The notes under the pieces are model-generated. The model was given only the letters and a program-made list of their open reading frames with translations, did not search any database and was not told where the DNA came from. The position numbers and the translations under genes were made by a program. Positions 1-64,000 of a stretch of DNA of 64,000 nucleotides are shown here, in pieces. Position 1 is the first letter of the stretch; the number at the start of each line of letters is the position of its first letter. The stretch is from NCBI RefSeq assembly GCF_001486505.1, contig NZ_LN909065.1, positions 1 through 64,000 on the forward strand, given 5' to 3'. This DNA is from Paenibacillus rubinfantis (GTDB lineage: Bacteria; Bacillota; Bacilli; Paenibacillales; Paenibacillaceae).

Positions 1-465
<465 letters not shown>

Positions 466-684
466 ACAACACCCCAAAAAGTGACGCGAGGCTTCGAAGG
501 TAATTCCGATTACTTTTCGGGGACCCCGGGAACAAGTAGGGGCTAACACGCAAATCAAGTTTCGTATCCAGTTTTCAGGGAGCAAGTATGGATCTGATGT
601 AACCCAAGAGGTTATTTCAGTGAAGTAGGCTCACAGCATTTGGCGATGCTGTTTCCTGTTACATATTTGATGAATCAAAACCCG

Positions 685-801
685 TTTGGTGGCGATGGCG
701 GAGGGGTTCCACACGTTCCCATCCCGAACACGACTGTTAAGCCCTCCAGCGCCGATGGTACTTGGACCGAAGGGTCCTGGGAGAGTAGGACGCCGCCAAG
801 C
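685..801 (+). rRNA. 5S ribosomal RNA
   Basis: About 117 nt with the typical Firmicute 5S layout: TTTGGTGGCGATGGCGG at the 5' end, the CCCGAACACGA loop in the middle, and a 3' end (GACGCCGCCAAGC) that pairs with the 5' end. It follows the 23S gene on the same strand and is followed at once by an intrinsic terminator, so it is the last gene of the rRNA operon. Ends are good to a few bases. Confidence 0.96.
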
Positions 802-810
802 AAAAGGAAA

Positions 811-846
811 AGAGCATTACCGTTGATTCGGTAGTGCTCTTTTTGT
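811..846 (+). terminator. Rho-independent terminator of the rRNA operon
   Basis: A 12-bp stem (AGAGCATTACCG / CGGTAGTGCTCT, with one G-U pair) and a 6-nt loop, followed by a T run. It lies 10 nt after the 5S gene. Confidence 0.92.
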
Positions 847-856
847 GTTTCTGTGT

Positions 857-1146
857 AAAAAACTGCATTTTTACAGGTATTTCAATCAATCTGTGGATCG
901 ATGCTCAAAAAGCTGTATTTTTGCAGGAATGTTCCTTGGACCGATGCGACCGTTAGTAAAATAAGTGTGTATATGCAGTTATTTTCGGAGTATTCGCCGA
1001 TTTTGGGGAAATAGATGCTACAGTGCATTTATTTTCGGCGATTCCAACGAATTCCGGCCCAATGTGCTAAATTAAGTGCATTATTGCAGCTATTGAGCCT
1101 AAATTGCCGGAAATGCGCAAAAATAGATGCACTGGTGCAACTATTT
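857..1146. repeat. Array of six degenerate palindromes, about 50-60 bp apart
   Basis: This fills most of the 580-nt gene-poor stretch after the rRNA operon. Six related units of about 26 nt begin near 857, 907, 958, 1008, 1068 and 1120. Each approximates the inverted repeat AAATAG-TGCA-N4-TGCA-CTATTT. For example, the last unit reads AAATAGATGCAC then TGGTGCAACTATTT. The 25-35 nt between units are not alike. The element type is not known to me; it resembles dispersed intergenic palindromes rather than CRISPR, because units are divergent and spacers uneven. Confidence 0.7.
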
Positions 1147-1210
1147 CAGTGCTAATGCAGCCAAGGTCAGCCATCGCTCCGAAGGAAAAGAAATTTGGAG
1201 GAAAAGAAAC

Positions 1211-1321
1211 ATGACTTCATTTCAAAAACTAGGTATGATGAGAATCGTGAAATGGAGGTTCGGCTATACTTTCATCTCCTGGGAAGCCATTCGTGATCTT
1301 CAGCGGAACGGCTTGACCTAA
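1211..1321 (+). CDS. Possible small protein, 36 aa
   Basis: A short frame starts at an ATG 9 nt downstream of a perfect GGAGG (1197-1201). The product is basic and hydrophobic (MTSFQKLGMM start, RNGLT end), with no recognised family. The open frame also extends upstream into the palindrome array, but the ribosome-binding site points to the internal ATG. There is no terminator before the next gene at 1424. It could equally be a chance frame in a non-coding leader. Confidence 0.3.
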   Translation: MTSFQKLGMMRIVKWRFGYTFISWEAIRDLQRNGLT

Positions 1322-1423
1322 GCTACTATGGAACATCAAAGCACCTAATGCGGCACGCTTGCGCAACAAACGATAGAGAAGAAGCGTCTAACTTTATACA
1401 TCGACAACTAGAGAGGTAGACAG

Positions 1424-3682
1424 ATGAAAACAAAAGGAATGATGATTTTGGGAGCTGTTCTTGGCTCCTTTCTTATTTCAGCAGGAGGTGCGGCTGCGGC
1501 CGAACGGTTTTCGGATCTCCAACATGTGAAGTGGGCGGAAGACAGAATAAACTATATGGCTGACAGGGGGACTGTTGCCGGATATGGGGATGGGAAGTTT
1601 GCGCCAGACAAGCCAGTGACTCGAGCGCAAGCCGTAACTTTTATGGTGCGGGAGCTTTATCCAGAGCAACTGCAATCCGGAGCGGTTCGCACGAGCTATT
1701 CTGATGTTCCAACCACACATCCTTTTTATCGCGAAATTAGTGTTGCGGAGAAAAATGGACTGGCCAGCGGATTTCCCGACGGCACATTCCACCCCGATAC
1801 GGCGATGAGCCGCGCGGAGACGGCTGCCTTTTTAACTCGCGCCTATGCACTTGTGAGTGGCAAGCAACCTGTAAACTTAACAGATGTCCATGATCATTGG
1901 GCCGCCGCGCCGATCCATGTCATGAGCTCTAACGGACTCCTTGGTGGATATCCAGATGGCACGTATCGTCCGGATCGAACCGTCACGCGGGCGGAGTTTT
2001 CCGTCTTTCTATCACGGGTGATTCGATTCGAACGCCAAACCGCCATCGTGGCGCAGGATTGGGACAAGCTGATCTCCTATATGACCATCAGCGAGCAAGT
2101 AGGCCAAATGCTAATGCCAGACATCAGGCAATGGAATGGCCAAGCGACAACAACAGTCAACGAAGGATTGAAGGACCGCATTCACGGTCAGGACCTCGGA
2201 GGACTTATTCTTTTTGATAAAAATATTATCGACGCACGTCAGATCGTAAAGCTCACCCATGATATACAACAAGAAGCAGGGGATATTCCTCTCTTTCTCG
2301 GCATTGATCAAGAAGGAGGCGTGATTAAGCGTATCCCAGGGGGAACCAATCTGCCGGGGCAAATGGCGCTTGGGGCAACCGGAGACGCGGCGCTGGCCGA
2401 AGCGGCCGGAAAGCTTACGGGAGAGGAGTTGAAGGCGCTGGGGCTACAGGTCAATTTTGCTCCGGTGCTCGATGTGAACAGCAATCCGGATAACCCCATC
2501 ATCGGAATGCGTTCTTTTAGCTCGGATGCGGACCTGGTATCACGCCTTGGCCTTGCAACGATCCAAGGGCTGCGACAATCCGGGGTGATCGCGGCGGTGA
2601 AGCATTTTCCGGGGCATGGAGATACGACGGTTGACTCGCATTTGGGATTGCCTGTACTGACGCATAGTCGAGATCGGCTAGATGCGGTGGAACTCAAGCC
2701 ATTTCGAGCGGCTATCGACGGTGGGGTGGAGATGATCATGACCGCCCATATCGCCTTCCCTTCGGTAGATCATGAACTTGTGACATCACTTAAGGACGGA
2801 AGCAGCGTACCGATTCCAGCGACTTTATCGAAGAAGGTGCTAACCGGCCTGCTCCGGGAGGAGCTTGGTTATCAAGGAATCATCATATCGGATGCCTTCA
2901 CGATGAATGGGATCGCGGAGCATTTTGGGGAGAATCAAGCGGTAGAACGAGCCGTCAACGCCGGTGTCGATATCATCCTGATGCCGCAGGACCCAGCAGC
3001 GGCCCATCAAACGCTGGTTCAAGCGGTGAAGAAGGGAACGATTCCGGCCGAAACCATCCACGAGTCAGTGAAGCGTATCTTGGAGCTGAAATCGAAATAC
3101 GGGTTGTTTGATCAAAAAGCAAGCCTCACGCAGAAGCTAGGCGCACTGAAAACTATCGGCTCTGAAGCGCACCGCGCGGTGGGAAGAGAAATTGCGGAAC
3201 GTGCGGCTACCGTTTTGGCCAGCCGTGACGGTGCCCAGCCGGATCCGATTCGATCAGGAGACCGGGTCGTTATTGCCGCAGTCGATCAGGAGCAGGCGGA
3301 GCAGCTTCAGCGACAGTTGGCGAAAGCCAGCAGCAACCTTTCGCTAACAACAGAAATTTCCATCTTTGGTCAAGGCAAAATATCAGAGACCCTTCAAAGG
3401 ATGGAGAAGGCGGATTACGTTATTTTGGCCTCCTATCAATTCCGTAATGTAGCTAGTCAATTCGGTTGGGCCGAGGTTCAGACGATGATTAATGACCTAA
3501 ACAAGCAAAATACGCGGTACACGTTATTATCGCTTGGCAATCCGTACGAGATGATCTATGTGCAGAACATCAGGTCAGGGCTTGCCGTTTACGGAAAGCA
3601 AGAGCCTAATACCCATGCCGGGATCCAAGTGTTGCTCGGTCAGTTGAAAGCCAACGGGAGATTGCCCGTGAGTACGAAATAA
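1424..3682 (+). CDS. SLH-domain family 3 glycoside hydrolase (beta-N-acetylglucosaminidase type)
   Basis: 752 aa, exported. A signal peptide spans about residues 1-26. Three S-layer homology domains follow (about 28-78, 91-141 and 151-200), each with the GYxDGxFxPDxxVTRAE pattern, and should anchor the enzyme to the cell wall. The GH3 catalytic domain (about 215-560) has the NagZ signature KHFPGHGDTTVDSH (393-406) with its His/Asp acid-base pair, and the nucleophile Asp in IISDAFTM (D490). A C-terminal region completes the Bacillus-type NagZ. The expected reaction is release of GlcNAc from muropeptides during wall recycling. The related Bacillus enzyme is a lipoprotein or secreted protein; the SLH anchor replaces that here. 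RBS GAGAGG precedes the ATG. Confidence 0.93.
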   Translation: MKTKGMMILGAVLGSFLISAGGAAAAERFSDLQHVKWAEDRINYMADRGTVAGYGDGKFAPDKPVTRAQAVTFMVRELYPEQLQSGAVRTSYSDVPTTHPFYREISVAEKNGLASGFPDGTFHPDTAMSRAETAAFLTRAYALVSGKQPVNLTDVHDHWAAAPIHVMSSNGLLGGYPDGTYRPDRTVTRAEFSVFLSRVIRFERQTAIVAQDWDKLISYMTISEQVGQMLMPDIRQWNGQATTTVNEGLKDRIHGQDLGGLILFDKNIIDARQIVKLTHDIQQEAGDIPLFLGIDQEGGVIKRIPGGTNLPGQMALGATGDAALAEAAGKLTGEELKALGLQVNFAPVLDVNSNPDNPIIGMRSFSSDADLVSRLGLATIQGLRQSGVIAAVKHFPGHGDTTVDSHLGLPVLTHSRDRLDAVELKPFRAAIDGGVEMIMTAHIAFPSVDHELVTSLKDGSSVPIPATLSKKVLTGLLREELGYQGIIISDAFTMNGIAEHFGENQAVERAVNAGVDIILMPQDPAAAHQTLVQAVKKGTIPAETIHESVKRILELKSKYGLFDQKASLTQKLGALKTIGSEAHRAVGREIAERAATVLASRDGAQPDPIRSGDRVVIAAVDQEQAEQLQRQLAKASSNLSLTTEISIFGQGKISETLQRMEKADYVILASYQFRNVASQFGWAEVQTMINDLNKQNTRYTLLSLGNPYEMIYVQNIRSGLAVYGKQEPNTHAGIQVLLGQLKANGRLPVSTK

Positions 3683-3700
3683 ATAGAAGCATCAAGGATA

Positions 3701-3728
3701 AGCCGCGCTTAGCGCGGCTTTATTTTAT
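3701..3728 (+). terminator. Intrinsic terminator after the glycosidase
   Basis: A GC-rich hairpin (AGCCGCGC / GCGCGGCT) is followed by TTTATTTTATT. It lies about 20 nt after the stop codon and separates the glycosidase from the two-component operon. Confidence 0.88.
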
Positions 3729-3839
3729 TACAGGGAAGGAAAAGGTCGGATGATGTGGAAATGGATTAGGTAGTCGCAAAGATGCTTCCGTTAACGATGG
3801 TATTTAAAGCGAGGAAATGCAGCGAGTGAGGGATGTAGC

Positions 3840-4517
3840 TTGAAAAGAAAAGTATTATATATCGAAGATAATGAGAAAATCGGCGGTTGGGTCAAAGAAG
3901 AACTGGAGCAGCGTGGATTCTTAGTGCAGTGGCTGCTGTCCGGGGAAGCTGCTGAACGAGAAGTGAGCCAGCATGACGTCGTCATTTTGGATATTATGTT
4001 GCCGGGATTAGACGGATTTACGGTGGGAAAACGATTAAAAAAGGCGGCTCCTGCCGTTCCTATTTTGCTGTTATCTGCTCGAACCTCGATAGAAGACAAG
4101 GTGGACGGGTTACAATTTGCGGATGACTATTTAACGAAACCTTTCCACACGGAGGAACTGGTGGCTAGATTGGAAGTATTAATTCGTCGAATGGGTGGAA
4201 CCCCTTCCGAACGCATCTCATTAGGAAATCAGATTGAAGTTGACCCAGAAGGCCAGATGGTATATGACAAACACACCGGAGAGGAAATTATCTTAACCGG
4301 GAAGCAACATCAGATCTTGATGTACTTTTTGCGGCACCCCAATCAAGTTTTGCCCAAAGAACAGATCTATGAAGCCATTTGGCAAGAACCTTATATCACA
4401 GGGGATAAAACGATTATGGTGCATATCCATCGATTGCGTCAAAAGCTGGAGCGTTATCCGGATTCCCCGGAGATCATTGAAACGTTAAAAGGAATAGGGT
4501 ATCGGGTGAAGTTATGA
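3840..4517 (+). CDS. OmpR-family two-component response regulator
   Basis: 225 aa from a TTG start with GTGAGGG upstream. The N-terminal receiver domain has the phospho-acceptor Asp51 in VVILDIMLPGLDGF and the conserved Lys in YLTKPF. The loop before ADDYLTKPF is one residue shorter than in most relatives. The C-terminal winged helix spans about 125-225. The stop codon overlaps the start of the histidine kinase by 4 nt, so the two are co-translated. The likely target is the ABC-2 exporter immediately downstream. The ligand or stress cannot be read from the sequence. Confidence 0.93.
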   Translation: MKRKVLYIEDNEKIGGWVKEELEQRGFLVQWLLSGEAAEREVSQHDVVILDIMLPGLDGFTVGKRLKKAAPAVPILLLSARTSIEDKVDGLQFADDYLTKPFHTEELVARLEVLIRRMGGTPSERISLGNQIEVDPEGQMVYDKHTGEEIILTGKQHQILMYFLRHPNQVLPKEQIYEAIWQEPYITGDKTIMVHIHRLRQKLERYPDSPEIIETLKGIGYRVKL

Positions 4518-5524
4518 AGCAGAATGGATCCTTATTTCGTCGTTTTCTCAAATTACATTTTCTGTTTATCTTTCTTCCTCCAATCATTCTTATTAGCTTC
4601 AGCGCGTTTTTTGGGGTTTCCGGTATTCAAGTCCAAGAAATAAATACCTTAAACCTTTTTCACCTTACTGTACTGTTGTTTGGTTTTATTATTGTTGCCT
4701 TTGTGATCTTATCCTGGCGATTCTTCTTAAACCTGCAGCGACGTCTCGCCGATTTACAAGGAGTCATGTCACTTTCAGCTAGAAACAATGTGTTCCCTAG
4801 CCCCATTCCTGTTCTAGCGGATCGGATGGATGAGATCGACCAGTTAGGGAGTTCTTTTAATTGGATGATTCAACAGCTTGAAGATAGTCGCCGGCAAGCC
4901 CAGGAAGAGGAAGTATTGCGCCATCGACTGATTGCGAATCTATCCCACGACTTACGAACGCCACTGACCATTTTGAGAGGACATGTCACCCGATTAAATA
5001 AAGAAGTTGTAAGTATAGAAGGTCAGCTCTCATTAACCGAAATGAATCAGACGATTACCAGAGTCGGGGATTTAATGGATGATTTACTTTCCTATACCTT
5101 GCTAACCTCAGGGAAACATCCATTTGAACCCGTTTCCACCGACATGGCACGTTTAGTAAGAGCAGCGGTTGCTTCGTGGTATCCTGTTTTTGAAGACAAC
5201 CAAATCCAGCTTGATGCTGATTTACCGGCGGAGGAGACTTTTTATTGGGAAGTTGATCCGAAATGGATGATCCGGGTCTTGGATAATTTATTTCAGAATA
5301 TTGTTCGGCATGCAGCAGAGGGGAAATATGCGAACATTGGTGTTAATGTTGAAAATGAACAAATCATTGTTGCCGACAAAGGTCCAGGTATGGACAACAC
5401 CTCCGATGAACGTGGAGCAGGCATCGGCTTATCCATTTGTCATACCATGTTGAAGAGAATGGGCCTGCAAGCCAACTTTACCTCTAATGAAAAAGGCACA
5501 AGAGTCGTTATTATTCGTGTTTAA
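4514..5524 (+). CDS. Sensor histidine kinase
   Basis: 336 aa. Two membrane helices (about 13-35 and 48-72) are separated by only a very short external loop, so it probably senses within the membrane or through a partner. A HAMP-like linker leads to the dimerisation box LIANLSHDLRTPLT with phospho-His145. The ATP-binding domain has an N box, a G1 box written DKGPGM instead of the usual DxGxGI, and G2 GAGIGLSICHTM. Short-loop kinases next to ABC exporters in Firmicutes often respond to antimicrobial peptides; that role here is inferred from context only. Confidence 0.92.
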   Translation: MKQNGSLFRRFLKLHFLFIFLPPIILISFSAFFGVSGIQVQEINTLNLFHLTVLLFGFIIVAFVILSWRFFLNLQRRLADLQGVMSLSARNNVFPSPIPVLADRMDEIDQLGSSFNWMIQQLEDSRRQAQEEEVLRHRLIANLSHDLRTPLTILRGHVTRLNKEVVSIEGQLSLTEMNQTITRVGDLMDDLLSYTLLTSGKHPFEPVSTDMARLVRAAVASWYPVFEDNQIQLDADLPAEETFYWEVDPKWMIRVLDNLFQNIVRHAAEGKYANIGVNVENEQIIVADKGPGMDNTSDERGAGIGLSICHTMLKRMGLQANFTSNEKGTRVVIIRV

Positions 5525-5580
5525 CCTAAAGGTAATCCAGAAGTAAACCTCACGATAGCCGCGATGTAACTTTGCTTCCT

Positions 5581-5586
5581 TATAAT
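5581..5586 (+). promoter_or_regulatory. Possible -10 element before the ABC exporter operon
   Basis: A perfect TATAAT lies 37 nt before the chosen TTG start. No good -35 is visible at 17 bp spacing, so the promoter may need an activator such as the adjacent response regulator. An in-frame ATG at 5585 overlaps this hexamer, which argues against that ATG being the real start. Confidence 0.45.
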
Positions 5587-5617
5587 GGCAACCATAACAG
5601 GAAAGGAAGTGTTAGGG

Positions 5618-6331
5618 TTGATAGAAATTGAGAACTTAGTCAAACGTCGCGGAACACAAGAAATCTTATCTGGGATCAGTTTTAAAGCTAGACCAGGCAG
5701 AGTGACTGGTTTTTTAGGGCCAAATGGGGCTGGCAAAAGTTCTACCCTACGCATATTGCTTGGATTAGATCGTGCCACTTCAGGGACTGCGCTCATTCAT
5801 GGCAAGCCGTTCGCTCAATTACATAATCCTCTAACTGCAGTAGGTGCTGCATTGGACGGATCTGGAGCCCATCGCAGCCGAACAGGGCGGGCCCACTTGC
5901 GTTGGATGGCTCATGCCGCAGGATTGCCTCGCGTCCGTGTCGAGGAAGTTCTGGAAATCGCAAGTCTTACGAAGGTAGCGAATCAAAGAGTGGGGAAATA
6001 TTCCCTTGGAATGGGGAAGAGACTCGGAATCGCAGCTGCACTGCTGGGAGATCCCGAGATCTTGATTCTAGATGAACCGGTAAACGGGCTTGACCCGGAA
6101 GGCATCCGTTGGATCCGAACGTTTCTGCGTGAACGTGCGGCAGCCGGGAATACCGTGTTACTATCCAGCCATCTCATGGGAGAACTTGCGGAGACGGTTG
6201 ATGACGTGGTTATCATCAAGCATGGAGTCATCGTTGCAGATGGAACGTTGGAGGAGGTCACCGCCAATTATTCCTCGTTGGAGGAAGCTTTTTTTGCGCT
6301 GACATCTGACAAAACAGGTGACGGTGTATGA
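5618..6331 (+). CDS. ABC transporter ATP-binding protein (ABC-2 exporter type)
   Basis: 237 aa from TTG 5618, which has AGGAAAGGAAG upstream; the ATG at 5585 lies inside a -10-like hexamer. It has Walker A GPNGAGKSST, the signature YSLGMGKRLGIA, Walker B EILILDEPVNGLDPEG and a switch His in LLSSHLM. These are typical of subunits that power ABC-2 exporters, such as drug, lantibiotic-immunity or bacitracin-type pumps. It overlaps the first permease gene by 4 nt and is the first gene of a three-gene exporter. Confidence 0.92.
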   Translation: MIEIENLVKRRGTQEILSGISFKARPGRVTGFLGPNGAGKSSTLRILLGLDRATSGTALIHGKPFAQLHNPLTAVGAALDGSGAHRSRTGRAHLRWMAHAAGLPRVRVEEVLEIASLTKVANQRVGKYSLGMGKRLGIAAALLGDPEILILDEPVNGLDPEGIRWIRTFLRERAAAGNTVLLSSHLMGELAETVDDVVIIKHGVIVADGTLEEVTANYSSLEEAFFALTSDKTGDGV

Positions 6332-7077
6332 GAGCATTTCACGCAGAAGTATCTAAATTGCTCTCCTTGCCGGGCATTTGGCTTGCCTTTCTGATTGGGG
6401 TTGTTGCTCCTGCATTTATTGCTGCCATGGACGGTCATGCCCAAAAAGAAGAGATTATCGCGGGAATCAGCACGCGGCTGTCGGAAGTGGGTTATATTGG
6501 ACTAGCTCTTGGTGTGCAAGGTGTCATTATTCTCGGTGTGCTTGCTGTCAGCAGTGAATATTTGACCGAAAGCAGTGAATCCGGTGGAGGACAGCAAATT
6601 CGAACGAGTTTAACGGTAGTTTCATCTAGGTTACATTTCATTCTAGCCAAAGCAGCTGCGGTAGCTCTCATCAGCCTATTAATGAGTGTTATTGCGATTT
6701 CGACCACTTTGGCAGCCACTCATTTTATCCTTGGGGAATTTACCCCTGTGTTCGAATACTCCAAGCTGTTTGGGGTGGTTTGTTACTGGGTATTTACGGC
6801 TCTCTTGGCATTGGGTATCACGGTACTCACAAAGAATGGTATGATTCCGCTTGCGGTCCTCATCATGAATACCTCGTTTGTATCCTTTAGTTTCTTGCTT
6901 TCCAAGCTTACCAAGCTGGCGTTATATTTGCCCGACCGAGTTGGAATCGAAATGTTTATGGTAACGGGCGATAGCTTTCTTCCTCCGTTTATGGGAGGCT
7001 TAGTGATGTTCACCTGGGTATTGATCCTTTTCATTGTTGCTTCTATTGTCTTCAGTAGGAGGGATATTGCCTCATGA
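6328..7077 (+). CDS. ABC-2 type permease, first copy
   Basis: 249 aa with about six predicted membrane helices. The start (MRAFHAEVSKLLSLPGIWL) closely parallels the start of the next gene, showing that the two permeases are paralogues arising by duplication. It is joined by 4-nt overlaps to both neighbours. It probably forms a heterodimeric channel with the second permease and is driven by the upstream ATPase. The substrate is unknown. Confidence 0.88.
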   Translation: MRAFHAEVSKLLSLPGIWLAFLIGVVAPAFIAAMDGHAQKEEIIAGISTRLSEVGYIGLALGVQGVIILGVLAVSSEYLTESSESGGGQQIRTSLTVVSSRLHFILAKAAAVALISLLMSVIAISTTLAATHFILGEFTPVFEYSKLFGVVCYWVFTALLALGITVLTKNGMIPLAVLIMNTSFVSFSFLLSKLTKLALYLPDRVGIEMFMVTGDSFLPPFMGGLVMFTWVLILFIVASIVFSRRDIAS

Positions 7078-7817
7078 GGAAGCTGACGCGAATCCTGCAT
7101 GCTGAACTAGCCAAACTCATATCATTACCTTCGGTATGGCTTACACTTATAGGTACATTTATTCTGAATTTAGGGATAATTGCAGCTTATGTTTCGCTTA
7201 GTCTTAAAGAGCCAGGAGGATCGAGAAATATACTGAATCTTGGGATTTCCTCTATGGGGTATCTTCAAGTAGGATTCATGATTCTTGGGATCTTGGTAGC
7301 TTGTTCGGAGTACAACGGGGGACAGATTCGAACGACCTTAGCGGCGATGCCATGGCGGGGGCTTCAATTTACCAGCAAGCATATAGCGGTAGCCATAATT
7401 ACGATTCCCGCAGCGTTTTTGATGGTTGCCTCAAGTATGCTATATACATGGATCAGAGTGAGAGAAGGAGCCGCAGGGTTTGAAATCGATGCAATGATCG
7501 AGGTATTAGCAGGTGCAACAGGTTATCTGACATTATCTACATTACTCAGTGCAGCTATAGGTGCTTTACTCAGACGAACCACTCCAGCTTTAGTGATCTT
7601 GCTTGGCTATGATTTCATCATCAGTCCGTTGTTGAGGAATTCTCAGTTTAAGTCTAAAAACGTTCTACCGGATGCGGCCGGATCTTACATGTATAGGGTG
7701 CCTTCCCCTGTGGAGCTGAACGCTCTTACACCGTTGCAGGGGACAGGGGTGTTCTTGATATGGACACTTGTCTTTGTTGTGGTGGCTTTGGTGGTTTATC
7801 GTAAGATGGATGCGTAG
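7074..7817 (+). CDS. ABC-2 type permease, second copy
   Basis: 247 aa, about six membrane helices. The N-terminal ILHAELAKLISLPSVWL motif matches the equivalent part of the upstream permease. It is the last gene of the two-component/ABC operon. No strong hairpin follows; the 175 nt to the helicase gene are AT-rich and hold nothing I can name. The arrangement of one ATPase with two permeases resembles lantibiotic self-protection exporters (LanFEG), but no bacteriocin precursor is present. Confidence 0.87.
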   Translation: MRKLTRILHAELAKLISLPSVWLTLIGTFILNLGIIAAYVSLSLKEPGGSRNILNLGISSMGYLQVGFMILGILVACSEYNGGQIRTTLAAMPWRGLQFTSKHIAVAIITIPAAFLMVASSMLYTWIRVREGAAGFEIDAMIEVLAGATGYLTLSTLLSAAIGALLRRTTPALVILLGYDFIISPLLRNSQFKSKNVLPDAAGSYMYRVPSPVELNALTPLQGTGVFLIWTLVFVVVALVVYRKMDA

Positions 7818-7992
7818 GTGAAGTGATGAGCTCGGTTATTTGTCCTGGGGTCAAGGAACAATTCGGATTTTGAATAGAATTTTGTACAAAAACTTGTATT
7901 ACCGGGAAGCAGCTTGTAAAGTTAAATAGATTGTTTTATTCTGTAGAAATGCTTATTTATTTGAAGAGAACGTTTGTGAACGAGGATCAAGA

Positions 7993-9981
7993 TTGAGCCT
8001 TACGCGCAAGAAAGCAGAGGTATATGATAACGTGAAGCCGTACCCTTTTACCTATAACCCTGGCATCCCGTTTATTCAGCAAGTAGCGGATTGGGTAGCA
8101 GACGTATTTTATGAGCTGCTGCCTGCAGCCGGCTTTGAAGTGCGGGATGAGCAGATTTACATGGCGTTTCAACTAGAGAAAGCATTTGCCGACAAACAAA
8201 CGATTTTCGCCGAAGCGGGAGTAGGTACAGGGAAAACACTGGTCTATCTTCTTTATGCGGTATGTTACGCGCGCTATACACGCAAACCAGCGGTCATTGC
8301 CTGCGCGGACGAGTCCCTGATTGAACAGTTGGTCAAACCTGAAGGCGATATCGCCAAGCTAGCCAGACATTTGGATTTGATCATTGATGCGCGGCTCGGT
8401 AAATCGCCGGATCAATATTTGTGTCTCCAGAAGCTGGATCAGGCGAGAGTTCAAGCGAATACGGATGTTGATTGGGAAGAAATCATGACAGGTTTGCCCA
8501 GCTTCGTTTATTCTTCTGCGCCCATGCAGTCGTTTCATGCATACGGTGACCGGAGAAACTATCCGCAGCTTACCGACGAACAATGGAATGCCGTTAATTG
8601 GGATCCTTTCCAGGACTGCTTCACCTGTGATCGCCGTCACCGTTGTGGACAGACGTTATCCAGGGACCATTACCGGCGAGCTGCCGACATTATCATTTGT
8701 TCGCATGATTATTATTTGGAGCATGTATGGACTTACGATGGACGTAAACGGGAGGGTCAACTGCCGCTCCTGCCTGAGCATTCCTCCGTCGTGTTCGACG
8801 AGGGACATTTGTTGGAATCGGCAGCCATGAAGGCGTTTGGCTATAAGATGAAGCATGTGATCTTTGAACAATTAATTACACGCCTCTTGCAAAATGAAAT
8901 CCGAGAATCCCTGGCTGTATTGATTGATGAGGCCATTGTACAGAGCGAAGAGATGTTTAACGCGTTTGGACGATATAACCTTGCCATTGCAGGGTCTGAA
9001 CGTAGAGAAATCGTCTTGACCGAGACACTGCTCAGCGAGGTGCGCCGGTTCCGAGGTTTGATATCTGCGATTGAAGAGGAACTCGTTTTTGAAGGGGAAC
9101 TCTATACGTTGGATCACTATCAGCTTCGGATCGTCGAGGAGCATATGGAGATGATGCAACAAGCGCTCCTTCTGTTCGAGCATTCGGAATCGACGGTCAT
9201 CAGCTGGGTGGAGGACAGCCCGGAAGGGCTTACGCTTACGGTCATGCCGGGTACGGTGAAAGAAATACTCGAAAAACAGGTGTTCCAGTTGCGTATGCCC
9301 ATTGTATTCTCGTCAGCAACGATGTCGGTGGAGAGCTCTTTCCATTATCTCGCGGACAGTCTTGGTATTGATCATTATCTGTCCTTTTCGGTTGATTCAC
9401 CCTATGCGTATCAGGAACAGATGGAGGTTATAGCACCACAATGGCCTCTGGCTGAAGGTTTTGAGGGCAAAATGAAAGAAGCGGCGCGCATGCTCCATCG
9501 CACCGGTGGCAGAGCGCTGATTCTGTTCCGGACTCGAAATGAGCTGCGTCAATTCAAGGAACAGGTGAAGGCTGAGCCCCTGCTTGACGGGATGTCGTTC
9601 TATTATGAAGGTGACGGAGAAATTAGCCACCTGATTTCAGCATTCCAGCAGGAGGAGGAAAGCGTGTTGTGTGCGGTCAGTCTATGGGAAGGACTTGATG
9701 TACCGGGACCATCGCTCAAGAATGTCATGGTTTGGTCGCTGCCTTTTCCACCGCTGGACCCTGTATTTAATGCCCGACGAAAAGCGGTTACTGACCCTTA
9801 TCAAGAGATCGATATGCCGTATATGCTTCTGCGACTTCGCCAGGGGATTGGCCGGCTGATCCGTTCTCGGGAGGATTCCGGCATCATCGTATTGCTGGGG
9901 GAAGAGTTGCAAACCAATCCCGTGGTGATGCATAAAGTGATATCCGTACTTCCAAAAGGTGTTGAATTAAAGTCACATTGA
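7993..9981 (+). CDS. DinG/XPD-type ATP-dependent DNA helicase with Fe-S cysteines
   Basis: 662 aa from a TTG start. It has Walker A AGVGTGKT (about 75-82). Four cysteines (C144, C209, C212, C218) are placed like the Fe-S cluster of XPD/DinG. The Walker B box reads DEGH (about 269-272) instead of DEAH. Later motifs FSSATM and the motif VI-like IGRLIRSREDSG follow. The family unwinds DNA 5'-3' in repair and replication-conflict resolution. It lacks the N-terminal exonuclease domain of Bacillus DinG, so it is closer to YoaA in architecture. The gene stands alone. Confidence 0.9.
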   Translation: MSLTRKKAEVYDNVKPYPFTYNPGIPFIQQVADWVADVFYELLPAAGFEVRDEQIYMAFQLEKAFADKQTIFAEAGVGTGKTLVYLLYAVCYARYTRKPAVIACADESLIEQLVKPEGDIAKLARHLDLIIDARLGKSPDQYLCLQKLDQARVQANTDVDWEEIMTGLPSFVYSSAPMQSFHAYGDRRNYPQLTDEQWNAVNWDPFQDCFTCDRRHRCGQTLSRDHYRRAADIIICSHDYYLEHVWTYDGRKREGQLPLLPEHSSVVFDEGHLLESAAMKAFGYKMKHVIFEQLITRLLQNEIRESLAVLIDEAIVQSEEMFNAFGRYNLAIAGSERREIVLTETLLSEVRRFRGLISAIEEELVFEGELYTLDHYQLRIVEEHMEMMQQALLLFEHSESTVISWVEDSPEGLTLTVMPGTVKEILEKQVFQLRMPIVFSSATMSVESSFHYLADSLGIDHYLSFSVDSPYAYQEQMEVIAPQWPLAEGFEGKMKEAARMLHRTGGRALILFRTRNELRQFKEQVKAEPLLDGMSFYYEGDGEISHLISAFQQEEESVLCAVSLWEGLDVPGPSLKNVMVWSLPFPPLDPVFNARRKAVTDPYQEIDMPYMLLRLRQGIGRLIRSREDSGIIVLLGEELQTNPVVMHKVISVLPKGVELKSH

Positions 9982-10111
9982 AACATCGACCAGTCGAGAG
10001 CACGACCTTACTGAAGCTTTTTCCGTCTGAGTTACTTCCCATGATTTGATTGAGGGTATAGATATACGATAGAATTGACTTCATCAGTAGGTGAAACCCG
10101 AGGTGATTCGC

Positions 10112-10429
10112 GTGAGCATTTTAAGATATAGTTATCCTACGCTGTTAAAAAGAAGCAAAAGCTTGTCTTATCGACAGCAAGTTACTTCAATGACAACGGT
10201 ACTCATGAACTTTTTAGTAGAGCACAAGTTGATTCTAGTAGAACCGTTCCATGAGGATGGTTCGCTCAAGGACGATTTGGTCCTGCACAGCACGGATTTA
10301 ACGGATGTAGGAAATGAATTCTTCAAAGAGGTCTTCCCCAAATGGTCAGCATATATTGATCGTGGGGGAGATATTCAAAAAACAACTTTGCTACTACAGG
10401 GATTGAACAAGTTGCAAAGTAGCGATTAA
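10112..10429 (+). CDS. Uncharacterised 105-aa protein
   Basis: I chose the GTG at 10112 because CGAGGTGA lies just upstream; an upstream in-frame GTG at 10091 would add seven residues. The product (VSILRYSYPT start) has mixed charge, no signal peptide and no membrane segment. A phrase near the middle (LVEHKLILVEPF) suggests a small helical fold. No family is recognised. It ends at a strong bidirectional terminator. Confidence 0.7.
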   Translation: MSILRYSYPTLLKRSKSLSYRQQVTSMTTVLMNFLVEHKLILVEPFHEDGSLKDDLVLHSTDLTDVGNEFFKEVFPKWSAYIDRGGDIQKTTLLLQGLNKLQSSD

Positions 10430-10469
10430 GCACAAAGAAAAGCCGCTAATTTAGCGGCTTTCTTTGTGC
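10430..10469. terminator. Bidirectional terminator between convergent genes
   Basis: An almost perfect hairpin: arms GCACAAAGAAAAGCCGCTAA and its near-complement ending CTTTCTTTGTGC. It has A/T tracts that could work in both directions between the 105-aa gene and the hydrolase gene. Confidence 0.88.
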
Positions 10470-10473
10470 TCAT

Positions 10474-12738
10474 TTATCTTTTATCATTCCGTATGCCGAT
10501 GTCTTTCATTAAGATATTTCCTTTGGGGGTCTGATCAAAAATAAAACTAATCTTGCGAATCTGTTCGGGCACTAGATGGGTGTTGGCTTTCATGAAATCA
10601 TTCATATCGAACGCAAAGTTTTGAAAAATCGGTTCCTTTATCGTTTGAAAGAATCCTAACGGCCGCTTGGCAAGAACACCTTCGAACATGGGGAGAAGGG
10701 GGGAATATTGGCTAAGTGGCAAGTGACTCACGTTTCCATGTTTATCTTCAACGGAGATCGTTAGGTCGACCAAAGTGTCTGCTGCACGTGCTTCCGGCTT
10801 GGCGTCATGGTTAGCAATGGAAAAAACAAGAGTACTTGTGTCAGATATATCGATCCCCGAATCCGGAAGGATGACCTGATAGACCGGAATGGAGGAACCC
10901 GATGTGTTATCCCATTCTAAGAAAACCGCGCTAAACTGTTCATCTGACATTTCCATCTTTACTTTGTCTTCTTTCCAGGCTTTGAGGGAGTCTCCTTCCA
11001 AATGCCCGCCGGGTAACGTGGTTGTTCCTGGATCGGAATCTTCTTCATAATTCGCGAGGGGGGTAGTGTTTCCGTCCGAATAATTGCTGATGTACATGGT
11101 TTCGGGCAACCATTCCTTGCCATACCCAAGATCTTGAAATACCATCCGATAGGAATCATTATTCTTCAATGTGGCCTCTAAAAAAGATGATATCAATACT
11201 TCTGCAGCTTGAATTTGTTGTTCGCCAGGAAGGATCTCTGAGTTATTAAACAACAGGTTTCCGATCCCGGCAGCATCGGTTCTACCCCAAACCGTATTGA
11301 ATTGTCCATGGTTTGCACCATAAATGTACACATAGGTTTTGAAATAGTTACGATCTTCAGTAAAGTGTGTACGATAATACTGATTCGCTCCAAGGAACGA
11401 ATTGACGTCCATATCATGAGAGCCATGGAGAGACAAATAGTTGATATCTTTGAGCTCAATGGGTTGTCCACCTGGTTTGTATTGCATGTCGGTACCTGCG
11501 ATCGAGACAAGGGATTGAATATTAAAATGGTAATCAAACTTGATGGTTGCATCTTCAGGATAGGTTGTCATTTGGTTGTATGCGGCTGCTGTCGTGATGG
11601 CCTCACCCCCACGGGAATGCCCCATCAGTGCGATATGCTGCATATCTACTTTGTCGTAGAACGGATTTCCTTTCGAAGCGTTCCATGACTCCCACGTTTT
11701 TAAATGTTCGAGTAATAACCAACCACGTGCACGATTTTCACCCTTCAATCCATCTAAAATGAACAGATCATCGTAAGGAGAAATGTTCAGAAAGTTCTCG
11801 TCGATCGAAGCGAAGATATATCCGCGACTGGCCAGCAATTTTCCCAGATAAGCATATCCGGGATCAGAGAACTCCGTCGCAAGATGGTTCCCATGGACAA
11901 TAAGGACAAGCGGGAAGGGGCCGTCGCCTTCCGGATACCAAACCGTGCCATTCAGCGGCATTGCCTCTGGACCAAATCCAAAGGTGTTCGTACGTCGGGA
12001 AGACCAATTTCCTACAAATGCCGATCCATCCACAGTCTCTGTCATGAGATGGCCTGGGGTGCTAAGATCTTTGCGATACGTTGGATTGCTAGCATAGGTT
12101 ATGGATTTTACCGGATAGGGCCCCGGTTCAGCCGGATTAGCCACGGAGGTTGAGTAATTGTCCGCAGTCTTGATAGATTGTAAAGGATGAGGAACTTCTA
12201 ACTCAGCAAACCCGCGACTCGTAAGCCAATATCCGAGTGCACAAATGAAGATGATCGTCACAGCAATCCCCGTACTTGCCGCTACCTTTACCCACCTTGC
12301 AGCTTCGCGATACGAACCCTTTATGAATCGATATAACAAGGCTCCAAGTAAAGAAAAGGAGAAGAGCATGCATAAAAGAATGGATAGCGTGAACGGTAGG
12401 GGGCCTAAAAAACTAAGATACAATAAACAAATAGAAGCCAGCAGGACCCAAACATACCGAGAAGGCATTTTTCTAGCCCAATGCAACACGCCTGCAATCA
12501 GACCCGTGAGTCCAAGTACGGTCAGAATCGATAAGATTGTACCCACGAAGTAGTCCTGAATACCTCGTGACCCAAGGTAATAGAAAGCTTGCACGAAACA
12601 AATGAACAACGTAACGATAGAAACTCCCCAAATCGCTCCTTTCCATCCTGACGGAAGGGGAGAAGTACGTGGAAGAGGAAACTTCGACAGCCGTGTTCTG
12701 ATTGTCTTCTTGTCATTTTTTAAATTAACGTTAAGCAT
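10474..12738 (-). CDS. Membrane-anchored alpha/beta hydrolase
   Basis: 754 aa. The N-terminal 190 residues carry about five or six membrane helices. An external alpha/beta-hydrolase domain follows, with the oxyanion segment LVLIVHGNH and the nucleophile elbow IALMGHSRGGEA; a later His in GANHGQF is a good candidate for the catalytic base. The last 200 residues form a beta-rich extension. The substrate is unknown; the family includes acetylhydrolases and chlorophyllase-like esterases. RBS AAAGGCGG precedes the ATG. It stands alone and ends at the bidirectional terminator. Confidence 0.85.
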   Translation of the reverse strand: MLNVNLKNDKKTIRTRLSKFPLPRTSPLPSGWKGAIWGVSIVTLFICFVQAFYYLGSRGIQDYFVGTILSILTVLGLTGLIAGVLHWARKMPSRYVWVLLASICLLYLSFLGPLPFTLSILLCMLFSFSLLGALLYRFIKGSYREAARWVKVAASTGIAVTIIFICALGYWLTSRGFAELEVPHPLQSIKTADNYSTSVANPAEPGPYPVKSITYASNPTYRKDLSTPGHLMTETVDGSAFVGNWSSRRTNTFGFGPEAMPLNGTVWYPEGDGPFPLVLIVHGNHLATEFSDPGYAYLGKLLASRGYIFASIDENFLNISPYDDLFILDGLKGENRARGWLLLEHLKTWESWNASKGNPFYDKVDMQHIALMGHSRGGEAITTAAAYNQMTTYPEDATIKFDYHFNIQSLVSIAGTDMQYKPGGQPIELKDINYLSLHGSHDMDVNSFLGANQYYRTHFTEDRNYFKTYVYIYGANHGQFNTVWGRTDAAGIGNLLFNNSEILPGEQQIQAAEVLISSFLEATLKNNDSYRMVFQDLGYGKEWLPETMYISNYSDGNTTPLANYEEDSDPGTTTLPGGHLEGDSLKAWKEDKVKMEMSDEQFSAVFLEWDNTSGSSIPVYQVILPDSGIDISDTSTLVFSIANHDAKPEARAADTLVDLTISVEDKHGNVSHLPLSQYSPLLPMFEGVLAKRPLGFFQTIKEPIFQNFAFDMNDFMKANTHLVPEQIRKISFIFDQTPKGNILMKDIGIRNDKR

Positions 12739-12965
12739 AGGTTACCGCCTTTCAAGTTATCACCAGTCCGCTCACAGATGACTTTTAGCTAGATAAATAC
12801 ATGATAAAGATATTAACGGAGCTTCGTTCAGCTGTACAAGAAAGTATAATATCATGCAGTACTGAATAAAGCAAGGTAGTGAATGAAAAACCACACTTCT
12901 TACGGTATTGAGAAGCTTATCAAATGAGGTAAAGGAGAAGGGCTTCAGGATGAATAGAATTCTAA
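12739..12965. other. Non-coding stretch upstream of the hydrolase
   Basis: AT-rich; includes an isolated TATAAT near 12845 without a matching -35. No gene or structured RNA seen. The gene-poor stretch continues to 13153 and contains the remnant listed next. Confidence 0.5.
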
Positions 12966-13127
12966 CTAATCTCTTTCGGAGGATGGGGGAAGAAAGGATA
13001 TGTAAAAGCAGATGTGCACGAGGGAGTAGAGGCTGTAATCACCAATGAAAAAATTCTTGTCCTTAAAGGAACAATGTTTTGTCCTCAGACAATCGAGCAC
13101 AATAAATGTCAGAGGACAAGAACATAG
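12966..13127 (+). pseudogene. Coding-like remnant, 53 codons without start
   Basis: An open frame between stops reads like real protein (GKKGYVKADVHEGVEAV, then ITNEKILVLKGTMFCP). It has no start codon with a ribosome-binding site and stops abruptly. I cannot assign a family. It looks like the decayed end of a gene lost during rearrangement of this patch. It contains an inverted repeat (GTCCTCAGAC at 13081, GTCAGAGGAC at 13108). Confidence 0.35.
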
Positions 13128-13153
13128 TCACATATTAGCAGTTATCCTTGCGA

Positions 13154-13828
13154 TCAGATGTTCTGACCACCCGAGACTTCGATTCTCTGTGCATTAACCC
13201 AGCGATTGTCGGATCCAAGCAGGTTGGCGACTACCGGACCGATATCCTCAGGCACGCCAACTCGGCCAAGGGCAGTCATCGAGGCGAACGCATCATTGTA
13301 AGCAGGGATGTCGCGTACAGAACCTCCTAAAAAATCGGTTTCGATTGCTCCAGGTGCAATGGTATTAGCGGTAATACCTCGGTGACCAAGTTCTTTGGCC
13401 ATATAAATGGTTAGAATTTCAACCGCACCTTTCGCTGCAGAGTAAGCAGAGAATCCGGGATAGGATACACGAGTGAGACCCGTTGAAAAATTCACTATAC
13501 GACCACCATCAGCAAGAAGCGGCAGAAGGGCCTGAGTCAAGAAAAACACGCCCTTGACATGCACATTGAACAAGCTATCGAACTGAGCCTCTGTTGTTTC
13601 TGCGAAATCTACCATTTCCCCGTGGCCGGCATTGTTCACCAGATGATTGAAAGTTGGGCGATCCCAAGTAGATTGCAAAGCCGAACGGACTGTGTTAGCA
13701 AAGGACGCAAAGCTAGCGATATTTCGAACACACAGATTACTGAGACTGGCATAAAAATTTGACTTCATCCATCTGAAACGCATTGGGTATACAGAATCTG
13801 AACAAAACGCAGAATCATCGGATGACAA
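13154..13828 (-). pseudogene. Short-chain dehydrogenase/reductase, 5'-truncated
   Basis: From about residue 45 onward it is a normal classical SDR: HLVNNAG, the catalytic Ser in NFSTGLT, YSAAKGA with Tyr/Lys, and the C-terminal IEVSGGQNI. The first 70-80 residues of the family, with the NAD(P)-binding TGxxxGIG motif, are missing. They are replaced by an unrelated stretch (MSSDDSAFCSDSVYPMRFRW), and upstream DNA on this strand does not restore them in any frame. Without the cofactor site it should be inactive, so I call it a truncated pseudogene. The breakpoint is near 13700-13770. Confidence 0.75.
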
Positions 13829-13885
13829 TAGGTCGATTAGGATATGTGAACAAAATACGGGTTTTGTGAAAAAGTCGATACGGAA

Positions 13886-13924
13886 AGACCGCAGGAACCT
13901 ACATTTGAGGCTTTCCAGCGGTCT
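13886..13924 (-). terminator. Probable terminator of xerS copy 1
   Basis: Outer stem AGACCGC / GCGGTCT with a further interrupted inner stem. It lies 15 nt downstream of the recombinase stop codon. The T run is weak. Confidence 0.55.
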
Positions 13925-13938
13925 GATCGCTCCATGCT

Positions 13939-15009
13939 CTACTTGTCCATATTAATAACGGCTTTGCGCATTTCCTCATCCGTTAAGTGTGTGTAGATCA
14001 TCGTTGTTTGGATTGACGAGTGACCTAGTTGGTTCTTCAGTCGTGGCACATCGTTGTTCTCCTGATGATAACGCGTCGCGAAGGAATGTCTTAACGAGTG
14101 TACCGTTAATGCGGGTTTACCATAAGCTGTCGCGTATTTCTCGATCAGCTTTTCAATAGATCTTGGTGTTAATCGCCGGCTTTTTCCTTTTCTGCCGATC
14201 GGCGCAGCCATAAACAAGTAGGTTTCTGATTTTTCCGGTTTATACCGGGCTTCACGAACCTTTATATAGTTGTCCAGATCCGCTTTGGCCTGTTCGCTAA
14301 AATACACGTATTGTTCCTTGTTGCCTTTGCGGATGACCCGCACCAAACCCTTGTTCATGTCGAGATCTTCCAGGTTGATGCCGGCGACTTCTGATAAACG
14401 CAATCCGGATCCGAGGATCAAAGAAACGATCGCCGTATCGCGTTCCCGGTTAAACTCGTGAAACTGATATAGCCGCTTATTGTCGCGGTTTTGCGCACCA
14501 TAATCGTATGCGACAAACTGACGGAACAGTTCAAAATCATCCACGCGCAGAATTTTACCTTCAATCCGATTCGCGATCGTTTCTTGGGTTTCCTTCATGG
14601 CATTAAATTCTATTTTGGCCATGACATTACGCTCTAGATATGGCTTGAGTTCAGCAGTTTCGGCCTTATTCTGCAGGTAATCAAACAACGACTTTAGCGC
14701 CGACAGCTTCCGGTTGATCGTCAATTTGGAGTTACCTAATTGATATTCCAGGAACGTTAAGAAGCTTTCAATTTCACGAACCGTCAGTTTCTCAAGAACC
14801 GAGAGTTCGACGTCTTTACGGTTAGGAGCTGCAAAACGTTCGGCCACGAGCCAATCAAAAAAGATGATGTAATCGTGACAGTAATTCAATAACGTCGTAT
14901 GCGACAGCTTGCGTTTACGCGTATCGATGTATTCGGCAACGTACCAAGGCAAATCCGTTAATTTCTCATCGATGCGGCTCATATATTGTGATTTCATCGT
15001 TTTATCCAT
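13939..15009 (-). CDS. xerS: Tyrosine recombinase XerS-like, copy 1
   Basis: 356 aa, the same length as streptococcal XerS. The start is the ATG behind AGGAGGT (15021-15027); an upstream in-frame ATG lacks a site. It has an N-terminal SAM-like core-binding domain (about 1-140) and a catalytic domain with Arg204, Lys228, the His304-x-x-Arg307 box (HSLRH), His330 and nucleophile Tyr339 (QTTMIYTHL). XerS resolves chromosome dimers as a single recombinase at difSL. A second full-length paralogue lies in this window at 53.8 kb. This copy sits among gene remnants and arsenic genes, so it may serve a mobile or plastic locus instead; that is inference. Confidence 0.88.
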   Translation of the reverse strand: MDKTMKSQYMSRIDEKLTDLPWYVAEYIDTRKRKLSHTTLLNYCHDYIIFFDWLVAERFAAPNRKDVELSVLEKLTVREIESFLTFLEYQLGNSKLTINRKLSALKSLFDYLQNKAETAELKPYLERNVMAKIEFNAMKETQETIANRIEGKILRVDDFELFRQFVAYDYGAQNRDNKRLYQFHEFNRERDTAIVSLILGSGLRLSEVAGINLEDLDMNKGLVRVIRKGNKEQYVYFSEQAKADLDNYIKVREARYKPEKSETYLFMAAPIGRKGKSRRLTPRSIEKLIEKYATAYGKPALTVHSLRHSFATRYHQENNDVPRLKNQLGHSSIQTTMIYTHLTDEEMRKAVINMDK

Positions 15010-15063
15010 TTCGAACGCGCACCTCCTGAACCTAGAATAATCCAATTATATAATTTCGTCAAA

Positions 15064-15085
15064 TTATTATTTTACGTAATAATAA
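15064..15085. repeat. AT-rich inverted repeat upstream of xerS copy 1
   Basis: Arms TTATTATT and AATAATAA separated by TTACGT, about 55 nt before the start codon. It could be an operator, a recombinase site, or chance in AT-rich DNA. It does not match a difSL site I can recall with confidence. Confidence 0.35.
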
Positions 15086-15613
15086 TACATAAGAGTTATC
15101 CGAAGATTCTCTGTCCTCTATTGATTGAAAGCAAATATCCACTTTTTCTGGCGCGTCTCTTGAACGTTATATTCTTCTTCAGTACAGTATAATTTTGTCT
15201 TCTTTTTAGTGTATCACTGCTGCCATCTAAAGCTAAAAGTGAAACAATGGTTTCCTCCTTGTGGTTGTGTTACGCGACTTTTAAGCATCTATAGTCTTGT
15301 TACCCATATTCAAGAGTCGCCTCGTGAATTGAAATGGCAGAAAAAATGCAAATATTCCAGGAAATACTACATCAGTTACTGTCTATACAAAGTGGCTAGA
15401 TTAATAAAAAAGCCCGATCGGTAAAGCAGCAAGAACCGCGCTATAGGATTGGTTATCGCGGACACTTCCCCCGTCCAGATGCACTTGTTGAGGAGCGACC
15501 TTTATGGTAAGAGTAGGTTTGATGAAGACAAATGATACAAGACGCAGACTAATAACCATGCCTAAAAGCTATTTTCAGCGTATAGGTAGATCACGGAATG
15601 GTATCGGAAATTA
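15086..15613. other. Gene-poor stretch between xerS and arsM
   Basis: About 530 nt without a convincing gene. A promoter-like TTGAAC-N17-TACAGT starts near 15161. Two short frames (15209-15424 and 15334-15510, the latter with an internal TAG) lack ribosome-binding sites. It looks like eroded DNA. Confidence 0.45.
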
Positions 15614-16414
15614 TTATGGTTTAATTGCTTTAATGACAGCCGACAATGTATAATCCTCAATATTCGCACCTGGTACCCAGTCTTTAATAAATTCACGAGA
15701 TTCGTCTTTAAGTTCGACAACTATATCTGTAAATCCGCTTAGATTTAACATTCCACTGATTTCATCAACCGTAGATGCACCGGATATACAGCTGGCCAGA
15801 GAATTAAGATCACCCTTAATTTCTTTCGGAAACTCTGCAGTCGCCACGACATCAGAAATGGCTAAACGACCACCCGGCTTTAACACACGAAATGCTTCAC
15901 GGAAAACTTGAGGTTTATCCGGAGACAAATTAATCACGCAGTTTGAAATGATTACATCTACTGAGTTATCAGGCATAGGCAGATGTTCAATTTCGCCAAG
16001 TCGGAACTCAACATTCTTGTATCCATTAGTCTGAGCATTACTTCGTGCACGGCTCACCATTTCCGGTGTCATATCAACCCCATAAACTTTACCTGACTCC
16101 CCCACTTGCTTGGATGCCAAAAAGCAATCAAAGCCGGCCCCACTACCTAAATCGAGAACGACCTCCCCTGGCTTCAGTGACGCAATGGCCTGTGGATTTC
16201 CGCAACCAAGGCCAAGATTCGATCCTAGTGGAACGGCCGCTAGTTCTTCATCCGAGTATCCTAGTTTCGAAGATACTTCATTCGGAGTACCGCAGCAACC
16301 CGTTTCTGAAGAACTTGGTGTACAACAACTGGATGTAGAAGCACTTTCAAGCACAATCTGTTTGTAACGGTTACGTACATGCTGACGAACTTCATCATCT
16401 CTCGTTTGGCTCAT
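15614..16414 (-). CDS. arsM: Arsenite S-adenosylmethionine methyltransferase
   Basis: 266 aa. It has the SAM-binding motif VVLDLGSGAGFDCF and the three cysteines expected to bind As(III): C71 (LGCGNP), C159 (SNCVINLSPDK) and C209 (ASCISGA). The N-terminus adds vicinal cysteine pairs at 30-31 and 40-41. The reaction is stepwise methylation of arsenite to methylarsenicals in the cytoplasm. It lies 73 nt downstream of arsR and is probably its main target. No arsenite efflux pump or arsenate reductase gene is adjacent, so detoxification here would rest on methylation, or the pump lies elsewhere. Confidence 0.93.
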   Translation of the reverse strand: MSQTRDDEVRQHVRNRYKQIVLESASTSSCCTPSSSETGCCGTPNEVSSKLGYSDEELAAVPLGSNLGLGCGNPQAIASLKPGEVVLDLGSGAGFDCFLASKQVGESGKVYGVDMTPEMVSRARSNAQTNGYKNVEFRLGEIEHLPMPDNSVDVIISNCVINLSPDKPQVFREAFRVLKPGGRLAISDVVATAEFPKEIKGDLNSLASCISGASTVDEISGMLNLSGFTDIVVELKDESREFIKDWVPGANIEDYTLSAVIKAIKP

Positions 16415-16487
16415 CTCATATCTCTCCTTTAATAAATCAAGTTATTTTAATAAATCAATATCACGAAATGAAACCCACGATGTGGGA

Positions 16488-16841
16488 TCATGAACAACAA
16501 CCACCGCTTGGTCGATCGTCTATTTTCCGGAATATACAACACAGTTCAGGAGACAATAATCGATTTACTTCAGTATGATTTAACTCGTAATAACTCCATG
16601 TCCCTCTCGTCTCTCGAGTAATTAAACCCGCATCAAGTAAAATCTTTAAATGATAAGACAGTTTAGACTGAGGCATATTTACGATATCGACCAAGTCGCA
16701 GACACATACACTCCCCTTTTGAGTGAGCTCATACATAATCTGTAAACGCTTTTGATCAGCTAAGGCTTTGAACTTGGCTTCATACCCAGCAAAATCAACA
16801 GTATCTTGAGTCTGTGAAAGAGTTGGGATTTCTTTAATCAC
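16488..16841 (-). CDS. arsR: ArsR-family arsenic-responsive repressor
   Basis: 117 aa from a GTG start with GGAGG 8 nt upstream; an ATG 12 codons earlier has no such site. The winged helix-turn-helix has the metal-site motif SVCVCDLV (C46, C48) in the DNA-recognition region, as in ArsR. There are further CC pairs near the C-terminus (C101-102, C115-116). It is the first gene of arsR-arsM and lies downstream of a promoter bracketed by two palindromes, which implies autoregulation with release by As(III). Confidence 0.9.
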   Translation of the reverse strand: MIKEIPTLSQTQDTVDFAGYEAKFKALADQKRLQIMYELTQKGSVCVCDLVDIVNMPQSKLSYHLKILLDAGLITRETRGTWSYYELNHTEVNRLLSPELCCIFRKIDDRPSGGCCS

Positions 16842-16918
16842 GCAATTACCTCCATTTAGCAGCAAGCTGGACAACACAGTTTACATACCGTTGTGTGTTT
16901 TTCGCTGAGGGATGCTTA

Positions 16919-16996
16919 CATCAAATTATTTTGATGAAGGAATCTTAACATAATAATTTGGTAAATTCAAGTATTCATCAAATATATTTGATGAAT
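16919..16996 (-). promoter_or_regulatory. arsR-arsM promoter flanked by two ArsR operator palindromes
   Basis: On the minus strand: -35 TTGAAT (16970-16965), 17-bp spacer, -10 TAAGAT (16947-16942). One flank is a perfect 24-bp palindrome (16973-16996, arm ATTCATCAAATA). The other is an inverted repeat CATCAAA-N4-TTTGATG (16919-16936). Both share the core CATCAAA, so one protein, most simply ArsR, should bind both sides and loop or block the promoter. Confidence 0.8.
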
Positions 16997-17148
16997 TGCT
17001 TCTCTGGTCTTTCCCTTGCTCTGCGATCACAATTAGTTTTATCTATTTTCCAGGAACATTTTCAAATGTGTTCTCGTTAGTAGAATTAAGAATACAAAAA
17101 AAGACAAGCACGAATCATTAAGTGCTGGACCTAGGAGGAGGATTCATC

Positions 17149-17778
17149 ATGAAGAAAAAGCCATCTGCTAAAAATATAACTGCCGCAGTTTTAATCTCAG
17201 GCGCAGCAGCTCTTGGATTTACTGGGGTAACGACGTACACGATGCCCCCGGTCTCTGCAGCAACCCATGCCCCAACCACAACAGCAGCTCAATCTAAAGC
17301 CAAAGCGGCTCAATCCGTGAACACATTCTTGAACAGCTTTTATAAACCGGCTCTGAAAGGTCAATTCCCGGATGATCTAAACAAGCTCTCCAAAGGACTC
17401 ACCCTTGGAAAAACGAAACGGGATGAGGTGATCGATATCTTCGGTCAACCCTATGCATCGGGTACCGGGGCTAACGCATTTGATGAATACGAAAGCTCGA
17501 TGGGCCAACCGGGTTTTGCCTTTTCTTATAAGAAGAACAAACTTCAAGAAATGCGCTATTTCGGTACGGGCGTAGAACGACAAACCAATCTGGGGAGCAT
17601 CACTCAACACATGTTGATGAAGCAATGGGGAATGCCCAACTCGACTTCAACGATCAAAGCCGGTAAGATCACTCAGAAGAAAATGGTTTATATCCGCGGG
17701 AAGTACCAACTGGAATTTATTTTTAACAGCAGCACGGACCTGAATCATGTGAATCTGACTTTTAAAGGTGCGAAATAA
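17149..17778 (+). CDS. Secreted DUF4309-type protein (YjgB-like)
   Basis: 209 aa, starting at the ATG behind AGGAGGAGG. A signal peptide (about 1-40, ending near VSAATHA) is followed by a Thr/Ala-rich linker and a globular domain. That domain contains GLTLGKTKRDEVIDIFGQP and a later related half (MKQWGMPN), typical of the DUF4309 family seen in Bacillus YjgB. Function is unknown; Bacillus members are linked to sporulation. Family assignment is from the motif pattern only. Confidence 0.75.
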   Translation: MKKKPSAKNITAAVLISGAAALGFTGVTTYTMPPVSAATHAPTTTAAQSKAKAAQSVNTFLNSFYKPALKGQFPDDLNKLSKGLTLGKTKRDEVIDIFGQPYASGTGANAFDEYESSMGQPGFAFSYKKNKLQEMRYFGTGVERQTNLGSITQHMLMKQWGMPNSTSTIKAGKITQKKMVYIRGKYQLEFIFNSSTDLNHVNLTFKGAK

Positions 17779-17793
17779 CCCTTATCACCACCA

Positions 17794-17827
17794 AAAAAGG
17801 AGAGGCCGTCATTGGCTTCTCCTTTTT
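17794..17827. terminator. Bidirectional terminator
   Basis: AAAAAGGAGAGGCC pairs with GGCTTCTCCTTTTT. It lies between convergent genes; A and T tracts serve both directions. Confidence 0.87.
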
Positions 17828-17832
17828 GCTTC

Positions 17833-18495
17833 TTAGGATTCGCTTTGAACTGTCGCTAGCGAAACCATGACCGGGCCGGCAAACTCGGGGGCCTCTTCCC
17901 CTTTGGGATTGTGAAGAAGGAACCGGAAGGCTTCCCCCGTCGTGGACTTCCACACGATATAATCCTGGATGCCTTTCTCGCTGGAGGCTTGTAGATAAAT
18001 CTCAGCAAAGCCCAACGGGTGCTCGATCAGCTCGCCGCTGTAGTCGGATACTTCGCCGAATGCCGCGAGCTCATCTCTGGCTTGGGGGATCAGCTGCGAT
18101 AAGTCCTGATCAGCGGATAACTTTTCAATTTGAACATGGTATTCTGGATTGCTGTTCAGATATAGACGTCCTTCGTCCGCATCAAAACCGAAATGTTCAA
18201 AAACGTATAAGCTAAAGCCATCCCCTTGATGCAAGTTAGCCGTTAACGTCTGGTTCCCCTCCCCGGTCAGCAGTTCAAAAGTTTCGACTTCTGGGCGCGT
18301 GGATTCCGGGGCACTGCCGCCCTGTTCCGCGTTGCCATTCCCCTCCTCTGGGGCTGGAGTCGTAACCTCTTCTTGGATTGGCGGCGGATCTTCCACATTG
18401 GCCGAAGGTTTCGGCGTTCCTTCGGTACATGCTGTAAGCGATAAAATCATCACGAACAACCAAGGTTTCATACGTGTGATATACTTTTGAAGCAT
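17833..18495 (-). CDS. Lipoprotein of unknown function
   Basis: 220 aa. The start chosen is the ATG behind GAGGAGGAGG. A lipobox LTAC with Cys23 ends the signal peptide. A Pro/Glu-rich linker (about 30-65) leads to a globular alpha/beta domain of about 150 residues, with no family I recognise. It is expected on the outer face of the membrane. Upstream lie two direct repeats that may control it. Confidence 0.78.
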   Translation of the reverse strand: MLQKYITRMKPWLFVMILSLTACTEGTPKPSANVEDPPPIQEEVTTPAPEEGNGNAEQGGSAPESTRPEVETFELLTGEGNQTLTANLHQGDGFSLYVFEHFGFDADEGRLYLNSNPEYHVQIEKLSADQDLSQLIPQARDELAAFGEVSDYSGELIEHPLGFAEIYLQASSEKGIQDYIVWKSTTGEAFRFLLHNPKGEEAPEFAGPVMVSLATVQSES

Positions 18496-18634
18496 GATTA
18501 GTCTCCTCCTCCTCTTCATTCGTATCTTTCTAGCGTCTTATCTTCCCTTTCCCCAATACTCTATTCGATGTAACAGGCATTGATCAATAAATGTGCGTTA
18601 TTTCCGTCCAATATATAAAAAGTGCTCCACTTCA

Positions 18635-18670
18635 CGCATTCCTGCCCCTACAAATATCGCATTCCTGCCC
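18635..18670. repeat. Two 13-bp direct repeats, 23-bp period
   Basis: CGCATTCCTGCCC occurs at 18635-18647 and again at 18658-18670. The spacing is about two helical turns, and the pair lies 140-175 nt before the lipoprotein start. Tandem boxes like this often bind a response regulator dimer; the regulator is unknown. Confidence 0.5.
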
Positions 18671-18769
18671 TCGCTCCATCATGCATATTTCGTCCGGACG
18701 CGTCCCACACTATCGCGAAAGAACGTTTACGTTCTTCAAACCGCACTCATGAAAGGGGAATAAAGCTCC

Positions 18770-18898
18770 ATGACCAAATCCAATCGAACCAAAGTTAATG
18801 CCATGAAAAGCCGCAAACAAGCGCAAAATCCGCATGGTCCCATCAAATCATTGGAGGAATTAGCGGAGGAATACGAACAGAATCCACCAAAAAAATAA
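18770..18898 (+). CDS. Small basic protein, 42 aa
   Basis: Starts MTKSNRTKVNAMKSRKQAQN and ends YEQNPPKK, preceded by AAAGGGGA. The first half is Lys/Arg/Asn-rich and the second half acidic, a style seen in small spore-associated proteins, but it matches no Ssp family I know. A strong terminator follows 20 nt after the stop, supporting a real transcript. A hairpin (AAGAACG-N4-CGTTCTT, 18719-18736) lies upstream. Confidence 0.6.
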   Translation: MTKSNRTKVNAMKSRKQAQNPHGPIKSLEELAEEYEQNPPKK

Positions 18899-18918
18899 TC
18901 ATCACACAACGGGATAAA

Positions 18919-18959
18919 AAACACCGCCTAACCAAAAAAATGCTGGCTGGGCGGTGTTT
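18919..18959. terminator. Bidirectional terminator
   Basis: ACACCGCC / GGCGGTGT stem with A and T tracts, between the 42-aa gene and the converging nucleotidase gene. Confidence 0.85.
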
Positions 18960-18972
18960 GAATTTCGTTCAA

Positions 18973-21153
18973 TTATTTAAGTTTCAATGCAGTTTGAAGG
19001 AGTAACACCAGGCTGCTGCGAGTGACCTGGGCATTGACGTCAAGTCCAGCCCGATCCACTTCTTGACCAGAGAGTCTGGCGATCACTTCGGCGGCCTCTT
19101 TGACCGATACCGTGTTTTTAGGGAGGAAGGTTTGATCTACCAAGCCTTCAAGGGCGCCGGCCGACTTTAGCGCTTTTACCGCTGGCAAAGCCCAGTTCGG
19201 GACATCTGAAATGTCGGTGTATCCGGTAGACTCAGTGGACTCCGGGACATGAAAAGCACGGCTCAGCATAACTGCGAGTTCAGCACGTGTCACCTCTGCC
19301 GTTGGACGGAACGTGCCGTCCCCATACCCCTGAACGATCCCGGCTGCAGCTGCTTCTTCGATTAAAGCGGCATGGGGATCGGACGAAATATCACTGAATG
19401 TGACTGCCCCCGTTTCCGGAGTGGAGCCTAGATCTGCAGGTGCAGCACCGCCAGCTTCCGCAGGAAGCGCAGCGCCTTTCAGGTCCGTAATCCGGCTTTG
19501 AGCAGTTGCCTTCACCGTACCTACTTGATCCAGGTATTCGTGGAATACCTCATAATCCACCAAATTAAGTTCATAGAACCGACCATCGTCTTTCGCTTGT
19601 TTCATGGACTCGTAGAAATCCCCGCCCCCTGCCATAAACGAATTGGTCGCTACAATATAATATGCCTTAGGATCGAGATCCGAATAAGTGCCGTCATCGT
19701 TTTGGATTTGGATTTTGACGATGCGTTGACCGTTTTGTGTTTTCTTGCCCGTCACGTCATCGATGATTTCGCCCGGCTTCGTCGAATCGTAGTAGAAGCG
19801 CAGGCCCGAAACTTGCGGGAACCGCCCTTCCCCATTCTCGACGCCGCTGACGCCATTTTCAAGTGCCGCGGTAATCTCTGCCCCGGTCATCTTCAAGGCA
19901 GTCAAATTGTTGCCAAATGGCATTGTCGTCAGTAGATCCCCTAACGTGATGTCACCGGCTTGGATTGAAGCACGGATCCCTCCACCGTTTTGGATCGTGA
20001 CATATCCTTGAACCCCGGTTTCCTTCACAATGCTCATGACTTTCGAACGCATCCCGTCCGCAATCAGGTCACCCAAATTGGTTTCCTGTTTACGGACGTT
20101 GCCTCGTTCGCCATCCAGAATTACTTCCGATTTGCCGATAACGGTTTTCTTCAGCTCTTCCAGCGGAGCGGCGTATTCCTTCAATTTAGCTTCCGCTCCG
20201 GCATCGCTCTTGATCACGAAATTGCCGGCGTCATCTTTGGTGTCCAACGCAATCAGCTGACCCTTCCAGGTTGTAAGTTTCCCGGTGGAGTCAAACGTGA
20301 CATCCAGTTGGCCCAAATTTTGATTATATTCGCCCGTCTGCACAATCAGCGTGGGCTCTTGTTCGGCGTGGTGCACCTCCGGTGCAGCAAGCAGCGTATG
20401 GGAGTGACCGCCTACGATGATATCGATCCCATCGACGGCTTCCGCCAGGTCTTGATCCACGGTGTAGCCCAGGTGAGACAAGACGATGATTTTGTTTACG
20501 CCCTCCGCTTCCAGAGCATCCACTTGCTTCTGTGCACTTTCGACTTCATCGGCGAATTTGATGTCGGGACCCGGTGAAGATAATACGGAGGTTTCCGGCG
20601 TGGTTAAGCCGATAATCCCTACCTTCTCACCCGCGATTTCCTTGATGACGGCCGGATAAATCTGACCTTGCTCTCCCGGCTTGCCTAACCCGGAATGACT
20701 TAAGCCCTTCAGGTCAACATCGGCTGTAAAGTCCAGATTGGCGCTGACGAACGGGAATTTTGCCTGTTTGATGAACTCGGCCAAGACCTTGGGGCCTTTA
20801 TCAAACTCGTGATTGCCAAACGTCATGGCATCATACTTTAGCTCGTTCATGAAGAACAGATCGGCCAATCCGCTAAACTGATTGAAATACAACGTTCCGG
20901 AAAAAACGTCCCCCGCATCCAGCAACAGCGCTTGATCGTTTCTGGCCGCGTTGATGGCCGTCACCCTGCGAGCAATGTTATCCAGGTGGGCATGCGTGTC
21001 ATTCGTATGTAGGACGCGCAACTCGAAGTCTTTTGCCCCTGTGTTCACAGGATCGGCGGCGTTTGCCGGCAACCCGACCGCACCGGAAGCCAATCCCGCT
21101 ACGATCGTACTGATCGCCAGAAGCTTGCCGAAAGCTTTGTTTCTCCAATTCAT
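18973..21153 (-). CDS. SLH-anchored 5'-nucleotidase / UDP-sugar hydrolase family protein
   Basis: 726 aa from the ATG behind AGGAGGA; an ATG three codons earlier is too close to that site. A signal peptide is followed by a metallophosphatase domain with LHTNDTHAHL, LLLDAGDVFSG, FGNHEFDKG and VGGHSHT metal-binding motifs. Next comes the 5'-nucleotidase C-terminal domain (QNGGGIRASI). The last 150 residues hold one clear SLH domain (GYGDGTFRPTAEVTRAE) and one or two degenerate copies. The expected role is hydrolysis of extracellular nucleotides at the cell surface to scavenge phosphate and nucleosides. It is the second SLH enzyme in this window. Confidence 0.92.
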   Translation of the reverse strand: MNWRNKAFGKLLAISTIVAGLASGAVGLPANAADPVNTGAKDFELRVLHTNDTHAHLDNIARRVTAINAARNDQALLLDAGDVFSGTLYFNQFSGLADLFFMNELKYDAMTFGNHEFDKGPKVLAEFIKQAKFPFVSANLDFTADVDLKGLSHSGLGKPGEQGQIYPAVIKEIAGEKVGIIGLTTPETSVLSSPGPDIKFADEVESAQKQVDALEAEGVNKIIVLSHLGYTVDQDLAEAVDGIDIIVGGHSHTLLAAPEVHHAEQEPTLIVQTGEYNQNLGQLDVTFDSTGKLTTWKGQLIALDTKDDAGNFVIKSDAGAEAKLKEYAAPLEELKKTVIGKSEVILDGERGNVRKQETNLGDLIADGMRSKVMSIVKETGVQGYVTIQNGGGIRASIQAGDITLGDLLTTMPFGNNLTALKMTGAEITAALENGVSGVENGEGRFPQVSGLRFYYDSTKPGEIIDDVTGKKTQNGQRIVKIQIQNDDGTYSDLDPKAYYIVATNSFMAGGGDFYESMKQAKDDGRFYELNLVDYEVFHEYLDQVGTVKATAQSRITDLKGAALPAEAGGAAPADLGSTPETGAVTFSDISSDPHAALIEEAAAAGIVQGYGDGTFRPTAEVTRAELAVMLSRAFHVPESTESTGYTDISDVPNWALPAVKALKSAGALEGLVDQTFLPKNTVSVKEAAEVIARLSGQEVDRAGLDVNAQVTRSSLVLLLQTALKLK

Positions 21154-21362
21154 CAATCCCATTCCTCCTCTACCATTTATTGATGCACTACTCTATTAAA
21201 TATAAGTAGTTGAGATTTGAAAGTAAATCATTCAAACCAAATTCATGATGAAATTTTACATTCCCGTGCATTTCACGGTGCATAGAGAATAAAAACGCCA
21301 AGAACCGGGTATTTTAGGATCGGCAGAAGAACAGAAACCTATTACGTACAGGAGGTTAGCCT

Positions 21363-21542
21363 ATGAACAGTCAACGGGCAAAAGAGATTGTTGAATCCCC
21401 TTCCATGGTAGACGTGACTTGCGATGGCGTACCGATTTACATTCAACACGTTGACGAGAAGAATGACACCGCACGGATTTTTCCGTTGGGTCAACCGGAG
21501 AACGAAAAAGAAGTCGCATTATCTCAACTGAACGAGCAGTAA
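21363..21542 (+). CDS. sspH: Small acid-soluble spore protein H
   Basis: 59 aa with the whole-family pattern MNSQRAKEIVESPSMVDVT, then GVPIYIQHV and ARIFPL. It is preceded by AGGAGG at 21350. SspH-type proteins are made in the forespore and are minor DNA-associated spore components. This is one of the clearest signs that the host forms endospores. No certain forespore sigma promoter could be read. Confidence 0.93.
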   Translation: MNSQRAKEIVESPSMVDVTCDGVPIYIQHVDEKNDTARIFPLGQPENEKEVALSQLNEQ

Positions 21543-21548
21543 AAAACA

Positions 21549-21588
21549 ATGGCAGAAGCTCAGGTCTTGGACCTCTCTTCTGCCATTC
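21549..21588. terminator. Bidirectional terminator between sspH and leuA
   Basis: AATGGCAGAAG pairs with CTTCTGCCATT across an 18-nt loop. It lies between convergent genes, with A-rich and T-rich flanks. Confidence 0.8.
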
Positions 21589-21611
21589 TTCTATCGCTCA
21601 CGTTATTTAGT

Positions 21612-23171
21612 TTACATAACATTTGTTATGTCGTTATGATGCTCGCCAGCCAATATCATCGCATTAATTCCGTTTACAAAAGCTTGCCCGCTCGCTTTGA
21701 TGATATCGGTATCCATGGCGCGCCCCGAATAGGTTTTGCCTCCCGCTTCAAGCTGAATGTTTACGCGTCCGACGGCTTCTTTGCCATGAGAGATGCTATT
21801 GATTTTATACGAAGTCAACTTGGCGTCAATCCCGGTTAACGACCGGATCACGCTATATAATGCGTCGATAGGGCCGTCTCCGATGGCGCTGCCTTTTCGC
21901 TCTTCCCCATGGATCGTTAAGACGACAGTTGCAGTTGGGCATACCTCGTTGGTGATCACCTGGAACGAAGTTAGTTCAAACAACGGATAGCCGGTGTTGT
22001 TCCGTTCTTCATGTTCGCTCAACAGATAGTATAGGTCATGGTCGTACACTTCTTTTTTGGCATCCGCCAAAGTCAAGAATCGCTGAAATAGCCGCTCAAA
22101 TCCCACCGCATCGGAAGTATCGAAGCCCAGCTTCTCCACCGCATGCTTAACAGCATGCCGTCCGGAGCGAGCGGTTAGGATCAACTCCATGCTTTCGGCC
22201 CCCACTTCTTCCGGGGACATAATCTCATAAACCTGCTTATCTTTCAGTAAGCCGTCTTGGTGAATGCCGGAGGAATGGGCAAAGGCGTTGTCGCCGGTGA
22301 TCGCCTTGTTGACCTGCACATCCAGACCCGTCAAATGAGTGAGCAGCCGCGACGTACGAGTCAGCTCCTTCGTATCGATGTTGGTGCGGCAGCCGTACAA
22401 CGCCTCGCGGACTTTTAAGGCCATCACCGCCTCTTCCAGCGATGCGTTGCCTGCTCGTTCCCCAAGCCCATTGATGGTGCACTCGATTTTCTCCGCTCCG
22501 TTCTTGATGGCACTTAACGTATTAGCCGTGGCCAATCCCAGATCATTATGACAATGCACGCTTAAAATAACGCGATCGTCGAGGTTCTTAAGCCGCTCGT
22601 GAATACGCCGGATCAAGTGGCCAAACTCCTCCGGCTCTGCGTAACCCACGGTATCGGGAACGTTGATCATTGTAGCGCCGGCCTTCACCACGGCCTCAAT
22701 GGTTTTCCACAAATATTCGAAATCCGCGCGGGAGGCGTCTTCCGTGGAATACTGGACATGCGGCAGCAGCGTTTTGGCAAATCTCACCGCATCCACGCCC
22801 ATCTGCAGCACGGCATCTTGAGATCGGTTGAATTTCTTCTCCACATGGACATTGGATGCCCCCAGCACAATATGAATCAGCGGCTGTTCCGCCTCGCGGA
22901 TACTTTCGTACACGGCTTCGATGTCGGATTTCACCGCTCGAGCCAACGCCGTAATGCCCACGCTATCCCCTACGCTACGGGCAATTTGCTGCACCGCCTC
23001 AAAGTCTCCTTGCGAGGAGGCGGGAAAACCCGCTTCAATGATATCGACGCGGAGGCGCTTCAGTTGCTGGGCGAACTCCAGCTTTTGCCGTACGTTTAAC
23101 TTGGCACCGGGAACTTGCTCCCCATCACGTAACGTTGTGTCCAATACGATAATGTTGCGGTAACGGTCCAT
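21612..23171 (-). CDS. leuA: 2-isopropylmalate synthase
   Basis: 519 aa, full length for the Bacillus type. The DRE-TIM catalytic domain has VLDTTLRDGEQVPG, the metal-binding HCHNDLGLA and the GLGERAGNASLEE loop. The C-terminal leucine-feedback domain spans about 385-519. It condenses acetyl-CoA with 2-oxoisovalerate, the first step of leucine synthesis. It stands alone here rather than in an ilv-leu operon and is controlled by its own T-box leader with a leucine codon. Confidence 0.96.
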   Translation of the reverse strand: MDRYRNIIVLDTTLRDGEQVPGAKLNVRQKLEFAQQLKRLRVDIIEAGFPASSQGDFEAVQQIARSVGDSVGITALARAVKSDIEAVYESIREAEQPLIHIVLGASNVHVEKKFNRSQDAVLQMGVDAVRFAKTLLPHVQYSTEDASRADFEYLWKTIEAVVKAGATMINVPDTVGYAEPEEFGHLIRRIHERLKNLDDRVILSVHCHNDLGLATANTLSAIKNGAEKIECTINGLGERAGNASLEEAVMALKVREALYGCRTNIDTKELTRTSRLLTHLTGLDVQVNKAITGDNAFAHSSGIHQDGLLKDKQVYEIMSPEEVGAESMELILTARSGRHAVKHAVEKLGFDTSDAVGFERLFQRFLTLADAKKEVYDHDLYYLLSEHEERNNTGYPLFELTSFQVITNEVCPTATVVLTIHGEERKGSAIGDGPIDALYSVIRSLTGIDAKLTSYKINSISHGKEAVGRVNIQLEAGGKTYSGRAMDTDIIKASGQAFVNGINAMILAGEHHNDITNVM

Positions 23172-23280
23172 CTGTGCATTCCTCCTGCTTAATATGAGTT
23201 GATTGTGTTGAAGCCTTCACACTTGATTGCGACTAAGGATCTATATCAAGCGGGGTTGATTAAACCCGGAATTTAACCAA

Positions 23281-23545
23281 CAAAAAAACCCCGTCTCTGT
23301 TATAGAGACGAGGTTGAACCCGCGGTACCACTCTAATTCATTTCATGGCATGAAATGATCTCCTTCGATGGCAAACACCATCTATCCTTGTAACGGCGGA
23401 ATCCCGGCTTACCCTACATTTCAGGCAGCTGTTCATAGACGAGTTCAACATGACGGACGCTGCCGCTTCGCACCACCCAGCGGCTCTCTGAAAGGTCAAA
23501 TCACATTTACTATTTCTAATCAACACATTTGGCAATATGGAATTA
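23281..23545 (-). promoter_or_regulatory. T-box riboswitch, leucine-specific, upstream of leuA
   Basis: On the minus strand the leader has the stem I core AGAGAGCCGCTGGGTGGTGC. The specifier region reads GAACUC with CUC (Leu) at 23443-23441. The T-box sequence AGTGGTACCGCGGG pairs with the tRNA acceptor end (23334-23319). A terminator stem CCTCGTCTCT / AGAGACGGGG ends in a T run (23313-23281). Uncharged tRNA-Leu should stabilise the antiterminator and switch leuA on. Confidence 0.95.
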
Positions 23546-23551
23546 TTGGTT

Positions 23552-23580
23552 ATTATATGCACCTAGGGCTGAAATGTCAA
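23552..23580 (-). promoter_or_regulatory. Consensus promoter of the leuA T-box transcript
   Basis: TTGACA (23580-23575), exactly 17 bp, TATAAT (23557-23552): a full-consensus vegetative promoter about 7 nt upstream of the T-box RNA. Confidence 0.93.
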
Positions 23581-23588
23581 CAGGCAGC

Positions 23589-23984
23589 TTAATTCTCCAG
23601 TACGCCTTGCAGTTCCTTGATTTTTATGAGGGCTTGCTGTAATTGCTCTTCGTAATCCGCCCTGTTCTGTTCATCCTTCAGGTAGCTTGACGGGACGTTC
23701 AGATCTTGGCACAGCCGGATGACATCAATCATTAATTCCTGGTTATCTTTTGCAACCGTCCATTTTTTATGCGTATCGATCTCCCGGCTAACCCCATCCA
23801 TGACACTGTTAGTTAATGTGATTAAATCATAGATGGAAGATCGAAGTTCAGCCGGAACGGCCAGATCCAGGGAAGGGCTATCTCCTCGATTTAGGGCGTA
23901 AAAAACAAACCAAGTATTTTCAGAGTACCCCTCGATTTTCCCTTGAATATAAGCCAATTCGGCTTCATTGAGCGGCTCTTTCAT
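23589..23984 (-). CDS. Uncharacterised 131-aa protein
   Basis: Acidic protein starting MKEPLNEAELAYIQGKIEGY, mostly helical, with a probable coiled coil over the last 30 residues (YEEQLQQALIKIKELQGVLE). No signal peptide or known domain. The ribosome-binding site is weak, so the start is uncertain. It follows the TetM-like gene by 64 nt on the same strand and may be the last gene of that operon. Confidence 0.65.
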   Translation of the reverse strand: MKEPLNEAELAYIQGKIEGYSENTWFVFYALNRGDSPSLDLAVPAELRSSIYDLITLTNSVMDGVSREIDTHKKWTVAKDNQELMIDVIRLCQDLNVPSSYLKDEQNRADYEEQLQQALIKIKELQGVLEN

Positions 23985-24048
23985 TAGGCTGCTTAAAATA
24001 TCTGAAAAGAGATGAAGTTGATTCGAATACTGGTGGAATCATCGAGAC

Positions 24049-26022
24049 TTATTGTAAATGATCTGTTGATACGTGCATGTAGCTCCTTGCTTCTTCCCAC
24101 GGTACCGAATACGCTTGCCCCTTCGCGCAAAAAATCGAAGCCGAGGTATAGGCTGGATCCGCGTCCTTGTTGTAGTTCTTGCGCTCGATTACGATTTCAG
24201 CTTGATGACAAGGCTCGTAGCCGCCGGATTTCAACGTGATGGCCCCTTTCCCATGCGTCATGGAGGCTAGCTCAACGCCGTAATCCATAAAGGTGGCTAC
24301 CGGGACGATGCCGGTGATGACCGCCGTCTCTGCTGCGGTTTCCGGTGGATCGAACCGGCCATGGGCTTGCTGGATATCGGTCAGCACTTTCCCCAACTGC
24401 TTCAAACCTACCTTGATTTTAAATTGATACACCGGCTCCAGCAGCACGTTCTCCGCTTGCTCCAGCGCTTGCCGCAGCGCACGGTGGGTGGCTTCGCGGA
24501 AATCCCCGCCGCTGGTGTGCTTGTTATGCGATCGGCCGGTTAGCAGCGTGACGCGGACGTCCGTGAGAGGCGAGCCGGTTAATAGGCCGTGATGCTCCCG
24601 TTCTAATACGTGCTGGCCAATCAGGTTCTGATAGCCAACGGACAAATCGTCGGCATGACAGGCGTTGACGAAGGTGACGCCACTTCCCTGTTCTCCCGGT
24701 TCCAATCGCAGGTGCACTTCGGCATAGTGCCCTAATGGCTCGAAATGTCCACAACCTACAACCGGAGCGGCGATCGTTTCCTTGTACAAAATCTCCGGCG
24801 TACCAAATGTGATGTTCATCTGAAACCGCTCGCGCAGCACCTGCTGCAAAATTTCCAGCTGGATTTTGCCCATTACGTGGATATGCAGCTCCTGCAAGGC
24901 TTCATTCCAGCGGGTCCCCAAAGTGGGATCTTCGGCATCCAGCAGCCGAAAGACACGAAGCACTTCCTTCAGGTGTAAGGGCGGTTCAAACTGCACCTTG
25001 GATTGCAACGTAGGCGTGAGTTCCGTGCGGATCGGGTCATTTAGCGCCCCAACCGCTTCGCCGGAACCCGCCTCGGTCAGCCCTGTCACCGCAAACAGCT
25101 CGCCTGCGCTGACTTGATCCGTTGGAACGAAGCGCTGACCGTTATATTTGCGAAGGCCGGTTACTTTTTCCGTACGCCGAACGCCTTCCTTTTCCGGACC
25201 ATACGCCATTTCGTCCCGAACCCTTAACTCCCCCTGCAGCGCTTTGATAAACGTCACCCGGGTTCCTTGCTCGTCATGGCGGATTTTGTAGACACGTCCG
25301 GCAAACGGAAGCATGGGATCATAGGTGGTATGCGTTAAACGTTCCAACGTGCTGAGGAAGGTATCAATACCGATATCCAGCAGCGCCGAGCCCTGCAAGC
25401 AAGGAAAGACCCGTCCCTCTTGAACGAGCCGGGCCAGTTGCGTATCCCATTCCTCATCTGATCCAGATCCGTCCAGATAAGACTCCAGCAGCGCTTCTTC
25501 CCGTTCGGATAACCAAGCCTTGTGCGTATCCTCCCATTGGCCGCTCTCTGCCCAGCCGGATAACTCCAGGACATCGCCACTCAGCTCGGAGCGGATATCT
25601 TCCAGAACCCGGTCCGGGTCTGCTCCGGTTCGATCCGTCTTATTGATAAAGAAAAACGTCGGTATCCCATAAGCCCGTAGCAACTGCCAGACCGTCTCCG
25701 TATGGCCTTCCACGCCTTCCACCGCGCTGACGATGATTACCGCGTAATCGAGCACCTGAAGCGCGCGTTCCATTTCAGCGGAGAAATCGACGTGGCCGGG
25801 CGTATCCAGCAAAAAGTACGTAGATGCCCCGTACCTCATTTCCGCTTGATCGGCGAATACTGTGATGCCTCGAGCCTTCTCGATTTCATGGCTATCGAGG
25901 AAGGCATCGCGATGATCAACCCGGCCGCGGCTGCGAATCGTTTGCGTATGATAGAGCAGCGCTTCGGCGAAGGTCGTTTTGCCGGCATCGACATGCGCCA
26001 GCAGTCCAATCGTCTTGAACAT
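24049..26022 (-). CDS. TetM/TetO-like ribosomal protection GTPase
   Basis: 657 aa, built like EF-G and the tetracycline ribosomal protection proteins. The G domain has G1 AHVDAGKTT, G2 RGITV, G3 DTPGHVDF and G4 NKTD, followed by domains II-V. Full length for the family (about 640-660). Classical members bind the ribosome and displace tetracycline. Chromosomal relatives in Bacillales are often annotated this way without proof of resistance. It follows UPF0210 by 18 nt in an apparent operon with an ACT protein, an unusual setting for a resistance gene, so a housekeeping role is also possible. Confidence 0.85.
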   Translation of the reverse strand: MFKTIGLLAHVDAGKTTFAEALLYHTQTIRSRGRVDHRDAFLDSHEIEKARGITVFADQAEMRYGASTYFLLDTPGHVDFSAEMERALQVLDYAVIIVSAVEGVEGHTETVWQLLRAYGIPTFFFINKTDRTGADPDRVLEDIRSELSGDVLELSGWAESGQWEDTHKAWLSEREEALLESYLDGSGSDEEWDTQLARLVQEGRVFPCLQGSALLDIGIDTFLSTLERLTHTTYDPMLPFAGRVYKIRHDEQGTRVTFIKALQGELRVRDEMAYGPEKEGVRRTEKVTGLRKYNGQRFVPTDQVSAGELFAVTGLTEAGSGEAVGALNDPIRTELTPTLQSKVQFEPPLHLKEVLRVFRLLDAEDPTLGTRWNEALQELHIHVMGKIQLEILQQVLRERFQMNITFGTPEILYKETIAAPVVGCGHFEPLGHYAEVHLRLEPGEQGSGVTFVNACHADDLSVGYQNLIGQHVLEREHHGLLTGSPLTDVRVTLLTGRSHNKHTSGGDFREATHRALRQALEQAENVLLEPVYQFKIKVGLKQLGKVLTDIQQAHGRFDPPETAAETAVITGIVPVATFMDYGVELASMTHGKGAITLKSGGYEPCHQAEIVIERKNYNKDADPAYTSASIFCAKGQAYSVPWEEARSYMHVSTDHLQ

Positions 26023-26040
26023 AGCCGCGTCCCCCGCCGC

Positions 26041-27399
26041 TTAGTTCTTAAAGCTATGGATCGGCGCCGGAATCCGGCCACCCCGCTCGATAAACGGTGC
26101 GCAGTTGAAGGCGTTAACCGGCATAATCGGCGCGTAGCCCAGCAAACCGCCAAACTCCACAATCTCGCCGACATCCTTGCCGATCACCGGGATAATCCGA
26201 ACGGCGGTCGTCTTGTTGTTGACCATGCCGATCGCCGCTTCGTCGGCGATGATGCCGGAAATGGTCGCGGCACTGGTGCTCCCCGGAATCGCGATCATAT
26301 CGAGGCCGACAGAGCACACGCACGTCATCGCTTCCAGCTTCTCCAGTGTCAACGCGCCGCGCTGCACCGCTTCAATCATCCCGTGGTCCTCGCTGACCGG
26401 GATGAATGCGCCGCTCAGGCCGCCAACGTAGGAGGAGGCCATGACGCCGCCTTTTTTCACGTTGTCGTTCAAGATCGCCAGTGCCGCTGTCGTTCCCGGT
26501 GCCCCCGCTTCCTCCAAGCCCATCACCTGGAAGATCTCCGCGATCGAATCGCCGATTTCCGGCGTTGGGGCCAGCGACAGGTCGATAATACCAAACGGGA
26601 CGCCAAGGCGTTTAGACGCTTCCTGTGCGACCAATTGACCTACCCGGGTTACCTTAAACGCTGTTCGCTTGATCGTTTCGCATAATGTCTCAAAATCCTT
26701 GCCCTTGACTTCCTCCAGCGCACGCTTCACCACGCCGGGACCGCTGACGCCCACATTGATGACGCACTCCTGCTCCCCAACGCCGTGGAACGCTCCCGCC
26801 ATAAACGGGTTATCTTCCACCGCATTGCAGAATACGACCAGCTTGGCGCAGCCGATCGAACCCCGATCCGCCGTCCGTTCCGCGGTACGGAGGAGAATGT
26901 CACCCATCATTTTTACCGCGTCCATATTAATCCCGCTGCGCGAGGAGCCCACATTCACCGAGGAGCAAACGCGGTCCGTGACGGCCAGCGCTTCTGGAAT
27001 GCTGTCGATCAGCACCCGGTCGCCGTTCGTAAAGCCTTTTTGCACAAGGGCCGAGAACCCGCCGATAAAGTTGACGCCCACTTCCTTGGCGGCCCGGTCC
27101 AGCGCTTCAGCCACCGGTACAAAGGTATTGGTCTTCACCCCGCCGGCGGCGATCGAAATCGGCGTCACCGAAATTCGTTTATTCACGATCGGCACGCCAA
27201 ACTGCTTCTCCAAATCCTCTCCGGTTTTGACGAGATGCTCGGCCGTTCGGGTGATTTTGTCATAGATGTTCCGGTTAAAGACGTTCATATCCTCGTGGGC
27301 GCAGTCCATCAGGCTGATGCCCATCGTAATCGTGCGCACATCGAGGTTCATCTCGCGGATCATCGAATTGGTTTCTTGTACTTCCACGCGTGAGATCAT
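26041..27399 (-). CDS. UPF0210 (PFL-like) family protein
   Basis: 452 aa, the family's usual length, with near-invariant stretches such as [14 protein letters not shown] and KRISVTPIS. The role is unknown; the fold is related to glycyl-radical enzymes but lacks a known activator nearby. It is preceded by GGGGAGGGG. It lies 17 nt after an ACT-domain gene, the standard partner for this family, and 18 nt before the TetM-like GTPase. Confidence 0.9.
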
Positions 27400-27416
27400 G
27401 GTGTCCCCTCCCTTCC

Positions 27417-27686
27417 TTAGATCCGGTGCATCGTATTAAAAATATCTTCGTGCTGCAGCTTAATTTCGACCCCAATGGAGAGCCCCAGTTCCTGCAGTTC
27501 TTCCACCAACGTCTCGAAGTTCTTGGCAGGCGCAGAAATATCGACGATCATCATCATGTTGAAATAACCCTGAATAATCGTCTGCGAAATATCAAGAATG
27601 TTCACGTTGTTATCGGCCAAATACGTGCAAACCTTGGCGATAATGCCCACTTTGTCCTTACCCAGTACGGTGATAATCCCCTTCAA
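27417..27686 (-). CDS. ACT-domain protein (UPF0237)
   Basis: 89 aa from a TTG with GGGGGAG upstream, giving [20 protein letters not shown]. An ATG 17 codons earlier would add an unusual N-terminus. A single ACT domain suggests binding of a small ligand, often an amino acid. It is the first gene of the operon with UPF0210, a pairing conserved in many bacteria, so it is probably its regulatory subunit. Confidence 0.88.
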
Positions 27687-27773
27687 CCCAAGCTCCCCCT
27701 TTAATTTAAAGACTCTCCGCAACGGCGGACGAGCCATCTGCTTCGCTTATTATGGCAAAAGAACGGAAAATCT

Positions 27774-28283
27774 TCAATAACGGCTTTCACTCGGTGACGC
27801 AGAAAAATAGCGTAATTCCGCCGGCGACATCGGTTTGGCCGAAGATCCGCCTATCCCGCTGTCCGTACGGGAGCTTTTTACGCCTTCGATCTCGCAATCC
27901 GTGGCACGGTATTTGCCCTGCTGCAGCTTCAGGTCGATAAAATCAACCACCTGCTGCAGCGAAGCGATTTGCTCGACGATGTTAGCCCGGTGCTGGACCA
28001 TCTGTTCCACCAACTCCGGGTAATCCGCGGGATCGGCATCAGAGGACACCTTTAAGAAAGGCCGCATTTCATCCAGGGGCATTCCGGTTTTTTTCAGACA
28101 ATTCACCAGCCGGATCGTATCCAGGTCCTCCTTGCGATAAACGCGGTGCCCGTTCTCCTTCCGCTTGGCTCGAGGTAAGAGTGCAATCTTCTCATAATAA
28201 CGGATCGTATCCTCAGTAATGCCGGTGAGCTCGGCCGCTTGCTTAATCGTGAAGCTGTCTAGCTTGATGGATTGTGTTGCCAT
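27774..28283 (-). CDS. MerR-family transcriptional regulator
   Basis: 169 aa behind GGAGGG. The N-terminal helix-turn-helix reads FTIKQAAELTGITEDTIRYYEKIALLP. A dimerisation coiled coil spans about 90-125, and the C-terminal tail has one Cys (ATDCEIEG). It is divergent from an SDR gene; the space between holds two 19-bp-spaced promoters each covering the same dyad, so it most likely controls itself and the SDR gene. The inducer is unknown, perhaps an aldehyde or electrophile as for AdhR-like relatives. Confidence 0.88.
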   Translation of the reverse strand: MATQSIKLDSFTIKQAAELTGITEDTIRYYEKIALLPRAKRKENGHRVYRKEDLDTIRLVNCLKKTGMPLDEMRPFLKVSSDADPADYPELVEQMVQHRANIVEQIASLQQVVDFIDLKLQQGKYRATDCEIEGVKSSRTDSGIGGSSAKPMSPAELRYFSASPSESRY

Positions 28284-28315
28284 GGCTGGATCCCTCCGTA
28301 TATCGTCTTTTTTGC

Positions 28316-28404
28316 ATTATATAACTTGGAGTCAGCTCCAAGTCAAATCTTCACTGGGACCCCAAATAGAGGCTTGACTTGGAGTCGACACCAAGATCTA
28401 GAAT
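28316..28404. promoter_or_regulatory. Divergent MerR-type promoters with 19-bp spacers
   Basis: Minus strand (merR): TTGACT 28346-28341, 19-bp spacer, TATAAT 28321-28316. Plus strand (SDR): TTGACT 28374-28379, 19-bp spacer, TAGAAT 28399-28404. Both spacers hold the dyad CTTGGAG/C...CTCCAAG or CTTGGAGTC...CACCAAG. The overlong 19-bp spacer is the hallmark of promoters that MerR proteins twist into the active form. Confidence 0.88.
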
Positions 28405-28454
28405 CGGCCTGAATACAGGTAAGGCATCAACACCAATCAGGAGGGATCACAACT

Positions 28455-29309
28455 ATGAACCAAGAAAGACAACAAATCGCATTAATTACGGGGGCCAGCT
28501 CTGGCATCGGACTGGAGTTAACACGGAGACTGATCAACGAAGGGTGGCAAGTCATCGGTTTGAACCGTTCCGACTGGCCGAAAGAGGATCAAACGCTCCA
28601 AATGGCGGCTCAAAGCCGACAGCTAAGAACGTACAAGACCTCGGATTTATCCGACTTTGCCAGCCTGCGGCAAGCACTGGAGCAGATCAAGGCCAATGAG
28701 GCGTGGATTGACGTGCTGTTCAACAATGCTGGCGGCAGCTTCCCGGAATTGGATTATTCGAAGCAAGGCCGCGAGCTCCACTATGAGCTAATGACGGTCG
28801 TGCCGTATATCATCACGATGGAACTTAAGGATTTGGTCAAGCGGGGCCATCTCAAAACCATCATTCAAACTTCATCCGCAGTCATTAGTAGAGTCAAAAC
28901 GTTTGATCCGGAGCGGCTGGAGCGTCCGACCCAATTTCGCAAGCTGTTTGGTCCCTATGCCACCTCCAAGCTGGCGCTGTCGTTGTGGACAGAAGCCATC
29001 GCCCCGCAGCTTGCGGCGGAGGGCATTGAGATCCGCAGTGTGGATCCCGGGGGGAACAACACCTTGCGCAAAGGCAAACGCTCGGGTCTCCCCATCTTGC
29101 TGAAACCTATTATGAAACTGTTCTTCTCCCCGCCAACCCACGGGGCCGGATTGCTGTACGCCGGTGCTTTGGGCAAATATCGCGGGCAAACCGGTATCTT
29201 GTTGATCAAAGATCAGATCGTGGAGCCGAAGTTCCGGGAGCATGCCCAGACGGTGTTAAACCGGGTCCACACCCTTTATCAAGTTGAATTTCTTCAGGGG
29301 CGCCGCTAA
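28455..29309 (+). CDS. Short-chain dehydrogenase/reductase
   Basis: 284 aa behind AGGAGGG. It has the cofactor motif ALITGASSGIGLEL, NNAGGS, a Ser in IQTSSAVIS and the YATSKLALS catalytic Tyr/Lys. The C-terminus is longer than in core SDRs. The arrangement matches MerR-controlled detoxifying SDRs; the carbonyl substrate is unknown. Its promoter carries the MerR dyad. Confidence 0.9.
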   Translation: MNQERQQIALITGASSGIGLELTRRLINEGWQVIGLNRSDWPKEDQTLQMAAQSRQLRTYKTSDLSDFASLRQALEQIKANEAWIDVLFNNAGGSFPELDYSKQGRELHYELMTVVPYIITMELKDLVKRGHLKTIIQTSSAVISRVKTFDPERLERPTQFRKLFGPYATSKLALSLWTEAIAPQLAAEGIEIRSVDPGGNNTLRKGKRSGLPILLKPIMKLFFSPPTHGAGLLYAGALGKYRGQTGILLIKDQIVEPKFREHAQTVLNRVHTLYQVEFLQGRR

Positions 29310-29331
29310 ATCCGCGGTGGTCCTTGAAGGG

Positions 29332-30885
29332 TTACCCCTTGGACGGGGATGGATCCATTTGCTCTTTGGTCCGTAACCGTTCAATAAACTGTCTAGTTTG
29401 CCGTTCCTTGCGCTTTCGTTCCTTATCTTCTCCATTAAGGGCCTTGAGCAAGGAGACGCACATCCCCAGCATAATAACGGCAAAAGGCAGCGCCGCAACG
29501 ATTGAAGCGGTTTGCAACCCGTTAAGGCCTCCACTGATCAGCAGGGTTAAGGCAATTAAGGACTGCATGATCCCCCAGGTCAATTTGACCTTATTGCTGG
29601 GATTTAACGTTCCTTTAGAGGATAACATCCCTAAGACGAAGGTGGCCGAATCCGCAGAGGTAACAAAGAAGGTGATGATTAACAAGGTCGCGACCGCTGC
29701 GATCAACGTACCTAACGGCAGCTGCTCCAACATGAGGAACAAAGCGGTGGTCACGTCCTCCTGTACCGCTTGGGCCAAGCCGGCTTGCTTGAACATTTCC
29801 ATATTCAGTCCGGTCCCGCCGAAGACAGCAAACCAAACGAACCCAAAGGCACTGGGAACAAGGAGCACCCCAAGCACAAATTCCTTAATGGTCCGTCCGC
29901 GAGAGACCCGGGCGATAAAAGTTCCAACAAACGGCGCCCACGCGATCCACCATGACCAGTAGAATAACGTCCAGTTGCCCACCCAGGTGCCTTGGGTGAA
30001 CGGCGTCATACGTAAGCTCATGACCACTAGGTTTTGCAAATAGGCCCCCAGCGTTGAAGTAAAGGTATCGAAAATAAAAGAGGTGGGCCCGGCCACTAAG
30101 ACGAACACCAGCAAGGTAACGGCAATGATCAGGTTGGTGTTGCTTAACAGTTTGATGCCTTTGTCCAGCCCAGATGTCGCGGACAACAAAAACAGGACGG
30201 TCACAGACGCGATGATGATGGCTTGCGTGATTAACGTATTGGGGATTCCGAATAAATGTTGAAGTCCCCCGCTGATCTGCAAGGTCCCCAATCCTAACGA
30301 GGTCGCTACGCCAAAGGCCGTTGCGATGACGGCAAGCACATCGATGGTTTTCCCCAGGAAGCCTTGGACTCTCTTCTCGCCCAATAAAGGAATGAAGGTC
30401 ATGCTAATGAGACCGCGATACCCTTTGCGGAATTGGAAGTAAGCGAGGGCAAGCGAAATGAGCGTATATACGCCCCAGGGATGCAGTCCCCAATGAAAAA
30501 AAGAATACCGCATCGCCAACCTGGCGGCTTGCGCTGTCCCTCCTTCTGCCCCCTCGGGTGGCGTCAAATAATGCGACAAAGGTTCTGCGGCTCCCCAAAA
30601 GACTAGCCCGATTCCCATCCCCGCGCTAAAGAGCATCGCAAACCACGATAAGTTCGAATATTCCGGCTCATCGTCGTCATCGCCTAGTTTAATCTGGCCA
30701 TGCTTGCTAAACGCCAAATAAAACGAAAAAACAAGAAGTCCCAGCGTGGTCATTAAATAAAACCAGCCGAAACTTCCGATGGAAAATCCTAATACCCGAT
30801 CCGCCGTCGCTGCCAATTGGTCCGGAGCTAACGCCCCCCAAAGGACAAACAACAGGATGATCAGAAAGGAAATGATAAATACCAT
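29332..30885 (-). CDS. BCCT-family betaine/choline transporter (OpuD type)
   Basis: 517 aa; I chose the ATG behind GGGGGG (MVFIISFLI), since an ATG ten codons earlier is only 2 nt from any site. Twelve membrane helices are expected. The family stretch WGLHPWGVYTLISLALAYF and the region WSWWIAWAPFVGTFIARVSRGRTI are both present. It should import glycine betaine or a similar osmolyte with Na+ during osmotic stress. The charged C-terminal tail, used for osmosensing in relatives, is present (RKRKERQTRQFIERL). Confidence 0.92.
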   Translation of the reverse strand: MVFIISFLIILLFVLWGALAPDQLAATADRVLGFSIGSFGWFYLMTTLGLLVFSFYLAFSKHGQIKLGDDDDEPEYSNLSWFAMLFSAGMGIGLVFWGAAEPLSHYLTPPEGAEGGTAQAARLAMRYSFFHWGLHPWGVYTLISLALAYFQFRKGYRGLISMTFIPLLGEKRVQGFLGKTIDVLAVIATAFGVATSLGLGTLQISGGLQHLFGIPNTLITQAIIIASVTVLFLLSATSGLDKGIKLLSNTNLIIAVTLLVFVLVAGPTSFIFDTFTSTLGAYLQNLVVMSLRMTPFTQGTWVGNWTLFYWSWWIAWAPFVGTFIARVSRGRTIKEFVLGVLLVPSAFGFVWFAVFGGTGLNMEMFKQAGLAQAVQEDVTTALFLMLEQLPLGTLIAAVATLLIITFFVTSADSATFVLGMLSSKGTLNPSNKVKLTWGIMQSLIALTLLISGGLNGLQTASIVAALPFAVIMLGMCVSLLKALNGEDKERKRKERQTRQFIERLRTKEQMDPSPSKG

Positions 30886-30963
30886 TGTGAACCCCCCAGC
30901 CTCAGTCAAATTCATATCCTTTTACAGTGTTTGTCGAGACTGGGGAATTATGCATGAATTGCT

Positions 30964-31533
30964 TTACCGGAACATTCGGTTCCGTTTCGCTTCATATTGC
31001 TTCTTCAACAGCGCAAAGAGGACAGCATCCACGAATTGATTCTTCTCGAAGAAGGTTTCCTTCAAATACCCTTCCTCATAAAAACCGATCTTCTCCAGCA
31101 AATACCTGGACCGAATATTATCCGGGTCGATAAACGCTTCGATCCGGTTCAGTCCCAAATCCTCGAACCCGAACCGCAGGATCTCCTGCAGCACTTCGGT
31201 CATGACGCCTTGACGCCAATAGTCCGGGCTGAGCTCATACCCGACCTCGGCTTTAAAGTGATCCTTTGACCAATTGTGAAACCCGCACGTACCGATGACC
31301 CGGTCGCTTTCGGCCTTCACCGTGATCGCCCAGCGAAAGCCCCGTTTCTCCAAATAGCGGCTGTTCCATTTTTGGATCAGCTCCTCGGCTTCCCGAAGCT
31401 CCACAAAACGATCCAGATCGTAATATTTCGTCACTTCGTCGTTGGAAAAATAATGGAACAAGTCGGCGGCGTCCTCCGTCGTCAGCCGTCTCAACACAAA
31501 CCGTTCCGTTTCCAATTGAGGGAACAATTTCAT
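30964..31533 (-). CDS. GNAT N-acetyltransferase (RimJ/RimL type)
   Basis: 189 aa. It starts LETERFVLRRLTTEDAADLF and has the acetyl-CoA region VGYELSPDYWRQGVMTEVL and a C-terminal RSRYLLEKIGFYEEGYLKE, all typical of RimJ/RimL-like acetyltransferases that modify protein N-termini or small amines. RBS GAAAGGA. It stands alone between two minus-strand genes. Confidence 0.9.
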   Translation of the reverse strand: MKLFPQLETERFVLRRLTTEDAADLFHYFSNDEVTKYYDLDRFVELREAEELIQKWNSRYLEKRGFRWAITVKAESDRVIGTCGFHNWSKDHFKAEVGYELSPDYWRQGVMTEVLQEILRFGFEDLGLNRIEAFIDPDNIRSRYLLEKIGFYEEGYLKETFFEKNQFVDAVLFALLKKQYEAKRNRMFR

Positions 31534-31635
31534 AACGACCGGTCCTTTCCTAAAATATACGTAAATCTATTATAGGTGAAGGACCACGCCGAAAGGAAGA
31601 GTCAATTCCAGAGGAGCTGCCACTCTACGTTAAGT

Positions 31636-32502
31636 TTAGTTGGTAACCGTCAATCGAATGCCGATACCAAACGGATCGCTTAGCCGGAGTTCATTCCCCT
31701 CCCGCACATAAGTCACCTTGGCTTCGGCTAGTCGACTTTCGACAGCTTCCAGGGCAGGGACGTCCGGCAGCTCCGTCGTAAAGTAACGAATGCCGACCGC
31801 ATCCTCCGGCGCTGGCGGCGCGCCTTTGCCGGCCCACAGGTTCAAGCCGATATGGTGGTGGTAACCGCCAGCTGAGATAAATAAGGCCGATGCCCCGAAG
31901 TGAAGAGTGACCTCAAACCCCAAAATACCGCAATAGAACTGTTCCGCCTGCTGCAAATCGCCGACATGAAAATGCACGTGACCGATGCGGGTTCCTTCCG
32001 GCAAACCGTGCCACTCCGCCTGCTCGGATAACGTCAGGAGGTTTTCGATGTCCACGGGGTCCGTCGTCATACGAATTTCACCAGATGTAGTTTTCTCCCA
32101 GGTTTCCCGCGGACGATCCGCGTAGATCTCGATGCCGTTCTGATCCGGATCGCTTAGATACAACGCTTCGCTGACCAGGTGATCCCCCTGTCCCACCGGG
32201 ATTTGGTGGCGGATCAAATTGCGCAGCGCAAGGCCCAGCGTCACTTGATTCGGTACCAAGATCGCAAAATGATATAACCCGGACACAGACTGCTCGGGTA
32301 AAACACGATAACGGGCATCCGCCTCCAGAATCAGCAAGGGATGTTGGCCGTCCGCGGTTAATTCGGCAATGGAACCGCTCTGCCGCAGCACTCGGAAGCC
32401 GATCACTTCCTGATAGAAGGCGAGCGAACGGTCGAGATCCCGAACTTTGAGATGAACCACACCGATTTGAGCAGCGGGATGAATCGGTAAAGGATGGGCC
32501 AT
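31636..32502 (-). CDS. VOC-family extradiol dioxygenase (CatE-like)
   Basis: 288 aa from the ATG behind AAGGAGG. Two VOC modules: residues about 10-125 (GVVHLKVRDLDRSLAFYQEVIGF) and 155-285 (RIGHVHFHVGDLQQAEQFYCGILGF). Candidate metal ligands in the second module are His in GHVHFHV, His in GGYHHHIGLN and a late acidic residue. Length and layout resemble Bacillus CatE, a catechol 2,3-dioxygenase induced by quinones and catechols. Its promoter is covered by two GTAAC-N7-GTTAC boxes, also found before the adjacent Rrf2 gene. Confidence 0.87.
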   Translation of the reverse strand: MAHPLPIHPAAQIGVVHLKVRDLDRSLAFYQEVIGFRVLRQSGSIAELTADGQHPLLILEADARYRVLPEQSVSGLYHFAILVPNQVTLGLALRNLIRHQIPVGQGDHLVSEALYLSDPDQNGIEIYADRPRETWEKTTSGEIRMTTDPVDIENLLTLSEQAEWHGLPEGTRIGHVHFHVGDLQQAEQFYCGILGFEVTLHFGASALFISAGGYHHHIGLNLWAGKGAPPAPEDAVGIRYFTTELPDVPALEAVESRLAEAKVTYVREGNELRLSDPFGIGIRLTVTN

Positions 32503-32568
32503 AATTTGATTTTTCCTCCTTCGGATAAAAGCATGATCTATGGATAAATTACGCAATAAAAGCCAGGT

Positions 32569-32632
32569 GTAACAAACGTTGTTACATTCAAACCATTGTA
32601 ATCAGTATAGTTACAGGTATGGGAATTGTCAA
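32569..32632 (-). promoter_or_regulatory. Dioxygenase promoter with two Rrf2-type operator boxes
   Basis: -35 TTGACA (32632-32627), 17-bp spacer, -10 TATACT (32609-32604). Box 1, GTAAT-N7-GTTAC (32598-32614), has the -10 hexamer exactly inside its N7 centre. Box 2, GTAAC-N7-GTTAC (32569-32585), lies 29 bp downstream. A bound repressor would occlude the promoter. Confidence 0.82.
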
Positions 32633-32642
32633 TTCAGCATCC

Positions 32643-32669
32643 AAAAAAGCCCCCTGCGATAGGGGGCTT
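32643..32669 (-). terminator. Intrinsic terminator after the Rrf2 gene
   Basis: AAGCCCCCT / AGGGGGCTT stem followed, on the minus strand, by a T6 run. It ends the regulator transcript just before the dioxygenase promoter. Confidence 0.92.
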
Positions 32670-32699
32670 ATCTCCGCTTCTTGCCTAGGTTCACTTGCG

Positions 32700-33134
32700 T
32701 TACATGGATGGAGTGTTGGCTGAGATCTCATCCACAACATCCTGCAGCGTTACGGCTGCCAGCGTATTCTCCATCGCTTTTTGCGCCGAGGAGAAAATCG
32801 GTTCGATGGCCGATTGAATATTTTTGCCCACTGGACAATCCGGGTTGGGATGATCATGGACGGCAAACAAACCGTCTTCCTCCACGACATGCACCGCGCG
32901 GTAAACGTCAAGCAGCGTGATCTGATCCAGCTGCCGCGACAGCTTGGCTCCGGCCACCCCTGTACGGACTTCCACCAGGCCCGCTTTGTTTAGCATGCCC
33001 ATGATCCGGCGGATCACCACCGGGTTCGTGTTGACGCTGCCGGAAATATATTCCGAGGTACTGACCCCGTCCTTGTTGATTTCAAGCAGGGACAAAATAT
33101 GAATGGCCACGGAAAATCTGGAGCTGATCGTCAT
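32700..33134 (-). CDS. Rrf2-family transcriptional regulator (YwnA-like)
   Basis: 144 aa, very like Bacillus YwnA throughout (SVNTNPVVIRRIMGMLNKAG; AVHDHPNPDCPVGKNIQ). It lacks the three clustered cysteines of Fe-S Rrf2 proteins and keeps only Cys100, so a thiol-based redox or electrophile switch is more likely than a cluster. It lies just upstream of the dioxygenase gene on the same strand, and both promoters carry the same box. Confidence 0.9.
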   Translation of the reverse strand: MTISSRFSVAIHILSLLEINKDGVSTSEYISGSVNTNPVVIRRIMGMLNKAGLVEVRTGVAGAKLSRQLDQITLLDVYRAVHVVEEDGLFAVHDHPNPDCPVGKNIQSAIEPIFSSAQKAMENTLAAVTLQDVVDEISANTPSM

Positions 33135-33163
33135 GTTAAGCCGATCCCCCTTTCCATCATCTT

Positions 33164-33199
33164 GTAACCATATTAGTTACTTAAGGAGGGGGATGTCAA
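33164..33199 (-). promoter_or_regulatory. Autoregulated promoter of the Rrf2 gene
   Basis: -35 TTGACA (33199-33194), 18-bp spacer, -10 TAATAT (33175-33170). The box GTAAC-N7-GTTAC (33164-33180) again centres on the -10 hexamer, exactly as in the dioxygenase promoter. Confidence 0.8.
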
Positions 33200-33242
33200 C
33201 CGCCTTTCTCACAAGAGGAGGATGGAATACCTTCCTCCCCTT

Positions 33243-34031
33243 CTATCTGCCGTCGAGCAAGTTGCCCAGACCACCTAACAAGCTGCCTTCATCCTTACGG
33301 CCCGAATACCGCGATGCGGACAACACCCGATCCGCCAAGCGACTGAACGGCAGCGATTGCACCCACACTTTGCCGGGGCCGCGCAGCGTGGCGAAGAACA
33401 GGCCTTCCCCGCCGAATAAGGCGGTCTTCACGCCTTTGACAAATTCGATGTCATAGTCGACCGAAGCCGACATGGCGACAAGACAGCCGGTATCGAGACG
33501 CAGCACCTCGCCAGGCGCTAAGTCTCGCTCGATCACCAAGCCGCCGGAATGCACAAACGCCAGCCCGTCGCCTTCGATTTTTTGCATGATGAAGCCTTCG
33601 CCGCCGAAGAAGCCGGTGCCCAGCTTGCGCTGGAACTCAATGCCGACGGACACCCCTTTGGCTGCGCAGAGGAAAGCGTCTTTTTGACAGATGATTTTTC
33701 CGCCGAGCATTTGCAGGTCCAGCGGGACGATTTTTCCGGGATACGGAGAAGCAAAGGTGACACCCTGCCGGTTGTATCCGGCGTTGGTGAATACGGTCAT
33801 AAACAAGCCCTCGCCGGTCAGCAGCCGTTTACCTGCTCCCATGAGTTTGCCCATAATTCCGCCGCCGCCTTGATTGCTGCCGTCGCCAAAAATCGTCTCC
33901 ATCCGGATATCCGGGTCCATCATCATAAAGCTGCCGGCTTCGGCAATGACGCTTTCTCCTTGATCCAGGTGAACCTCCACACACTGCATTTCGCTTCCGA
34001 TAATCCGATAATCGATTTCATGTGCATTCAT
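33243..34031 (-). CDS. AIM24/TIGR00266-family protein
   Basis: 262 aa from the ATG behind TTGGAGG. It is an all-beta protein with repeated Gly-rich strands (GTGFFGGEGFIMQKIEGDG; FGGEGLFFATLRGPG) typical of the AIM24 fold. The biochemical role is unknown; a mitochondrial relative affects membrane structure. It lies alone between the Rrf2 gene and the isochorismatase-like gene. Confidence 0.9.
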   Translation of the reverse strand: MNAHEIDYRIIGSEMQCVEVHLDQGESVIAEAGSFMMMDPDIRMETIFGDGSNQGGGGIMGKLMGAGKRLLTGEGLFMTVFTNAGYNRQGVTFASPYPGKIVPLDLQMLGGKIICQKDAFLCAAKGVSVGIEFQRKLGTGFFGGEGFIMQKIEGDGLAFVHSGGLVIERDLAPGEVLRLDTGCLVAMSASVDYDIEFVKGVKTALFGGEGLFFATLRGPGKVWVQSLPFSRLADRVLSASRYSGRKDEGSLLGGLGNLLDGR

Positions 34032-34088
34032 GGAACGAGTCGCCTCCAATGATTAATTTCTGATCATTTTATTATGTACGCTCAAGAA

Positions 34089-34577
34089 CTACGCTTGTTT
34101 CAAAAGCGCCCGAATCACCGAATAGCTGATCAGGCTGCGATCCCGGTATACCGCCGCCACCGACTCGGAATGCTCGCCGAGGATGCCTTTTTGCAAAATG
34201 GCTGCGCCAAATTCGCGCTCCACCGCCCCGTTAAACGTGAACGTGACACAGTGTTCGGCGGCAAACCCGCAAACGACCACAAAATCGGTATCTCGTTCGC
34301 GCAGCAGCTGCTCCAGGTCGGTTTTCCAAAACGAATTGTTCCATGCCTTGGAAACCCGCAGGTCGGATTCGGTCACCTTCACCTCAGGAATAACCTCGTA
34401 GCCCGGCGTTCCGACGCCCCCATCCTGATCCTGGACCACAACGACAGGCCGTCCCACCTCTCTGAACAGGTCAGCGACAGCATTAATGTACTCGCAAACG
34501 CCCGGGATTTCACTTTGAATTCGCGGATGGTTCAAAAAGGCTTGCTGCATATCGATGATCAATAAAGCCGGTTTCAT
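34089..34577 (-). CDS. Isochorismatase-family cysteine hydrolase
   Basis: 162 aa behind GAGGAGG. Catalytic triad in place: Asp9 (ALLIIDMQ), Lys in SKAWNNSFWKTDL and the nucleophile Cys in VVCGFAAEHCV. The family hydrolyses amides such as nicotinamide or ureidoacrylate, or isochorismate ethers; the substrate cannot be told. It is divergent from the MerR-thioredoxin operon. Confidence 0.9.
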   Translation of the reverse strand: MKPALLIIDMQQAFLNHPRIQSEIPGVCEYINAVADLFREVGRPVVVVQDQDGGVGTPGYEVIPEVKVTESDLRVSKAWNNSFWKTDLEQLLRERDTDFVVVCGFAAEHCVTFTFNGAVEREFGAAILQKGILGEHSESVAAVYRDRSLISYSVIRALLKQA

Positions 34578-34694
34578 GCCTGCTCCTCCTCTATCGCCCG
34601 CATTCAGGCGCCCAATTTCTTACATTATACACGATCCGCAGACCCGTCGTCGTAATCGCTGCAGAAGAATTTTTTGCGATTCGGGAAAAAACGG

Positions 34695-34726
34695 TTGACC
34701 CTCACATTAATGTCAGGGTTTATAAT
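34695..34726 (+). promoter_or_regulatory. MerR-type promoter of the merR-thioredoxin operon
   Basis: -35 TTGACC (34695-34700), 20-bp spacer, -10 TATAAT (34721-34726). The spacer lies in a 22-bp near-perfect palindrome with arms ACCCTCACATT and AATGTCAGGGT (one mismatch), as expected for a MerR dimer site. Confidence 0.87.
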
Positions 34727-34756
34727 GAGTCCAAGAAGGAAGGTGATTTGAACGCG

Positions 34757-35146
34757 ATGAGAATCGGTGAACTGTCCAAAGCCACCGGGGTTAGCATCCG
34801 CTCCCTTCGGTATTACGAAGAGCAAGGGTTGATCTCCTCGCAGCGGATGGCCAACGGATACCGCGATTACCACAGCTTTTCGGCCGAACAGGTGAAGACG
34901 ATTCAGTTCTATTTGAGCCTGGGGCTCACGACGGAGCAAATCGCCGGCTTTCTGCAATGTGTGATGACCAGCAAAGAGGCGTTCTGCCGCGAGATTATGC
35001 CCGTTTACCGCAGCAAGCTGAAGGAAGTGAATGACCAAATCGAGCTGCTGCAGGCGATCAAGGCTAATCTGGAGGAGCGGATCAGCCATATTTTAAGCGA
35101 GAATCCCGAAATGGAGATGAATGAGAATGGCAACGAAGCGGATTAA
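34757..35146 (+). CDS. MerR-family regulator
   Basis: 129 aa from the ATG; an in-frame TTG three codons earlier is too close to the site AGGAAGGTGA. The DNA-binding domain is MRIGELSKATGVSIRSLRYY. The C-terminal helix carries Cys68 (FLQCVM) and Cys77 (AFCREI), which could sense thiol stress or metal; inference. Its coding end overlaps the thioredoxin start, so it probably controls itself and that thioredoxin. Confidence 0.9.
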   Translation: MRIGELSKATGVSIRSLRYYEEQGLISSQRMANGYRDYHSFSAEQVKTIQFYLSLGLTTEQIAGFLQCVMTSKEAFCREIMPVYRSKLKEVNDQIELLQAIKANLEERISHILSENPEMEMNENGNEAD

Positions 35147-35465
35147 AGATGAACAAGAGTTTATGGAGGCGTTACAAGCACCGGGGCTTACGCTGGTTGA
35201 CTTCGATGCGACATGGTGTCCGCCATGCAAAGTGCTGTCCCCGATCTTAGACGAGCTGCACGACGAGTACGGCGGTGCGGTGAATCTGCTGAAGGTCGAC
35301 TGTGACGAGCAGCCGGCTTTGGCCGCCCAATTTGGGGTGATGTCGATGCCAACCGTGATCTTCTTCCATCAAGGCCAACCGGTGGAGAAGCTGATCGGGC
35401 TGCGGCCGAGAGAGGCCTACAGAAATCTGATCGCGAAATATCCTTCGCCAACCCAACCCGCCTAA
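35127..35465 (+). CDS. Thioredoxin-like protein with WCPPC active site
   Basis: 112 aa. The start is the second of two close ATGs, with GGAGA 9 nt upstream. Thioredoxin fold: active site DFDATWCPPCKVL (C31, C34) and the cis-Pro SMPTVIFF. The second residue of the active-site pair is Pro where housekeeping thioredoxins have Gly, which should change its redox potential. It starts 20 nt inside the merR gene, implying translational coupling. The last six residues are Pro-rich. Confidence 0.9.
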   Translation: MATKRIKDEQEFMEALQAPGLTLVDFDATWCPPCKVLSPILDELHDEYGGAVNLLKVDCDEQPALAAQFGVMSMPTVIFFHQGQPVEKLIGLRPREAYRNLIAKYPSPTQPA

Positions 35466-35485
35466 ATTAACAAGGAACGAACGAA

Positions 35486-35528
35486 AACCAGCCAGCCGCT
35501 GAAAGATCGATCAGCGAACTGGCTGGTT
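35486..35528. terminator. Hairpin between thioredoxin and the convergent gene
   Basis: AACCAGCCAG pairs with CTGGCTGGTT, enclosing a second stem CGCTGA/TCAGCG. No long T run, so termination strength is uncertain. Confidence 0.6.
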
Positions 35529-35545
35529 GATTTGTAAGCTTCTTC

Positions 35546-36013
35546 TCATTCATAGACATGAATATCACGGAGTTGCTTGGCCTGCTCGATATACGGCCCC
35601 TCCGACAAGTTATTAAATGCCAGATGGGTCGCCCGCAAACTCAGCAGTTGATCGCCCGGTTTGAGACCAAATTGCCGCCAAGTCGGCAACGGCAGCGTAA
35701 AATACCCTTTGCTGTTCAAGTACACCCAGCAGAACGAGCGTTCCTTGAAAGTAATGGCCTCCCCCTCCGGGGTGGCGAATTGCTGTAGCTGAGGAATGCT
35801 GGCGAATATGGTGGCAAGCGGTGAGTTGGCGATCTTCTCTTTGCATACGACACTAAAACCTCTGGCCGTATTCCGGCCCGTCATCAAAATAATGTTGGAG
35901 TCCGGGCGAATCTGGTACTCATGCAGGGCTTGATCCGGAAGGTAAAACGATCCGTCGGGAAGAATCTTGCTCCATGCGTAAAAGTACTTCCCGCCTTTGG
36001 CATGAACTGCCAT
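35546..36013 (-). CDS. Protein with two AbrB-like repeats, function unknown
   Basis: 155 aa from the ATG behind GGGGGATG. The protein contains an internal duplication: residues about 10-47 (AWSKILPDGSFYLP...IRPDSNIILMTG) and 94-128 (YLNSKGYFTLPLP...LKPGDQLLSLRATH). Each copy follows the swapped-hairpin AbrB/SpoVT pattern of strand, P-x-x-x-x-x-(F/Y)-x-(I/L), P-G/D-D, strand. AbrB proteins usually dimerise to make one DNA-binding unit; here both halves lie in one chain. Whether it binds DNA is unknown. Confidence 0.75.
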   Translation of the reverse strand: MAVHAKGGKYFYAWSKILPDGSFYLPDQALHEYQIRPDSNIILMTGRNTARGFSVVCKEKIANSPLATIFASIPQLQQFATPEGEAITFKERSFCWVYLNSKGYFTLPLPTWRQFGLKPGDQLLSLRATHLAFNNLSEGPYIEQAKQLRDIHVYE

Positions 36014-36168
36014 GTATATCATCCCCCGAGCGTAATGAATATCGATCTAGCGGACATTCAGCAATCCTGATTCCGGCTTATTGAATGTCTACTTAATAGA
36101 ATAATCATCGCCCAATAACAGGGGCCTGAGATATGATTTTAATCACCTTGGAAATCAATTGGAAAATC

Positions 36169-37254
36169 TTATTCGGTTAACTCCTCGATTTTTTCCGCAA
36201 AATACAGCTTATGCGCTTTGAGCACAATAATCTTCAGCATCATATAGACCGGAATCGCCAAAATCATCCCCAGGATGCCGCCAAAGTCCCCAGCCACCAG
36301 CAATAGGACAATGGTTGTTAAGGGGTGAATATTGATCGTCTTCCCATATATGTAGGGGGAGATCAAGTTGCCCTCCACCTGTTGCGCCAAAACCACAATC
36401 AGGATGACCCATACCACCATGGACGGGGATACGGTAAACGCCACGATCACACAAGGAATCGCTCCCAGTAAGGCGCCGAAATACGGGATGAAGTTAAACA
36501 GCGCCCCTACGACCGCAAGAAGCAGCGGATACGGCAAGCCGATCAGCCAAAACCCGATGAAGCTCATAAATGCCAGCAGCACGGCACTTATCATCCGTCC
36601 AGCAATAAAGCCTTTCAGCATGCTGTCGATTTCATGAATGACACCGGCTCCTTCACGTCGGTAGCGGACCGGCAGCATCCGCACCAGCGCGGGCGTGACG
36701 CGCTCGTCTTCCTTCAGCATGTAATAAAGCAGAATTGGAACGGTACCCACCACGATGACAAAGTCATTTAGAAAAGTCACCACATGCGATAAATAACCGG
36801 AGATGGCCTCCACCGCCGAGTTGAGATATTCCGTCACTTTGTTCATCAGCTCCGGGCTTGTCTCATTCGACACCATCGAGAAGAAACTGTTGTTGCGGAA
36901 ATCGTTCATCTGCGATTGCACGCCGTTAACCAGCTTCGGCACGTTATTCATAAATTCGATGATCTGCTTGCGCAGCGGCGGCCAGACGACGATCAGGAAA
37001 ATCGTGATCACTCCGGCAAACAACAGATAGATCAACAGGATGGAAAGCACCCGGCTCAGCTTCTTCCGTTCCAGGAACTGCACGATCGGCCGCAGCAGAT
37101 AATACAGGAATCCGGAGATCGTCAACGGGACGATCAAGATGGACACCAACGTCACCAGTGGATTAAAGATAAAGCTGACTTTGGACAATAAATAAATGAT
37201 GGTCAGAACCAGAATAATCCCCAGCGAAGTACGGTAAAACGGGTGTTGCCACAC
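36169..37254 (-). CDS. AI-2E family transporter (PerM/YtvI-like)
   Basis: 361 aa. I chose a GTG 8 nt downstream of GGGGAGGAGG, giving MWQHPFYRTSLGIILV; a TTG 11 codons earlier includes that site inside its frame. About seven or eight membrane helices. The C-terminal core VEGNLISPYIYGKTINIHPLTTIVLLL is the family hallmark. Family members export quorum signals, Na+ or other solutes; the substrate here is unknown. Confidence 0.9.
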   Translation of the reverse strand: MWQHPFYRTSLGIILVLTIIYLLSKVSFIFNPLVTLVSILIVPLTISGFLYYLLRPIVQFLERKKLSRVLSILLIYLLFAGVITIFLIVVWPPLRKQIIEFMNNVPKLVNGVQSQMNDFRNNSFFSMVSNETSPELMNKVTEYLNSAVEAISGYLSHVVTFLNDFVIVVGTVPILLYYMLKEDERVTPALVRMLPVRYRREGAGVIHEIDSMLKGFIAGRMISAVLLAFMSFIGFWLIGLPYPLLLAVVGALFNFIPYFGALLGAIPCVIVAFTVSPSMVVWVILIVVLAQQVEGNLISPYIYGKTINIHPLTTIVLLLVAGDFGGILGMILAIPVYMMLKIIVLKAHKLYFAEKIEELTE

Positions 37255-37302
37255 GGTTTGTTCCTCCTCCCCTACTCTTCCGTCCAAGCGGAAGTTTACG
37301 GA

Positions 37303-37575
37303 TTAAGCCTCCGGCAACGTATCCAACGCCGCATCCAGCAAGGTATCAAACCATTCGTCGTCTTCCTCGAGCCGCGCGTCTACCGCAAGGAACTGTTCCT
37401 CGATGCCCGGCTCGCCGGCATAGTGAAGGCTGTAATCCCAATCCTTCCCCTTCTGGCTAAAGAACGTAATTTCATAACCCGCCTTGTGCGAGGCGACTTC
37501 AAAGACGGTTTTGCCGATGTAGGAGCCGTCCTCCTCCCGGCGCATTTCCGCGTGAACAATGGTCAATTCGCTCAT
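37303..37575 (-). CDS. Uncharacterised acidic 90-aa protein
   Basis: Starts MSELTIVHAEMRREEDGSYI behind AAAGGAG. Predicted beta-rich first half and an acidic helical end (EEDDEWFDTLLDAALD). No signal peptide and no family recognised. It lies about 50 nt upstream of the AI-2E transporter on the same strand and is probably co-transcribed. Confidence 0.75.
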   Translation of the reverse strand: MSELTIVHAEMRREEDGSYIGKTVFEVASHKAGYEITFFSQKGKDWDYSLHYAGEPGIEEQFLAVDARLEEDDEWFDTLLDAALDTLPEA

Positions 37576-37748
37576 ATGTAACGTAACTCCTTTTTTAGGA
37601 CAGTCTCATTGCAATATCGTACCATGTTTTAGGCGAATATCAAATGCGGAAACGGATGCTCCGCCTTCATTGTGCCATTACAAATTCAATCGCAAATGGT
37701 GTATGATAAGACAATAACCCATTTCCAAAGTATGGAGGAGACCCGTAT

Positions 37749-38981
37749 ATGTCCGATTTTCAAACGAAACTGGAAAAATATGCAGAATTGGCCGTTAAAA
37801 TAGGCGTAAACGTACAGCCTGGCCAAAACCTTATCATCAACGCGACCATCGATTGTGCGGAGCTCGTCCGACTTATCGTTAAGCAAGCTTATGAAGCCGG
37901 CGCGAGATTTGTCAAAGTCAACTGGAGCGACGATGTCGTCACCCGCCTTCGCTATGATCTGGCTGCTGAGGAATCCTTTTTGGACGAACCGAAATGGTAT
38001 GCTGGCGAAATGCTGGAATACGTGGAGAACGGCGCTGCTGTCCTGCATGTCATCTCGTCCGACCCGGATTTGTTGAAAGGCGTGTCCACTGAACGGCTCA
38101 CCAACCATCAGAAAACGTACGGCAAAGCGATGAGCAAATACCGCGAAATGCAAATGTCCGACAAGTTCAGCTGGTCGATCGTTGCGGTTCCTTCCAAGGT
38201 TTGGGCAGACAAAGTGTTCCCTAACCTTCCCGAAGAGCAACGCGTTCAGGCGTTGTGGGAAGCGATCTTCCGCACGGTTCGCCTGGATCAACCGGACCCT
38301 ATCGCGGCTTGGAAGCAGCACATCGATAATCTGACGCAAAAGTCCGATTATTTGAACGCCAAGCGTTATAAGAAGCTTCATTATAAAGCGCCTGGCACTG
38401 ATCTCACGATCGAGCTGCCGGAAGGCCACCTCTGGGTTGCAGCCGAAAGCATCAACGCGCAAGGCAATACGTTCCTGGCCAATCTGCCAACGGAGGAGGT
38501 CTTCACCGCTCCGCTCAAAACCGGTGTAAACGGCACGGTGGCAGCGACGAAGCCGCTGAGCTACCGCGGCACCATTATCGACCGCTTCTCGTTGACTTTT
38601 GAGAACGGACGGATCGTCGACCATCAAGCAGAAGTTGGCGCCGATGTCCTGAAGCAGCTCGTGGAGCTGGACGAAGGATCGCATTATTTGGGCGAGGTGG
38701 CGCTGGTCCCTCATAACTCCCCTATCTCGCAATCGGGGATCTTGTTCTACAATACGCTGTTTGACGAGAACGCCTCCAATCACCTGGCCATCGGCAATGC
38801 TTACGCCTTTAACCTGGATGGCGGCAAATCGATGTCCCAGGAGGAATTGGCGCAACGCGGATTAAATTCCAGTCTGGCGCACGAGGACTTTATGGTCGGA
38901 TCTGCCGAGATGGATATTTTCGGCGTTACCGCGGACGGCAAGGAAGAACCGATCTTCGCAAAAGGAAATTGGGCATTCTAA
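37749..38981 (+). CDS. ampS: M29-family aminopeptidase
   Basis: 410 aa, full length for AmpS/AmpT. The N-terminal substrate domain contains VQPGQNLIINATIDCAELVR. Metal-ligand regions of the thermophilic family are visible: Glu in NLPTEEVFTAP, Glu/His in LGEVALVPHNSPIS, and the His-x-Asp in SSLAHEDFMVGS. The enzyme releases N-terminal residues from peptides in the cytoplasm with two divalent metals. RBS GGAGGAGA, and a strong terminator follows. Confidence 0.93.
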   Translation: MSDFQTKLEKYAELAVKIGVNVQPGQNLIINATIDCAELVRLIVKQAYEAGARFVKVNWSDDVVTRLRYDLAAEESFLDEPKWYAGEMLEYVENGAAVLHVISSDPDLLKGVSTERLTNHQKTYGKAMSKYREMQMSDKFSWSIVAVPSKVWADKVFPNLPEEQRVQALWEAIFRTVRLDQPDPIAAWKQHIDNLTQKSDYLNAKRYKKLHYKAPGTDLTIELPEGHLWVAAESINAQGNTFLANLPTEEVFTAPLKTGVNGTVAATKPLSYRGTIIDRFSLTFENGRIVDHQAEVGADVLKQLVELDEGSHYLGEVALVPHNSPISQSGILFYNTLFDENASNHLAIGNAYAFNLDGGKSMSQEELAQRGLNSSLAHEDFMVGSAEMDIFGVTADGKEEPIFAKGNWAF

Positions 38982-38997
38982 ACCCACCCCAAAACAC

Positions 38998-39035
38998 AAG
39001 CGCTCCCGGCAGAAATCTGCCTGGGGCGCTTTTTT
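38998..39035 (+). terminator. Intrinsic terminator after ampS
   Basis: AAGCGCTCCCGGCAG / CTGCCTGGGGCGCTT hairpin (with wobbles), AAAT loop and a T6 run. Confidence 0.93.
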
Positions 39036-39186
39036 GCAACTATCTGCTGAAAAATGACGGATAAATCACAATTCTGTTATAATTATGGTAAATCGTTCCT
39101 TTTCATAAGAATGTAGAGTAATATTGGAATAGAGCAATCTCTTGAACTAGGATTGGGACATGAGATGGAGATGGAGAGGTACTTTT

Positions 39187-39774
39187 ATGGCTAGTCGGTT
39201 ACGTTGTTTGCTTGCCGCTAATTATTTGGATCTGCCTGATCCTGTGCAGGAAGAAGTCTATTATGCTTATTTGGATTTGGTCTACGGCACGGTATTTTAT
39301 ATGGTTAAAGATCATCAAGCGACCGAGGATATTATCCAGGAAGCCTTCCTGATGGTGGTCCTCAAGAAGCCGGCCTTTGATAACGAAAATAGCCTACGCG
39401 CTTGGCTGAAGACGGTAACGAGGAATATGGCTATCACTTATTTGCGCAAAAATCGGAAGCATGACTGTACCGTCGACTCGGACAGCGCGATGCAGGAGAT
39501 CGCCGCTACCGCATGGCATAAGGATTCCGTAGAGGGCTGCGTGGAGACCAAACTGCTGGAAGAGGCCATCTGCTCCTATTTACATCACATCAAACCGGAA
39601 TATCGAATGCTGTTTGAATACCGCTGGAAGCAGGGGCTTAGCTATAAAGAGATTGCCGAACGGATGGGCGTATGCGAGAATCTCGTCCGGCAGCGGTTAT
39701 ACCGTACACGGGAAGGAATCAAAAAAATGCTGCATAGCGAATGGGACGAACAAAAACCGGATGCCTCGTTATAA
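39187..39774 (+). CDS. ECF-type RNA polymerase sigma factor
   Basis: 195 aa from the ATG behind GGAGAGG; an upstream in-frame ATG has no such site. Region 2 is seen as YLDLVYGTVFYMVKDHQATEDIIQEAFLMV and SLRAWLKTVTRNMAITYLRKN; region 4 as YRMLFEYRWKQGLSYKEIAERMGVCENLVRQRLYRTR. No anti-sigma gene is adjacent, although ECF factors usually have one; the downstream gene is on the other strand. Promoter candidate: a TATAAT at 39078-39083. Confidence 0.9.
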   Translation: MASRLRCLLAANYLDLPDPVQEEVYYAYLDLVYGTVFYMVKDHQATEDIIQEAFLMVVLKKPAFDNENSLRAWLKTVTRNMAITYLRKNRKHDCTVDSDSAMQEIAATAWHKDSVEGCVETKLLEEAICSYLHHIKPEYRMLFEYRWKQGLSYKEIAERMGVCENLVRQRLYRTREGIKKMLHSEWDEQKPDASL

Positions 39775-39799
39775 GAGAGACATCCGGTTTGCTTTTGAT

Positions 39800-41161
39800 T
39801 TAAGCGCCGGCTTCTTCCAACGGCAGCAGTTGCTGTCGAATGAGTTTGACGCGGGAAATTCTCTTGTTGTCGGTTTCCTCTACCATGTACGTATATTCGC
39901 CGTATTCTACGGTTTGCCCCACTTGCGGAGGCAGAATATCAATCCGAGAATATAACCATCCGCCAATGGTGTCATAATCGTCGGAATCCAGTTCAAGGCC
40001 GAATCGGTCATTGATGGACTCGATTAGCATCAAACCGTCGATGGAGTATTCATGGGTGTCCAACTGCTCGATTCCGGGACGCTCCTCGTCAAACTCATCC
40101 TGGATTTCACCGACGATCTCTTCAACGATGTCCTCCAACGTGACCATTCCGGAGGTTCCGCCATATTCGTCGATCAAGATGGCGATTTGTGTTCTTCCCC
40201 GCTGCATGCGCTTCATCAAATCGCTGATGGGGATCGATTCCGGCACGGCCATGATCGGTCGAATCAAATCGCGAAGATGGCGGGTTTGGGAGCGAATCAA
40301 ATCCTTAATATGAATAAATCCGATAATATGGTCTTTATCCTGATTACAAACGGGGTAACGGGTTCTTGTGCCTTCTAAGGCGATCTCCAGGTTTTCTTCC
40401 AGCGAATGCTGGGTGTATAAACAGATCATTTCCGTTCGGGGGATCATGATCTCCCGAGCCGTCGTATCGGCGAACTCAAAAATATTGTCCACCAGCGACA
40501 TTTCCGTACTGTCGATTAATCCGCTCTCGCTGCTCTCCTTCATCATGACACGGATTTCTTCCTCCGTATGAAGCGAGTCCTGCTCCGACACCGGTGCGAT
40601 GCCAAACAACCGCAAGAGGCCGGCGGATAGCCCGTTGAGCAACCATATGAAGGGATACATCAACCGGTAAAAGAAGCGCATCGGCCAAGCAAACCATAAG
40701 GTGATGGTCTCGGCCTTGCGGACGGCGATCGTTTTAGGGGCCAATTCCCCTAGCACGATATGCAGAATGGCGATCAGGATAAACGAAACAGCGAACGAAA
40801 CGACGATGACCGGCCTTTCGCCTAAGCCCATCATCTCAAACAGCGGGCCAAGCATTCGGGCCACCACCGGTTCGCCGAGCCAGCCAAGTCCCAGTGAGCT
40901 GAGCGTAATCCCCACCTGACAGGCCGACAAATACCCGTCCAACCGGTTTAACAGCTCTTTAGCGATCCTCGCATTCCTTCGCCCCTCCTCGGCTAAAGCC
41001 TCAATCCGGGAGCTCTTCACCTTCACGATGGCAAATTCAGCCGACACAAAAAATCCGTTAAGCAACACCAATAACACCATGAATCCTACATAATAAAGAC
41101 TCGGTAAAGGGTCACCCAATACGTTTCCTATTCCCACCGTACCGGCGGTGAATAGGTGCAC
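39800..41161 (-). CDS. CorC/HlyC-family membrane protein with CBS domains
   Basis: 453 aa. A DUF21/CNNM membrane domain with four helices (about 20-190) starts at LLVLLNGFFVSAEFAIVKV. Two CBS domains (about 215-335) and a C-terminal CorC/HlyC domain (about 350-440) follow. Relatives such as MpfA export Mg2+. The start is uncertain: a GTG abuts AAGGAG, and a later start is possible. It converges with the ECF sigma gene. Confidence 0.9.
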   Translation of the reverse strand: MHLFTAGTVGIGNVLGDPLPSLYYVGFMVLLVLLNGFFVSAEFAIVKVKSSRIEALAEEGRRNARIAKELLNRLDGYLSACQVGITLSSLGLGWLGEPVVARMLGPLFEMMGLGERPVIVVSFAVSFILIAILHIVLGELAPKTIAVRKAETITLWFAWPMRFFYRLMYPFIWLLNGLSAGLLRLFGIAPVSEQDSLHTEEEIRVMMKESSESGLIDSTEMSLVDNIFEFADTTAREIMIPRTEMICLYTQHSLEENLEIALEGTRTRYPVCNQDKDHIIGFIHIKDLIRSQTRHLRDLIRPIMAVPESIPISDLMKRMQRGRTQIAILIDEYGGTSGMVTLEDIVEEIVGEIQDEFDEERPGIEQLDTHEYSIDGLMLIESINDRFGLELDSDDYDTIGGWLYSRIDILPPQVGQTVEYGEYTYMVEETDNKRISRVKLIRQQLLPLEEAGA

Positions 41162-41358
41162 CTCCTTCGTGAGTTAAAGTCTTTGTGATTTCGTTTCTTT
41201 TCATATGAGAACTGCCGCGTTAATTTCCCAAGGGATCCATCTCCTTTTGCCATGCCATGTGCATCCTGTATGATGAATTCTTCTTAATTATATTATTATA
41301 CACTACACAGTCAAACGCTGCGGTATTCCTGACGAACAGGCATGTCGAGCTCCAAAAA

Positions 41359-41387
41359 TAAAAAGGCCCCCATTTCGAGGGGGACCT
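41359..41387 (-). terminator. Terminator of the cwlJ-gerQ operon
   Basis: On the minus strand, GGTCCCCC / GGGGGCC stem with a 7-nt loop and TTTTTATTTTT, just after the gerQ stop codon. Confidence 0.88.
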
Positions 41388-41396
41388 GGCTGAATC

Positions 41397-41849
41397 TTAT
41401 CGAGTTGGCGGCGGGGAACCGATCACGCCGGGATATTGATAGACAAGCGGTTCGTCGAATGTCGCATAGTCGAAATTGACCATCAGCATGACCGTACGCA
41501 CGCCGGTAGTGGGATCGCTGATGATGATATGGTCGCGGCCAGCAGCTTCCAGTACGCCTTTGAATACCTTTGCGTTCCATTCGCTGTTGTTTTCGTAAGT
41601 CATATAAAACGTCCCGATTTTGCCCAGATTCAAACGGAAGATATTCTCGATGTAAGATTGTTCAAAGTTCTGCATCGGCATGGGCATCACAGCGCCCCCT
41701 GGCGTCATCGGACTCCCGCTCGGAACTTGGGGCGGCATGCCCCCACCGGTTGGCTGCGGATATCCGCCTCCCATGGGCATTGTCGGATAAGTACTATGGC
41801 CTGCGGGATACGCGGCCGGCCGGAATGGCTGAGTAAACATGTAATTCAT
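41397..41849 (-). CDS. gerQ: Spore coat protein GerQ
   Basis: 150 aa. A Pro/Gly/Met-rich N-terminal half is followed by the conserved GerQ domain: EQSYIENIFRLNLGKIGTFY, GRDHIIISDPTTG and VNFDYATFDEPLVY. In Bacillus, GerQ is a transglutaminase-crosslinked coat protein needed to place or activate CwlJ during Ca-dipicolinate germination. It lies 33 nt after cwlJ, the same order as in Bacillus. Confidence 0.93.
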   Translation of the reverse strand: MNYMFTQPFRPAAYPAGHSTYPTMPMGGGYPQPTGGGMPPQVPSGSPMTPGGAVMPMPMQNFEQSYIENIFRLNLGKIGTFYMTYENNSEWNAKVFKGVLEAAGRDHIIISDPTTGVRTVMLMVNFDYATFDEPLVYQYPGVIGSPPPTR

Positions 41850-41882
41850 TCCTCCTCATGATTGGTGAAGCGAAACGTGAAA

Positions 41883-42305
41883 TTAAAACACGGAAGGGCA
41901 ATCCTCCTGGGATGGAGCAAAGAAACAGTGGGCTTTAAACCTGCCTGTATTTCGCTGGTTATACCAGGTTGCGGGACAATCTCCCGCCGGCCGGAAAAAC
42001 CACAAAGCGTTGGAGGCCGGCCAGACCCGTTCGCCATTGATGACACGCTGAGCCATTCGAATGTCGCGATCCCGTGCCCGTTGGTAGAAATAGCCTTTCA
42101 CCGTTGCCTCAAACCCGCCGGGATTCTGAAACACCATCCGATTCATGTCGCGGATATCACGAAAATCAAGACAATTGCCCAGAATTCGGTTCACGCCGAC
42201 ATTGCCGACCATCAACATGCCCTGTTCGCCTTCTCCTTCCGCTTCTGCGCGCATCAGGCGCGCCAGCAGCCTAACGTCTTCGGAGTTTGCTTTAATGACG
42301 GCCAA
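41883..42305 (-). CDS. cwlJ: Spore cortex-lytic hydrolase CwlJ
   Basis: 140 aa from a TTG with GGAGGAGG upstream. It belongs to the SleB/CwlJ hydrolase family: LLARLMRAEAEGEGEQGMLM with the catalytic Glu, then MVFQNPGGFEATV and the Trp/Cys-rich end. CwlJ degrades cortex peptidoglycan during germination. It has no signal peptide, as in other CwlJ proteins. The 266 nt upstream hold a CATAGAAT sequence resembling a sporulation -10 element, without a well-spaced -35. Confidence 0.93.
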   Translation of the reverse strand: MAVIKANSEDVRLLARLMRAEAEGEGEQGMLMVGNVGVNRILGNCLDFRDIRDMNRMVFQNPGGFEATVKGYFYQRARDRDIRMAQRVINGERVWPASNALWFFRPAGDCPATWYNQRNTGRFKAHCFFAPSQEDCPSVF

Positions 42306-42571
42306 ATTGGCTCCTCCTCCCTCTCTGCTGAACGCTATATTCTATGTGCATCCGCCTATGGAGGTGCTTGTAACTGGAAAAAAATCGGTGTCAAGTCTCT
42401 AGTCATTCGTTTACTTGTGAATACGGTTACAACCTTGAACATTTTGTGTCTATTTCTATGGACGCGCTTACATGAATAGCATATACTGTAGATGAATAAT
42501 GTTTTTTTATATGTTTTTGCTGGTTTCTTTATAAAACGGTTGCTTCATTTTACCTTTTAGGAGGTTACCTC

Positions 42572-43894
42572 ATGAGAATCGCGATTATTGGCGGCGGTCT
42601 GGCCGGGCTTACGGCTGCCGCATACCTGTCGGATCACAATGATACGTCCGGAACAGTGTTTGAACGGAGCCCGCAACTCGGCGGACGGGCTTTCACTTAT
42701 GAGAAATCGGGATTTACGCTGAACTACGGAGCACACGCGGTATACGGTATCGACAGACATACGCTCCATACGATGGAAGAAGAGCTGCATTTGAAGTTTC
42801 AAAGCAAACAGGTGGATAAACGTAAAGTGATGTACGCCAAGCACGGACGTTTAACCCCTGCCCCGCTCGATTTCTTTAATATTATGAAGACGGATGTCCT
42901 GAGTGCAAAGGAGAAAATCCGGTTCGTCGCTGAAATCGCGGCCGTCATTGGTAACATCCATCATTTGAAGCAGCATCGGACCCTCGGTGATTATCTGGAC
43001 CACTCGCACGCTTCGGCGGACGTAAAGGAGCTGTGGGAGCATCTCGTCTGCTCCAACTTTTTTATCACACCGGAGGAAGCGCGCAAGGTATCCGGTGAAG
43101 TGATCGCGGAATATTATCATAACCTGTTCCTCTCCGGCCGGCCGGTTAGCTACATTTTAGGCAGCTGGGCGACGATTACCGATCAGCTGATTCATAAAAT
43201 CGGCGAGAACAAAGACTGGGAGATCGCCGTGAAGGAACCGGTCGAATCGATTACGATGGAAGACGGGAAATTCGTACTGAATACGAAAACCAGACAGCAG
43301 CTCGTTTATGATCAAGTGATCTTCGCCATGCCGGTCCAACAAGTGACCAAACTGCTGGAGAATACGCCATGGGCCAGTTCGCTGGAACCGTTTAAGGACT
43401 GCTCCTCAACCGAGGTGCTCGTTTACGACGTGGGCTTCTCCAAAGTCGTTAACCGTCCGTTCCACTATATCAGCGATATGGATCATAAGATTTTTATCAG
43501 CGACGTCTCAGCCACTGATTACACGGTCGCGCCTGTGCACGGTCAGCTGCTGCAAGGAATCGCCTACCTAAATGACGACTTCACCGATGAGGAACAGAAG
43601 AAGCAATACCTGGAGCAGAAGACCCAGCAAATGGAGGCGTTGTTCGATACGTACTATCCGAACTGGCGCGAGTTTGTCGAGGTCAAACGCGTGTCTAAGA
43701 AAGCGATGGTCGCCAGCGTCAAAAACATCCATACAAACAAGCTGCTGCCCAACCGTGTGGCAGGCGTGCCTTTCCTCTTCTGCGGAGACGGCTGCGAAGG
43801 CAAGGGCGAGTTAGCCGAACGCGCCTTCTCCAGCGGCCGCACTGTCGCCCAGGCGATTCTGGAGCAAGCCCAAACTAAGGCCTTATCCTATTAA
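42572..43894 (+). CDS. FAD-dependent amine oxidase/phytoene desaturase-like oxidoreductase
   Basis: 440 aa behind AGGAGG. It has the N-terminal dinucleotide motif RIAIIGGGLAGLTAAAYL, a second flavin contact PQLGGRAFTYE, and the C-terminal FAD motif FLFCGDGCEGKGELAERAF. This layout is shared by protoporphyrinogen oxidase, carotenoid desaturases and amine oxidases. There are no carotenoid or heme genes nearby, so the substrate is open. It ends at a strong terminator. Confidence 0.87.
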   Translation: MRIAIIGGGLAGLTAAAYLSDHNDTSGTVFERSPQLGGRAFTYEKSGFTLNYGAHAVYGIDRHTLHTMEEELHLKFQSKQVDKRKVMYAKHGRLTPAPLDFFNIMKTDVLSAKEKIRFVAEIAAVIGNIHHLKQHRTLGDYLDHSHASADVKELWEHLVCSNFFITPEEARKVSGEVIAEYYHNLFLSGRPVSYILGSWATITDQLIHKIGENKDWEIAVKEPVESITMEDGKFVLNTKTRQQLVYDQVIFAMPVQQVTKLLENTPWASSLEPFKDCSSTEVLVYDVGFSKVVNRPFHYISDMDHKIFISDVSATDYTVAPVHGQLLQGIAYLNDDFTDEEQKKQYLEQKTQQMEALFDTYYPNWREFVEVKRVSKKAMVASVKNIHTNKLLPNRVAGVPFLFCGDGCEGKGELAERAFSSGRTVAQAILEQAQTKALSY

Positions 43895-43902
43895 ATCAAA
43901 CA

Positions 43903-43965
43903 AAAACAGAAGCGTATCCGCAAAAGTCGTTTTGTTCGACTCGTCGTTACGCTTCTGTTTTTTTC
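43903..43965 (+). terminator. Intrinsic terminator after the FAD oxidoreductase
   Basis: A 14-bp perfect stem AAAACAGAAGCGTA / TACGCTTCTGTTTT around a 31-nt loop, followed by T residues. Confidence 0.87.
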
Positions 43966-44029
43966 TGTCCGGCCTGTTTCAATCTTGCCCTGCCTGCCTT
44001 TCTTGTTAGATTCGGTTCTCAGACTCATA

Positions 44030-44449
44030 TTACCCGGAGCTATGCGATTTCCGGTATTCCTGCAGCTCGGTCCGATAGGTTCGGCCCGCCCGCTCGAATC
44101 CATGGTAACGGCGACCCTGGAACGTCAGCTTGCCTTCGTCCCCCTCCGCACATTGCCCGTATTCGATTCCAGACACGGCAAACTCTAAGCGATCGCCGCT
44201 CTCGACCTCGAAGGTCACATAATACTTCGTGTCGGAACGATTCACCGAGGTGTCGGTGTCATGACGGTGGCTGACCTCGGTCCGCTTCCCGACAATGACG
44301 GACTGAACGCTAAGCACCGGCTGTCTGTTGTTTCCGATGGAGCGAATAAAGCCTCCGGCTACCGTTACTGCCAAGATCCCGATGATGACAATGAACAAGA
44401 TCGGCAGCGCCGTTTCCACCACGCCAAACATTTCCGTCCAAGACTGCAT
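44030..44449 (-). CDS. DUF2500-family membrane protein
   Basis: 139 aa behind GAAGGAGGG. One N-terminal membrane helix (about 12-36) is followed by a soluble beta domain (QSVIVGKRTEVSHRH, TKYYVTFEVESGDRLEFAVSG, GDEGKLTFQGRRYHGFE) characteristic of DUF2500. Function unknown. It probably faces the cytoplasm or outer surface as a small anchored domain. Confidence 0.85.
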   Translation of the reverse strand: MQSWTEMFGVVETALPILFIVIIGILAVTVAGGFIRSIGNNRQPVLSVQSVIVGKRTEVSHRHDTDTSVNRSDTKYYVTFEVESGDRLEFAVSGIEYGQCAEGDEGKLTFQGRRYHGFERAGRTYRTELQEYRKSHSSG

Positions 44450-44593
44450 CGCGTTATCCCTCCTTCAAGAGGTTGCTCCGTACCGTCGTACTCCCCTTTC
44501 CCCCTAAGTATATGCGGCCCGAAATAAAACTTGTTATTCAACGTGTCCAGAAAATATGCCACTCTTGTCCAAGATTCCGATAGAAAAACCAAA

Positions 44594-44636
44594 AACCCCC
44601 AATTCGCACTTGCGAATCGGAGGTTACTTGGGGGCG
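44594..44636 (-). terminator. Terminator after the Cys-rich small protein
   Basis: On the minus strand, CCCCC ... GGGGG encloses an inner hairpin GATTCGC-AAGT-GCGAATT, followed by TTTTTGGTTTTT. Confidence 0.82.
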
Positions 44637-44654
44637 GATCCGGATCGTTTTGAA

Positions 44655-44849
44655 TCAAGCATAGTATTCGAACAACAGTTGACGGGTCTCTTCGGCACCA
44701 TCGGCTTCCACTTCGAATGCCTCGTCAAGTCCTTTCTCTGCCCAGCAAGCTTTGCATTGTTCCTCGGTCGTACACAGGTGAGCGTCATCGCAATTGTAGC
44801 AAAACTGCAGGTAGTTACGGGTTACGGTTTCTTCATGAGCTGTTTTCAT
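44655..44849 (-). CDS. Cys-rich small protein, 64 aa
   Basis: Starts MKTAHEETVTRNYLQFCYNC behind ATAGGAG. Five cysteines are arranged C-x2-C-x5-C-x5-C-x2-C, which could bind one zinc ion. The acidic C-terminal half (AFEVEADGAEETRQLLFEYYA) is helical. No family is recognised. It has its own terminator and thus is probably a real monocistronic gene. Confidence 0.72.
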   Translation of the reverse strand: MKTAHEETVTRNYLQFCYNCDDAHLCTTEEQCKACWAEKGLDEAFEVEADGAEETRQLLFEYYA

Positions 44850-45009
44850 TTCTATCCACTCCTATCGTAATGGGAGCGTGAGCTCCGTTTTGTTCTTGCC
44901 TTTGTTCCTGATCTTCCTTACAAGTTAAATATATCACAAAGTCCGAGGAACGCACGTGATAATTTTCACAATATGATGAACGTCACAAGATTTCTTTATT
45001 CTATTGCAA

Positions 45010-46909
45010 TCGGGTAGGAGGCTACCCATTAATTGAGTAGCCGACCTCCCACACCACCGTACGTACCGTTCGGTATACGGCGGTTCCTAAGTTTACGCAG
45101 TTACTTGTCGATAATAATCCGAGAAGAAGAGAAATCCTAAGCCCTTGAGGGTGTTATTTCCGAGGGACTTCGAGAGGACGGGGCTATTGGAGATTCTCCA
45201 GTAGCCCTTTCTCGTGTTTGCGTATTCCCATGCTTTTTGTCCTTGGATTCCGAGCGATTGCAGTTTCTCGAATTTCGTCCTCACTCGTTTCCACTGCTTC
45301 CAGAAGATCATGCGAATCCGCCTTCTCATCCATTCATCCGTGGATTGGAGCATACTTTTCATATCCGCTATTTTGTAGTAGTTGATCCACCCCATGATGT
45401 AGCGTCTAAGCTTTTCGGCTCGTTCTTCATTTCCCATCCCGTTGCTTCTGGACGTGAGCTCCTTTACTTTGACTTTCATCTTGGCAGCGGATTTCGGATG
45501 AATGCGGACTCGTGTCTCTCCTTTCCTTTTGTAGAAGGAGAACCCAAGAAATTTAACCTTCCACGCCTCGTCCACCACTGTCTTTTCCCGGTTCACTTTG
45601 AGAAACAACTTCTTTTCAATGAAGGGAAGAATGTTCTCCAGTGTCCGTTCCGCGCTCCTTTTGCTTTTGCTGAAGATCAGGAGATCGTCCGCATAGCGCA
45701 CGAAGCGGTGCCCGCGGCTTTCCAGTTCCTTGTCCAGTTCGTTCAGCATAATGTTGCTGAGAATTGGACTCAGATTGCCCCCTTGCGGTACGCCGATTTC
45801 CGTATCCTCGAAGCGGTGCTTCACGACAACGCCGGCTTTCAGGTACTTGTGGATGAGCGAGATGACCCGCCCGTCTTTAATGGTTCGGGATAAGACTTCC
45901 ACCAATTTGCTTTGGTTAACGGTGTCAAAGAATTTCTCCAAGTCCATATCGACCACGTATTTGTACCCTTCTTCGATGTTTGATTGGCTTCTCTGAATAG
46001 CGTTATGTGCGCTTCTCTTGGGTCGGAATCCGAAACTGTTCTCCGAAAACTGTTTTCCGTAGATCGGGGTAAGCACTTGAGCGATCGCCTGTTGGATAAC
46101 TCGGTCAACAACCGTAGGAATTCCCAGGTTTCTCTTCTTTCCGTTCTCTTTCGGGATTTCTACCCTTCGAACAGGATTCGGACGGTAGGTTCCGTCCAGA
46201 ATGGATTCCTTGATGGTTTCTCCGTTCTCTCGGAGATATTGTAGAAGTTCATCTACTCCCATCCCGTCGATTCCGTGAGATCCTTTGTTAGTTTTGACCC
46301 GCTTGAACGCTTCGTTCATGTTGTCTCTGCTAACGATTTTCTCAAGCAACTCGTCCTTCGACTCGGTTGCGTCGGTGCTGTCGGTTTCAGGTATCCGCTC
46401 AGGACTGTGCGCTCCCGCATATTCTCCATGTTCCGCATGTACGTTTTGCGTCGAGCCTTCTCTTCGAAGTTGGCTGCACTTGACTCCTGTTTCGGTACCA
46501 TTCATTAACCCACACCTCCTTAGGTTCAGCCCTTCCCTCAAGTTGTCGACTAACCGAGGTACTATGGCGTCTGCTGACTTCTCATGATAAATCTTGTTTC
46601 AACCATGATTTGAAATTCATCTCCTCACGTCCATGAGACCTCCCACGGTAAGACGCGTAACTTTCATCCCGTATACCCGCCGCATTTACATCCGCGTGTC
46701 CGTGCAGTTTATTGGATTTCGTCTTGTTTAGCAGACTCATCCCACTTTGGATGCCTGATGCGATTCGTGTTCCTCAGGCCGGGACTTTGCCTCCAGCTTC
46801 CTTCAGATTCCACCTCACGATGGACACCCTTGCTCTTGGCTAATGGTTGGCAACTGCCAGCCCCCATAGCGGACTTTCACCGCCTAGCTACGCGCCATGC
46901 GTGGCGCAC
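45010..46909 (-). mobile_element. Complete group II intron (class C-like)
   Basis: On the minus strand it begins GTGCGCC at 46909 and runs through the 5' ribozyme domains. It carries a maturase gene, then domain V (about 45085-45045: GGAACCGCCGTATACC then GGTACGTACGGTGG) and a domain VI hairpin (GGCTACTC / GGGTAGCC). It ends near 45010. The 5' exon ends in the T run of an intrinsic terminator, the target style of class C introns whose maturase lacks an endonuclease domain. The 5' end is well fixed; the 3' end is good to a few bases. Confidence 0.88.
45093..46505 (-). CDS. ltrA: Group II intron reverse transcriptase/maturase
   Basis: 470 aa from the ATG behind AAGGAGGTG; an in-frame start 12 codons earlier lacks a site. 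Reverse transcriptase domain with KNGKKRNLGIPTV-type motif 2, SFGFRPKRSAHNAI, and the catalytic YADD (271-274). Maturase domain X (about 345-400: EKLRRYIMGWINYYK) follows. No zinc-finger/HNH endonuclease domain is present, so mobility should rely on retro-insertion at terminators or replication forks. The gene is intact. Confidence 0.95.
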   Translation of the reverse strand: MNGTETGVKCSQLRREGSTQNVHAEHGEYAGAHSPERIPETDSTDATESKDELLEKIVSRDNMNEAFKRVKTNKGSHGIDGMGVDELLQYLRENGETIKESILDGTYRPNPVRRVEIPKENGKKRNLGIPTVVDRVIQQAIAQVLTPIYGKQFSENSFGFRPKRSAHNAIQRSQSNIEEGYKYVVDMDLEKFFDTVNQSKLVEVLSRTIKDGRVISLIHKYLKAGVVVKHRFEDTEIGVPQGGNLSPILSNIMLNELDKELESRGHRFVRYADDLLIFSKSKRSAERTLENILPFIEKKLFLKVNREKTVVDEAWKVKFLGFSFYKRKGETRVRIHPKSAAKMKVKVKELTSRSNGMGNEERAEKLRRYIMGWINYYKIADMKSMLQSTDEWMRRRIRMIFWKQWKRVRTKFEKLQSLGIQGQKAWEYANTRKGYWRISNSPVLSKSLGNNTLKGLGFLFFSDYYRQVTA

Positions 46910-46941
46910 TAAAAAAGCACGACACCCTGTGCCGTGCTTGA
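46910..46941 (-). terminator. Terminator of the Asp-box lipoprotein gene; intron target
   Basis: On the minus strand, AAGCACGGCAC / GTGTCGTGCTT (one mismatch), AGG loop and T6. The group II intron starts one base after the T run. Confidence 0.93.
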
Positions 46942-46954
46942 TCTCATCGTCATC

Positions 46955-48241
46955 CTACAACACTTGCCAGCTCTGTCCCCCATCCTTCGTTTGCATGAGC
47001 AGCGAGCGTTGCTGATCTTCTTTGGCCACGAGCAGCCAACCCACCCGAGAGTTGAAGAATTGAAGCTTCACGATTTCGGGATAACCCTTCAGCGTCTCCA
47101 TCAACTTCTCGCTCTCCGGCAACGCCTCCCAGCTTGCCCCTTGGTCTGTCGTATGATAGACCGTTGAATCCAGAATCGTCCACCCTTCATCCCGGGTCAA
47201 GAAGGTGGGCGTGAGCTTTTCGTTTAATCCGGTTTGCCAGGATAATTTAAACGGAGCTAGAGTCCAAGTATTGCCGGAATCATCCGTAAAATAGCCGTTA
47301 AATTTCGTTGAATTGCCTCGGCTGCAGCCAACGGGAATCCAGCCCTCCCTCCCATTGCCGGAGAAGAACGATACCGTGCCAATCGTAAAGCTGTCACAGG
47401 TGGAGTACTTGTCCAAGTTGAAGAAGCGATCGTTCCGCGACCAGGTGAGTCCCCCGTTCTGTGTGATATATAAGCTTGGGAGTCCTTCCTTGATCTCGCT
47501 GACAAATCCTCGCAGCGGACTCGTAAAAGCCATGGAGGAATGTAGACCGGGAGCCCCGCTTGGGTTATCCGATGATAAAAGGCTCACCGGGTCTGTTCCA
47601 CCCAGCAAAGCTTCGAAGGATTGGGCCCCGTCGTCCGTCGCAAATAAAGACCGCTGACCATTCTCTCGCGAATTCCCCTCGGATAAGATCCATCCGTTAG
47701 ACGGATCGGCGAACACCATCGCCTTAACTTCCCCATTTCCAGGGAAGGAGGTTACCTTCCACGTGACTCCGCCATCGGTTGTTCGCAGAACGATCGTATC
47801 TCCGGAGCCCGCGGGATTACGTACGATAAAGCCATGATTCGGGTCCAGGAAAAAGATATCCTTGCCATACTCCGGTGTGGTCGGAAACGGCACGGAAGCC
47901 GCGGGTGAAATATTCGTCCAGGTTTTGCCGTTGTCTTCCGTAATATAGAGCCTCAGCTCATTGCGCGTGCAGCCCCAGGCTAGACCGGTTGTTGCACTTA
48001 ACAATTGAAAATCAGTTAGACGGGTTTGGATCTGGTAGCGATTGTTTTTGTTCTCCGCCGAAGCGGCGGCGGGATTTCCCTGGTTTTCGGACGATACCGG
48101 ATTAATCACCGTGATCGTCTGCCCTTCTTCGGCAGGCTCATCCTGCGTTGGGGCGGATGTCGGAGGCGGCTCGGAGGTGCAAGCCGTCAGAAGCAGCGAC
48201 ATGACCAGGGCGGTTCCGGCCAACTTTTGCCACAAGGTCAA
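46955..48241 (-). CDS. Lipoprotein with Asp-box (BNR/YCF48-like) beta-propeller
   Basis: 428 aa. I prefer a TTG at 48241 with GAGGTGG upstream; an ATG eight codons earlier has no site. Lipobox LLTAC with Cys21. About seven Asp-box motifs are seen (EDNGKTW, TDGGVTW, TDDGAQSF, QNGGLTW, DDSGNTW, TDQGASW, KDGGQSW), which suggests a seven-bladed propeller like YCF48 or sialidase-type folds, but no catalytic set. A binding or assembly role on the outer membrane face is likely. Ligand unknown. Confidence 0.83.
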   Translation of the reverse strand: MTLWQKLAGTALVMSLLLTACTSEPPPTSAPTQDEPAEEGQTITVINPVSSENQGNPAAASAENKNNRYQIQTRLTDFQLLSATTGLAWGCTRNELRLYITEDNGKTWTNISPAASVPFPTTPEYGKDIFFLDPNHGFIVRNPAGSGDTIVLRTTDGGVTWKVTSFPGNGEVKAMVFADPSNGWILSEGNSRENGQRSLFATDDGAQSFEALLGGTDPVSLLSSDNPSGAPGLHSSMAFTSPLRGFVSEIKEGLPSLYITQNGGLTWSRNDRFFNLDKYSTCDSFTIGTVSFFSGNGREGWIPVGCSRGNSTKFNGYFTDDSGNTWTLAPFKLSWQTGLNEKLTPTFLTRDEGWTILDSTVYHTTDQGASWEALPESEKLMETLKGYPEIVKLQFFNSRVGWLLVAKEDQQRSLLMQTKDGGQSWQVL

Positions 48242-48307
48242 CCCGAACCACCTCGCTTTCTGCATAAACTTGTATGTACATCATTATACCACAGGTGAAA
48301 TCCGCGG

Positions 48308-49327
48308 CTACAGCCGCGGATCATTCCCGAAATTGACGGTAACATGCTGATCGGGTTTATATACGGCAAAGGCATAACCTTTGCTTTGCAGATATTCGAT
48401 AATCTGCGGCAGAACCTTAACGGTTTGCGCTTTTTCGTGCAGCAGAATCACTTCCGTGTTTCGGTGCGTTTGCCGCTTTACCTCCTTCAGGATCGTGCTG
48501 GGGCTGTCCGGATATTTCCAATCCTTCGAGTCCACGGTCCAGTCCCACATCCGAAAACCGGCCTTGGCGATATCGCCCCGAAACTTCTTGTCGATCGCCG
48601 GTTTGCTTCCGTAAGGCGCGCGAATCAGCGTAGGCTTCGTCCCTGTCAGCTTCTCGACTAATTTCTGTTCCTTAATGAATTCTTCGATGAACTGAGCCGC
48701 CCCTTTCCCTTCATACAACTTCTTCTTGTTGTGACTCATGCTGTGCAAACCAACATAATGACCGGCCTCCACCACATGATTTACGGTTTCCTTGTGGCTG
48801 CTAAGCTGATTTCCGATCATAAAAAACGTGCCGTGGATCTGATAACGCTCCAAAATATCCAGCAGCGATTCCGTATATTTGCTAGGTCCATCATCAAAGG
48901 TTAAGTAGATGACCTTTTGCTGCTTCGCTGGTGTTTGGACTTTCTTATCGGGTGTCACTGGCGTTTGCGTCTCGGGTGCTTGCGTTTCGACGGTTGGCTG
49001 AACAGCAGGTGCCGGCTCAAGTTCTGTCGGAGATACGCTGGGTTCCACGGTGGGCTGGGAATCGACCAGAGTCACGTTTTGTTCATCCCCCACCTCTCCT
49101 GCGCTTGCCAGTTTGGCCGGAAGGACTACCCGGGTTGGCTTGGATGACTGAAACGGGAGCGAGTCATGCAGCATCGGAGTGACCGCAACCGCAGTCAGCG
49201 CCAGAGATGACGCCGCTAGGACAATCGCTGCCATCATGACGAATTTCACCTGGCGCGTTGCGCCGGTACGCGCAGAGCGGCCTCCATGTTTTTCACTTCG
49301 TCTTCTGTAAGGCGACATATCGTTCAC
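48308..49327 (-). CDS. Membrane-anchored polysaccharide deacetylase (NodB domain)
   Basis: 339 aa from a GTG behind GAGAGG. One N-terminal membrane helix (about 28-50) is followed by a Pro/Thr/Glu-rich linker and the NodB domain: IYLTFDDGPS with catalytic and metal Asp, HSMSH metal histidines, IRAPYGS, WDWTVDSKDW and VILLHE. It should remove acetyl groups from peptidoglycan or another wall glycan outside the membrane. A second, secreted deacetylase is at 59 kb. Confidence 0.93.
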   Translation of the reverse strand: MNDMSPYRRRSEKHGGRSARTGATRQVKFVMMAAIVLAASSLALTAVAVTPMLHDSLPFQSSKPTRVVLPAKLASAGEVGDEQNVTLVDSQPTVEPSVSPTELEPAPAVQPTVETQAPETQTPVTPDKKVQTPAKQQKVIYLTFDDGPSKYTESLLDILERYQIHGTFFMIGNQLSSHKETVNHVVEAGHYVGLHSMSHNKKKLYEGKGAAQFIEEFIKEQKLVEKLTGTKPTLIRAPYGSKPAIDKKFRGDIAKAGFRMWDWTVDSKDWKYPDSPSTILKEVKRQTHRNTEVILLHEKAQTVKVLPQIIEYLQSKGYAFAVYKPDQHVTVNFGNDPRL

Positions 49328-49663
49328 CGGATTCCTCTCTCTTTTTCTATTTACTAGAATAATATAAAGCGAGAGTTTCGTCCTTACAGAATCGTTAATC
49401 GCTGGTTACAAAGTGATAACAAGTTTCAAATTCGCCATTAAGTTTACATAATATATTTTATGTAACTTCTCTATCAAAACTGAATATTCCACATTTTACT
49501 TTAAATTTTGAGCTTCTTTCAGGTACAATGAGTTTGGGCGAAATACATATCGCGCTTCTTCCGGGAAGCGGCGAAGCAGCCTGAACGCATGCGCTGTACC
49601 AGGTTAAGAATGCCTGCAATGGCGCAAGCTAAGGTTCGGAGAATATGACGAGGAGATGAAAAA
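49328..49663. promoter_or_regulatory. Regulatory region upstream of ldh with a 22-bp palindrome
   Basis: These 336 nt hold no gene. A perfect palindrome TTACATAA-N6-TTATGTAA lies at 49444-49465. A weak -10 TACAAT lies at 49524-49529. A structured GC-rich leader follows, including the hairpin CGCTTC-TTCCGG-GAAGCG near 49552. The palindrome resembles one at 53075-53098. The binding protein is unknown; it is not a Rex box (TTGTGA-type). Confidence 0.5.
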
Positions 49664-50590
49664 ATGAAAAACAAACTGCGTTCCAGCCGGGTCGTGATCA
49701 TCGGCACGGGGGCGGTTGGCGCAACGACCGCTTATACGCTGCTCTTAAGGGAGCGGATTTCTGAGCTGGTATTAATCGATGCCAATAAGGAGAAAGCGCT
49801 TGGCGAAGCGCTCGACATGAACCACGGCCTTCCATTTACAGGTGGAGTTAAACTATGGGCCGGCGATTACAGCGATTGCGCCGATGCCGACGTCATCGTT
49901 ATCGCTGCGGGTGCCTCCCAACGTCCTGGTGAGACAAGAATCGATTTACTCAAACGAAATGCCGGCATTTTCGACAGCATCATTCAAAATATCGTCAAGT
50001 ATAACGATCACGGAATTATCCTTGTGGCCACGAACCCGGTTGACATTCTGTCTTATGTCACTTTGAAAAAGAGCGGATTCCCGTCCAATCGCGTCATTGG
50101 CTCCGGTACCTTGCTCGACAGTGCGCGTTTCCGTTATTTGATCGGACAGAACAAGAAGATTAACCCGCGCAGCATCCATGCGCACATTATCGGCGAACAT
50201 GGGGACTCCGAGCTTCCGCTGTGGAGCTTGGCGAACGTAGCGGGAATCGGGCTGGAATTCTCCGATGCGGATCGCGAGGAGATTTTCAACAGCACGAAGA
50301 ATGCGGCTTACGAGATCATTAACGCCAAAGGTGCGACTTCCTATGCCATCGCTCTGGCGTTGGACCGGATTATCGTCTCCATTCTGCAGAACGAGGCATC
50401 CGTACTGAACGTATCGACGCTGCTGACTGATTATAACGGGGTCTCCGACGTTTATCTTGGCGTACCTAGCATCGTTGACCGCTCGGGTGTTCGCGAAGTG
50501 CTGGACCTGAAGCTGAGCAATGACGAGCTGACTCAATTCCACGCCTCTGCCAATAAACTGAAATCAGAAATCGCCAACCTGGATCTATAA
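49664..50590 (+). CDS. ldh: L-lactate dehydrogenase
   Basis: 308 aa behind GAGGAGA. NAD-binding GTGAVG (14-19); substrate-loop Gln86 in GASQRPGETR, which favours pyruvate over oxaloacetate; Arg92, Arg155; and the catalytic His179 in IIGEHGDSE. It reduces pyruvate to L-lactate to recycle NADH in fermentation. It is monocistronic, with a terminator after it. Confidence 0.95.
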   Translation: MKNKLRSSRVVIIGTGAVGATTAYTLLLRERISELVLIDANKEKALGEALDMNHGLPFTGGVKLWAGDYSDCADADVIVIAAGASQRPGETRIDLLKRNAGIFDSIIQNIVKYNDHGIILVATNPVDILSYVTLKKSGFPSNRVIGSGTLLDSARFRYLIGQNKKINPRSIHAHIIGEHGDSELPLWSLANVAGIGLEFSDADREEIFNSTKNAAYEIINAKGATSYAIALALDRIIVSILQNEASVLNVSTLLTDYNGVSDVYLGVPSIVDRSGVREVLDLKLSNDELTQFHASANKLKSEIANLDL

Positions 50591-50628
50591 TTTTCGGCGA
50601 ACTTCGTTCTCTTCAGCGATAAAACAAC

Positions 50629-50669
50629 AAATGTCCGGGCTCGCTATTCTGCGGTCCGGACGTTTTTGA
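50629..50669 (+). terminator. Terminator after ldh
   Basis: AAATGTCCGG pairs with CCGGACGTTTT, enclosing a 17-nt loop, then T residues. Confidence 0.85.
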
Positions 50670-50725
50670 TCTAAATAAATTCATGCGGTTAATCATAAGA
50701 TTTCATGCTATTAACTCTGATCTCT

Positions 50726-51985
50726 TCAATGACCTGAATTTACAGCATCCACATGTTTGACATGCTTATGATTGAGGGCGATAAAAAACACGGCCAGCAA
50801 CACGAACCCGGAGCCAACGAGGAACGGTACATGGGGATTAAACCATTCCGCCAGCTTGCCGGCCATAAACGGTGCCAACGCCCCGCCCAGAAACCGCAGG
50901 AAGCTGTAAGCGGCCGAAGCCGTGGAACGCTCGGCCGGCGAGGCGTTCATCACTGCCGTTGTAATCAAGGTGTTATTGTTCCCTAACAGCGCCCCGGCGA
51001 CGATGACGGCAGCGATGATGACCCAAGGAATATCCGTCCAAATCCCCATTGCCAGCAGCATCAGAGCGAATAAGAACAGCATCATCCCCATCGATTTTAC
51101 CGTGCCGAATTTCTCCTGGAGCTTAGGCGCAGTAAATACGGAAGTGATGGCCAGCAGTACCCCCCATGCCAGGAACACATATCCCAAACCATGTTCATCC
51201 AGTCCCATGACAAACGGTGCATACGCCATCAGCGTAAAGAAACCGATGTTATAGAAGCAAGCCGTTAATCCCAACACGACAAGGGAACGATAGCGCAAAG
51301 CCCGGAACGGGGCCAATAAGGAAGTACGCGAAGCTTTGGAATCTTTGGAATCGCCGCTGGACTTCTCGGACGCTTTTGGCATCAGGAGGCTAAGTCCAGC
51401 AAATGCAATCACCATCAATCCGGCTACGCCAAGGAATGGTCCACGCCACGAGATGGCGCCCAGCCAGCCGCCGACAAGCGGGCCAACTGAAATGCCAAGG
51501 CCAACCGCTGCTTCATACAAAATAACCGCTTTGGCCGTTCCGCTGCCGGATAAAGTGACGATGGCTGACAAGGCCGTAGCGACGAATAAGGCGTTACCGA
51601 GCCCCCAGCCGCCGCGCAGTCCGATAATCGTCCACACGTCACCGGCCATGCCGCCTAGGGCGGAGAACACCGCGATCACTATGATGCCGGCAAGCAAGGT
51701 CCACTTGATGCCGATGCGCGAGGAAATCGCCCCGGTAATCAGCATGGCGACCGCCATCACCGCATTATAGCTGGTGAACAGCAGCGTGACTTCGCTGGGC
51801 GAGGCGTTTAGACTGCTGGCTATCGCCGGCAGAATCGGGTCAACCAGCCCCAAGCCCATAAAGGCGATGATCGAGGCAAAAAAAACAGCCCAAACGGCTT
51901 TGGGTTGTTTTAATAAGCTGGCGCTTTCAAGTTCCAAACGTTCTGTCTTTTCCGAGAGATTTGCTGTATTTGACGATGATGACAT
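50726..51985 (-). CDS. MFS transporter (DHA1-type drug/solute exporter)
   Basis: 419 aa with 12 predicted helices. The N-terminal half has VFFASIIAFMGLGLVDPILP, and motif C-like AAVGLGISVGPLVGGWLG, typical of drug:H+ antiporters. A charged insert lies between helices 6 and 7 (KASEKSSGDSKDSKASRTS). It follows a CBS-domain gene by 18 nt and should be expressed with it under a MarR-type operator. Confidence 0.9.
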   Translation of the reverse strand: MSSSSNTANLSEKTERLELESASLLKQPKAVWAVFFASIIAFMGLGLVDPILPAIASSLNASPSEVTLLFTSYNAVMAVAMLITGAISSRIGIKWTLLAGIIVIAVFSALGGMAGDVWTIIGLRGGWGLGNALFVATALSAIVTLSGSGTAKAVILYEAAVGLGISVGPLVGGWLGAISWRGPFLGVAGLMVIAFAGLSLLMPKASEKSSGDSKDSKASRTSLLAPFRALRYRSLVVLGLTACFYNIGFFTLMAYAPFVMGLDEHGLGYVFLAWGVLLAITSVFTAPKLQEKFGTVKSMGMMLFLFALMLLAMGIWTDIPWVIIAAVIVAGALLGNNNTLITTAVMNASPAERSTASAAYSFLRFLGGALAPFMAGKLAEWFNPHVPFLVGSGFVLLAVFFIALNHKHVKHVDAVNSGH

Positions 51986-52003
51986 AAAAACTCCTTCCCC
52001 GGG

Positions 52004-52459
52004 TTATAAGAATGATTTAAAGGAATGCCGGATCACATCTCCCCGGCTGATAATTCCGACCAGCACTCCGTTGCGTTCGACCGGGAGCTTCTTGATTTGC
52101 TTCTTCCCTAGAATCGCTGCAATGTTCTCAATTTCTTCATCCCATGAAACGGTGTACACTTTTTTCTTGCCGATCTCTTTGACGTTGAGGTCAAGCAGTC
52201 GTTTGGCGCGTTGTTCAAAGTCCTCCTGATCCCCTTTAAATACGGCGACGTAGTAAATCGAATCTACCACGACATCGCGATGTTTGCCGATGTAACGCAT
52301 AATGTCGCCGTCACTAATATAGGACACGATTTCATTCCGTTCGTTGACCACGGGCAGCCCGCTGATGCGGTATTCCATGAATCTCTCGATGACGGAACGT
52401 ACCGTATCGGTCTCTTTGACTTTGTACACCTGCTTGATCATGATCTCATGCGCTTGCAT
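52004..52459 (-). CDS. Two-CBS-domain protein
   Basis: 151 aa behind GAGGGGGAT. CBS domain 1 (about 5-60: MIKQVYKVKETDTVRSVIERFMEY) and CBS domain 2 (about 92-148: KKVYTVSWDEEIENIAAIL), with no other domain. Such proteins bind adenine nucleotides. It is first in a two-gene operon with the MFS exporter, which suggests it regulates that exporter or senses energy state; inference. Confidence 0.9.
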   Translation of the reverse strand: MQAHEIMIKQVYKVKETDTVRSVIERFMEYRISGLPVVNERNEIVSYISDGDIMRYIGKHRDVVVDSIYYVAVFKGDQEDFEQRAKRLLDLNVKEIGKKKVYTVSWDEEIENIAAILGKKQIKKLPVERNGVLVGIISRGDVIRHSFKSFL

Positions 52460-52472
52460 GCATATCCCCCTC

Positions 52473-52510
52473 GTATAATTGTATTATACAACTACATAAA
52501 TTGTTGTCAA
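52473..52510 (-). promoter_or_regulatory. CBS-MFS promoter with MarR-type palindrome
   Basis: On the minus strand, TTGACA (52510-52505), 16-bp spacer, TATAAT (52488-52483). A perfect dyad GTATAAT-TGT-ATTATAC (52473-52489) overlaps the -10. The divergent marR gene starts 112 nt away, so the MarR protein is the obvious candidate binder. Confidence 0.8.
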
Positions 52511-52621
52511 TTCCTTGGAATGCGTAAAAGCGCTTCCCTTTCACGAAAGCCCGCATTCATTTATTTTCATCTCCATTCTATGATACGATAAACCTATCCT
52601 ATTGGCTGTGAGGTATTCGAA

Positions 52622-53059
52622 ATGTTGGATGACAAATCGCTCGAAACGATCGAACTGGAGATGGCTGTCCTCTATCGGCGAATCACCACCGTGACCGCTT
52701 CCAGAAAAAACGGGAATCTAGACCGTTCCGCCTACCTGCTGCTGCACCGGATCCATGCCCACGGTGCGGTTGGCGTCAAATCGTTGGCCGACGAGTTTCA
52801 ATTGGACATCTCTACCGTCAGCCGCCAAGCTGCTGCGCTCGAGCAAAAAGGTTATGTGCGGCGAATTCCCGATCCGGCGGACCGCCGCGCTTTTTTTATG
52901 GAGATCACGGAGCTCGGCATTAAAGAGTATACGATCTACAAAGCTGCTCGGCTAGCACGAATTCGAGAATTGCTTGCGGACTGGCCTAAGGAAGAGACGG
53001 AGACGTTTGCAGCCTTGCTGCAGAAATTTAATCATGCCCTGCTAAATTTCAATTCTTAG
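52622..53059 (+). CDS. MarR-family transcriptional regulator
   Basis: 145 aa. The winged helix reads VKSLADEFQLDISTVSRQAAALEQKGYVRRIPDPADRRAFF, with the DxR wing motif. It is divergent from the CBS-MFS operon. MarR proteins usually repress such exporters until a phenolic or other ligand binds. It has no cysteine, so thiol sensing is excluded. Confidence 0.92.
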   Translation: MLDDKSLETIELEMAVLYRRITTVTASRKNGNLDRSAYLLLHRIHAHGAVGVKSLADEFQLDISTVSRQAAALEQKGYVRRIPDPADRRAFFMEITELGIKEYTIYKAARLARIRELLADWPKEETETFAALLQKFNHALLNFNS

Positions 53060-53074
53060 CAATACAACAGTTAG

Positions 53075-53098
53075 TTAACATAATATATATTACGTTAA
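53075..53098. promoter_or_regulatory. 24-bp palindrome before the spermidine-synthase-like gene
   Basis: Arms TTAACATAAT and ATTACGTTAA (one mismatch) around ATAT, 20 nt before the start codon. It shares the core ACATAATATAT with the ldh upstream palindrome. Confidence 0.5.
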
Positions 53099-53117
53099 TC
53101 TATAGGAGGTAACCCTG

Positions 53118-53774
53118 ATGAATGATATCGATTTGCCTGTTGAAATCATCGAACGTGCGGAAACGCCCCGAGGTGAAATCCAATTGCAGCGGCGTGGCGA
53201 TGCGTTCGAGATCATCAGCAATGGCACCTTTCTAATGGCGACGTACAATGGTGAGTCGGAGCGCTTGCTGGTTCGCCGTGCGCTGGAATTGGTTCCAGCT
53301 CCCGATAAGGTCCTGATCGGCGGACTTGGCGTAGGCTTCTCGCTGCAGGAGGCTTTATGCGACTCCCGTGTTCGGGAGGCCACCGTCGTTGAGATTGAAG
53401 CGAAAGTGATTGAATGGAACCGGTCCGTCTTGGCCCATGTGAATGGACAGGCCTTGGAGCATGCGAAGACGCGGTTGATCCATGCGGATTTGATTGCTTG
53501 GATTCGCGAAACGGCGGAGTCGTTTGATCTGATCTGCCTCGACATCGATAACGGTCCGGATTGGAAGGTGTTCGACGCGAACGCTTCGTTGTACGATGAA
53601 GCCGGCTTGGCGGCACTTCAAAGCCGCTTGCGGCCCGGCGGTTGCCTGTCGTTCTGGAGCGCAACTCCTTCCCCGGATTTTGCTCAGCGATTGCGGGAGG
53701 CATTTGGGAACGTGGAGATCCGCGAGGTTCCGCAAACTCACGGCGATCCGGATTATATTTTTTACGTACGTTGA
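53118..53774 (+). CDS. Spermidine-synthase-like methyltransferase-fold protein
   Basis: 218 aa behind ATAGGAGG. A Rossmann core: VLIGGLGVGFSLQEAL (nucleotide-binding loop), TVVEIEAKVIEWNR (acidic residue at strand 2), and FDLICLDIDNGPDW. It has the spermidine synthase superfamily layout but is shorter and lacks the N-terminal beta domain of true SpeE. The substrate is unknown. It follows marR on the same strand and precedes xerS copy 2 by 31 nt. Confidence 0.85.
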   Translation: MNDIDLPVEIIERAETPRGEIQLQRRGDAFEIISNGTFLMATYNGESERLLVRRALELVPAPDKVLIGGLGVGFSLQEALCDSRVREATVVEIEAKVIEWNRSVLAHVNGQALEHAKTRLIHADLIAWIRETAESFDLICLDIDNGPDWKVFDANASLYDEAGLAALQSRLRPGGCLSFWSATPSPDFAQRLREAFGNVEIREVPQTHGDPDYIFYVR

Positions 53775-53805
53775 TAAGAAAGCCGGACGTTCAGGAGGGA
53801 CCGAT

Positions 53806-54888
53806 ATGAATATCCAAAAAGCCATCGATCGCCGGAAGCTGGACGAGAAGATAGTACATATGCCTTGGTTCGTGCAGCAATTTATCGATTACAAGCTGCC
53901 TGATCTCTCCCCTTCTACGCTGCTTGAATATGTTCGGGACTATGAACAGTTCTTCGGCTGGCTGCGCGCAGAAGGATTATCGGCAGCGGAGACGAACGCT
54001 CAAGTCACGCTCCTGGAGCTAGAGACGCTACACATGGAGAGCATTGTAGGTTACCGTCTTCACTTAACCACTCGGACTGAGGGCACTAACTCTAAAATTA
54101 CGGTTTCGCGAAAAATGTCGTCATTGCGCTCGTTATTTCATTACTTGAGCCAAATTGCTGAGGACGAGAACTTCTACCCGCTGTTAAAGCGTAACATCAT
54201 GGCCAAAGTGGAAATCAAACGCATCCATAAACCCAAGGACACGGCAGCCAAGCTCAAGGGCAAAATTTTGGAAGAAGACGAATTGATGGATTTTATCGCC
54301 TATATCGCTGAGGGGTACGGCCTGGATGTGGCGGACAACAAGCAGGCGTTGTATGCCTACGAGCTGAACAAAGAACGCGATGCTTGTATTGTCAGCCTGA
54401 TCCTGAACTCCGGGTTGCGCGTCTCCGAAGTCGTGAACTTGAATGTAGATGACCTGGATCTCGCGAATAAACTTATCTACGTTTATCGGAAAGGCCACAA
54501 TGATGAGACGTTCAAAACTCCCGTTTACTTTCGGGAACAGTCCAAAGATGATTTGGCTGCCTATATGACGCTTCGACAGATACGGTACCACACGCCCAAA
54601 CGTGAGAAAGCCCTGTTTGTCGCCGTTCCGAATGGACAAAAGGAAGGCAAACGGATGACCAAACGCGCGATGCAGGCGATGATCATCAAGTACGCCAAGC
54701 GATTCGGCAAGCCGTACCTGACCGTCCATAAGCTGCGGCATTCCTTTGCGACCGACTACTATTTGCAGAACGATATTTATAAGACGAAGGAGCAGCTCGG
54801 CCACGCCTCAACGGAAACAACCGAGGTTTATGCGCATCTTACGGATAAGACAATGTCCGAGGCGATTGAACGCCGGGTCAACGGCTGA
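53806..54888 (+). CDS. xerS: Tyrosine recombinase XerS-like, copy 2
   Basis: 360 aa from the ATG behind CAGGAGGG; a longer open frame upstream overlaps the previous gene and has no site. Catalytic residues are complete: Arg205, Lys229, His308-x-x-Arg311, His333, Tyr342. It aligns with copy 1 (13.9 kb) over the full length, including the N-terminal core-binding domain (PWFVQQFIDYKL versus PWYVAEYIDTRK), but is clearly diverged, so this is an old duplication or separate acquisition. Either copy could be the chromosomal dimer resolvase; this one has the more ordinary surroundings. Confidence 0.88.
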   Translation: MNIQKAIDRRKLDEKIVHMPWFVQQFIDYKLPDLSPSTLLEYVRDYEQFFGWLRAEGLSAAETNAQVTLLELETLHMESIVGYRLHLTTRTEGTNSKITVSRKMSSLRSLFHYLSQIAEDENFYPLLKRNIMAKVEIKRIHKPKDTAAKLKGKILEEDELMDFIAYIAEGYGLDVADNKQALYAYELNKERDACIVSLILNSGLRVSEVVNLNVDDLDLANKLIYVYRKGHNDETFKTPVYFREQSKDDLAAYMTLRQIRYHTPKREKALFVAVPNGQKEGKRMTKRAMQAMIIKYAKRFGKPYLTVHKLRHSFATDYYLQNDIYKTKEQLGHASTETTEVYAHLTDKTMSEAIERRVNG

Positions 54889-54922
54889 CGCCGGATGAGA
54901 ATACGGCTACACTGCCAACAAC

Positions 54923-54961
54923 AAAAAGGACTTCCTGCAGTTTATGCGGGAAGTCCCTTTT
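54923..54961. terminator. Bidirectional terminator between xerS copy 2 and mobB
   Basis: AAAAAGGACTTCC pairs with GGAAGTCCCTTTT around a 13-nt loop, between convergent genes. Confidence 0.87.
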
Positions 54962-54983
54962 ACGTTGATTTGCGTTGAAGAAG

Positions 54984-55469
54984 CTACAACCAGGTTTGCC
55001 GAATGTATTCGGCAATGGGCTCGATTTCGTCGCGTTGGAACCGAGGGAGACCATTCTGCCCGGAGGTCCCCGCCTCTTTCTGAACGATTGCGAAGACCTG
55101 GCGTAATTCCCGAACCAACGGTTCATCCTCCGCGGAACGCAACAACACCATTTTCGGGTAGGCTTCCTGTTTAAACCCTTCGACTAAGATCAGATCATAG
55201 CTGGCAAAATGCTCGACCAGCTCGGCCAGCGGCGTCTCCCGCTCTTCGAAGATCGCCGTACGCCAAGGTGACGTGATCGCCGCCGCTGCCGCTCCAACCT
55301 CCCGAAAGCGGTATGAATCGGTCCCCTCTCGATCTGCTTCAAACCCGTGCAGGTCGTGTTTGATCACGGCTACCCGAAGATTCATGCTATTAAATAACTT
55401 CGCCAGCCGAGTAATTAACGTCGTTTTTCCGCTGTTTTTGTACCCCACGATTTGTATCACCGGTGCCAC
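54984..55469 (-). CDS. mobB: Molybdopterin-guanine dinucleotide biosynthesis protein MobB
   Basis: 161 aa from a GTG behind GGAGGG. The P-loop IVGYKNSGKTTL (residues 8-18) opens the protein, followed by VIKHDLHGFEAD and LILVEGFKQEAYPKM, all typical of MobB. It binds GTP and helps MobA attach GMP to molybdopterin. It lies 39 nt after moeA on the same strand. Confidence 0.93.
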   Translation of the reverse strand: MAPVIQIVGYKNSGKTTLITRLAKLFNSMNLRVAVIKHDLHGFEADREGTDSYRFREVGAAAAAITSPWRTAIFEERETPLAELVEHFASYDLILVEGFKQEAYPKMVLLRSAEDEPLVRELRQVFAIVQKEAGTSGQNGLPRFQRDEIEPIAEYIRQTWL

Positions 55470-55508
55470 GCGGATCCCTCCTTCGTCCTTCCAACGATTG
55501 TGACTGTA

Positions 55509-56777
55509 TCAGAAGCTGCCACCCGGCAGCTTCAATACACGGACTTGAACGCCCGCCTCCATCCCCTTGTTGGAAGGTGGAATGATGATCAACGCATCGC
55601 TGTCTTTGATCGTGATCATCACGCCCGATTCGTCCAGCTCCGCAGGAATAGCGTAGAGCTTGCCGTCTCGAAGCTCCAAGCGACCGCGTACAAACCGGGT
55701 AAAGTTGTTGATTTTTCCGTAGGGCCGAGCCAGCTCGGCTGTCAACTCCGGAAGAAACGGGTGAGGAATCCCCATCATTCTGCCGATCGCCGGGCGAGCG
55801 AACAGCTCGAAGCCAACAAAACAAGCGCCGGGATTGCCGGACAATGCAAACAGCAGCTTGCCGTCCTTCACCGCCGCGGTCGTTACGCTTCCCGGACGCA
55901 TGGTGACTTTGTTGAACAGCATATCCACGCTGCCGCCCGACACCAAGTCAGCCATGATATCGTAGTCGCCCACGGATACGCCGCCGGTGGTCACGACCAT
56001 GTCGTAGTTGGCGAAAGCCGCTTCCACTTGCGCTTTGGCTTGCGCCAAGTCATCCTCGATCGCATCGAACAAAATTGGTTCTCCGCCCGCTTCAATGATT
56101 TGGCTGTACAGCATATACGTGTTGCTGTTGCGGATTCGGCCATCCTGCAGCGGTTCATCTATGCGCAGCAGCTCCGAACCGGTGGAGAAGACCGCGATCC
56201 GCGGCCGCTTCCTCACGGGAACTTGGTGTAGGCCAAACGTGGCCAGCACCGAGATTTCGCCGGCCGACAGCTTGCGCCCCGCCTCCAGAATCACGTCGCC
56301 TTGCGACAGTTCTAGGCCAACCGGTGTGATGTTTTTACCTTTCTCGATCTCCCGGATCAGGCGGATATAGGTTTTCCCCTCCTGGACGACGGATTCGGTC
56401 ATTTCAAACATCACCACGGCGTCCGCTTCATCGGGAACTTTCGCCCCGGTCATAATCCGGGCCGCTTGACCCGACGTCAGCTTCACCTTCGGAACGGATC
56501 CGGCGGGGATCTCGTCCACCACCTCCAGGAGCACGGGTTGTTCCGCGTGGCAGCCTGTTGTATCGCCGCTTAAGACAGCGAATCCGTCCATTCCCGAACG
56601 GCGGAAATGCGGGTACGGATGCGGCGCAGTAACACGCTCCGCCAGAATCCGTCCCAACGCTTCCGGCAGCGGGACGATTTCCGTTTCCGTTTCTTTGGCG
56701 TAGGGCATAATTCGCGTTTGGGCTTCGGCTACGGGCAACGCTTTACGGCGAAATTTAGCCTGATCTGCTTCGTTCAT
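55509..56777 (-). CDS. moeA: Molybdopterin molybdotransferase
   Basis: 422 aa. MoeA domains are all present: the N-terminal HFRRSGMDGFAV, the ARIMTGAKVPDEADAVVM segment, the central MogA-like domain with VVTTGGVSVGDYD, and FALSGNPGACFVGFE. It inserts molybdate into adenylylated molybdopterin. Its start overlaps the end of the upstream LpdD-like gene by 4 nt. No molybdoenzyme or moaABC genes lie in this window. Confidence 0.94.
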   Translation of the reverse strand: MNEADQAKFRRKALPVAEAQTRIMPYAKETETEIVPLPEALGRILAERVTAPHPYPHFRRSGMDGFAVLSGDTTGCHAEQPVLLEVVDEIPAGSVPKVKLTSGQAARIMTGAKVPDEADAVVMFEMTESVVQEGKTYIRLIREIEKGKNITPVGLELSQGDVILEAGRKLSAGEISVLATFGLHQVPVRKRPRIAVFSTGSELLRIDEPLQDGRIRNSNTYMLYSQIIEAGGEPILFDAIEDDLAQAKAQVEAAFANYDMVVTTGGVSVGDYDIMADLVSGGSVDMLFNKVTMRPGSVTTAAVKDGKLLFALSGNPGACFVGFELFARPAIGRMMGIPHPFLPELTAELARPYGKINNFTRFVRGRLELRDGKLYAIPAELDESGVMITIKDSDALIIIPPSNKGMEAGVQVRVLKLPGGSF

Positions 56778-57118
56778 CGGCGATCCGCTCCATTCGCTTG
56801 CTGCTCTAGCAAATATTCATCTAACATTGAAGAGGTTCGCTTGGCGATCTCCATGATTTCTTCTTTGCTTAAATTATCGTAATGAATCCCCATGACCACG
56901 GTGACGGTTCGTCCCAGCGCCGCCGATGCGCGGCGGGCATAATCCTCGCTAAGGGTGTGCTCCTTATGTCCCGGTACAGCGGAGGTCAGCGCCTCAATTC
57001 GATCCCCAGCCGGATAGGCCGTGGATGCCGCTCCGATATGAGAGACGCCTCCGGTCATCAACAGCAGCAAATCGCGGCCCACCGGGATCGCTTCCAGCTT
57101 TATATCCTCAAATGACAA
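56774..57118 (-). CDS. LpdD-like small protein (possible prenylated-flavin chaperone family)
   Basis: 114 aa from a TTG behind AAGGAG; a longer frame would overlap pyrD. Conserved-looking motifs are LLLLMTGGVSHIGAAS, VPGHKEHTLSEDYA and TVVMGIHYDN. The GG-x-x-HIGA and PGHKE pattern recalls the LpdD/YclD domain linked to prenylated-flavin decarboxylases; this assignment is from memory of the pattern and is tentative. It sits between pyrD and moeA, overlapping moeA by 4 nt. No UbiD/UbiX genes are nearby. Confidence 0.6.
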   Translation of the reverse strand: MSFEDIKLEAIPVGRDLLLLMTGGVSHIGAASTAYPAGDRIEALTSAVPGHKEHTLSEDYARRASAALGRTVTVVMGIHYDNLSKEEIMEIAKRTSSMLDEYLLEQQANGADRR

Positions 57119-57155
57119 TTGCCGCAGCTCCTTCCACAACAGTATGCCCTTTATT

Positions 57156-58088
57156 TTATAGGATTCCGCGGATTTCGTCCAAGGTTTGGATGCCTTCACG
57201 GCTCATCCATGCCGTCAGGTCATCGACTAGCTGCTCTCCTGCCCGGAGGTGGACGAAGTTATAGGTTCCCACTTGAACAACGGCAGCCCCTGCCATAATA
57301 AACTCGACGATGTCCTCGGCGCTGCTGATCCCGCCCATCCCCATTACCGGAATGGTGACGGCTTGACAGACTTGATGCACCATCCGCAAGGCGATCGGCT
57401 TGATCGCCGGACCGGAGAGGCCTGCGTACATATTGTCAAAGACGCTCCGTCGCTTGGTAATATCGATTTTCATCGCCGAGAACGTGTTGATCAACGAGAC
57501 GCCTTCCGCTTGTTCTTCCTGGCACATCACGGCCATCCCGACGATATCTTCGGCGTTAGGCGACAGCTTCACCACCAGCGGCAGCGAGGTTGCCGCGCGA
57601 ACCTCGCGAACGACCTGCCGGGCAATATCCGTCTTGATCCCGTACGCCACCCCCCCTGCCTTCACGTTCGGGCAGGAGATATTCAGCTCGATCATGTCGA
57701 CGGCGGTTCGGCCTTCCCGCTTCCGCCAGGCTGCATCCTCGTCAATCAACCTTGCGCCTTCCACATATTCATCGATCGTATTCCCGCCCAAATTCACGAT
57801 TCGCGCCAAATGAAGCGTCTCCCATCGCGGACACTCCTCACGCAGGAAAGCCGCTATGCCCGGATTTTCTAATCCAACGCTGTTTAACATGCCGGAAGCC
57901 GTTTCCGCAACCCGAATCCCATCGTTCCCCGCCTTCGGATGAAGCGTCAACCCTTTGCCGGATAGGCCGCCAAGCTTGTTGATATCGTAAAGAGCACCGT
58001 ACTCCTTGCCGAAGCCAAACGTCCCGGAGGCCATGACGATGGGATTCTTCAAAGAAACCCCTGCGAAGCTGCACGAGATATCCGTCAT
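57156..58088 (-). CDS. pyrD: Dihydroorotate dehydrogenase, catalytic subunit (class 1B)
   Basis: 310 aa. FMN-barrel enzyme with [24 protein letters not shown] and the catalytic base Cys139 in LNISCPNVK. Cys rather than Ser marks the class 1 enzymes, and the adjoining pyrK gene marks class 1B, which uses NAD+ through the PyrK subunit. It oxidises dihydroorotate to orotate in pyrimidine synthesis. It overlaps pyrK by 4 nt. It is outside the usual pyr operon. Confidence 0.94.
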
Positions 58089-58780
58089 TCAAACACCACC
58101 TCCTCCGCCAAAAACACCGGCCCGTCGGCGCAGGCTTTCTTCCGGCCGTCTTTGCATTTCACACTGCATACAAGGCAGGCGCCAATTCCGCAGGCCATGC
58201 GATTCTCCAGGGAGACGTATACTTTGGCTCTTCCGTTGCTTTGCCCCTGCTTGCGTTGAACGGCATGCAGCATCGGATGCGGCCCGCAGGCGATCACCGT
58301 ATCATAAGCGTTAAAATCCACTTTGTCCAAAATCACTCCGCCCACATCCACCGTCACGTTTCCCCGGGATGCAGAACGGAACTTCTCCACCATGTAAGCC
58401 TCCCGGCTATATCCGAGATAGACGTCGGCCTCCGGGACTTGTCTCAGTGCGTAATAGAACGGGGCGATCCCGATGCCGCCGCCCACAAACGCCGTCTTTC
58501 CTATCTGCTGCGGGAACCCGTTGCCAAATGGCCCGTCCAGCGTCAGCGTATCGCCTGTCTTTAGTCCCGCTAACAACGCGGTTCCTTCCCCTGCAACCAG
58601 GACAAGGAAATCGATTTGATTCTCGGTGATATCGAAAATACTGATCGGCCGAGACAATAGCGGGTAGCGATCCCCGGCGCGCAGCATGTAGAATTGCCCC
58701 ATTTTTCCCGTAAACCGTCCTTGCACCGTAAGCTTAAACACCCCTTGTGCGACTTCTTGGTTGGCCACTACCGTTGCCAT
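58085..58780 (-). CDS. pyrK: Dihydroorotate dehydrogenase electron-transfer subunit
   Basis: 231 aa, slightly shorter than Bacillus PyrK (about 256). FAD-binding [14 protein letters not shown]-binding [22 protein letters not shown] and a C-terminal [2Fe-2S] site [13 protein letters not shown]...C are present. It passes electrons from PyrD to NAD+. It is the first gene of pyrK-pyrD-lpdD-like-moeA-mobB on this strand. No PyrR-type attenuator was recognised upstream. Confidence 0.92.
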
Positions 58781-58974
58781 GAATCCACCTCATCCCTTCG
58801 TTTCTGCTTCATCAAAGGATGCAATTTTTCGCCGGGATCGTCTGTGATAATCCTCACAACATTAGACGTTAGGTAAAACGAAGGTCTTATTTCTCGTTTT
58901 CAATCATTTTCTGCAAAAGATTAGGGAATACTTAAACACAGCAGCTACTGTATTCGGATTAAGGAGGTCTTACA

Positions 58975-59805
58975 TTGCTTTTCATGGTTAAGAAAGCAGG
59001 GGTTTTGTTTATGGCCGCATCGTTGTTGATGTGCAGCGCCAGCTTCGGAGCTTCCCACGTTGATGCCTCCACCGCCGATCACGAAACCCAGAGCGCGGGT
59101 TCTCAGGGAGACCTGAAGCAGCACCAAGCGGCACCCGTTGGCGCCAAACCTGTAGATCTGGGGGAACTGCGGCGCAAATATTCGGAGACCTTCAAATTCC
59201 GAGGACCGGAGGTGAAGCAGATTGCATTGACCTTCGATGATGGACCCGATCCGCGATTTACACCGCAAATTCTGGATGTGCTTCATCGTAAAGGGGTCAA
59301 AGCGACCTTCTTTGTGATGGGAGTTAGAGCAAAGAAATTCCCCTCCCTGATGAAACGGATTCATCATGAAGGTCATCTGATCGGAAATCACTCCTTTAGT
59401 CATCCGAATTTCCATAAACGCTCGGTCAAACAGTTCCAAAACGAAATTCTGCGTACGGAGAAAATCATTCAAAACACGGTGGGCTACCGTCCCAAGCTGA
59501 TCCGTCCGCCCTATGGGGAGATTACGGAAGCCCAGGTGCAGTGGGCCAAGAAAAACGGGTATACCCTGGTGAACTGGAATGTGGACTCCCAGGATTGGAA
59601 AGGCTTAGGCAAGGATAAAATCAAAGCGAATGTCATCGGTACAGCGGGACCGGGCTCCATCATCCTTCAGCATTCGGGCGGCGGTGTCGGCTCCAACTTA
59701 GAGGGTACTATTCAAGCCTTGCCCGAGATTATTGACACCCTGCAGGCGCAAGGGTATCATTTTGTCGATCTGGCCGAGATGCTGCAAACCACCAAATACC
59801 GCTAA
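58975..59805 (+). CDS. Secreted polysaccharide deacetylase (NodB domain)
   Basis: 276 aa from a TTG 6 nt after AAGGAGGT. A signal peptide (about 1-32) is followed by a short linker and the NodB domain: ALTFDDGPDPRFTPQ, the metal site GNHSFSHPNFH, IRPPYGE, VNWNVDSQDWK and IILQHSGGG. It is likely a peptidoglycan N-acetylglucosamine or muramic deacetylase, possibly sporulation-linked. It is distinct from the membrane-anchored deacetylase at 48 kb. Confidence 0.92.
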   Translation: MLFMVKKAGVLFMAASLLMCSASFGASHVDASTADHETQSAGSQGDLKQHQAAPVGAKPVDLGELRRKYSETFKFRGPEVKQIALTFDDGPDPRFTPQILDVLHRKGVKATFFVMGVRAKKFPSLMKRIHHEGHLIGNHSFSHPNFHKRSVKQFQNEILRTEKIIQNTVGYRPKLIRPPYGEITEAQVQWAKKNGYTLVNWNVDSQDWKGLGKDKIKANVIGTAGPGSIILQHSGGGVGSNLEGTIQALPEIIDTLQAQGYHFVDLAEMLQTTKYR

Positions 59806-59838
59806 TGAAAAAGAGCTCCCTCAACGAGGGAGCTCTGC
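59806..59838 (-). terminator. Terminator of the LysM-3D gene (convergent)
   Basis: AGAGCTCCCT-CAACG-AGGGAGCTCT perfect hairpin (59812-59836). Its T run is on the minus strand, but the hairpin lies between convergent genes and may serve both. Confidence 0.87.
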
Positions 59839-59845
59839 TTGTGCC

Positions 59846-60529
59846 CTATTTCAATACGTATAGGGTCACGTCTTGATAACCAAAGGTTTTGGCAGCAGCC
59901 GCGCTGCCGGGAATAAAGATGTCAATACGGTTGCCTTTGATCGCACCGCCCTGATCCGTGGCCGTCGCCACAAAAGCTTGATCCGGCAATCCGTCATGGC
60001 TGTGCCCGGTCACCAGCACTTTCGTGCCCATCGGAATCACCTTCGGATCCACGGCGATGGTGCCCAGCTTCAGCGGGTTGCCGAAGTAGTCCACCGCGCC
60101 CCATTTCCCGTTTTCGCTGGCCGATGCGGTATAGGCAGATGCCTTAACATCGATGGTTTGCGAGTAAGTAAAGGTTTTGCCCCAAGCCTCAACGACATTA
60201 TCGCTGGACATCACCTTCAGCTTGGAAGCGGTAGCCGTTGTTGTCGGGGTTGCGACCGGCTCGGCCGAAGCCATTGCCATGGCGCGGGTTTCAGCTCCCG
60301 GAATGGTAATTTTCAGGCCTTCATATATATTTTGTGGATTTACGGATGGGTTAGCGGCCATAAGCTTCTTCAAATCCACGCCATATTGCTTAGAGAGGAG
60401 ATAGAATGTGTCCCCCTCCGCGGCTTTATGTACCGCGTCTGCATGGACGGCAGCCGTCTGCAGGGAAATCGTTAAACTTGCGGCGATCAACACCGATGCT
60501 GCAATTTTAGACCAAATGCGACTTTTCAA
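59846..60529 (-). CDS. Secreted LysM-3D domain cell-wall protein
   Basis: 227 aa from a TTG behind AAGGAGGG. A signal peptide (about 1-30) is followed by one LysM domain (about 33-78: AEGDTFYLLSKQYGVDLKKL), which binds peptidoglycan. After a Thr/Ala linker comes a 3D domain (about 125-227) with the three acidic residues of the lytic site in TDQGGAIKGNRIDIF. This is the layout of Bacillus YocH, an autolysin-like muralytic enzyme. A c-di-AMP riboswitch lies directly upstream. Confidence 0.92.
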   Translation of the reverse strand: MKSRIWSKIAASVLIAASLTISLQTAAVHADAVHKAAEGDTFYLLSKQYGVDLKKLMAANPSVNPQNIYEGLKITIPGAETRAMAMASAEPVATPTTTATASKLKVMSSDNVVEAWGKTFTYSQTIDVKASAYTASASENGKWGAVDYFGNPLKLGTIAVDPKVIPMGTKVLVTGHSHDGLPDQAFVATATDQGGAIKGNRIDIFIPGSAAAAKTFGYQDVTLYVLK

Positions 60530-60548
60530 TGAATTGCCCTCCTTTTTG

Positions 60549-60690
60549 CTGCGCCTGCGGAGTTAGTTGTCGGATTCGGGAAAAAGGAACGTTCCCGGCG
60601 CATCCTTTGATGCGCTTCACCCCAAGAATACGAATTACGTTTAACACGGTTCGTTTTCAACTTTCGTCCCCCGCACCTCAAGATCAGGTT
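60549..60690 (-). promoter_or_regulatory. c-di-AMP (ydaO/yuaA) riboswitch
   Basis: On the minus strand, about 140 nt with the conserved blocks in order: CCTGATCTTGAGGTGCGGGGGAC, then GGGGTGAAGCGCATC...GATGCGC, then CGGGAAC...TTCCCGAATCCGAC, then AACTAACTCCGCAGGCG. This is the consensus of the class often placed before wall hydrolase and K+ transporter genes. High c-di-AMP normally turns expression off. It ends about 10 nt before the ribosome-binding site. Confidence 0.9.
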
Positions 60691-60843
60691 TCGGCCTATT
60701 GAATATATCACAATTTTGTAACCAGTTGTTCAGGTAATTCCCACCAAGTAGCGAAAAACCTTGATGGGACGGGTTACATTTTTGTGTTCAATCGTAAAGA
60801 GAAGGTTAAAATCGATCATTTGTTCGGTCGCGAAATGAGCATG

Positions 60844-60876
60844 AAAAAACCGTCCAAAACGAAAATTCCGGACGGT
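60844..60876 (-). terminator. Terminator of the amino-acid ABC transporter operon
   Basis: ACCGTCC / GGACGGT stem with a T6 run on the minus strand. The 150 nt between it and the riboswitch hold no gene. Confidence 0.88.
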
Positions 60877-60892
60877 CTAACAGGTCTATGAA

Positions 60893-61615
60893 TTATAATA
60901 CCTTGCTCAAAAAATCTTGTGTCCGCTGATGCTTCGGCGCGCCAAACACCTCTTGCGGCGTGCCCTGCTCCAGGATGACGCCTTGATCCATAAACAGAAT
61001 ACGATCACCTACTTCACGGGCAAACCCCATCTCATGCGTTACGATGACCATCGTCATCCCCCGCTCCGCCAAGCTCTTCATCACATCCAGCACTTCCCCA
61101 ACCATCTCCGGGTCAAGCGCAGACGTGGGTTCATCGAACAGCATGACATGCGGCTCCATGGCCAGTGCGCGGGCAATGGCGATCCGCTGCTTCTGTCCGC
61201 CGGAGAGCTGGGCCGGATAGGCATCCCGCTTATCTTCCAGTCCGACCGTGTGAAGCAGGTCCATCGCAATCGCTTCCGCTTTGCTTTTGTCGAGCTTTCT
61301 AACTCGAATCGGCGCGAGCGTAATGTTGTCGATCACCGTCTTGTGCGGGAACAGGTTGAAGTGCTGGAACACCATCCCCATTTTCTCGCGGGTTTTATTG
61401 ATGTCATGTCCCTTGCCGGTAATTGAAGCCCCTTCAAACGTAATCTCGCCATCGGTCGGGACCTCCAACAGGTTCAGGCAGCGGAGAAACGTACTTTTCC
61501 CCGATCCACTTGGCCCGATGACAACAACGACTTCGCCTTTTTGGATTTCCAGGTCGATGCCGCGCAGAATATGAAGTTGGCCGAATTTTTTATGCAAACC
61601 TTTAACGGTGATCAC
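60893..61615 (-). CDS. Polar amino-acid ABC transporter, ATPase
   Basis: 240 aa from a GTG. Walker [10 protein letters not shown], signature [15 protein letters not shown], Walker [15 protein letters not shown] and switch [11 protein letters not shown]: a GlnQ/HisP-type ATPase. It overlaps the permease gene by 14 nt. With the permease and lipoprotein it forms a complete importer for a polar amino acid such as glutamine, arginine or cystine; the substrate is not determined. Confidence 0.94.
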
Positions 61616-62264
61616 TGGTCTTCAACTTCCTTTCGAACACGCCCAAAATGCGGGACAGCGTGAATGTCAGAATAAAGTACATGATTGCGATGATCAAGTA
61701 TGGCGTCATTCCGTCGTATGTGATCGTTACAACCGATTGCGCTTGATAGATCAGCTCGGCCGTACCGATGATCGAGACGATTGAGGATTCTTTGATGATG
61801 GTGATAAACTCGTTGCCGATGGCGGGAAGTACTGACTTGATCGCTTGCGGGATGATGATATGGCGCATGGTCATCCCTTTCGTCATCCCCAAGGAACGGG
61901 CCGCTTCTCCCTGTCCTCGATCCACGCCTTGAATACCGGCACGAAATATTTCCGCTAAATAAGCGGAGCTGTTGATCGACAACGTAATTGCCCCCGATTG
62001 AATCGGCGAGAAGTTAATGTCAAACATAAACGCAAACCCGTAGTGAATAATCAACAATTGGACCATCATTGGCGTGCCGCGCAGAAATTCCACCCAAGCA
62101 TGGCCGAGAAAACGCAGAATCCCCCAAGGCGACATGCGCACCAACGCGATCAACAACCCCAGGACAAAGCCGCAGAACACACTGATTGCCGCCAAGAGCA
62201 GCGTATACTGTACACCGGCCAAGAAGTAACTGCGGTATTCCATAAACATTGAAATTAAGTCCAT
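61602..62264 (-). CDS. Polar amino-acid ABC transporter, permease
   Basis: 220 aa behind GAAGGAAGG, with about five helices. The HisM/GlnP family motif is present as [29 protein letters not shown], and the EAA loop couples to the ATPase. It lies between the lipoprotein gene (98 nt upstream, separated by a hairpin) and the ATPase gene. Confidence 0.93.
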
Positions 62265-62303
62265 AACGTCCTTCCTTCCTCCTCCTTTACCTCAAACCCT
62301 TAC

Positions 62304-62347
62304 GCAAAAAAACAGAAAATAGCGAAATGGGCTTCGCTATTTTCTGT
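62304..62347 (-). terminator. Hairpin between binding-protein and permease genes
   Basis: CAGAAAATAGCGAA pairs perfectly with TTCGCTATTTTCTG, followed by a T7 run on the minus strand. It probably lets only part of the transcripts continue, giving more binding protein than permease. Confidence 0.88.
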
Positions 62348-62362
62348 GAATGGATACCGTGA

Positions 62363-63214
62363 TTATTTCTCGGCCAGCTCGCTAGCTTCGGCAACGAATT
62401 GATCGATGCTGCCCGCGCTAATCAGGCGATCGAGCGTTTGATTCACTTGATCCAGCAGCTCTTGGTTGCCCTTCTTAATACCAATCACGTAACCTTCATC
62501 CTCGGTCACCGGTTTGGCATCGGTGATGACCAAGCCTTTTACGTTCTTGACGAACGATTCTGCGACCGGACCTTCCAAAATAGCTGCATCTACGCGGTTC
62601 GTGTTTAATTGCATAATGATATCGTTGATTTTGCCCAGCGAAGTTAATTGGGCATTCGGGATTTCCTTCGCCATATCTTCTTGAATGGAACCTTGCTGAA
62701 CGCCGATTTTTGCCCCTTCCAGCGATTCCATTGTGCTGAATTTGTCTTTGTCTGCCTCGCGCGTCACGACGGCTTGCTCGGCTTTGTAGTAAATTTGCGA
62801 CATATCGATTTGTTCGGCACGTTCCGGCGTTGGGCTCAGTCCAGAGATGACGAGATCAACGCGTCCGCTCGACAGCTCGTTCAGCAGCGTATCGAATTTC
62901 AAGTCCTTAATCTCCAGCTCAGCGCCCATATCCTTGGCGATCTCTTTGGCGATCTCCACATCGAAACCAACGATTTCGTCTTCGCCTTTGTCGTTTTTGA
63001 TGTGGAACTCATACGGCGGGAAGTCCGCGCTCATGCCAACGATCAGTTTTTGGGCCGGTTTGGTTTGTTCTCCGCCCGCTTGGGTTTCGTTTTGATTCGC
63101 GGCTTGCCCGGCGTTGTTCGCTGCATTACCGCTGTTATTTTTTTCCTGGCCGCAGGCAGCCAGCACCAACGTGACCATCATGACCGTTATGAATAACATA
63201 CCCCATTTTTTCAT
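62363..63214 (-). CDS. Polar amino-acid ABC transporter, substrate-binding lipoprotein
   Basis: 283 aa behind GGAGAGAG. Lipobox VLAAC with Cys21, an Asn/Gln-rich linker (about 25-55), then a family 3 periplasmic-binding-type domain: KLIVGMSADFPPYEFH, VGFDVEIAKEIAKDMG, LDLVISGLSPTPER-like segment and GYVIGIKKGNQEL. It captures the amino acid outside the membrane. First gene of the operon. Confidence 0.93.
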   Translation of the reverse strand: MKKWGMLFITVMMVTLVLAACGQEKNNSGNAANNAGQAANQNETQAGGEQTKPAQKLIVGMSADFPPYEFHIKNDKGEDEIVGFDVEIAKEIAKDMGAELEIKDLKFDTLLNELSSGRVDLVISGLSPTPERAEQIDMSQIYYKAEQAVVTREADKDKFSTMESLEGAKIGVQQGSIQEDMAKEIPNAQLTSLGKINDIIMQLNTNRVDAAILEGPVAESFVKNVKGLVITDAKPVTEDEGYVIGIKKGNQELLDQVNQTLDRLISAGSIDQFVAEASELAEK

Positions 63215-63275
63215 GGATCTCTCTCCTGTTCTGCTTTGCTTATTTTCATTCTAAGATGATTACTGGGCTAATTAT

Positions 63276-63305
63276 AAATCAGAATGCATATATATGCAAA
63301 ACAAT
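63276..63305 (-). promoter_or_regulatory. Possible promoter/operator of the amino-acid importer
   Basis: On the minus strand, a TATAAT lies near 63276 and upstream of it a perfect palindrome TGCATATATATGCA (63285-63298) covering the -35 region. The palindrome resembles ARG-box-like or other amino-acid regulator sites, but the binder is unknown. The gene-free stretch 63215-63478 contains nothing else obvious. Confidence 0.45.
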
Positions 63306-63478
63306 TTTCATAGCATTCCTGATATTTTCACAGTTCAGACTTGAACCTGCCCCGCGAATCCGCCTTTATCATACTTTGGTCAATTCAATGAATAATTATG
63401 TTCATTATTCGGTTCATGCTCTGCCCTGTCTTGGGGAATAATGAGCACAATCATCTCAGCGAGAGGAGGCGCCAATCG

Positions 63479-64000
63479 GTGCTGCTTGAAGCGCTCTACC
63501 ATGTGCCCCGGGACAAATGGGCTTATGCATACGATCCAACCACGATCCACCTCCGCATCCGAACCAAGCGGGACGATGTGGAACAGGTCTACGCGATGAC
63601 CGGGGACAAATACGACTGGGCGGGGACCTACCAGGAGCTCCCGATGGAAAAAGCGGCCCATGACCGCATGTTCGACTATTGGGAGGTAGCCGTGCGTCCC
63701 AAGTTCAAGCGCCTCTCCTATGCGTTTAAACTCACCGCGGGAACGGAATCGGTCTACCTGCTGGATACAGGCACGCAGTCGGAGGCCCCTCACCCCCCCG
63801 GCGAATGCTTCGAATTTCCGTACATTCACGAAATCGAGGTGGTCCGAGTACCGGAATGGGCTAAGCAAGCCGTATTTTATCAGATTATGCCGGAGCGATT
63901 CGCTAACGGGGACCCTTCCAATGACCCGAAACCGGTGGAGCCTTGGGGCGGCAAGCCAACGCGTGAGAACTACTTTGGCGGCGATTTGCAAGGGATCATC
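63479..64000 (+). CDS. Neopullulanase/cyclomaltodextrinase-type amylase, 5' part
   Basis: 174 codons up to the window edge, starting at a GTG 8 nt after GAGAGGAGG. The frame reads VLLEALYHVPRDKWAYAYDP and has the N-terminal CBM34 domain of GH13 subfamily 20. The start of the catalytic barrel follows near residue 130: WAKQAVFYQIMPERFANGD, then YFGGDLQGII. Such enzymes hydrolyse cyclodextrins, pullulan or maltodextrins in the cytoplasm. The frame has no stop because the gene continues beyond the window. Confidence 0.9.
   Translation, partial: MLLEALYHVPRDKWAYAYDPTTIHLRIRTKRDDVEQVYAMTGDKYDWAGTYQELPMEKAAHDRMFDYWEVAVRPKFKRLSYAFKLTAGTESVYLLDTGTQSEAPHPPGECFEFPYIHEIEVVRVPEWAKQAVFYQIMPERFANGDPSNDPKPVEPWGGKPTRENYFGGDLQGII

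Follow-up and report, generated by a model that had tools for sequence, protein, structure and literature searches.

The sifR-catE locus and its products

The window (the whole stretch of DNA analysed, 64,000 nucleotides) carries a predicted Rrf2-family regulator gene and a neighbouring dioxygenase gene, here called sifR and catE after their closest described counterparts. Transcription on the minus strand runs from the Rrf2 gene (33134-32700) through a hairpin and a two-box promoter into the dioxygenase gene (32502-31636). The features are as follows:

31636-32502, minus strand: catE-like gene for a two-domain VOC-superfamily extradiol dioxygenase of 288 amino acids (from PF00903, the structure model and invariant residues)
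32515-32521, minus strand: ribosome-binding site AAGGAGG of catE
32568-32586, minus strand: predicted catE operator 2, in the leader, TGTAACAACGTTTGTTACA, arms perfect
32597-32615, minus strand: predicted catE operator 1, over the -10, TGTAACTATACTGATTACA
32604-32609, minus strand: catE -10, TATACT
32627-32632, minus strand: catE -35, TTGACA
32647-32669, minus strand: intrinsic-terminator-like hairpin at the end of the regulator's transcription unit, before catE
32700-33134, minus strand: sifR-like gene for an Rrf2-family regulator of 144 amino acids with one cysteine (C100) in HDHPNPDC
33163-33181, minus strand: predicted sifR operator over the -10, AGTAACTAATATGGTTACA, for autoregulation; 64 of 80 relatives also have it here
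33170-33175, minus strand: sifR -10, TAATAT
33194-33199, minus strand: sifR -35, TTGACA

The original prediction placed three GTAAC-N7-GTTAC boxes here, two before the dioxygenase gene and one before the rrf2 gene, and all three were recovered: 32569-32585 (GTAACAAACGTTGTTAC) and 33164-33180 (GTAACCATATTAGTTAC) are exact, and 32598-32614 (GTAATCAGTATAGTTAC) has one mismatch. When the pattern was extended to the 19-mer TGTAAC-N7-GTTACA, the mismatches were none at 32568-32586 and one each at 32597-32615 and 33163-33181. The predicted layout of a TTGACA -35 followed by a -10 inside N7 was also confirmed in both promoters, where the -10 hexamer is exactly bases 1-6 of N7 on the minus strand. The catE promoter has TTGACA (32632-32627), 17 bp and TATACT (32609-32604), and the regulator promoter has TTGACA (33199-33194), 18 bp and TAATAT (33175-33170). 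The second catE box (32568-32586) lies in the leader, downstream of the -10; most close relatives keep such a second box, about 24-29 bp 3' of the first. The hairpin (32669-32647) parts the sifR and catE transcription units.

The regulator belongs to the Rrf2 winged-helix family (PF02082, 114.2 bits, cut-off 30), and it is the one SifR-type protein in the genome. Its nearest solved structures are PDB 1ylf (E 4.5e-44) and 1xd7, which is YwnA (E 1.2e-38 over 135 residues), and its relatives near P. timonensis/phocaensis share 92-97% identity with it. As predicted, it has a single cysteine and lacks an Fe-S set. C100 fits the motif HxxPNPxC at the start of helix alpha5 and is among 20 residues invariant across 29 diverse relatives; the three or four Cys/His ligands of IscR, NsrR and RirA are absent from this one-cysteine protein, and the IscR and RirA models scored far below cut-off.

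The start of the dioxygenase gene was assigned to ATG 32502, behind AAGGAGG (32521-32515), rather than to an upstream TTG. The product falls in Pfam PF00903 (Glyoxalase/dioxygenase), and its matches to the HpaD and catechol 2,3-dioxygenase models are weak and below cut-off. Its AlphaFold2 model (pLDDT 93) has 1zsw and 3oaj (B. subtilis putative dioxygenase) as best PDB matches over the full length, followed by classical extradiol dioxygenases matched by domain. CatE has the VOC/extradiol fold with a conserved His/Glu set: H78, E125, H175/H177/H179 and H215-H217 are invariant among 40 homologues. Judged by how the VOC modules are ordered, the metal site would consist of H78, E125 and one of H175-179. 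The homologues of CatE (window 31636-32502) keep His/Glu in modules 2 and 3 and do not keep the usual C-terminal Glu. The sequences suggest that the two middle VOC modules form the metal site, which would set it apart from that of classical catechol 2,3-dioxygenase. By analogy with the S. pneumoniae and B. subtilis CatE enzymes, its predicted reaction is Fe(II)-dependent cleavage of the catechol ring. Across the family, 12 of 29 catE upstream regions carry the box, and most of the more distant Paenibacillaceae lack it; control of catE by SifR would therefore be lineage-limited.

Further candidate targets

A genome scan for the box, suggested along with the original prediction, was run and returned two probable extra targets, a QorB/YtfG-like reductase and a BdbD-BdbC pair. 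The composite -35/operator/-10 pattern was found at three places in the genome (catE, qorB-like and bdbD) and at none for the control; the regulator's own promoter shares the layout with its longer, 18-bp spacer. The proposed two-promoter mini-regulon was consequently too small: the layout recurs at a third promoter at least (QorB-like) and probably at a fourth (BdbDC).

The product of the qorB-like gene, on contig C16, matches E. coli YtfG (quinone oxidoreductase 2, 2zcu) with E 1e-58 and also the triphenylmethane reductase 2jl1. Its box is exact, comes with TTGACT-17-TATAAT and was retained by all six close congeners inspected (G018, G044, G055, G076, G104 and G153). A QorB-like gene of many Paenibacillus and Brevibacillus (L092-L111) is preceded by two boxes that overlap, 15 bp apart (TGTAAC..GTTATAAC..TTACA), which is unusual for a double operator. 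They lie about 40-80 bp downstream of sifR, for example at 4459 and 4474 of L092.

The BdbD-BdbC (DsbA/DsbB-type) pair lies at C17:1234600-1240600 (locus positions 1653-3052) and has an operator-like 19-mer over its -10: the box is TGTAACTAGAATGGTTGCA, and TTGACG stands 17 bp upstream of TAGAAT. In 29 of 30 congeners this box lies upstream of bdbD, even where protein identity falls to 54% (shuffles, 0.38). In some congeners the -10 is displaced and the box is retained, which argues for an operator. Every one of the 29 congeners whose SifR orthologue is close (68% or more) has the box, one of the 29 being counted at two mismatches, versus 2 of 11 without such an orthologue; G150 and G158 keep it without a close SifR. 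When the tree was taken into account, this amounted to two to three independent concordant changes and no discordant one, for which a sign test is not significant. Of the 30 bdbD-like loci inspected outside the genus, several of them with a SifR, none has the box upstream. The comparative data indicate that bdbDC is probably a SifR target in Paenibacillus; our literature search returned nothing on Rrf2 with BdbD.

Relatives also have this operator-promoter in front of YwnB-type NAD(P)-binding genes beside sifR (L055, L065, L066, L069, L070, L141 and L142) and, in L067, of an azoreductase-like gene. In a Mediterraneibacter MAG (L114), box pairs 49 bp apart recur several times within 6 kb around a SifR relative (1971/2020, 3939, 6575/6624 and 7336).

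Conservation of the boxes and competing explanations

The palindromes might have arisen by chance or as a by-product of good promoters, and two counts point that way. At up to two mismatches the window holds 13 boxes against 13.25 expected, which is chance level, and the 5.37 Mb genome holds seven exact 17-mers against four for the reversed control pattern, a weak enrichment. The exact 19-mer was found twice in this genome versus zero times for the control, and 76 versus 13 times summed over 39 genomes of the genus. The box (at most one mismatch, at most 300 bp upstream of the regulator gene) was present in 64 of 80 relatives taken from named genomes, against a mean of 0.05 for shuffled upstream regions, and the conserved arms lie outside the promoter hexamers. 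These relatives span Paenibacillus to Lachnospiraceae and include Bacillus, Brevibacillus, Cohnella and Planomicrobium. The -10 directly follows TGTAAC (offset 6) in 52 of 58 non-redundant promoters; read on its other strand, this DNA gives 4 of 58. The bdbD arms, moreover, stay in place even when the bdbD -10 has shifted, as it has in some congeners. It is this conservation, with the clustering at the exact or one-mismatch level, that shows the boxes not to be chance; the loose count is uninformative. We give the chance explanation practically no credence, and for the sifR and catE boxes it is refuted by conservation. Other one-mismatch boxes of the genome do look like chance by their place: C15:267475 in a transposase-like ORF, C16:409962 in an ABC permease gene, C17:277400 and C18:1222912.

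If the boxes are genuine, they could still belong to a different regulator, perhaps a thiol sensor of the DUF24/MarR type (YodB, CatR and MhqR are examples), with the Rrf2 gene merely a target. YodB and CatR control catE in B. subtilis, judging from the title of a cited reference, and a MarR gene elsewhere in the genome has its own near-exact box. However, the box tracks the sifR gene across genera with differing neighbours, it equals the operator measured for SifR (PMC9218516), and the MarR gene has no orthologue (E at most 1e-20) in the other 38 congeners tested, which carry boxes. This makes a different owner very unlikely. The MarR-family gene itself (C14:338797; L030 4497-5016) has the box TGTAACTGAGTTTGTTACT 64 bp before its start and was found only in this genome among the 39 congeners; it was possibly acquired and drawn into the regulon, or shares it. 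Somewhat less remote, although still improbable, is a HypR- or SaiR-like disulfide switch that answers hypochlorite or disulfide stress rather than quinones. The protein matches the NCBI HypR model weakly, and allicin induces ywnA and ywnB of B. subtilis (PMC6943732). Against this, the match of 51.6 bits does not reach the HypR cut-off of 180, the cysteine motif and operator are those of SifR, and one cysteine, where HypR has two, allows no intramolecular disulfide. A HypR-type switch was rejected for want of a second cysteine.

Proposed mechanism and comparison with known systems

From the observed sequence, promoter geometry, conservation and co-distribution, we read the locus with high confidence as a SifR/YwnA-type electrophile-response regulon in Paenibacillus, in which binding, repression, quinone sensing and regulation of bdbDC would follow the scheme below. 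As far as sequence can tell, the regulon is real, conserved, autoregulated and SifR-type. The regulator very probably senses toxic quinones through its one cysteine, by analogy with SifR. The predicted cysteine-switch repressor of the dioxygenase stands in part: strong comparative evidence supports an autoregulated single-cysteine Rrf2 repressor with operators over both -10s, and a quinone adduct, as in SifR, fits the cysteine switch better than a disulfide does because there is a single cysteine. S-thiolation of C100 under disulfide stress may also occur.

Promoter geometry and the published SifR suggest occlusion of the -10 and a quinone adduct at C100. The reduced SifR dimer would bind the 19-bp palindrome TGTAAC-N7-GTTACA, whose half-sites are spaced by the -10 hexamer, so that the bound dimer would hide the -10 and block RNA polymerase. 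The second catE operator, in the leader, may make repression tighter or stop elongation early on. Modification of C100, where the dimerisation helix begins, by quinones derived from catechol or by similar electrophiles would release the dimer. CatE would then be made and cleave the catechol ring, more SifR would provide negative feedback, and the QorB/YtfG-like NAD(P)H quinone reductase would be produced, probably along with BdbD-BdbC, the extracytoplasmic disulfide-forming pair. A DsbB-type membrane enzyme passes electrons to quinone. We regard the chances as even that SifR also controls BdbD-BdbC, tying cytoplasmic quinone detoxification to this type of enzyme, and that the rule of the -10 as spacer is fixed across Firmicutes.

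The probably fresh parts are the strict operator-over--10 layout (which the SifR authors may have noted), the adjoining sifR and catE genes with their double operator, and the probable targeting of bdbDC. The locus carries the SifR model beyond a host-adapted pathogen, whose single regulon is scattered, into Paenibacillus, in which the dioxygenase gene lies next to that of its predicted regulator. It also offers a rule for predicting SifR targets in Firmicutes, TTGACA-N17/18 with TGTAAC-[-10]-N-GTTACA. Confirmation of the bdbDC box would connect the formation of disulfide bonds with quinone stress.

The pairing of such a regulator with a dioxygenase had been thought undescribed, but it was already published in 2022 for SifR and catE of S. 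pneumoniae (PMC9218516); our literature search returned nothing on Rrf2 with Paenibacillus, dioxygenase or quinone. According to that paper (PMC9218516), SifR of S. pneumoniae D39 is an Rrf2 repressor with one conserved cysteine in HxxPNPxC and the operator TGTAA-N9-TTACA, catE is the most derepressed gene of the SifR mutant (191-fold), and quinone addition to the single conserved cysteine abolishes DNA binding. Its authors put SifR together with YwnA of B. subtilis in a single cluster of monothiol Rrf2 regulators and state that catechol induces ywnA; the function of YwnA was termed unknown in 2022. Every SifR-class feature readable from sequence is found in the Paenibacillus protein.

YwnA (B. 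subtilis, 1XD7) and the B. cereus Rrf2 protein 1YLF are close in sequence and have the same cysteine motif; however, B. subtilis ywnA forms an operon with ywnB and, unlike Paenibacillus, has no sifR-catE neighbourhood. HypR of Staphylococcus aureus, another redox regulator of the Rrf2 family, is related to them and has an operator of the TGTAA-x9-TTACA type (PMC9218516), although it differs in having two cysteines, in switching by a disulfide and in controlling merA. YodB and CatR, on B. subtilis catE, resemble the proposed system in thiol-based repression and in responding to catechol and quinones, but they belong to the unrelated MarR/DUF24 repressor family.

The closest likeness is to SifR of S. 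pneumoniae: both are single-cysteine HxxPNPxC Rrf2 proteins with TGTAA-N9-TTACA operators, and their known or predicted targets include an NAD(P)H quinone reductase besides catE. In S. pneumoniae, sifR lies apart from catE and its regulon extends to iron uptake (piuBCDA, fre, yhdA), whereas in Paenibacillus sifR lies next to catE, each gene having its own promoter; two predicted operators serve catE, a QorB/YtfG-like enzyme takes the place of the reductase, and bdbDC probably joins the targets.
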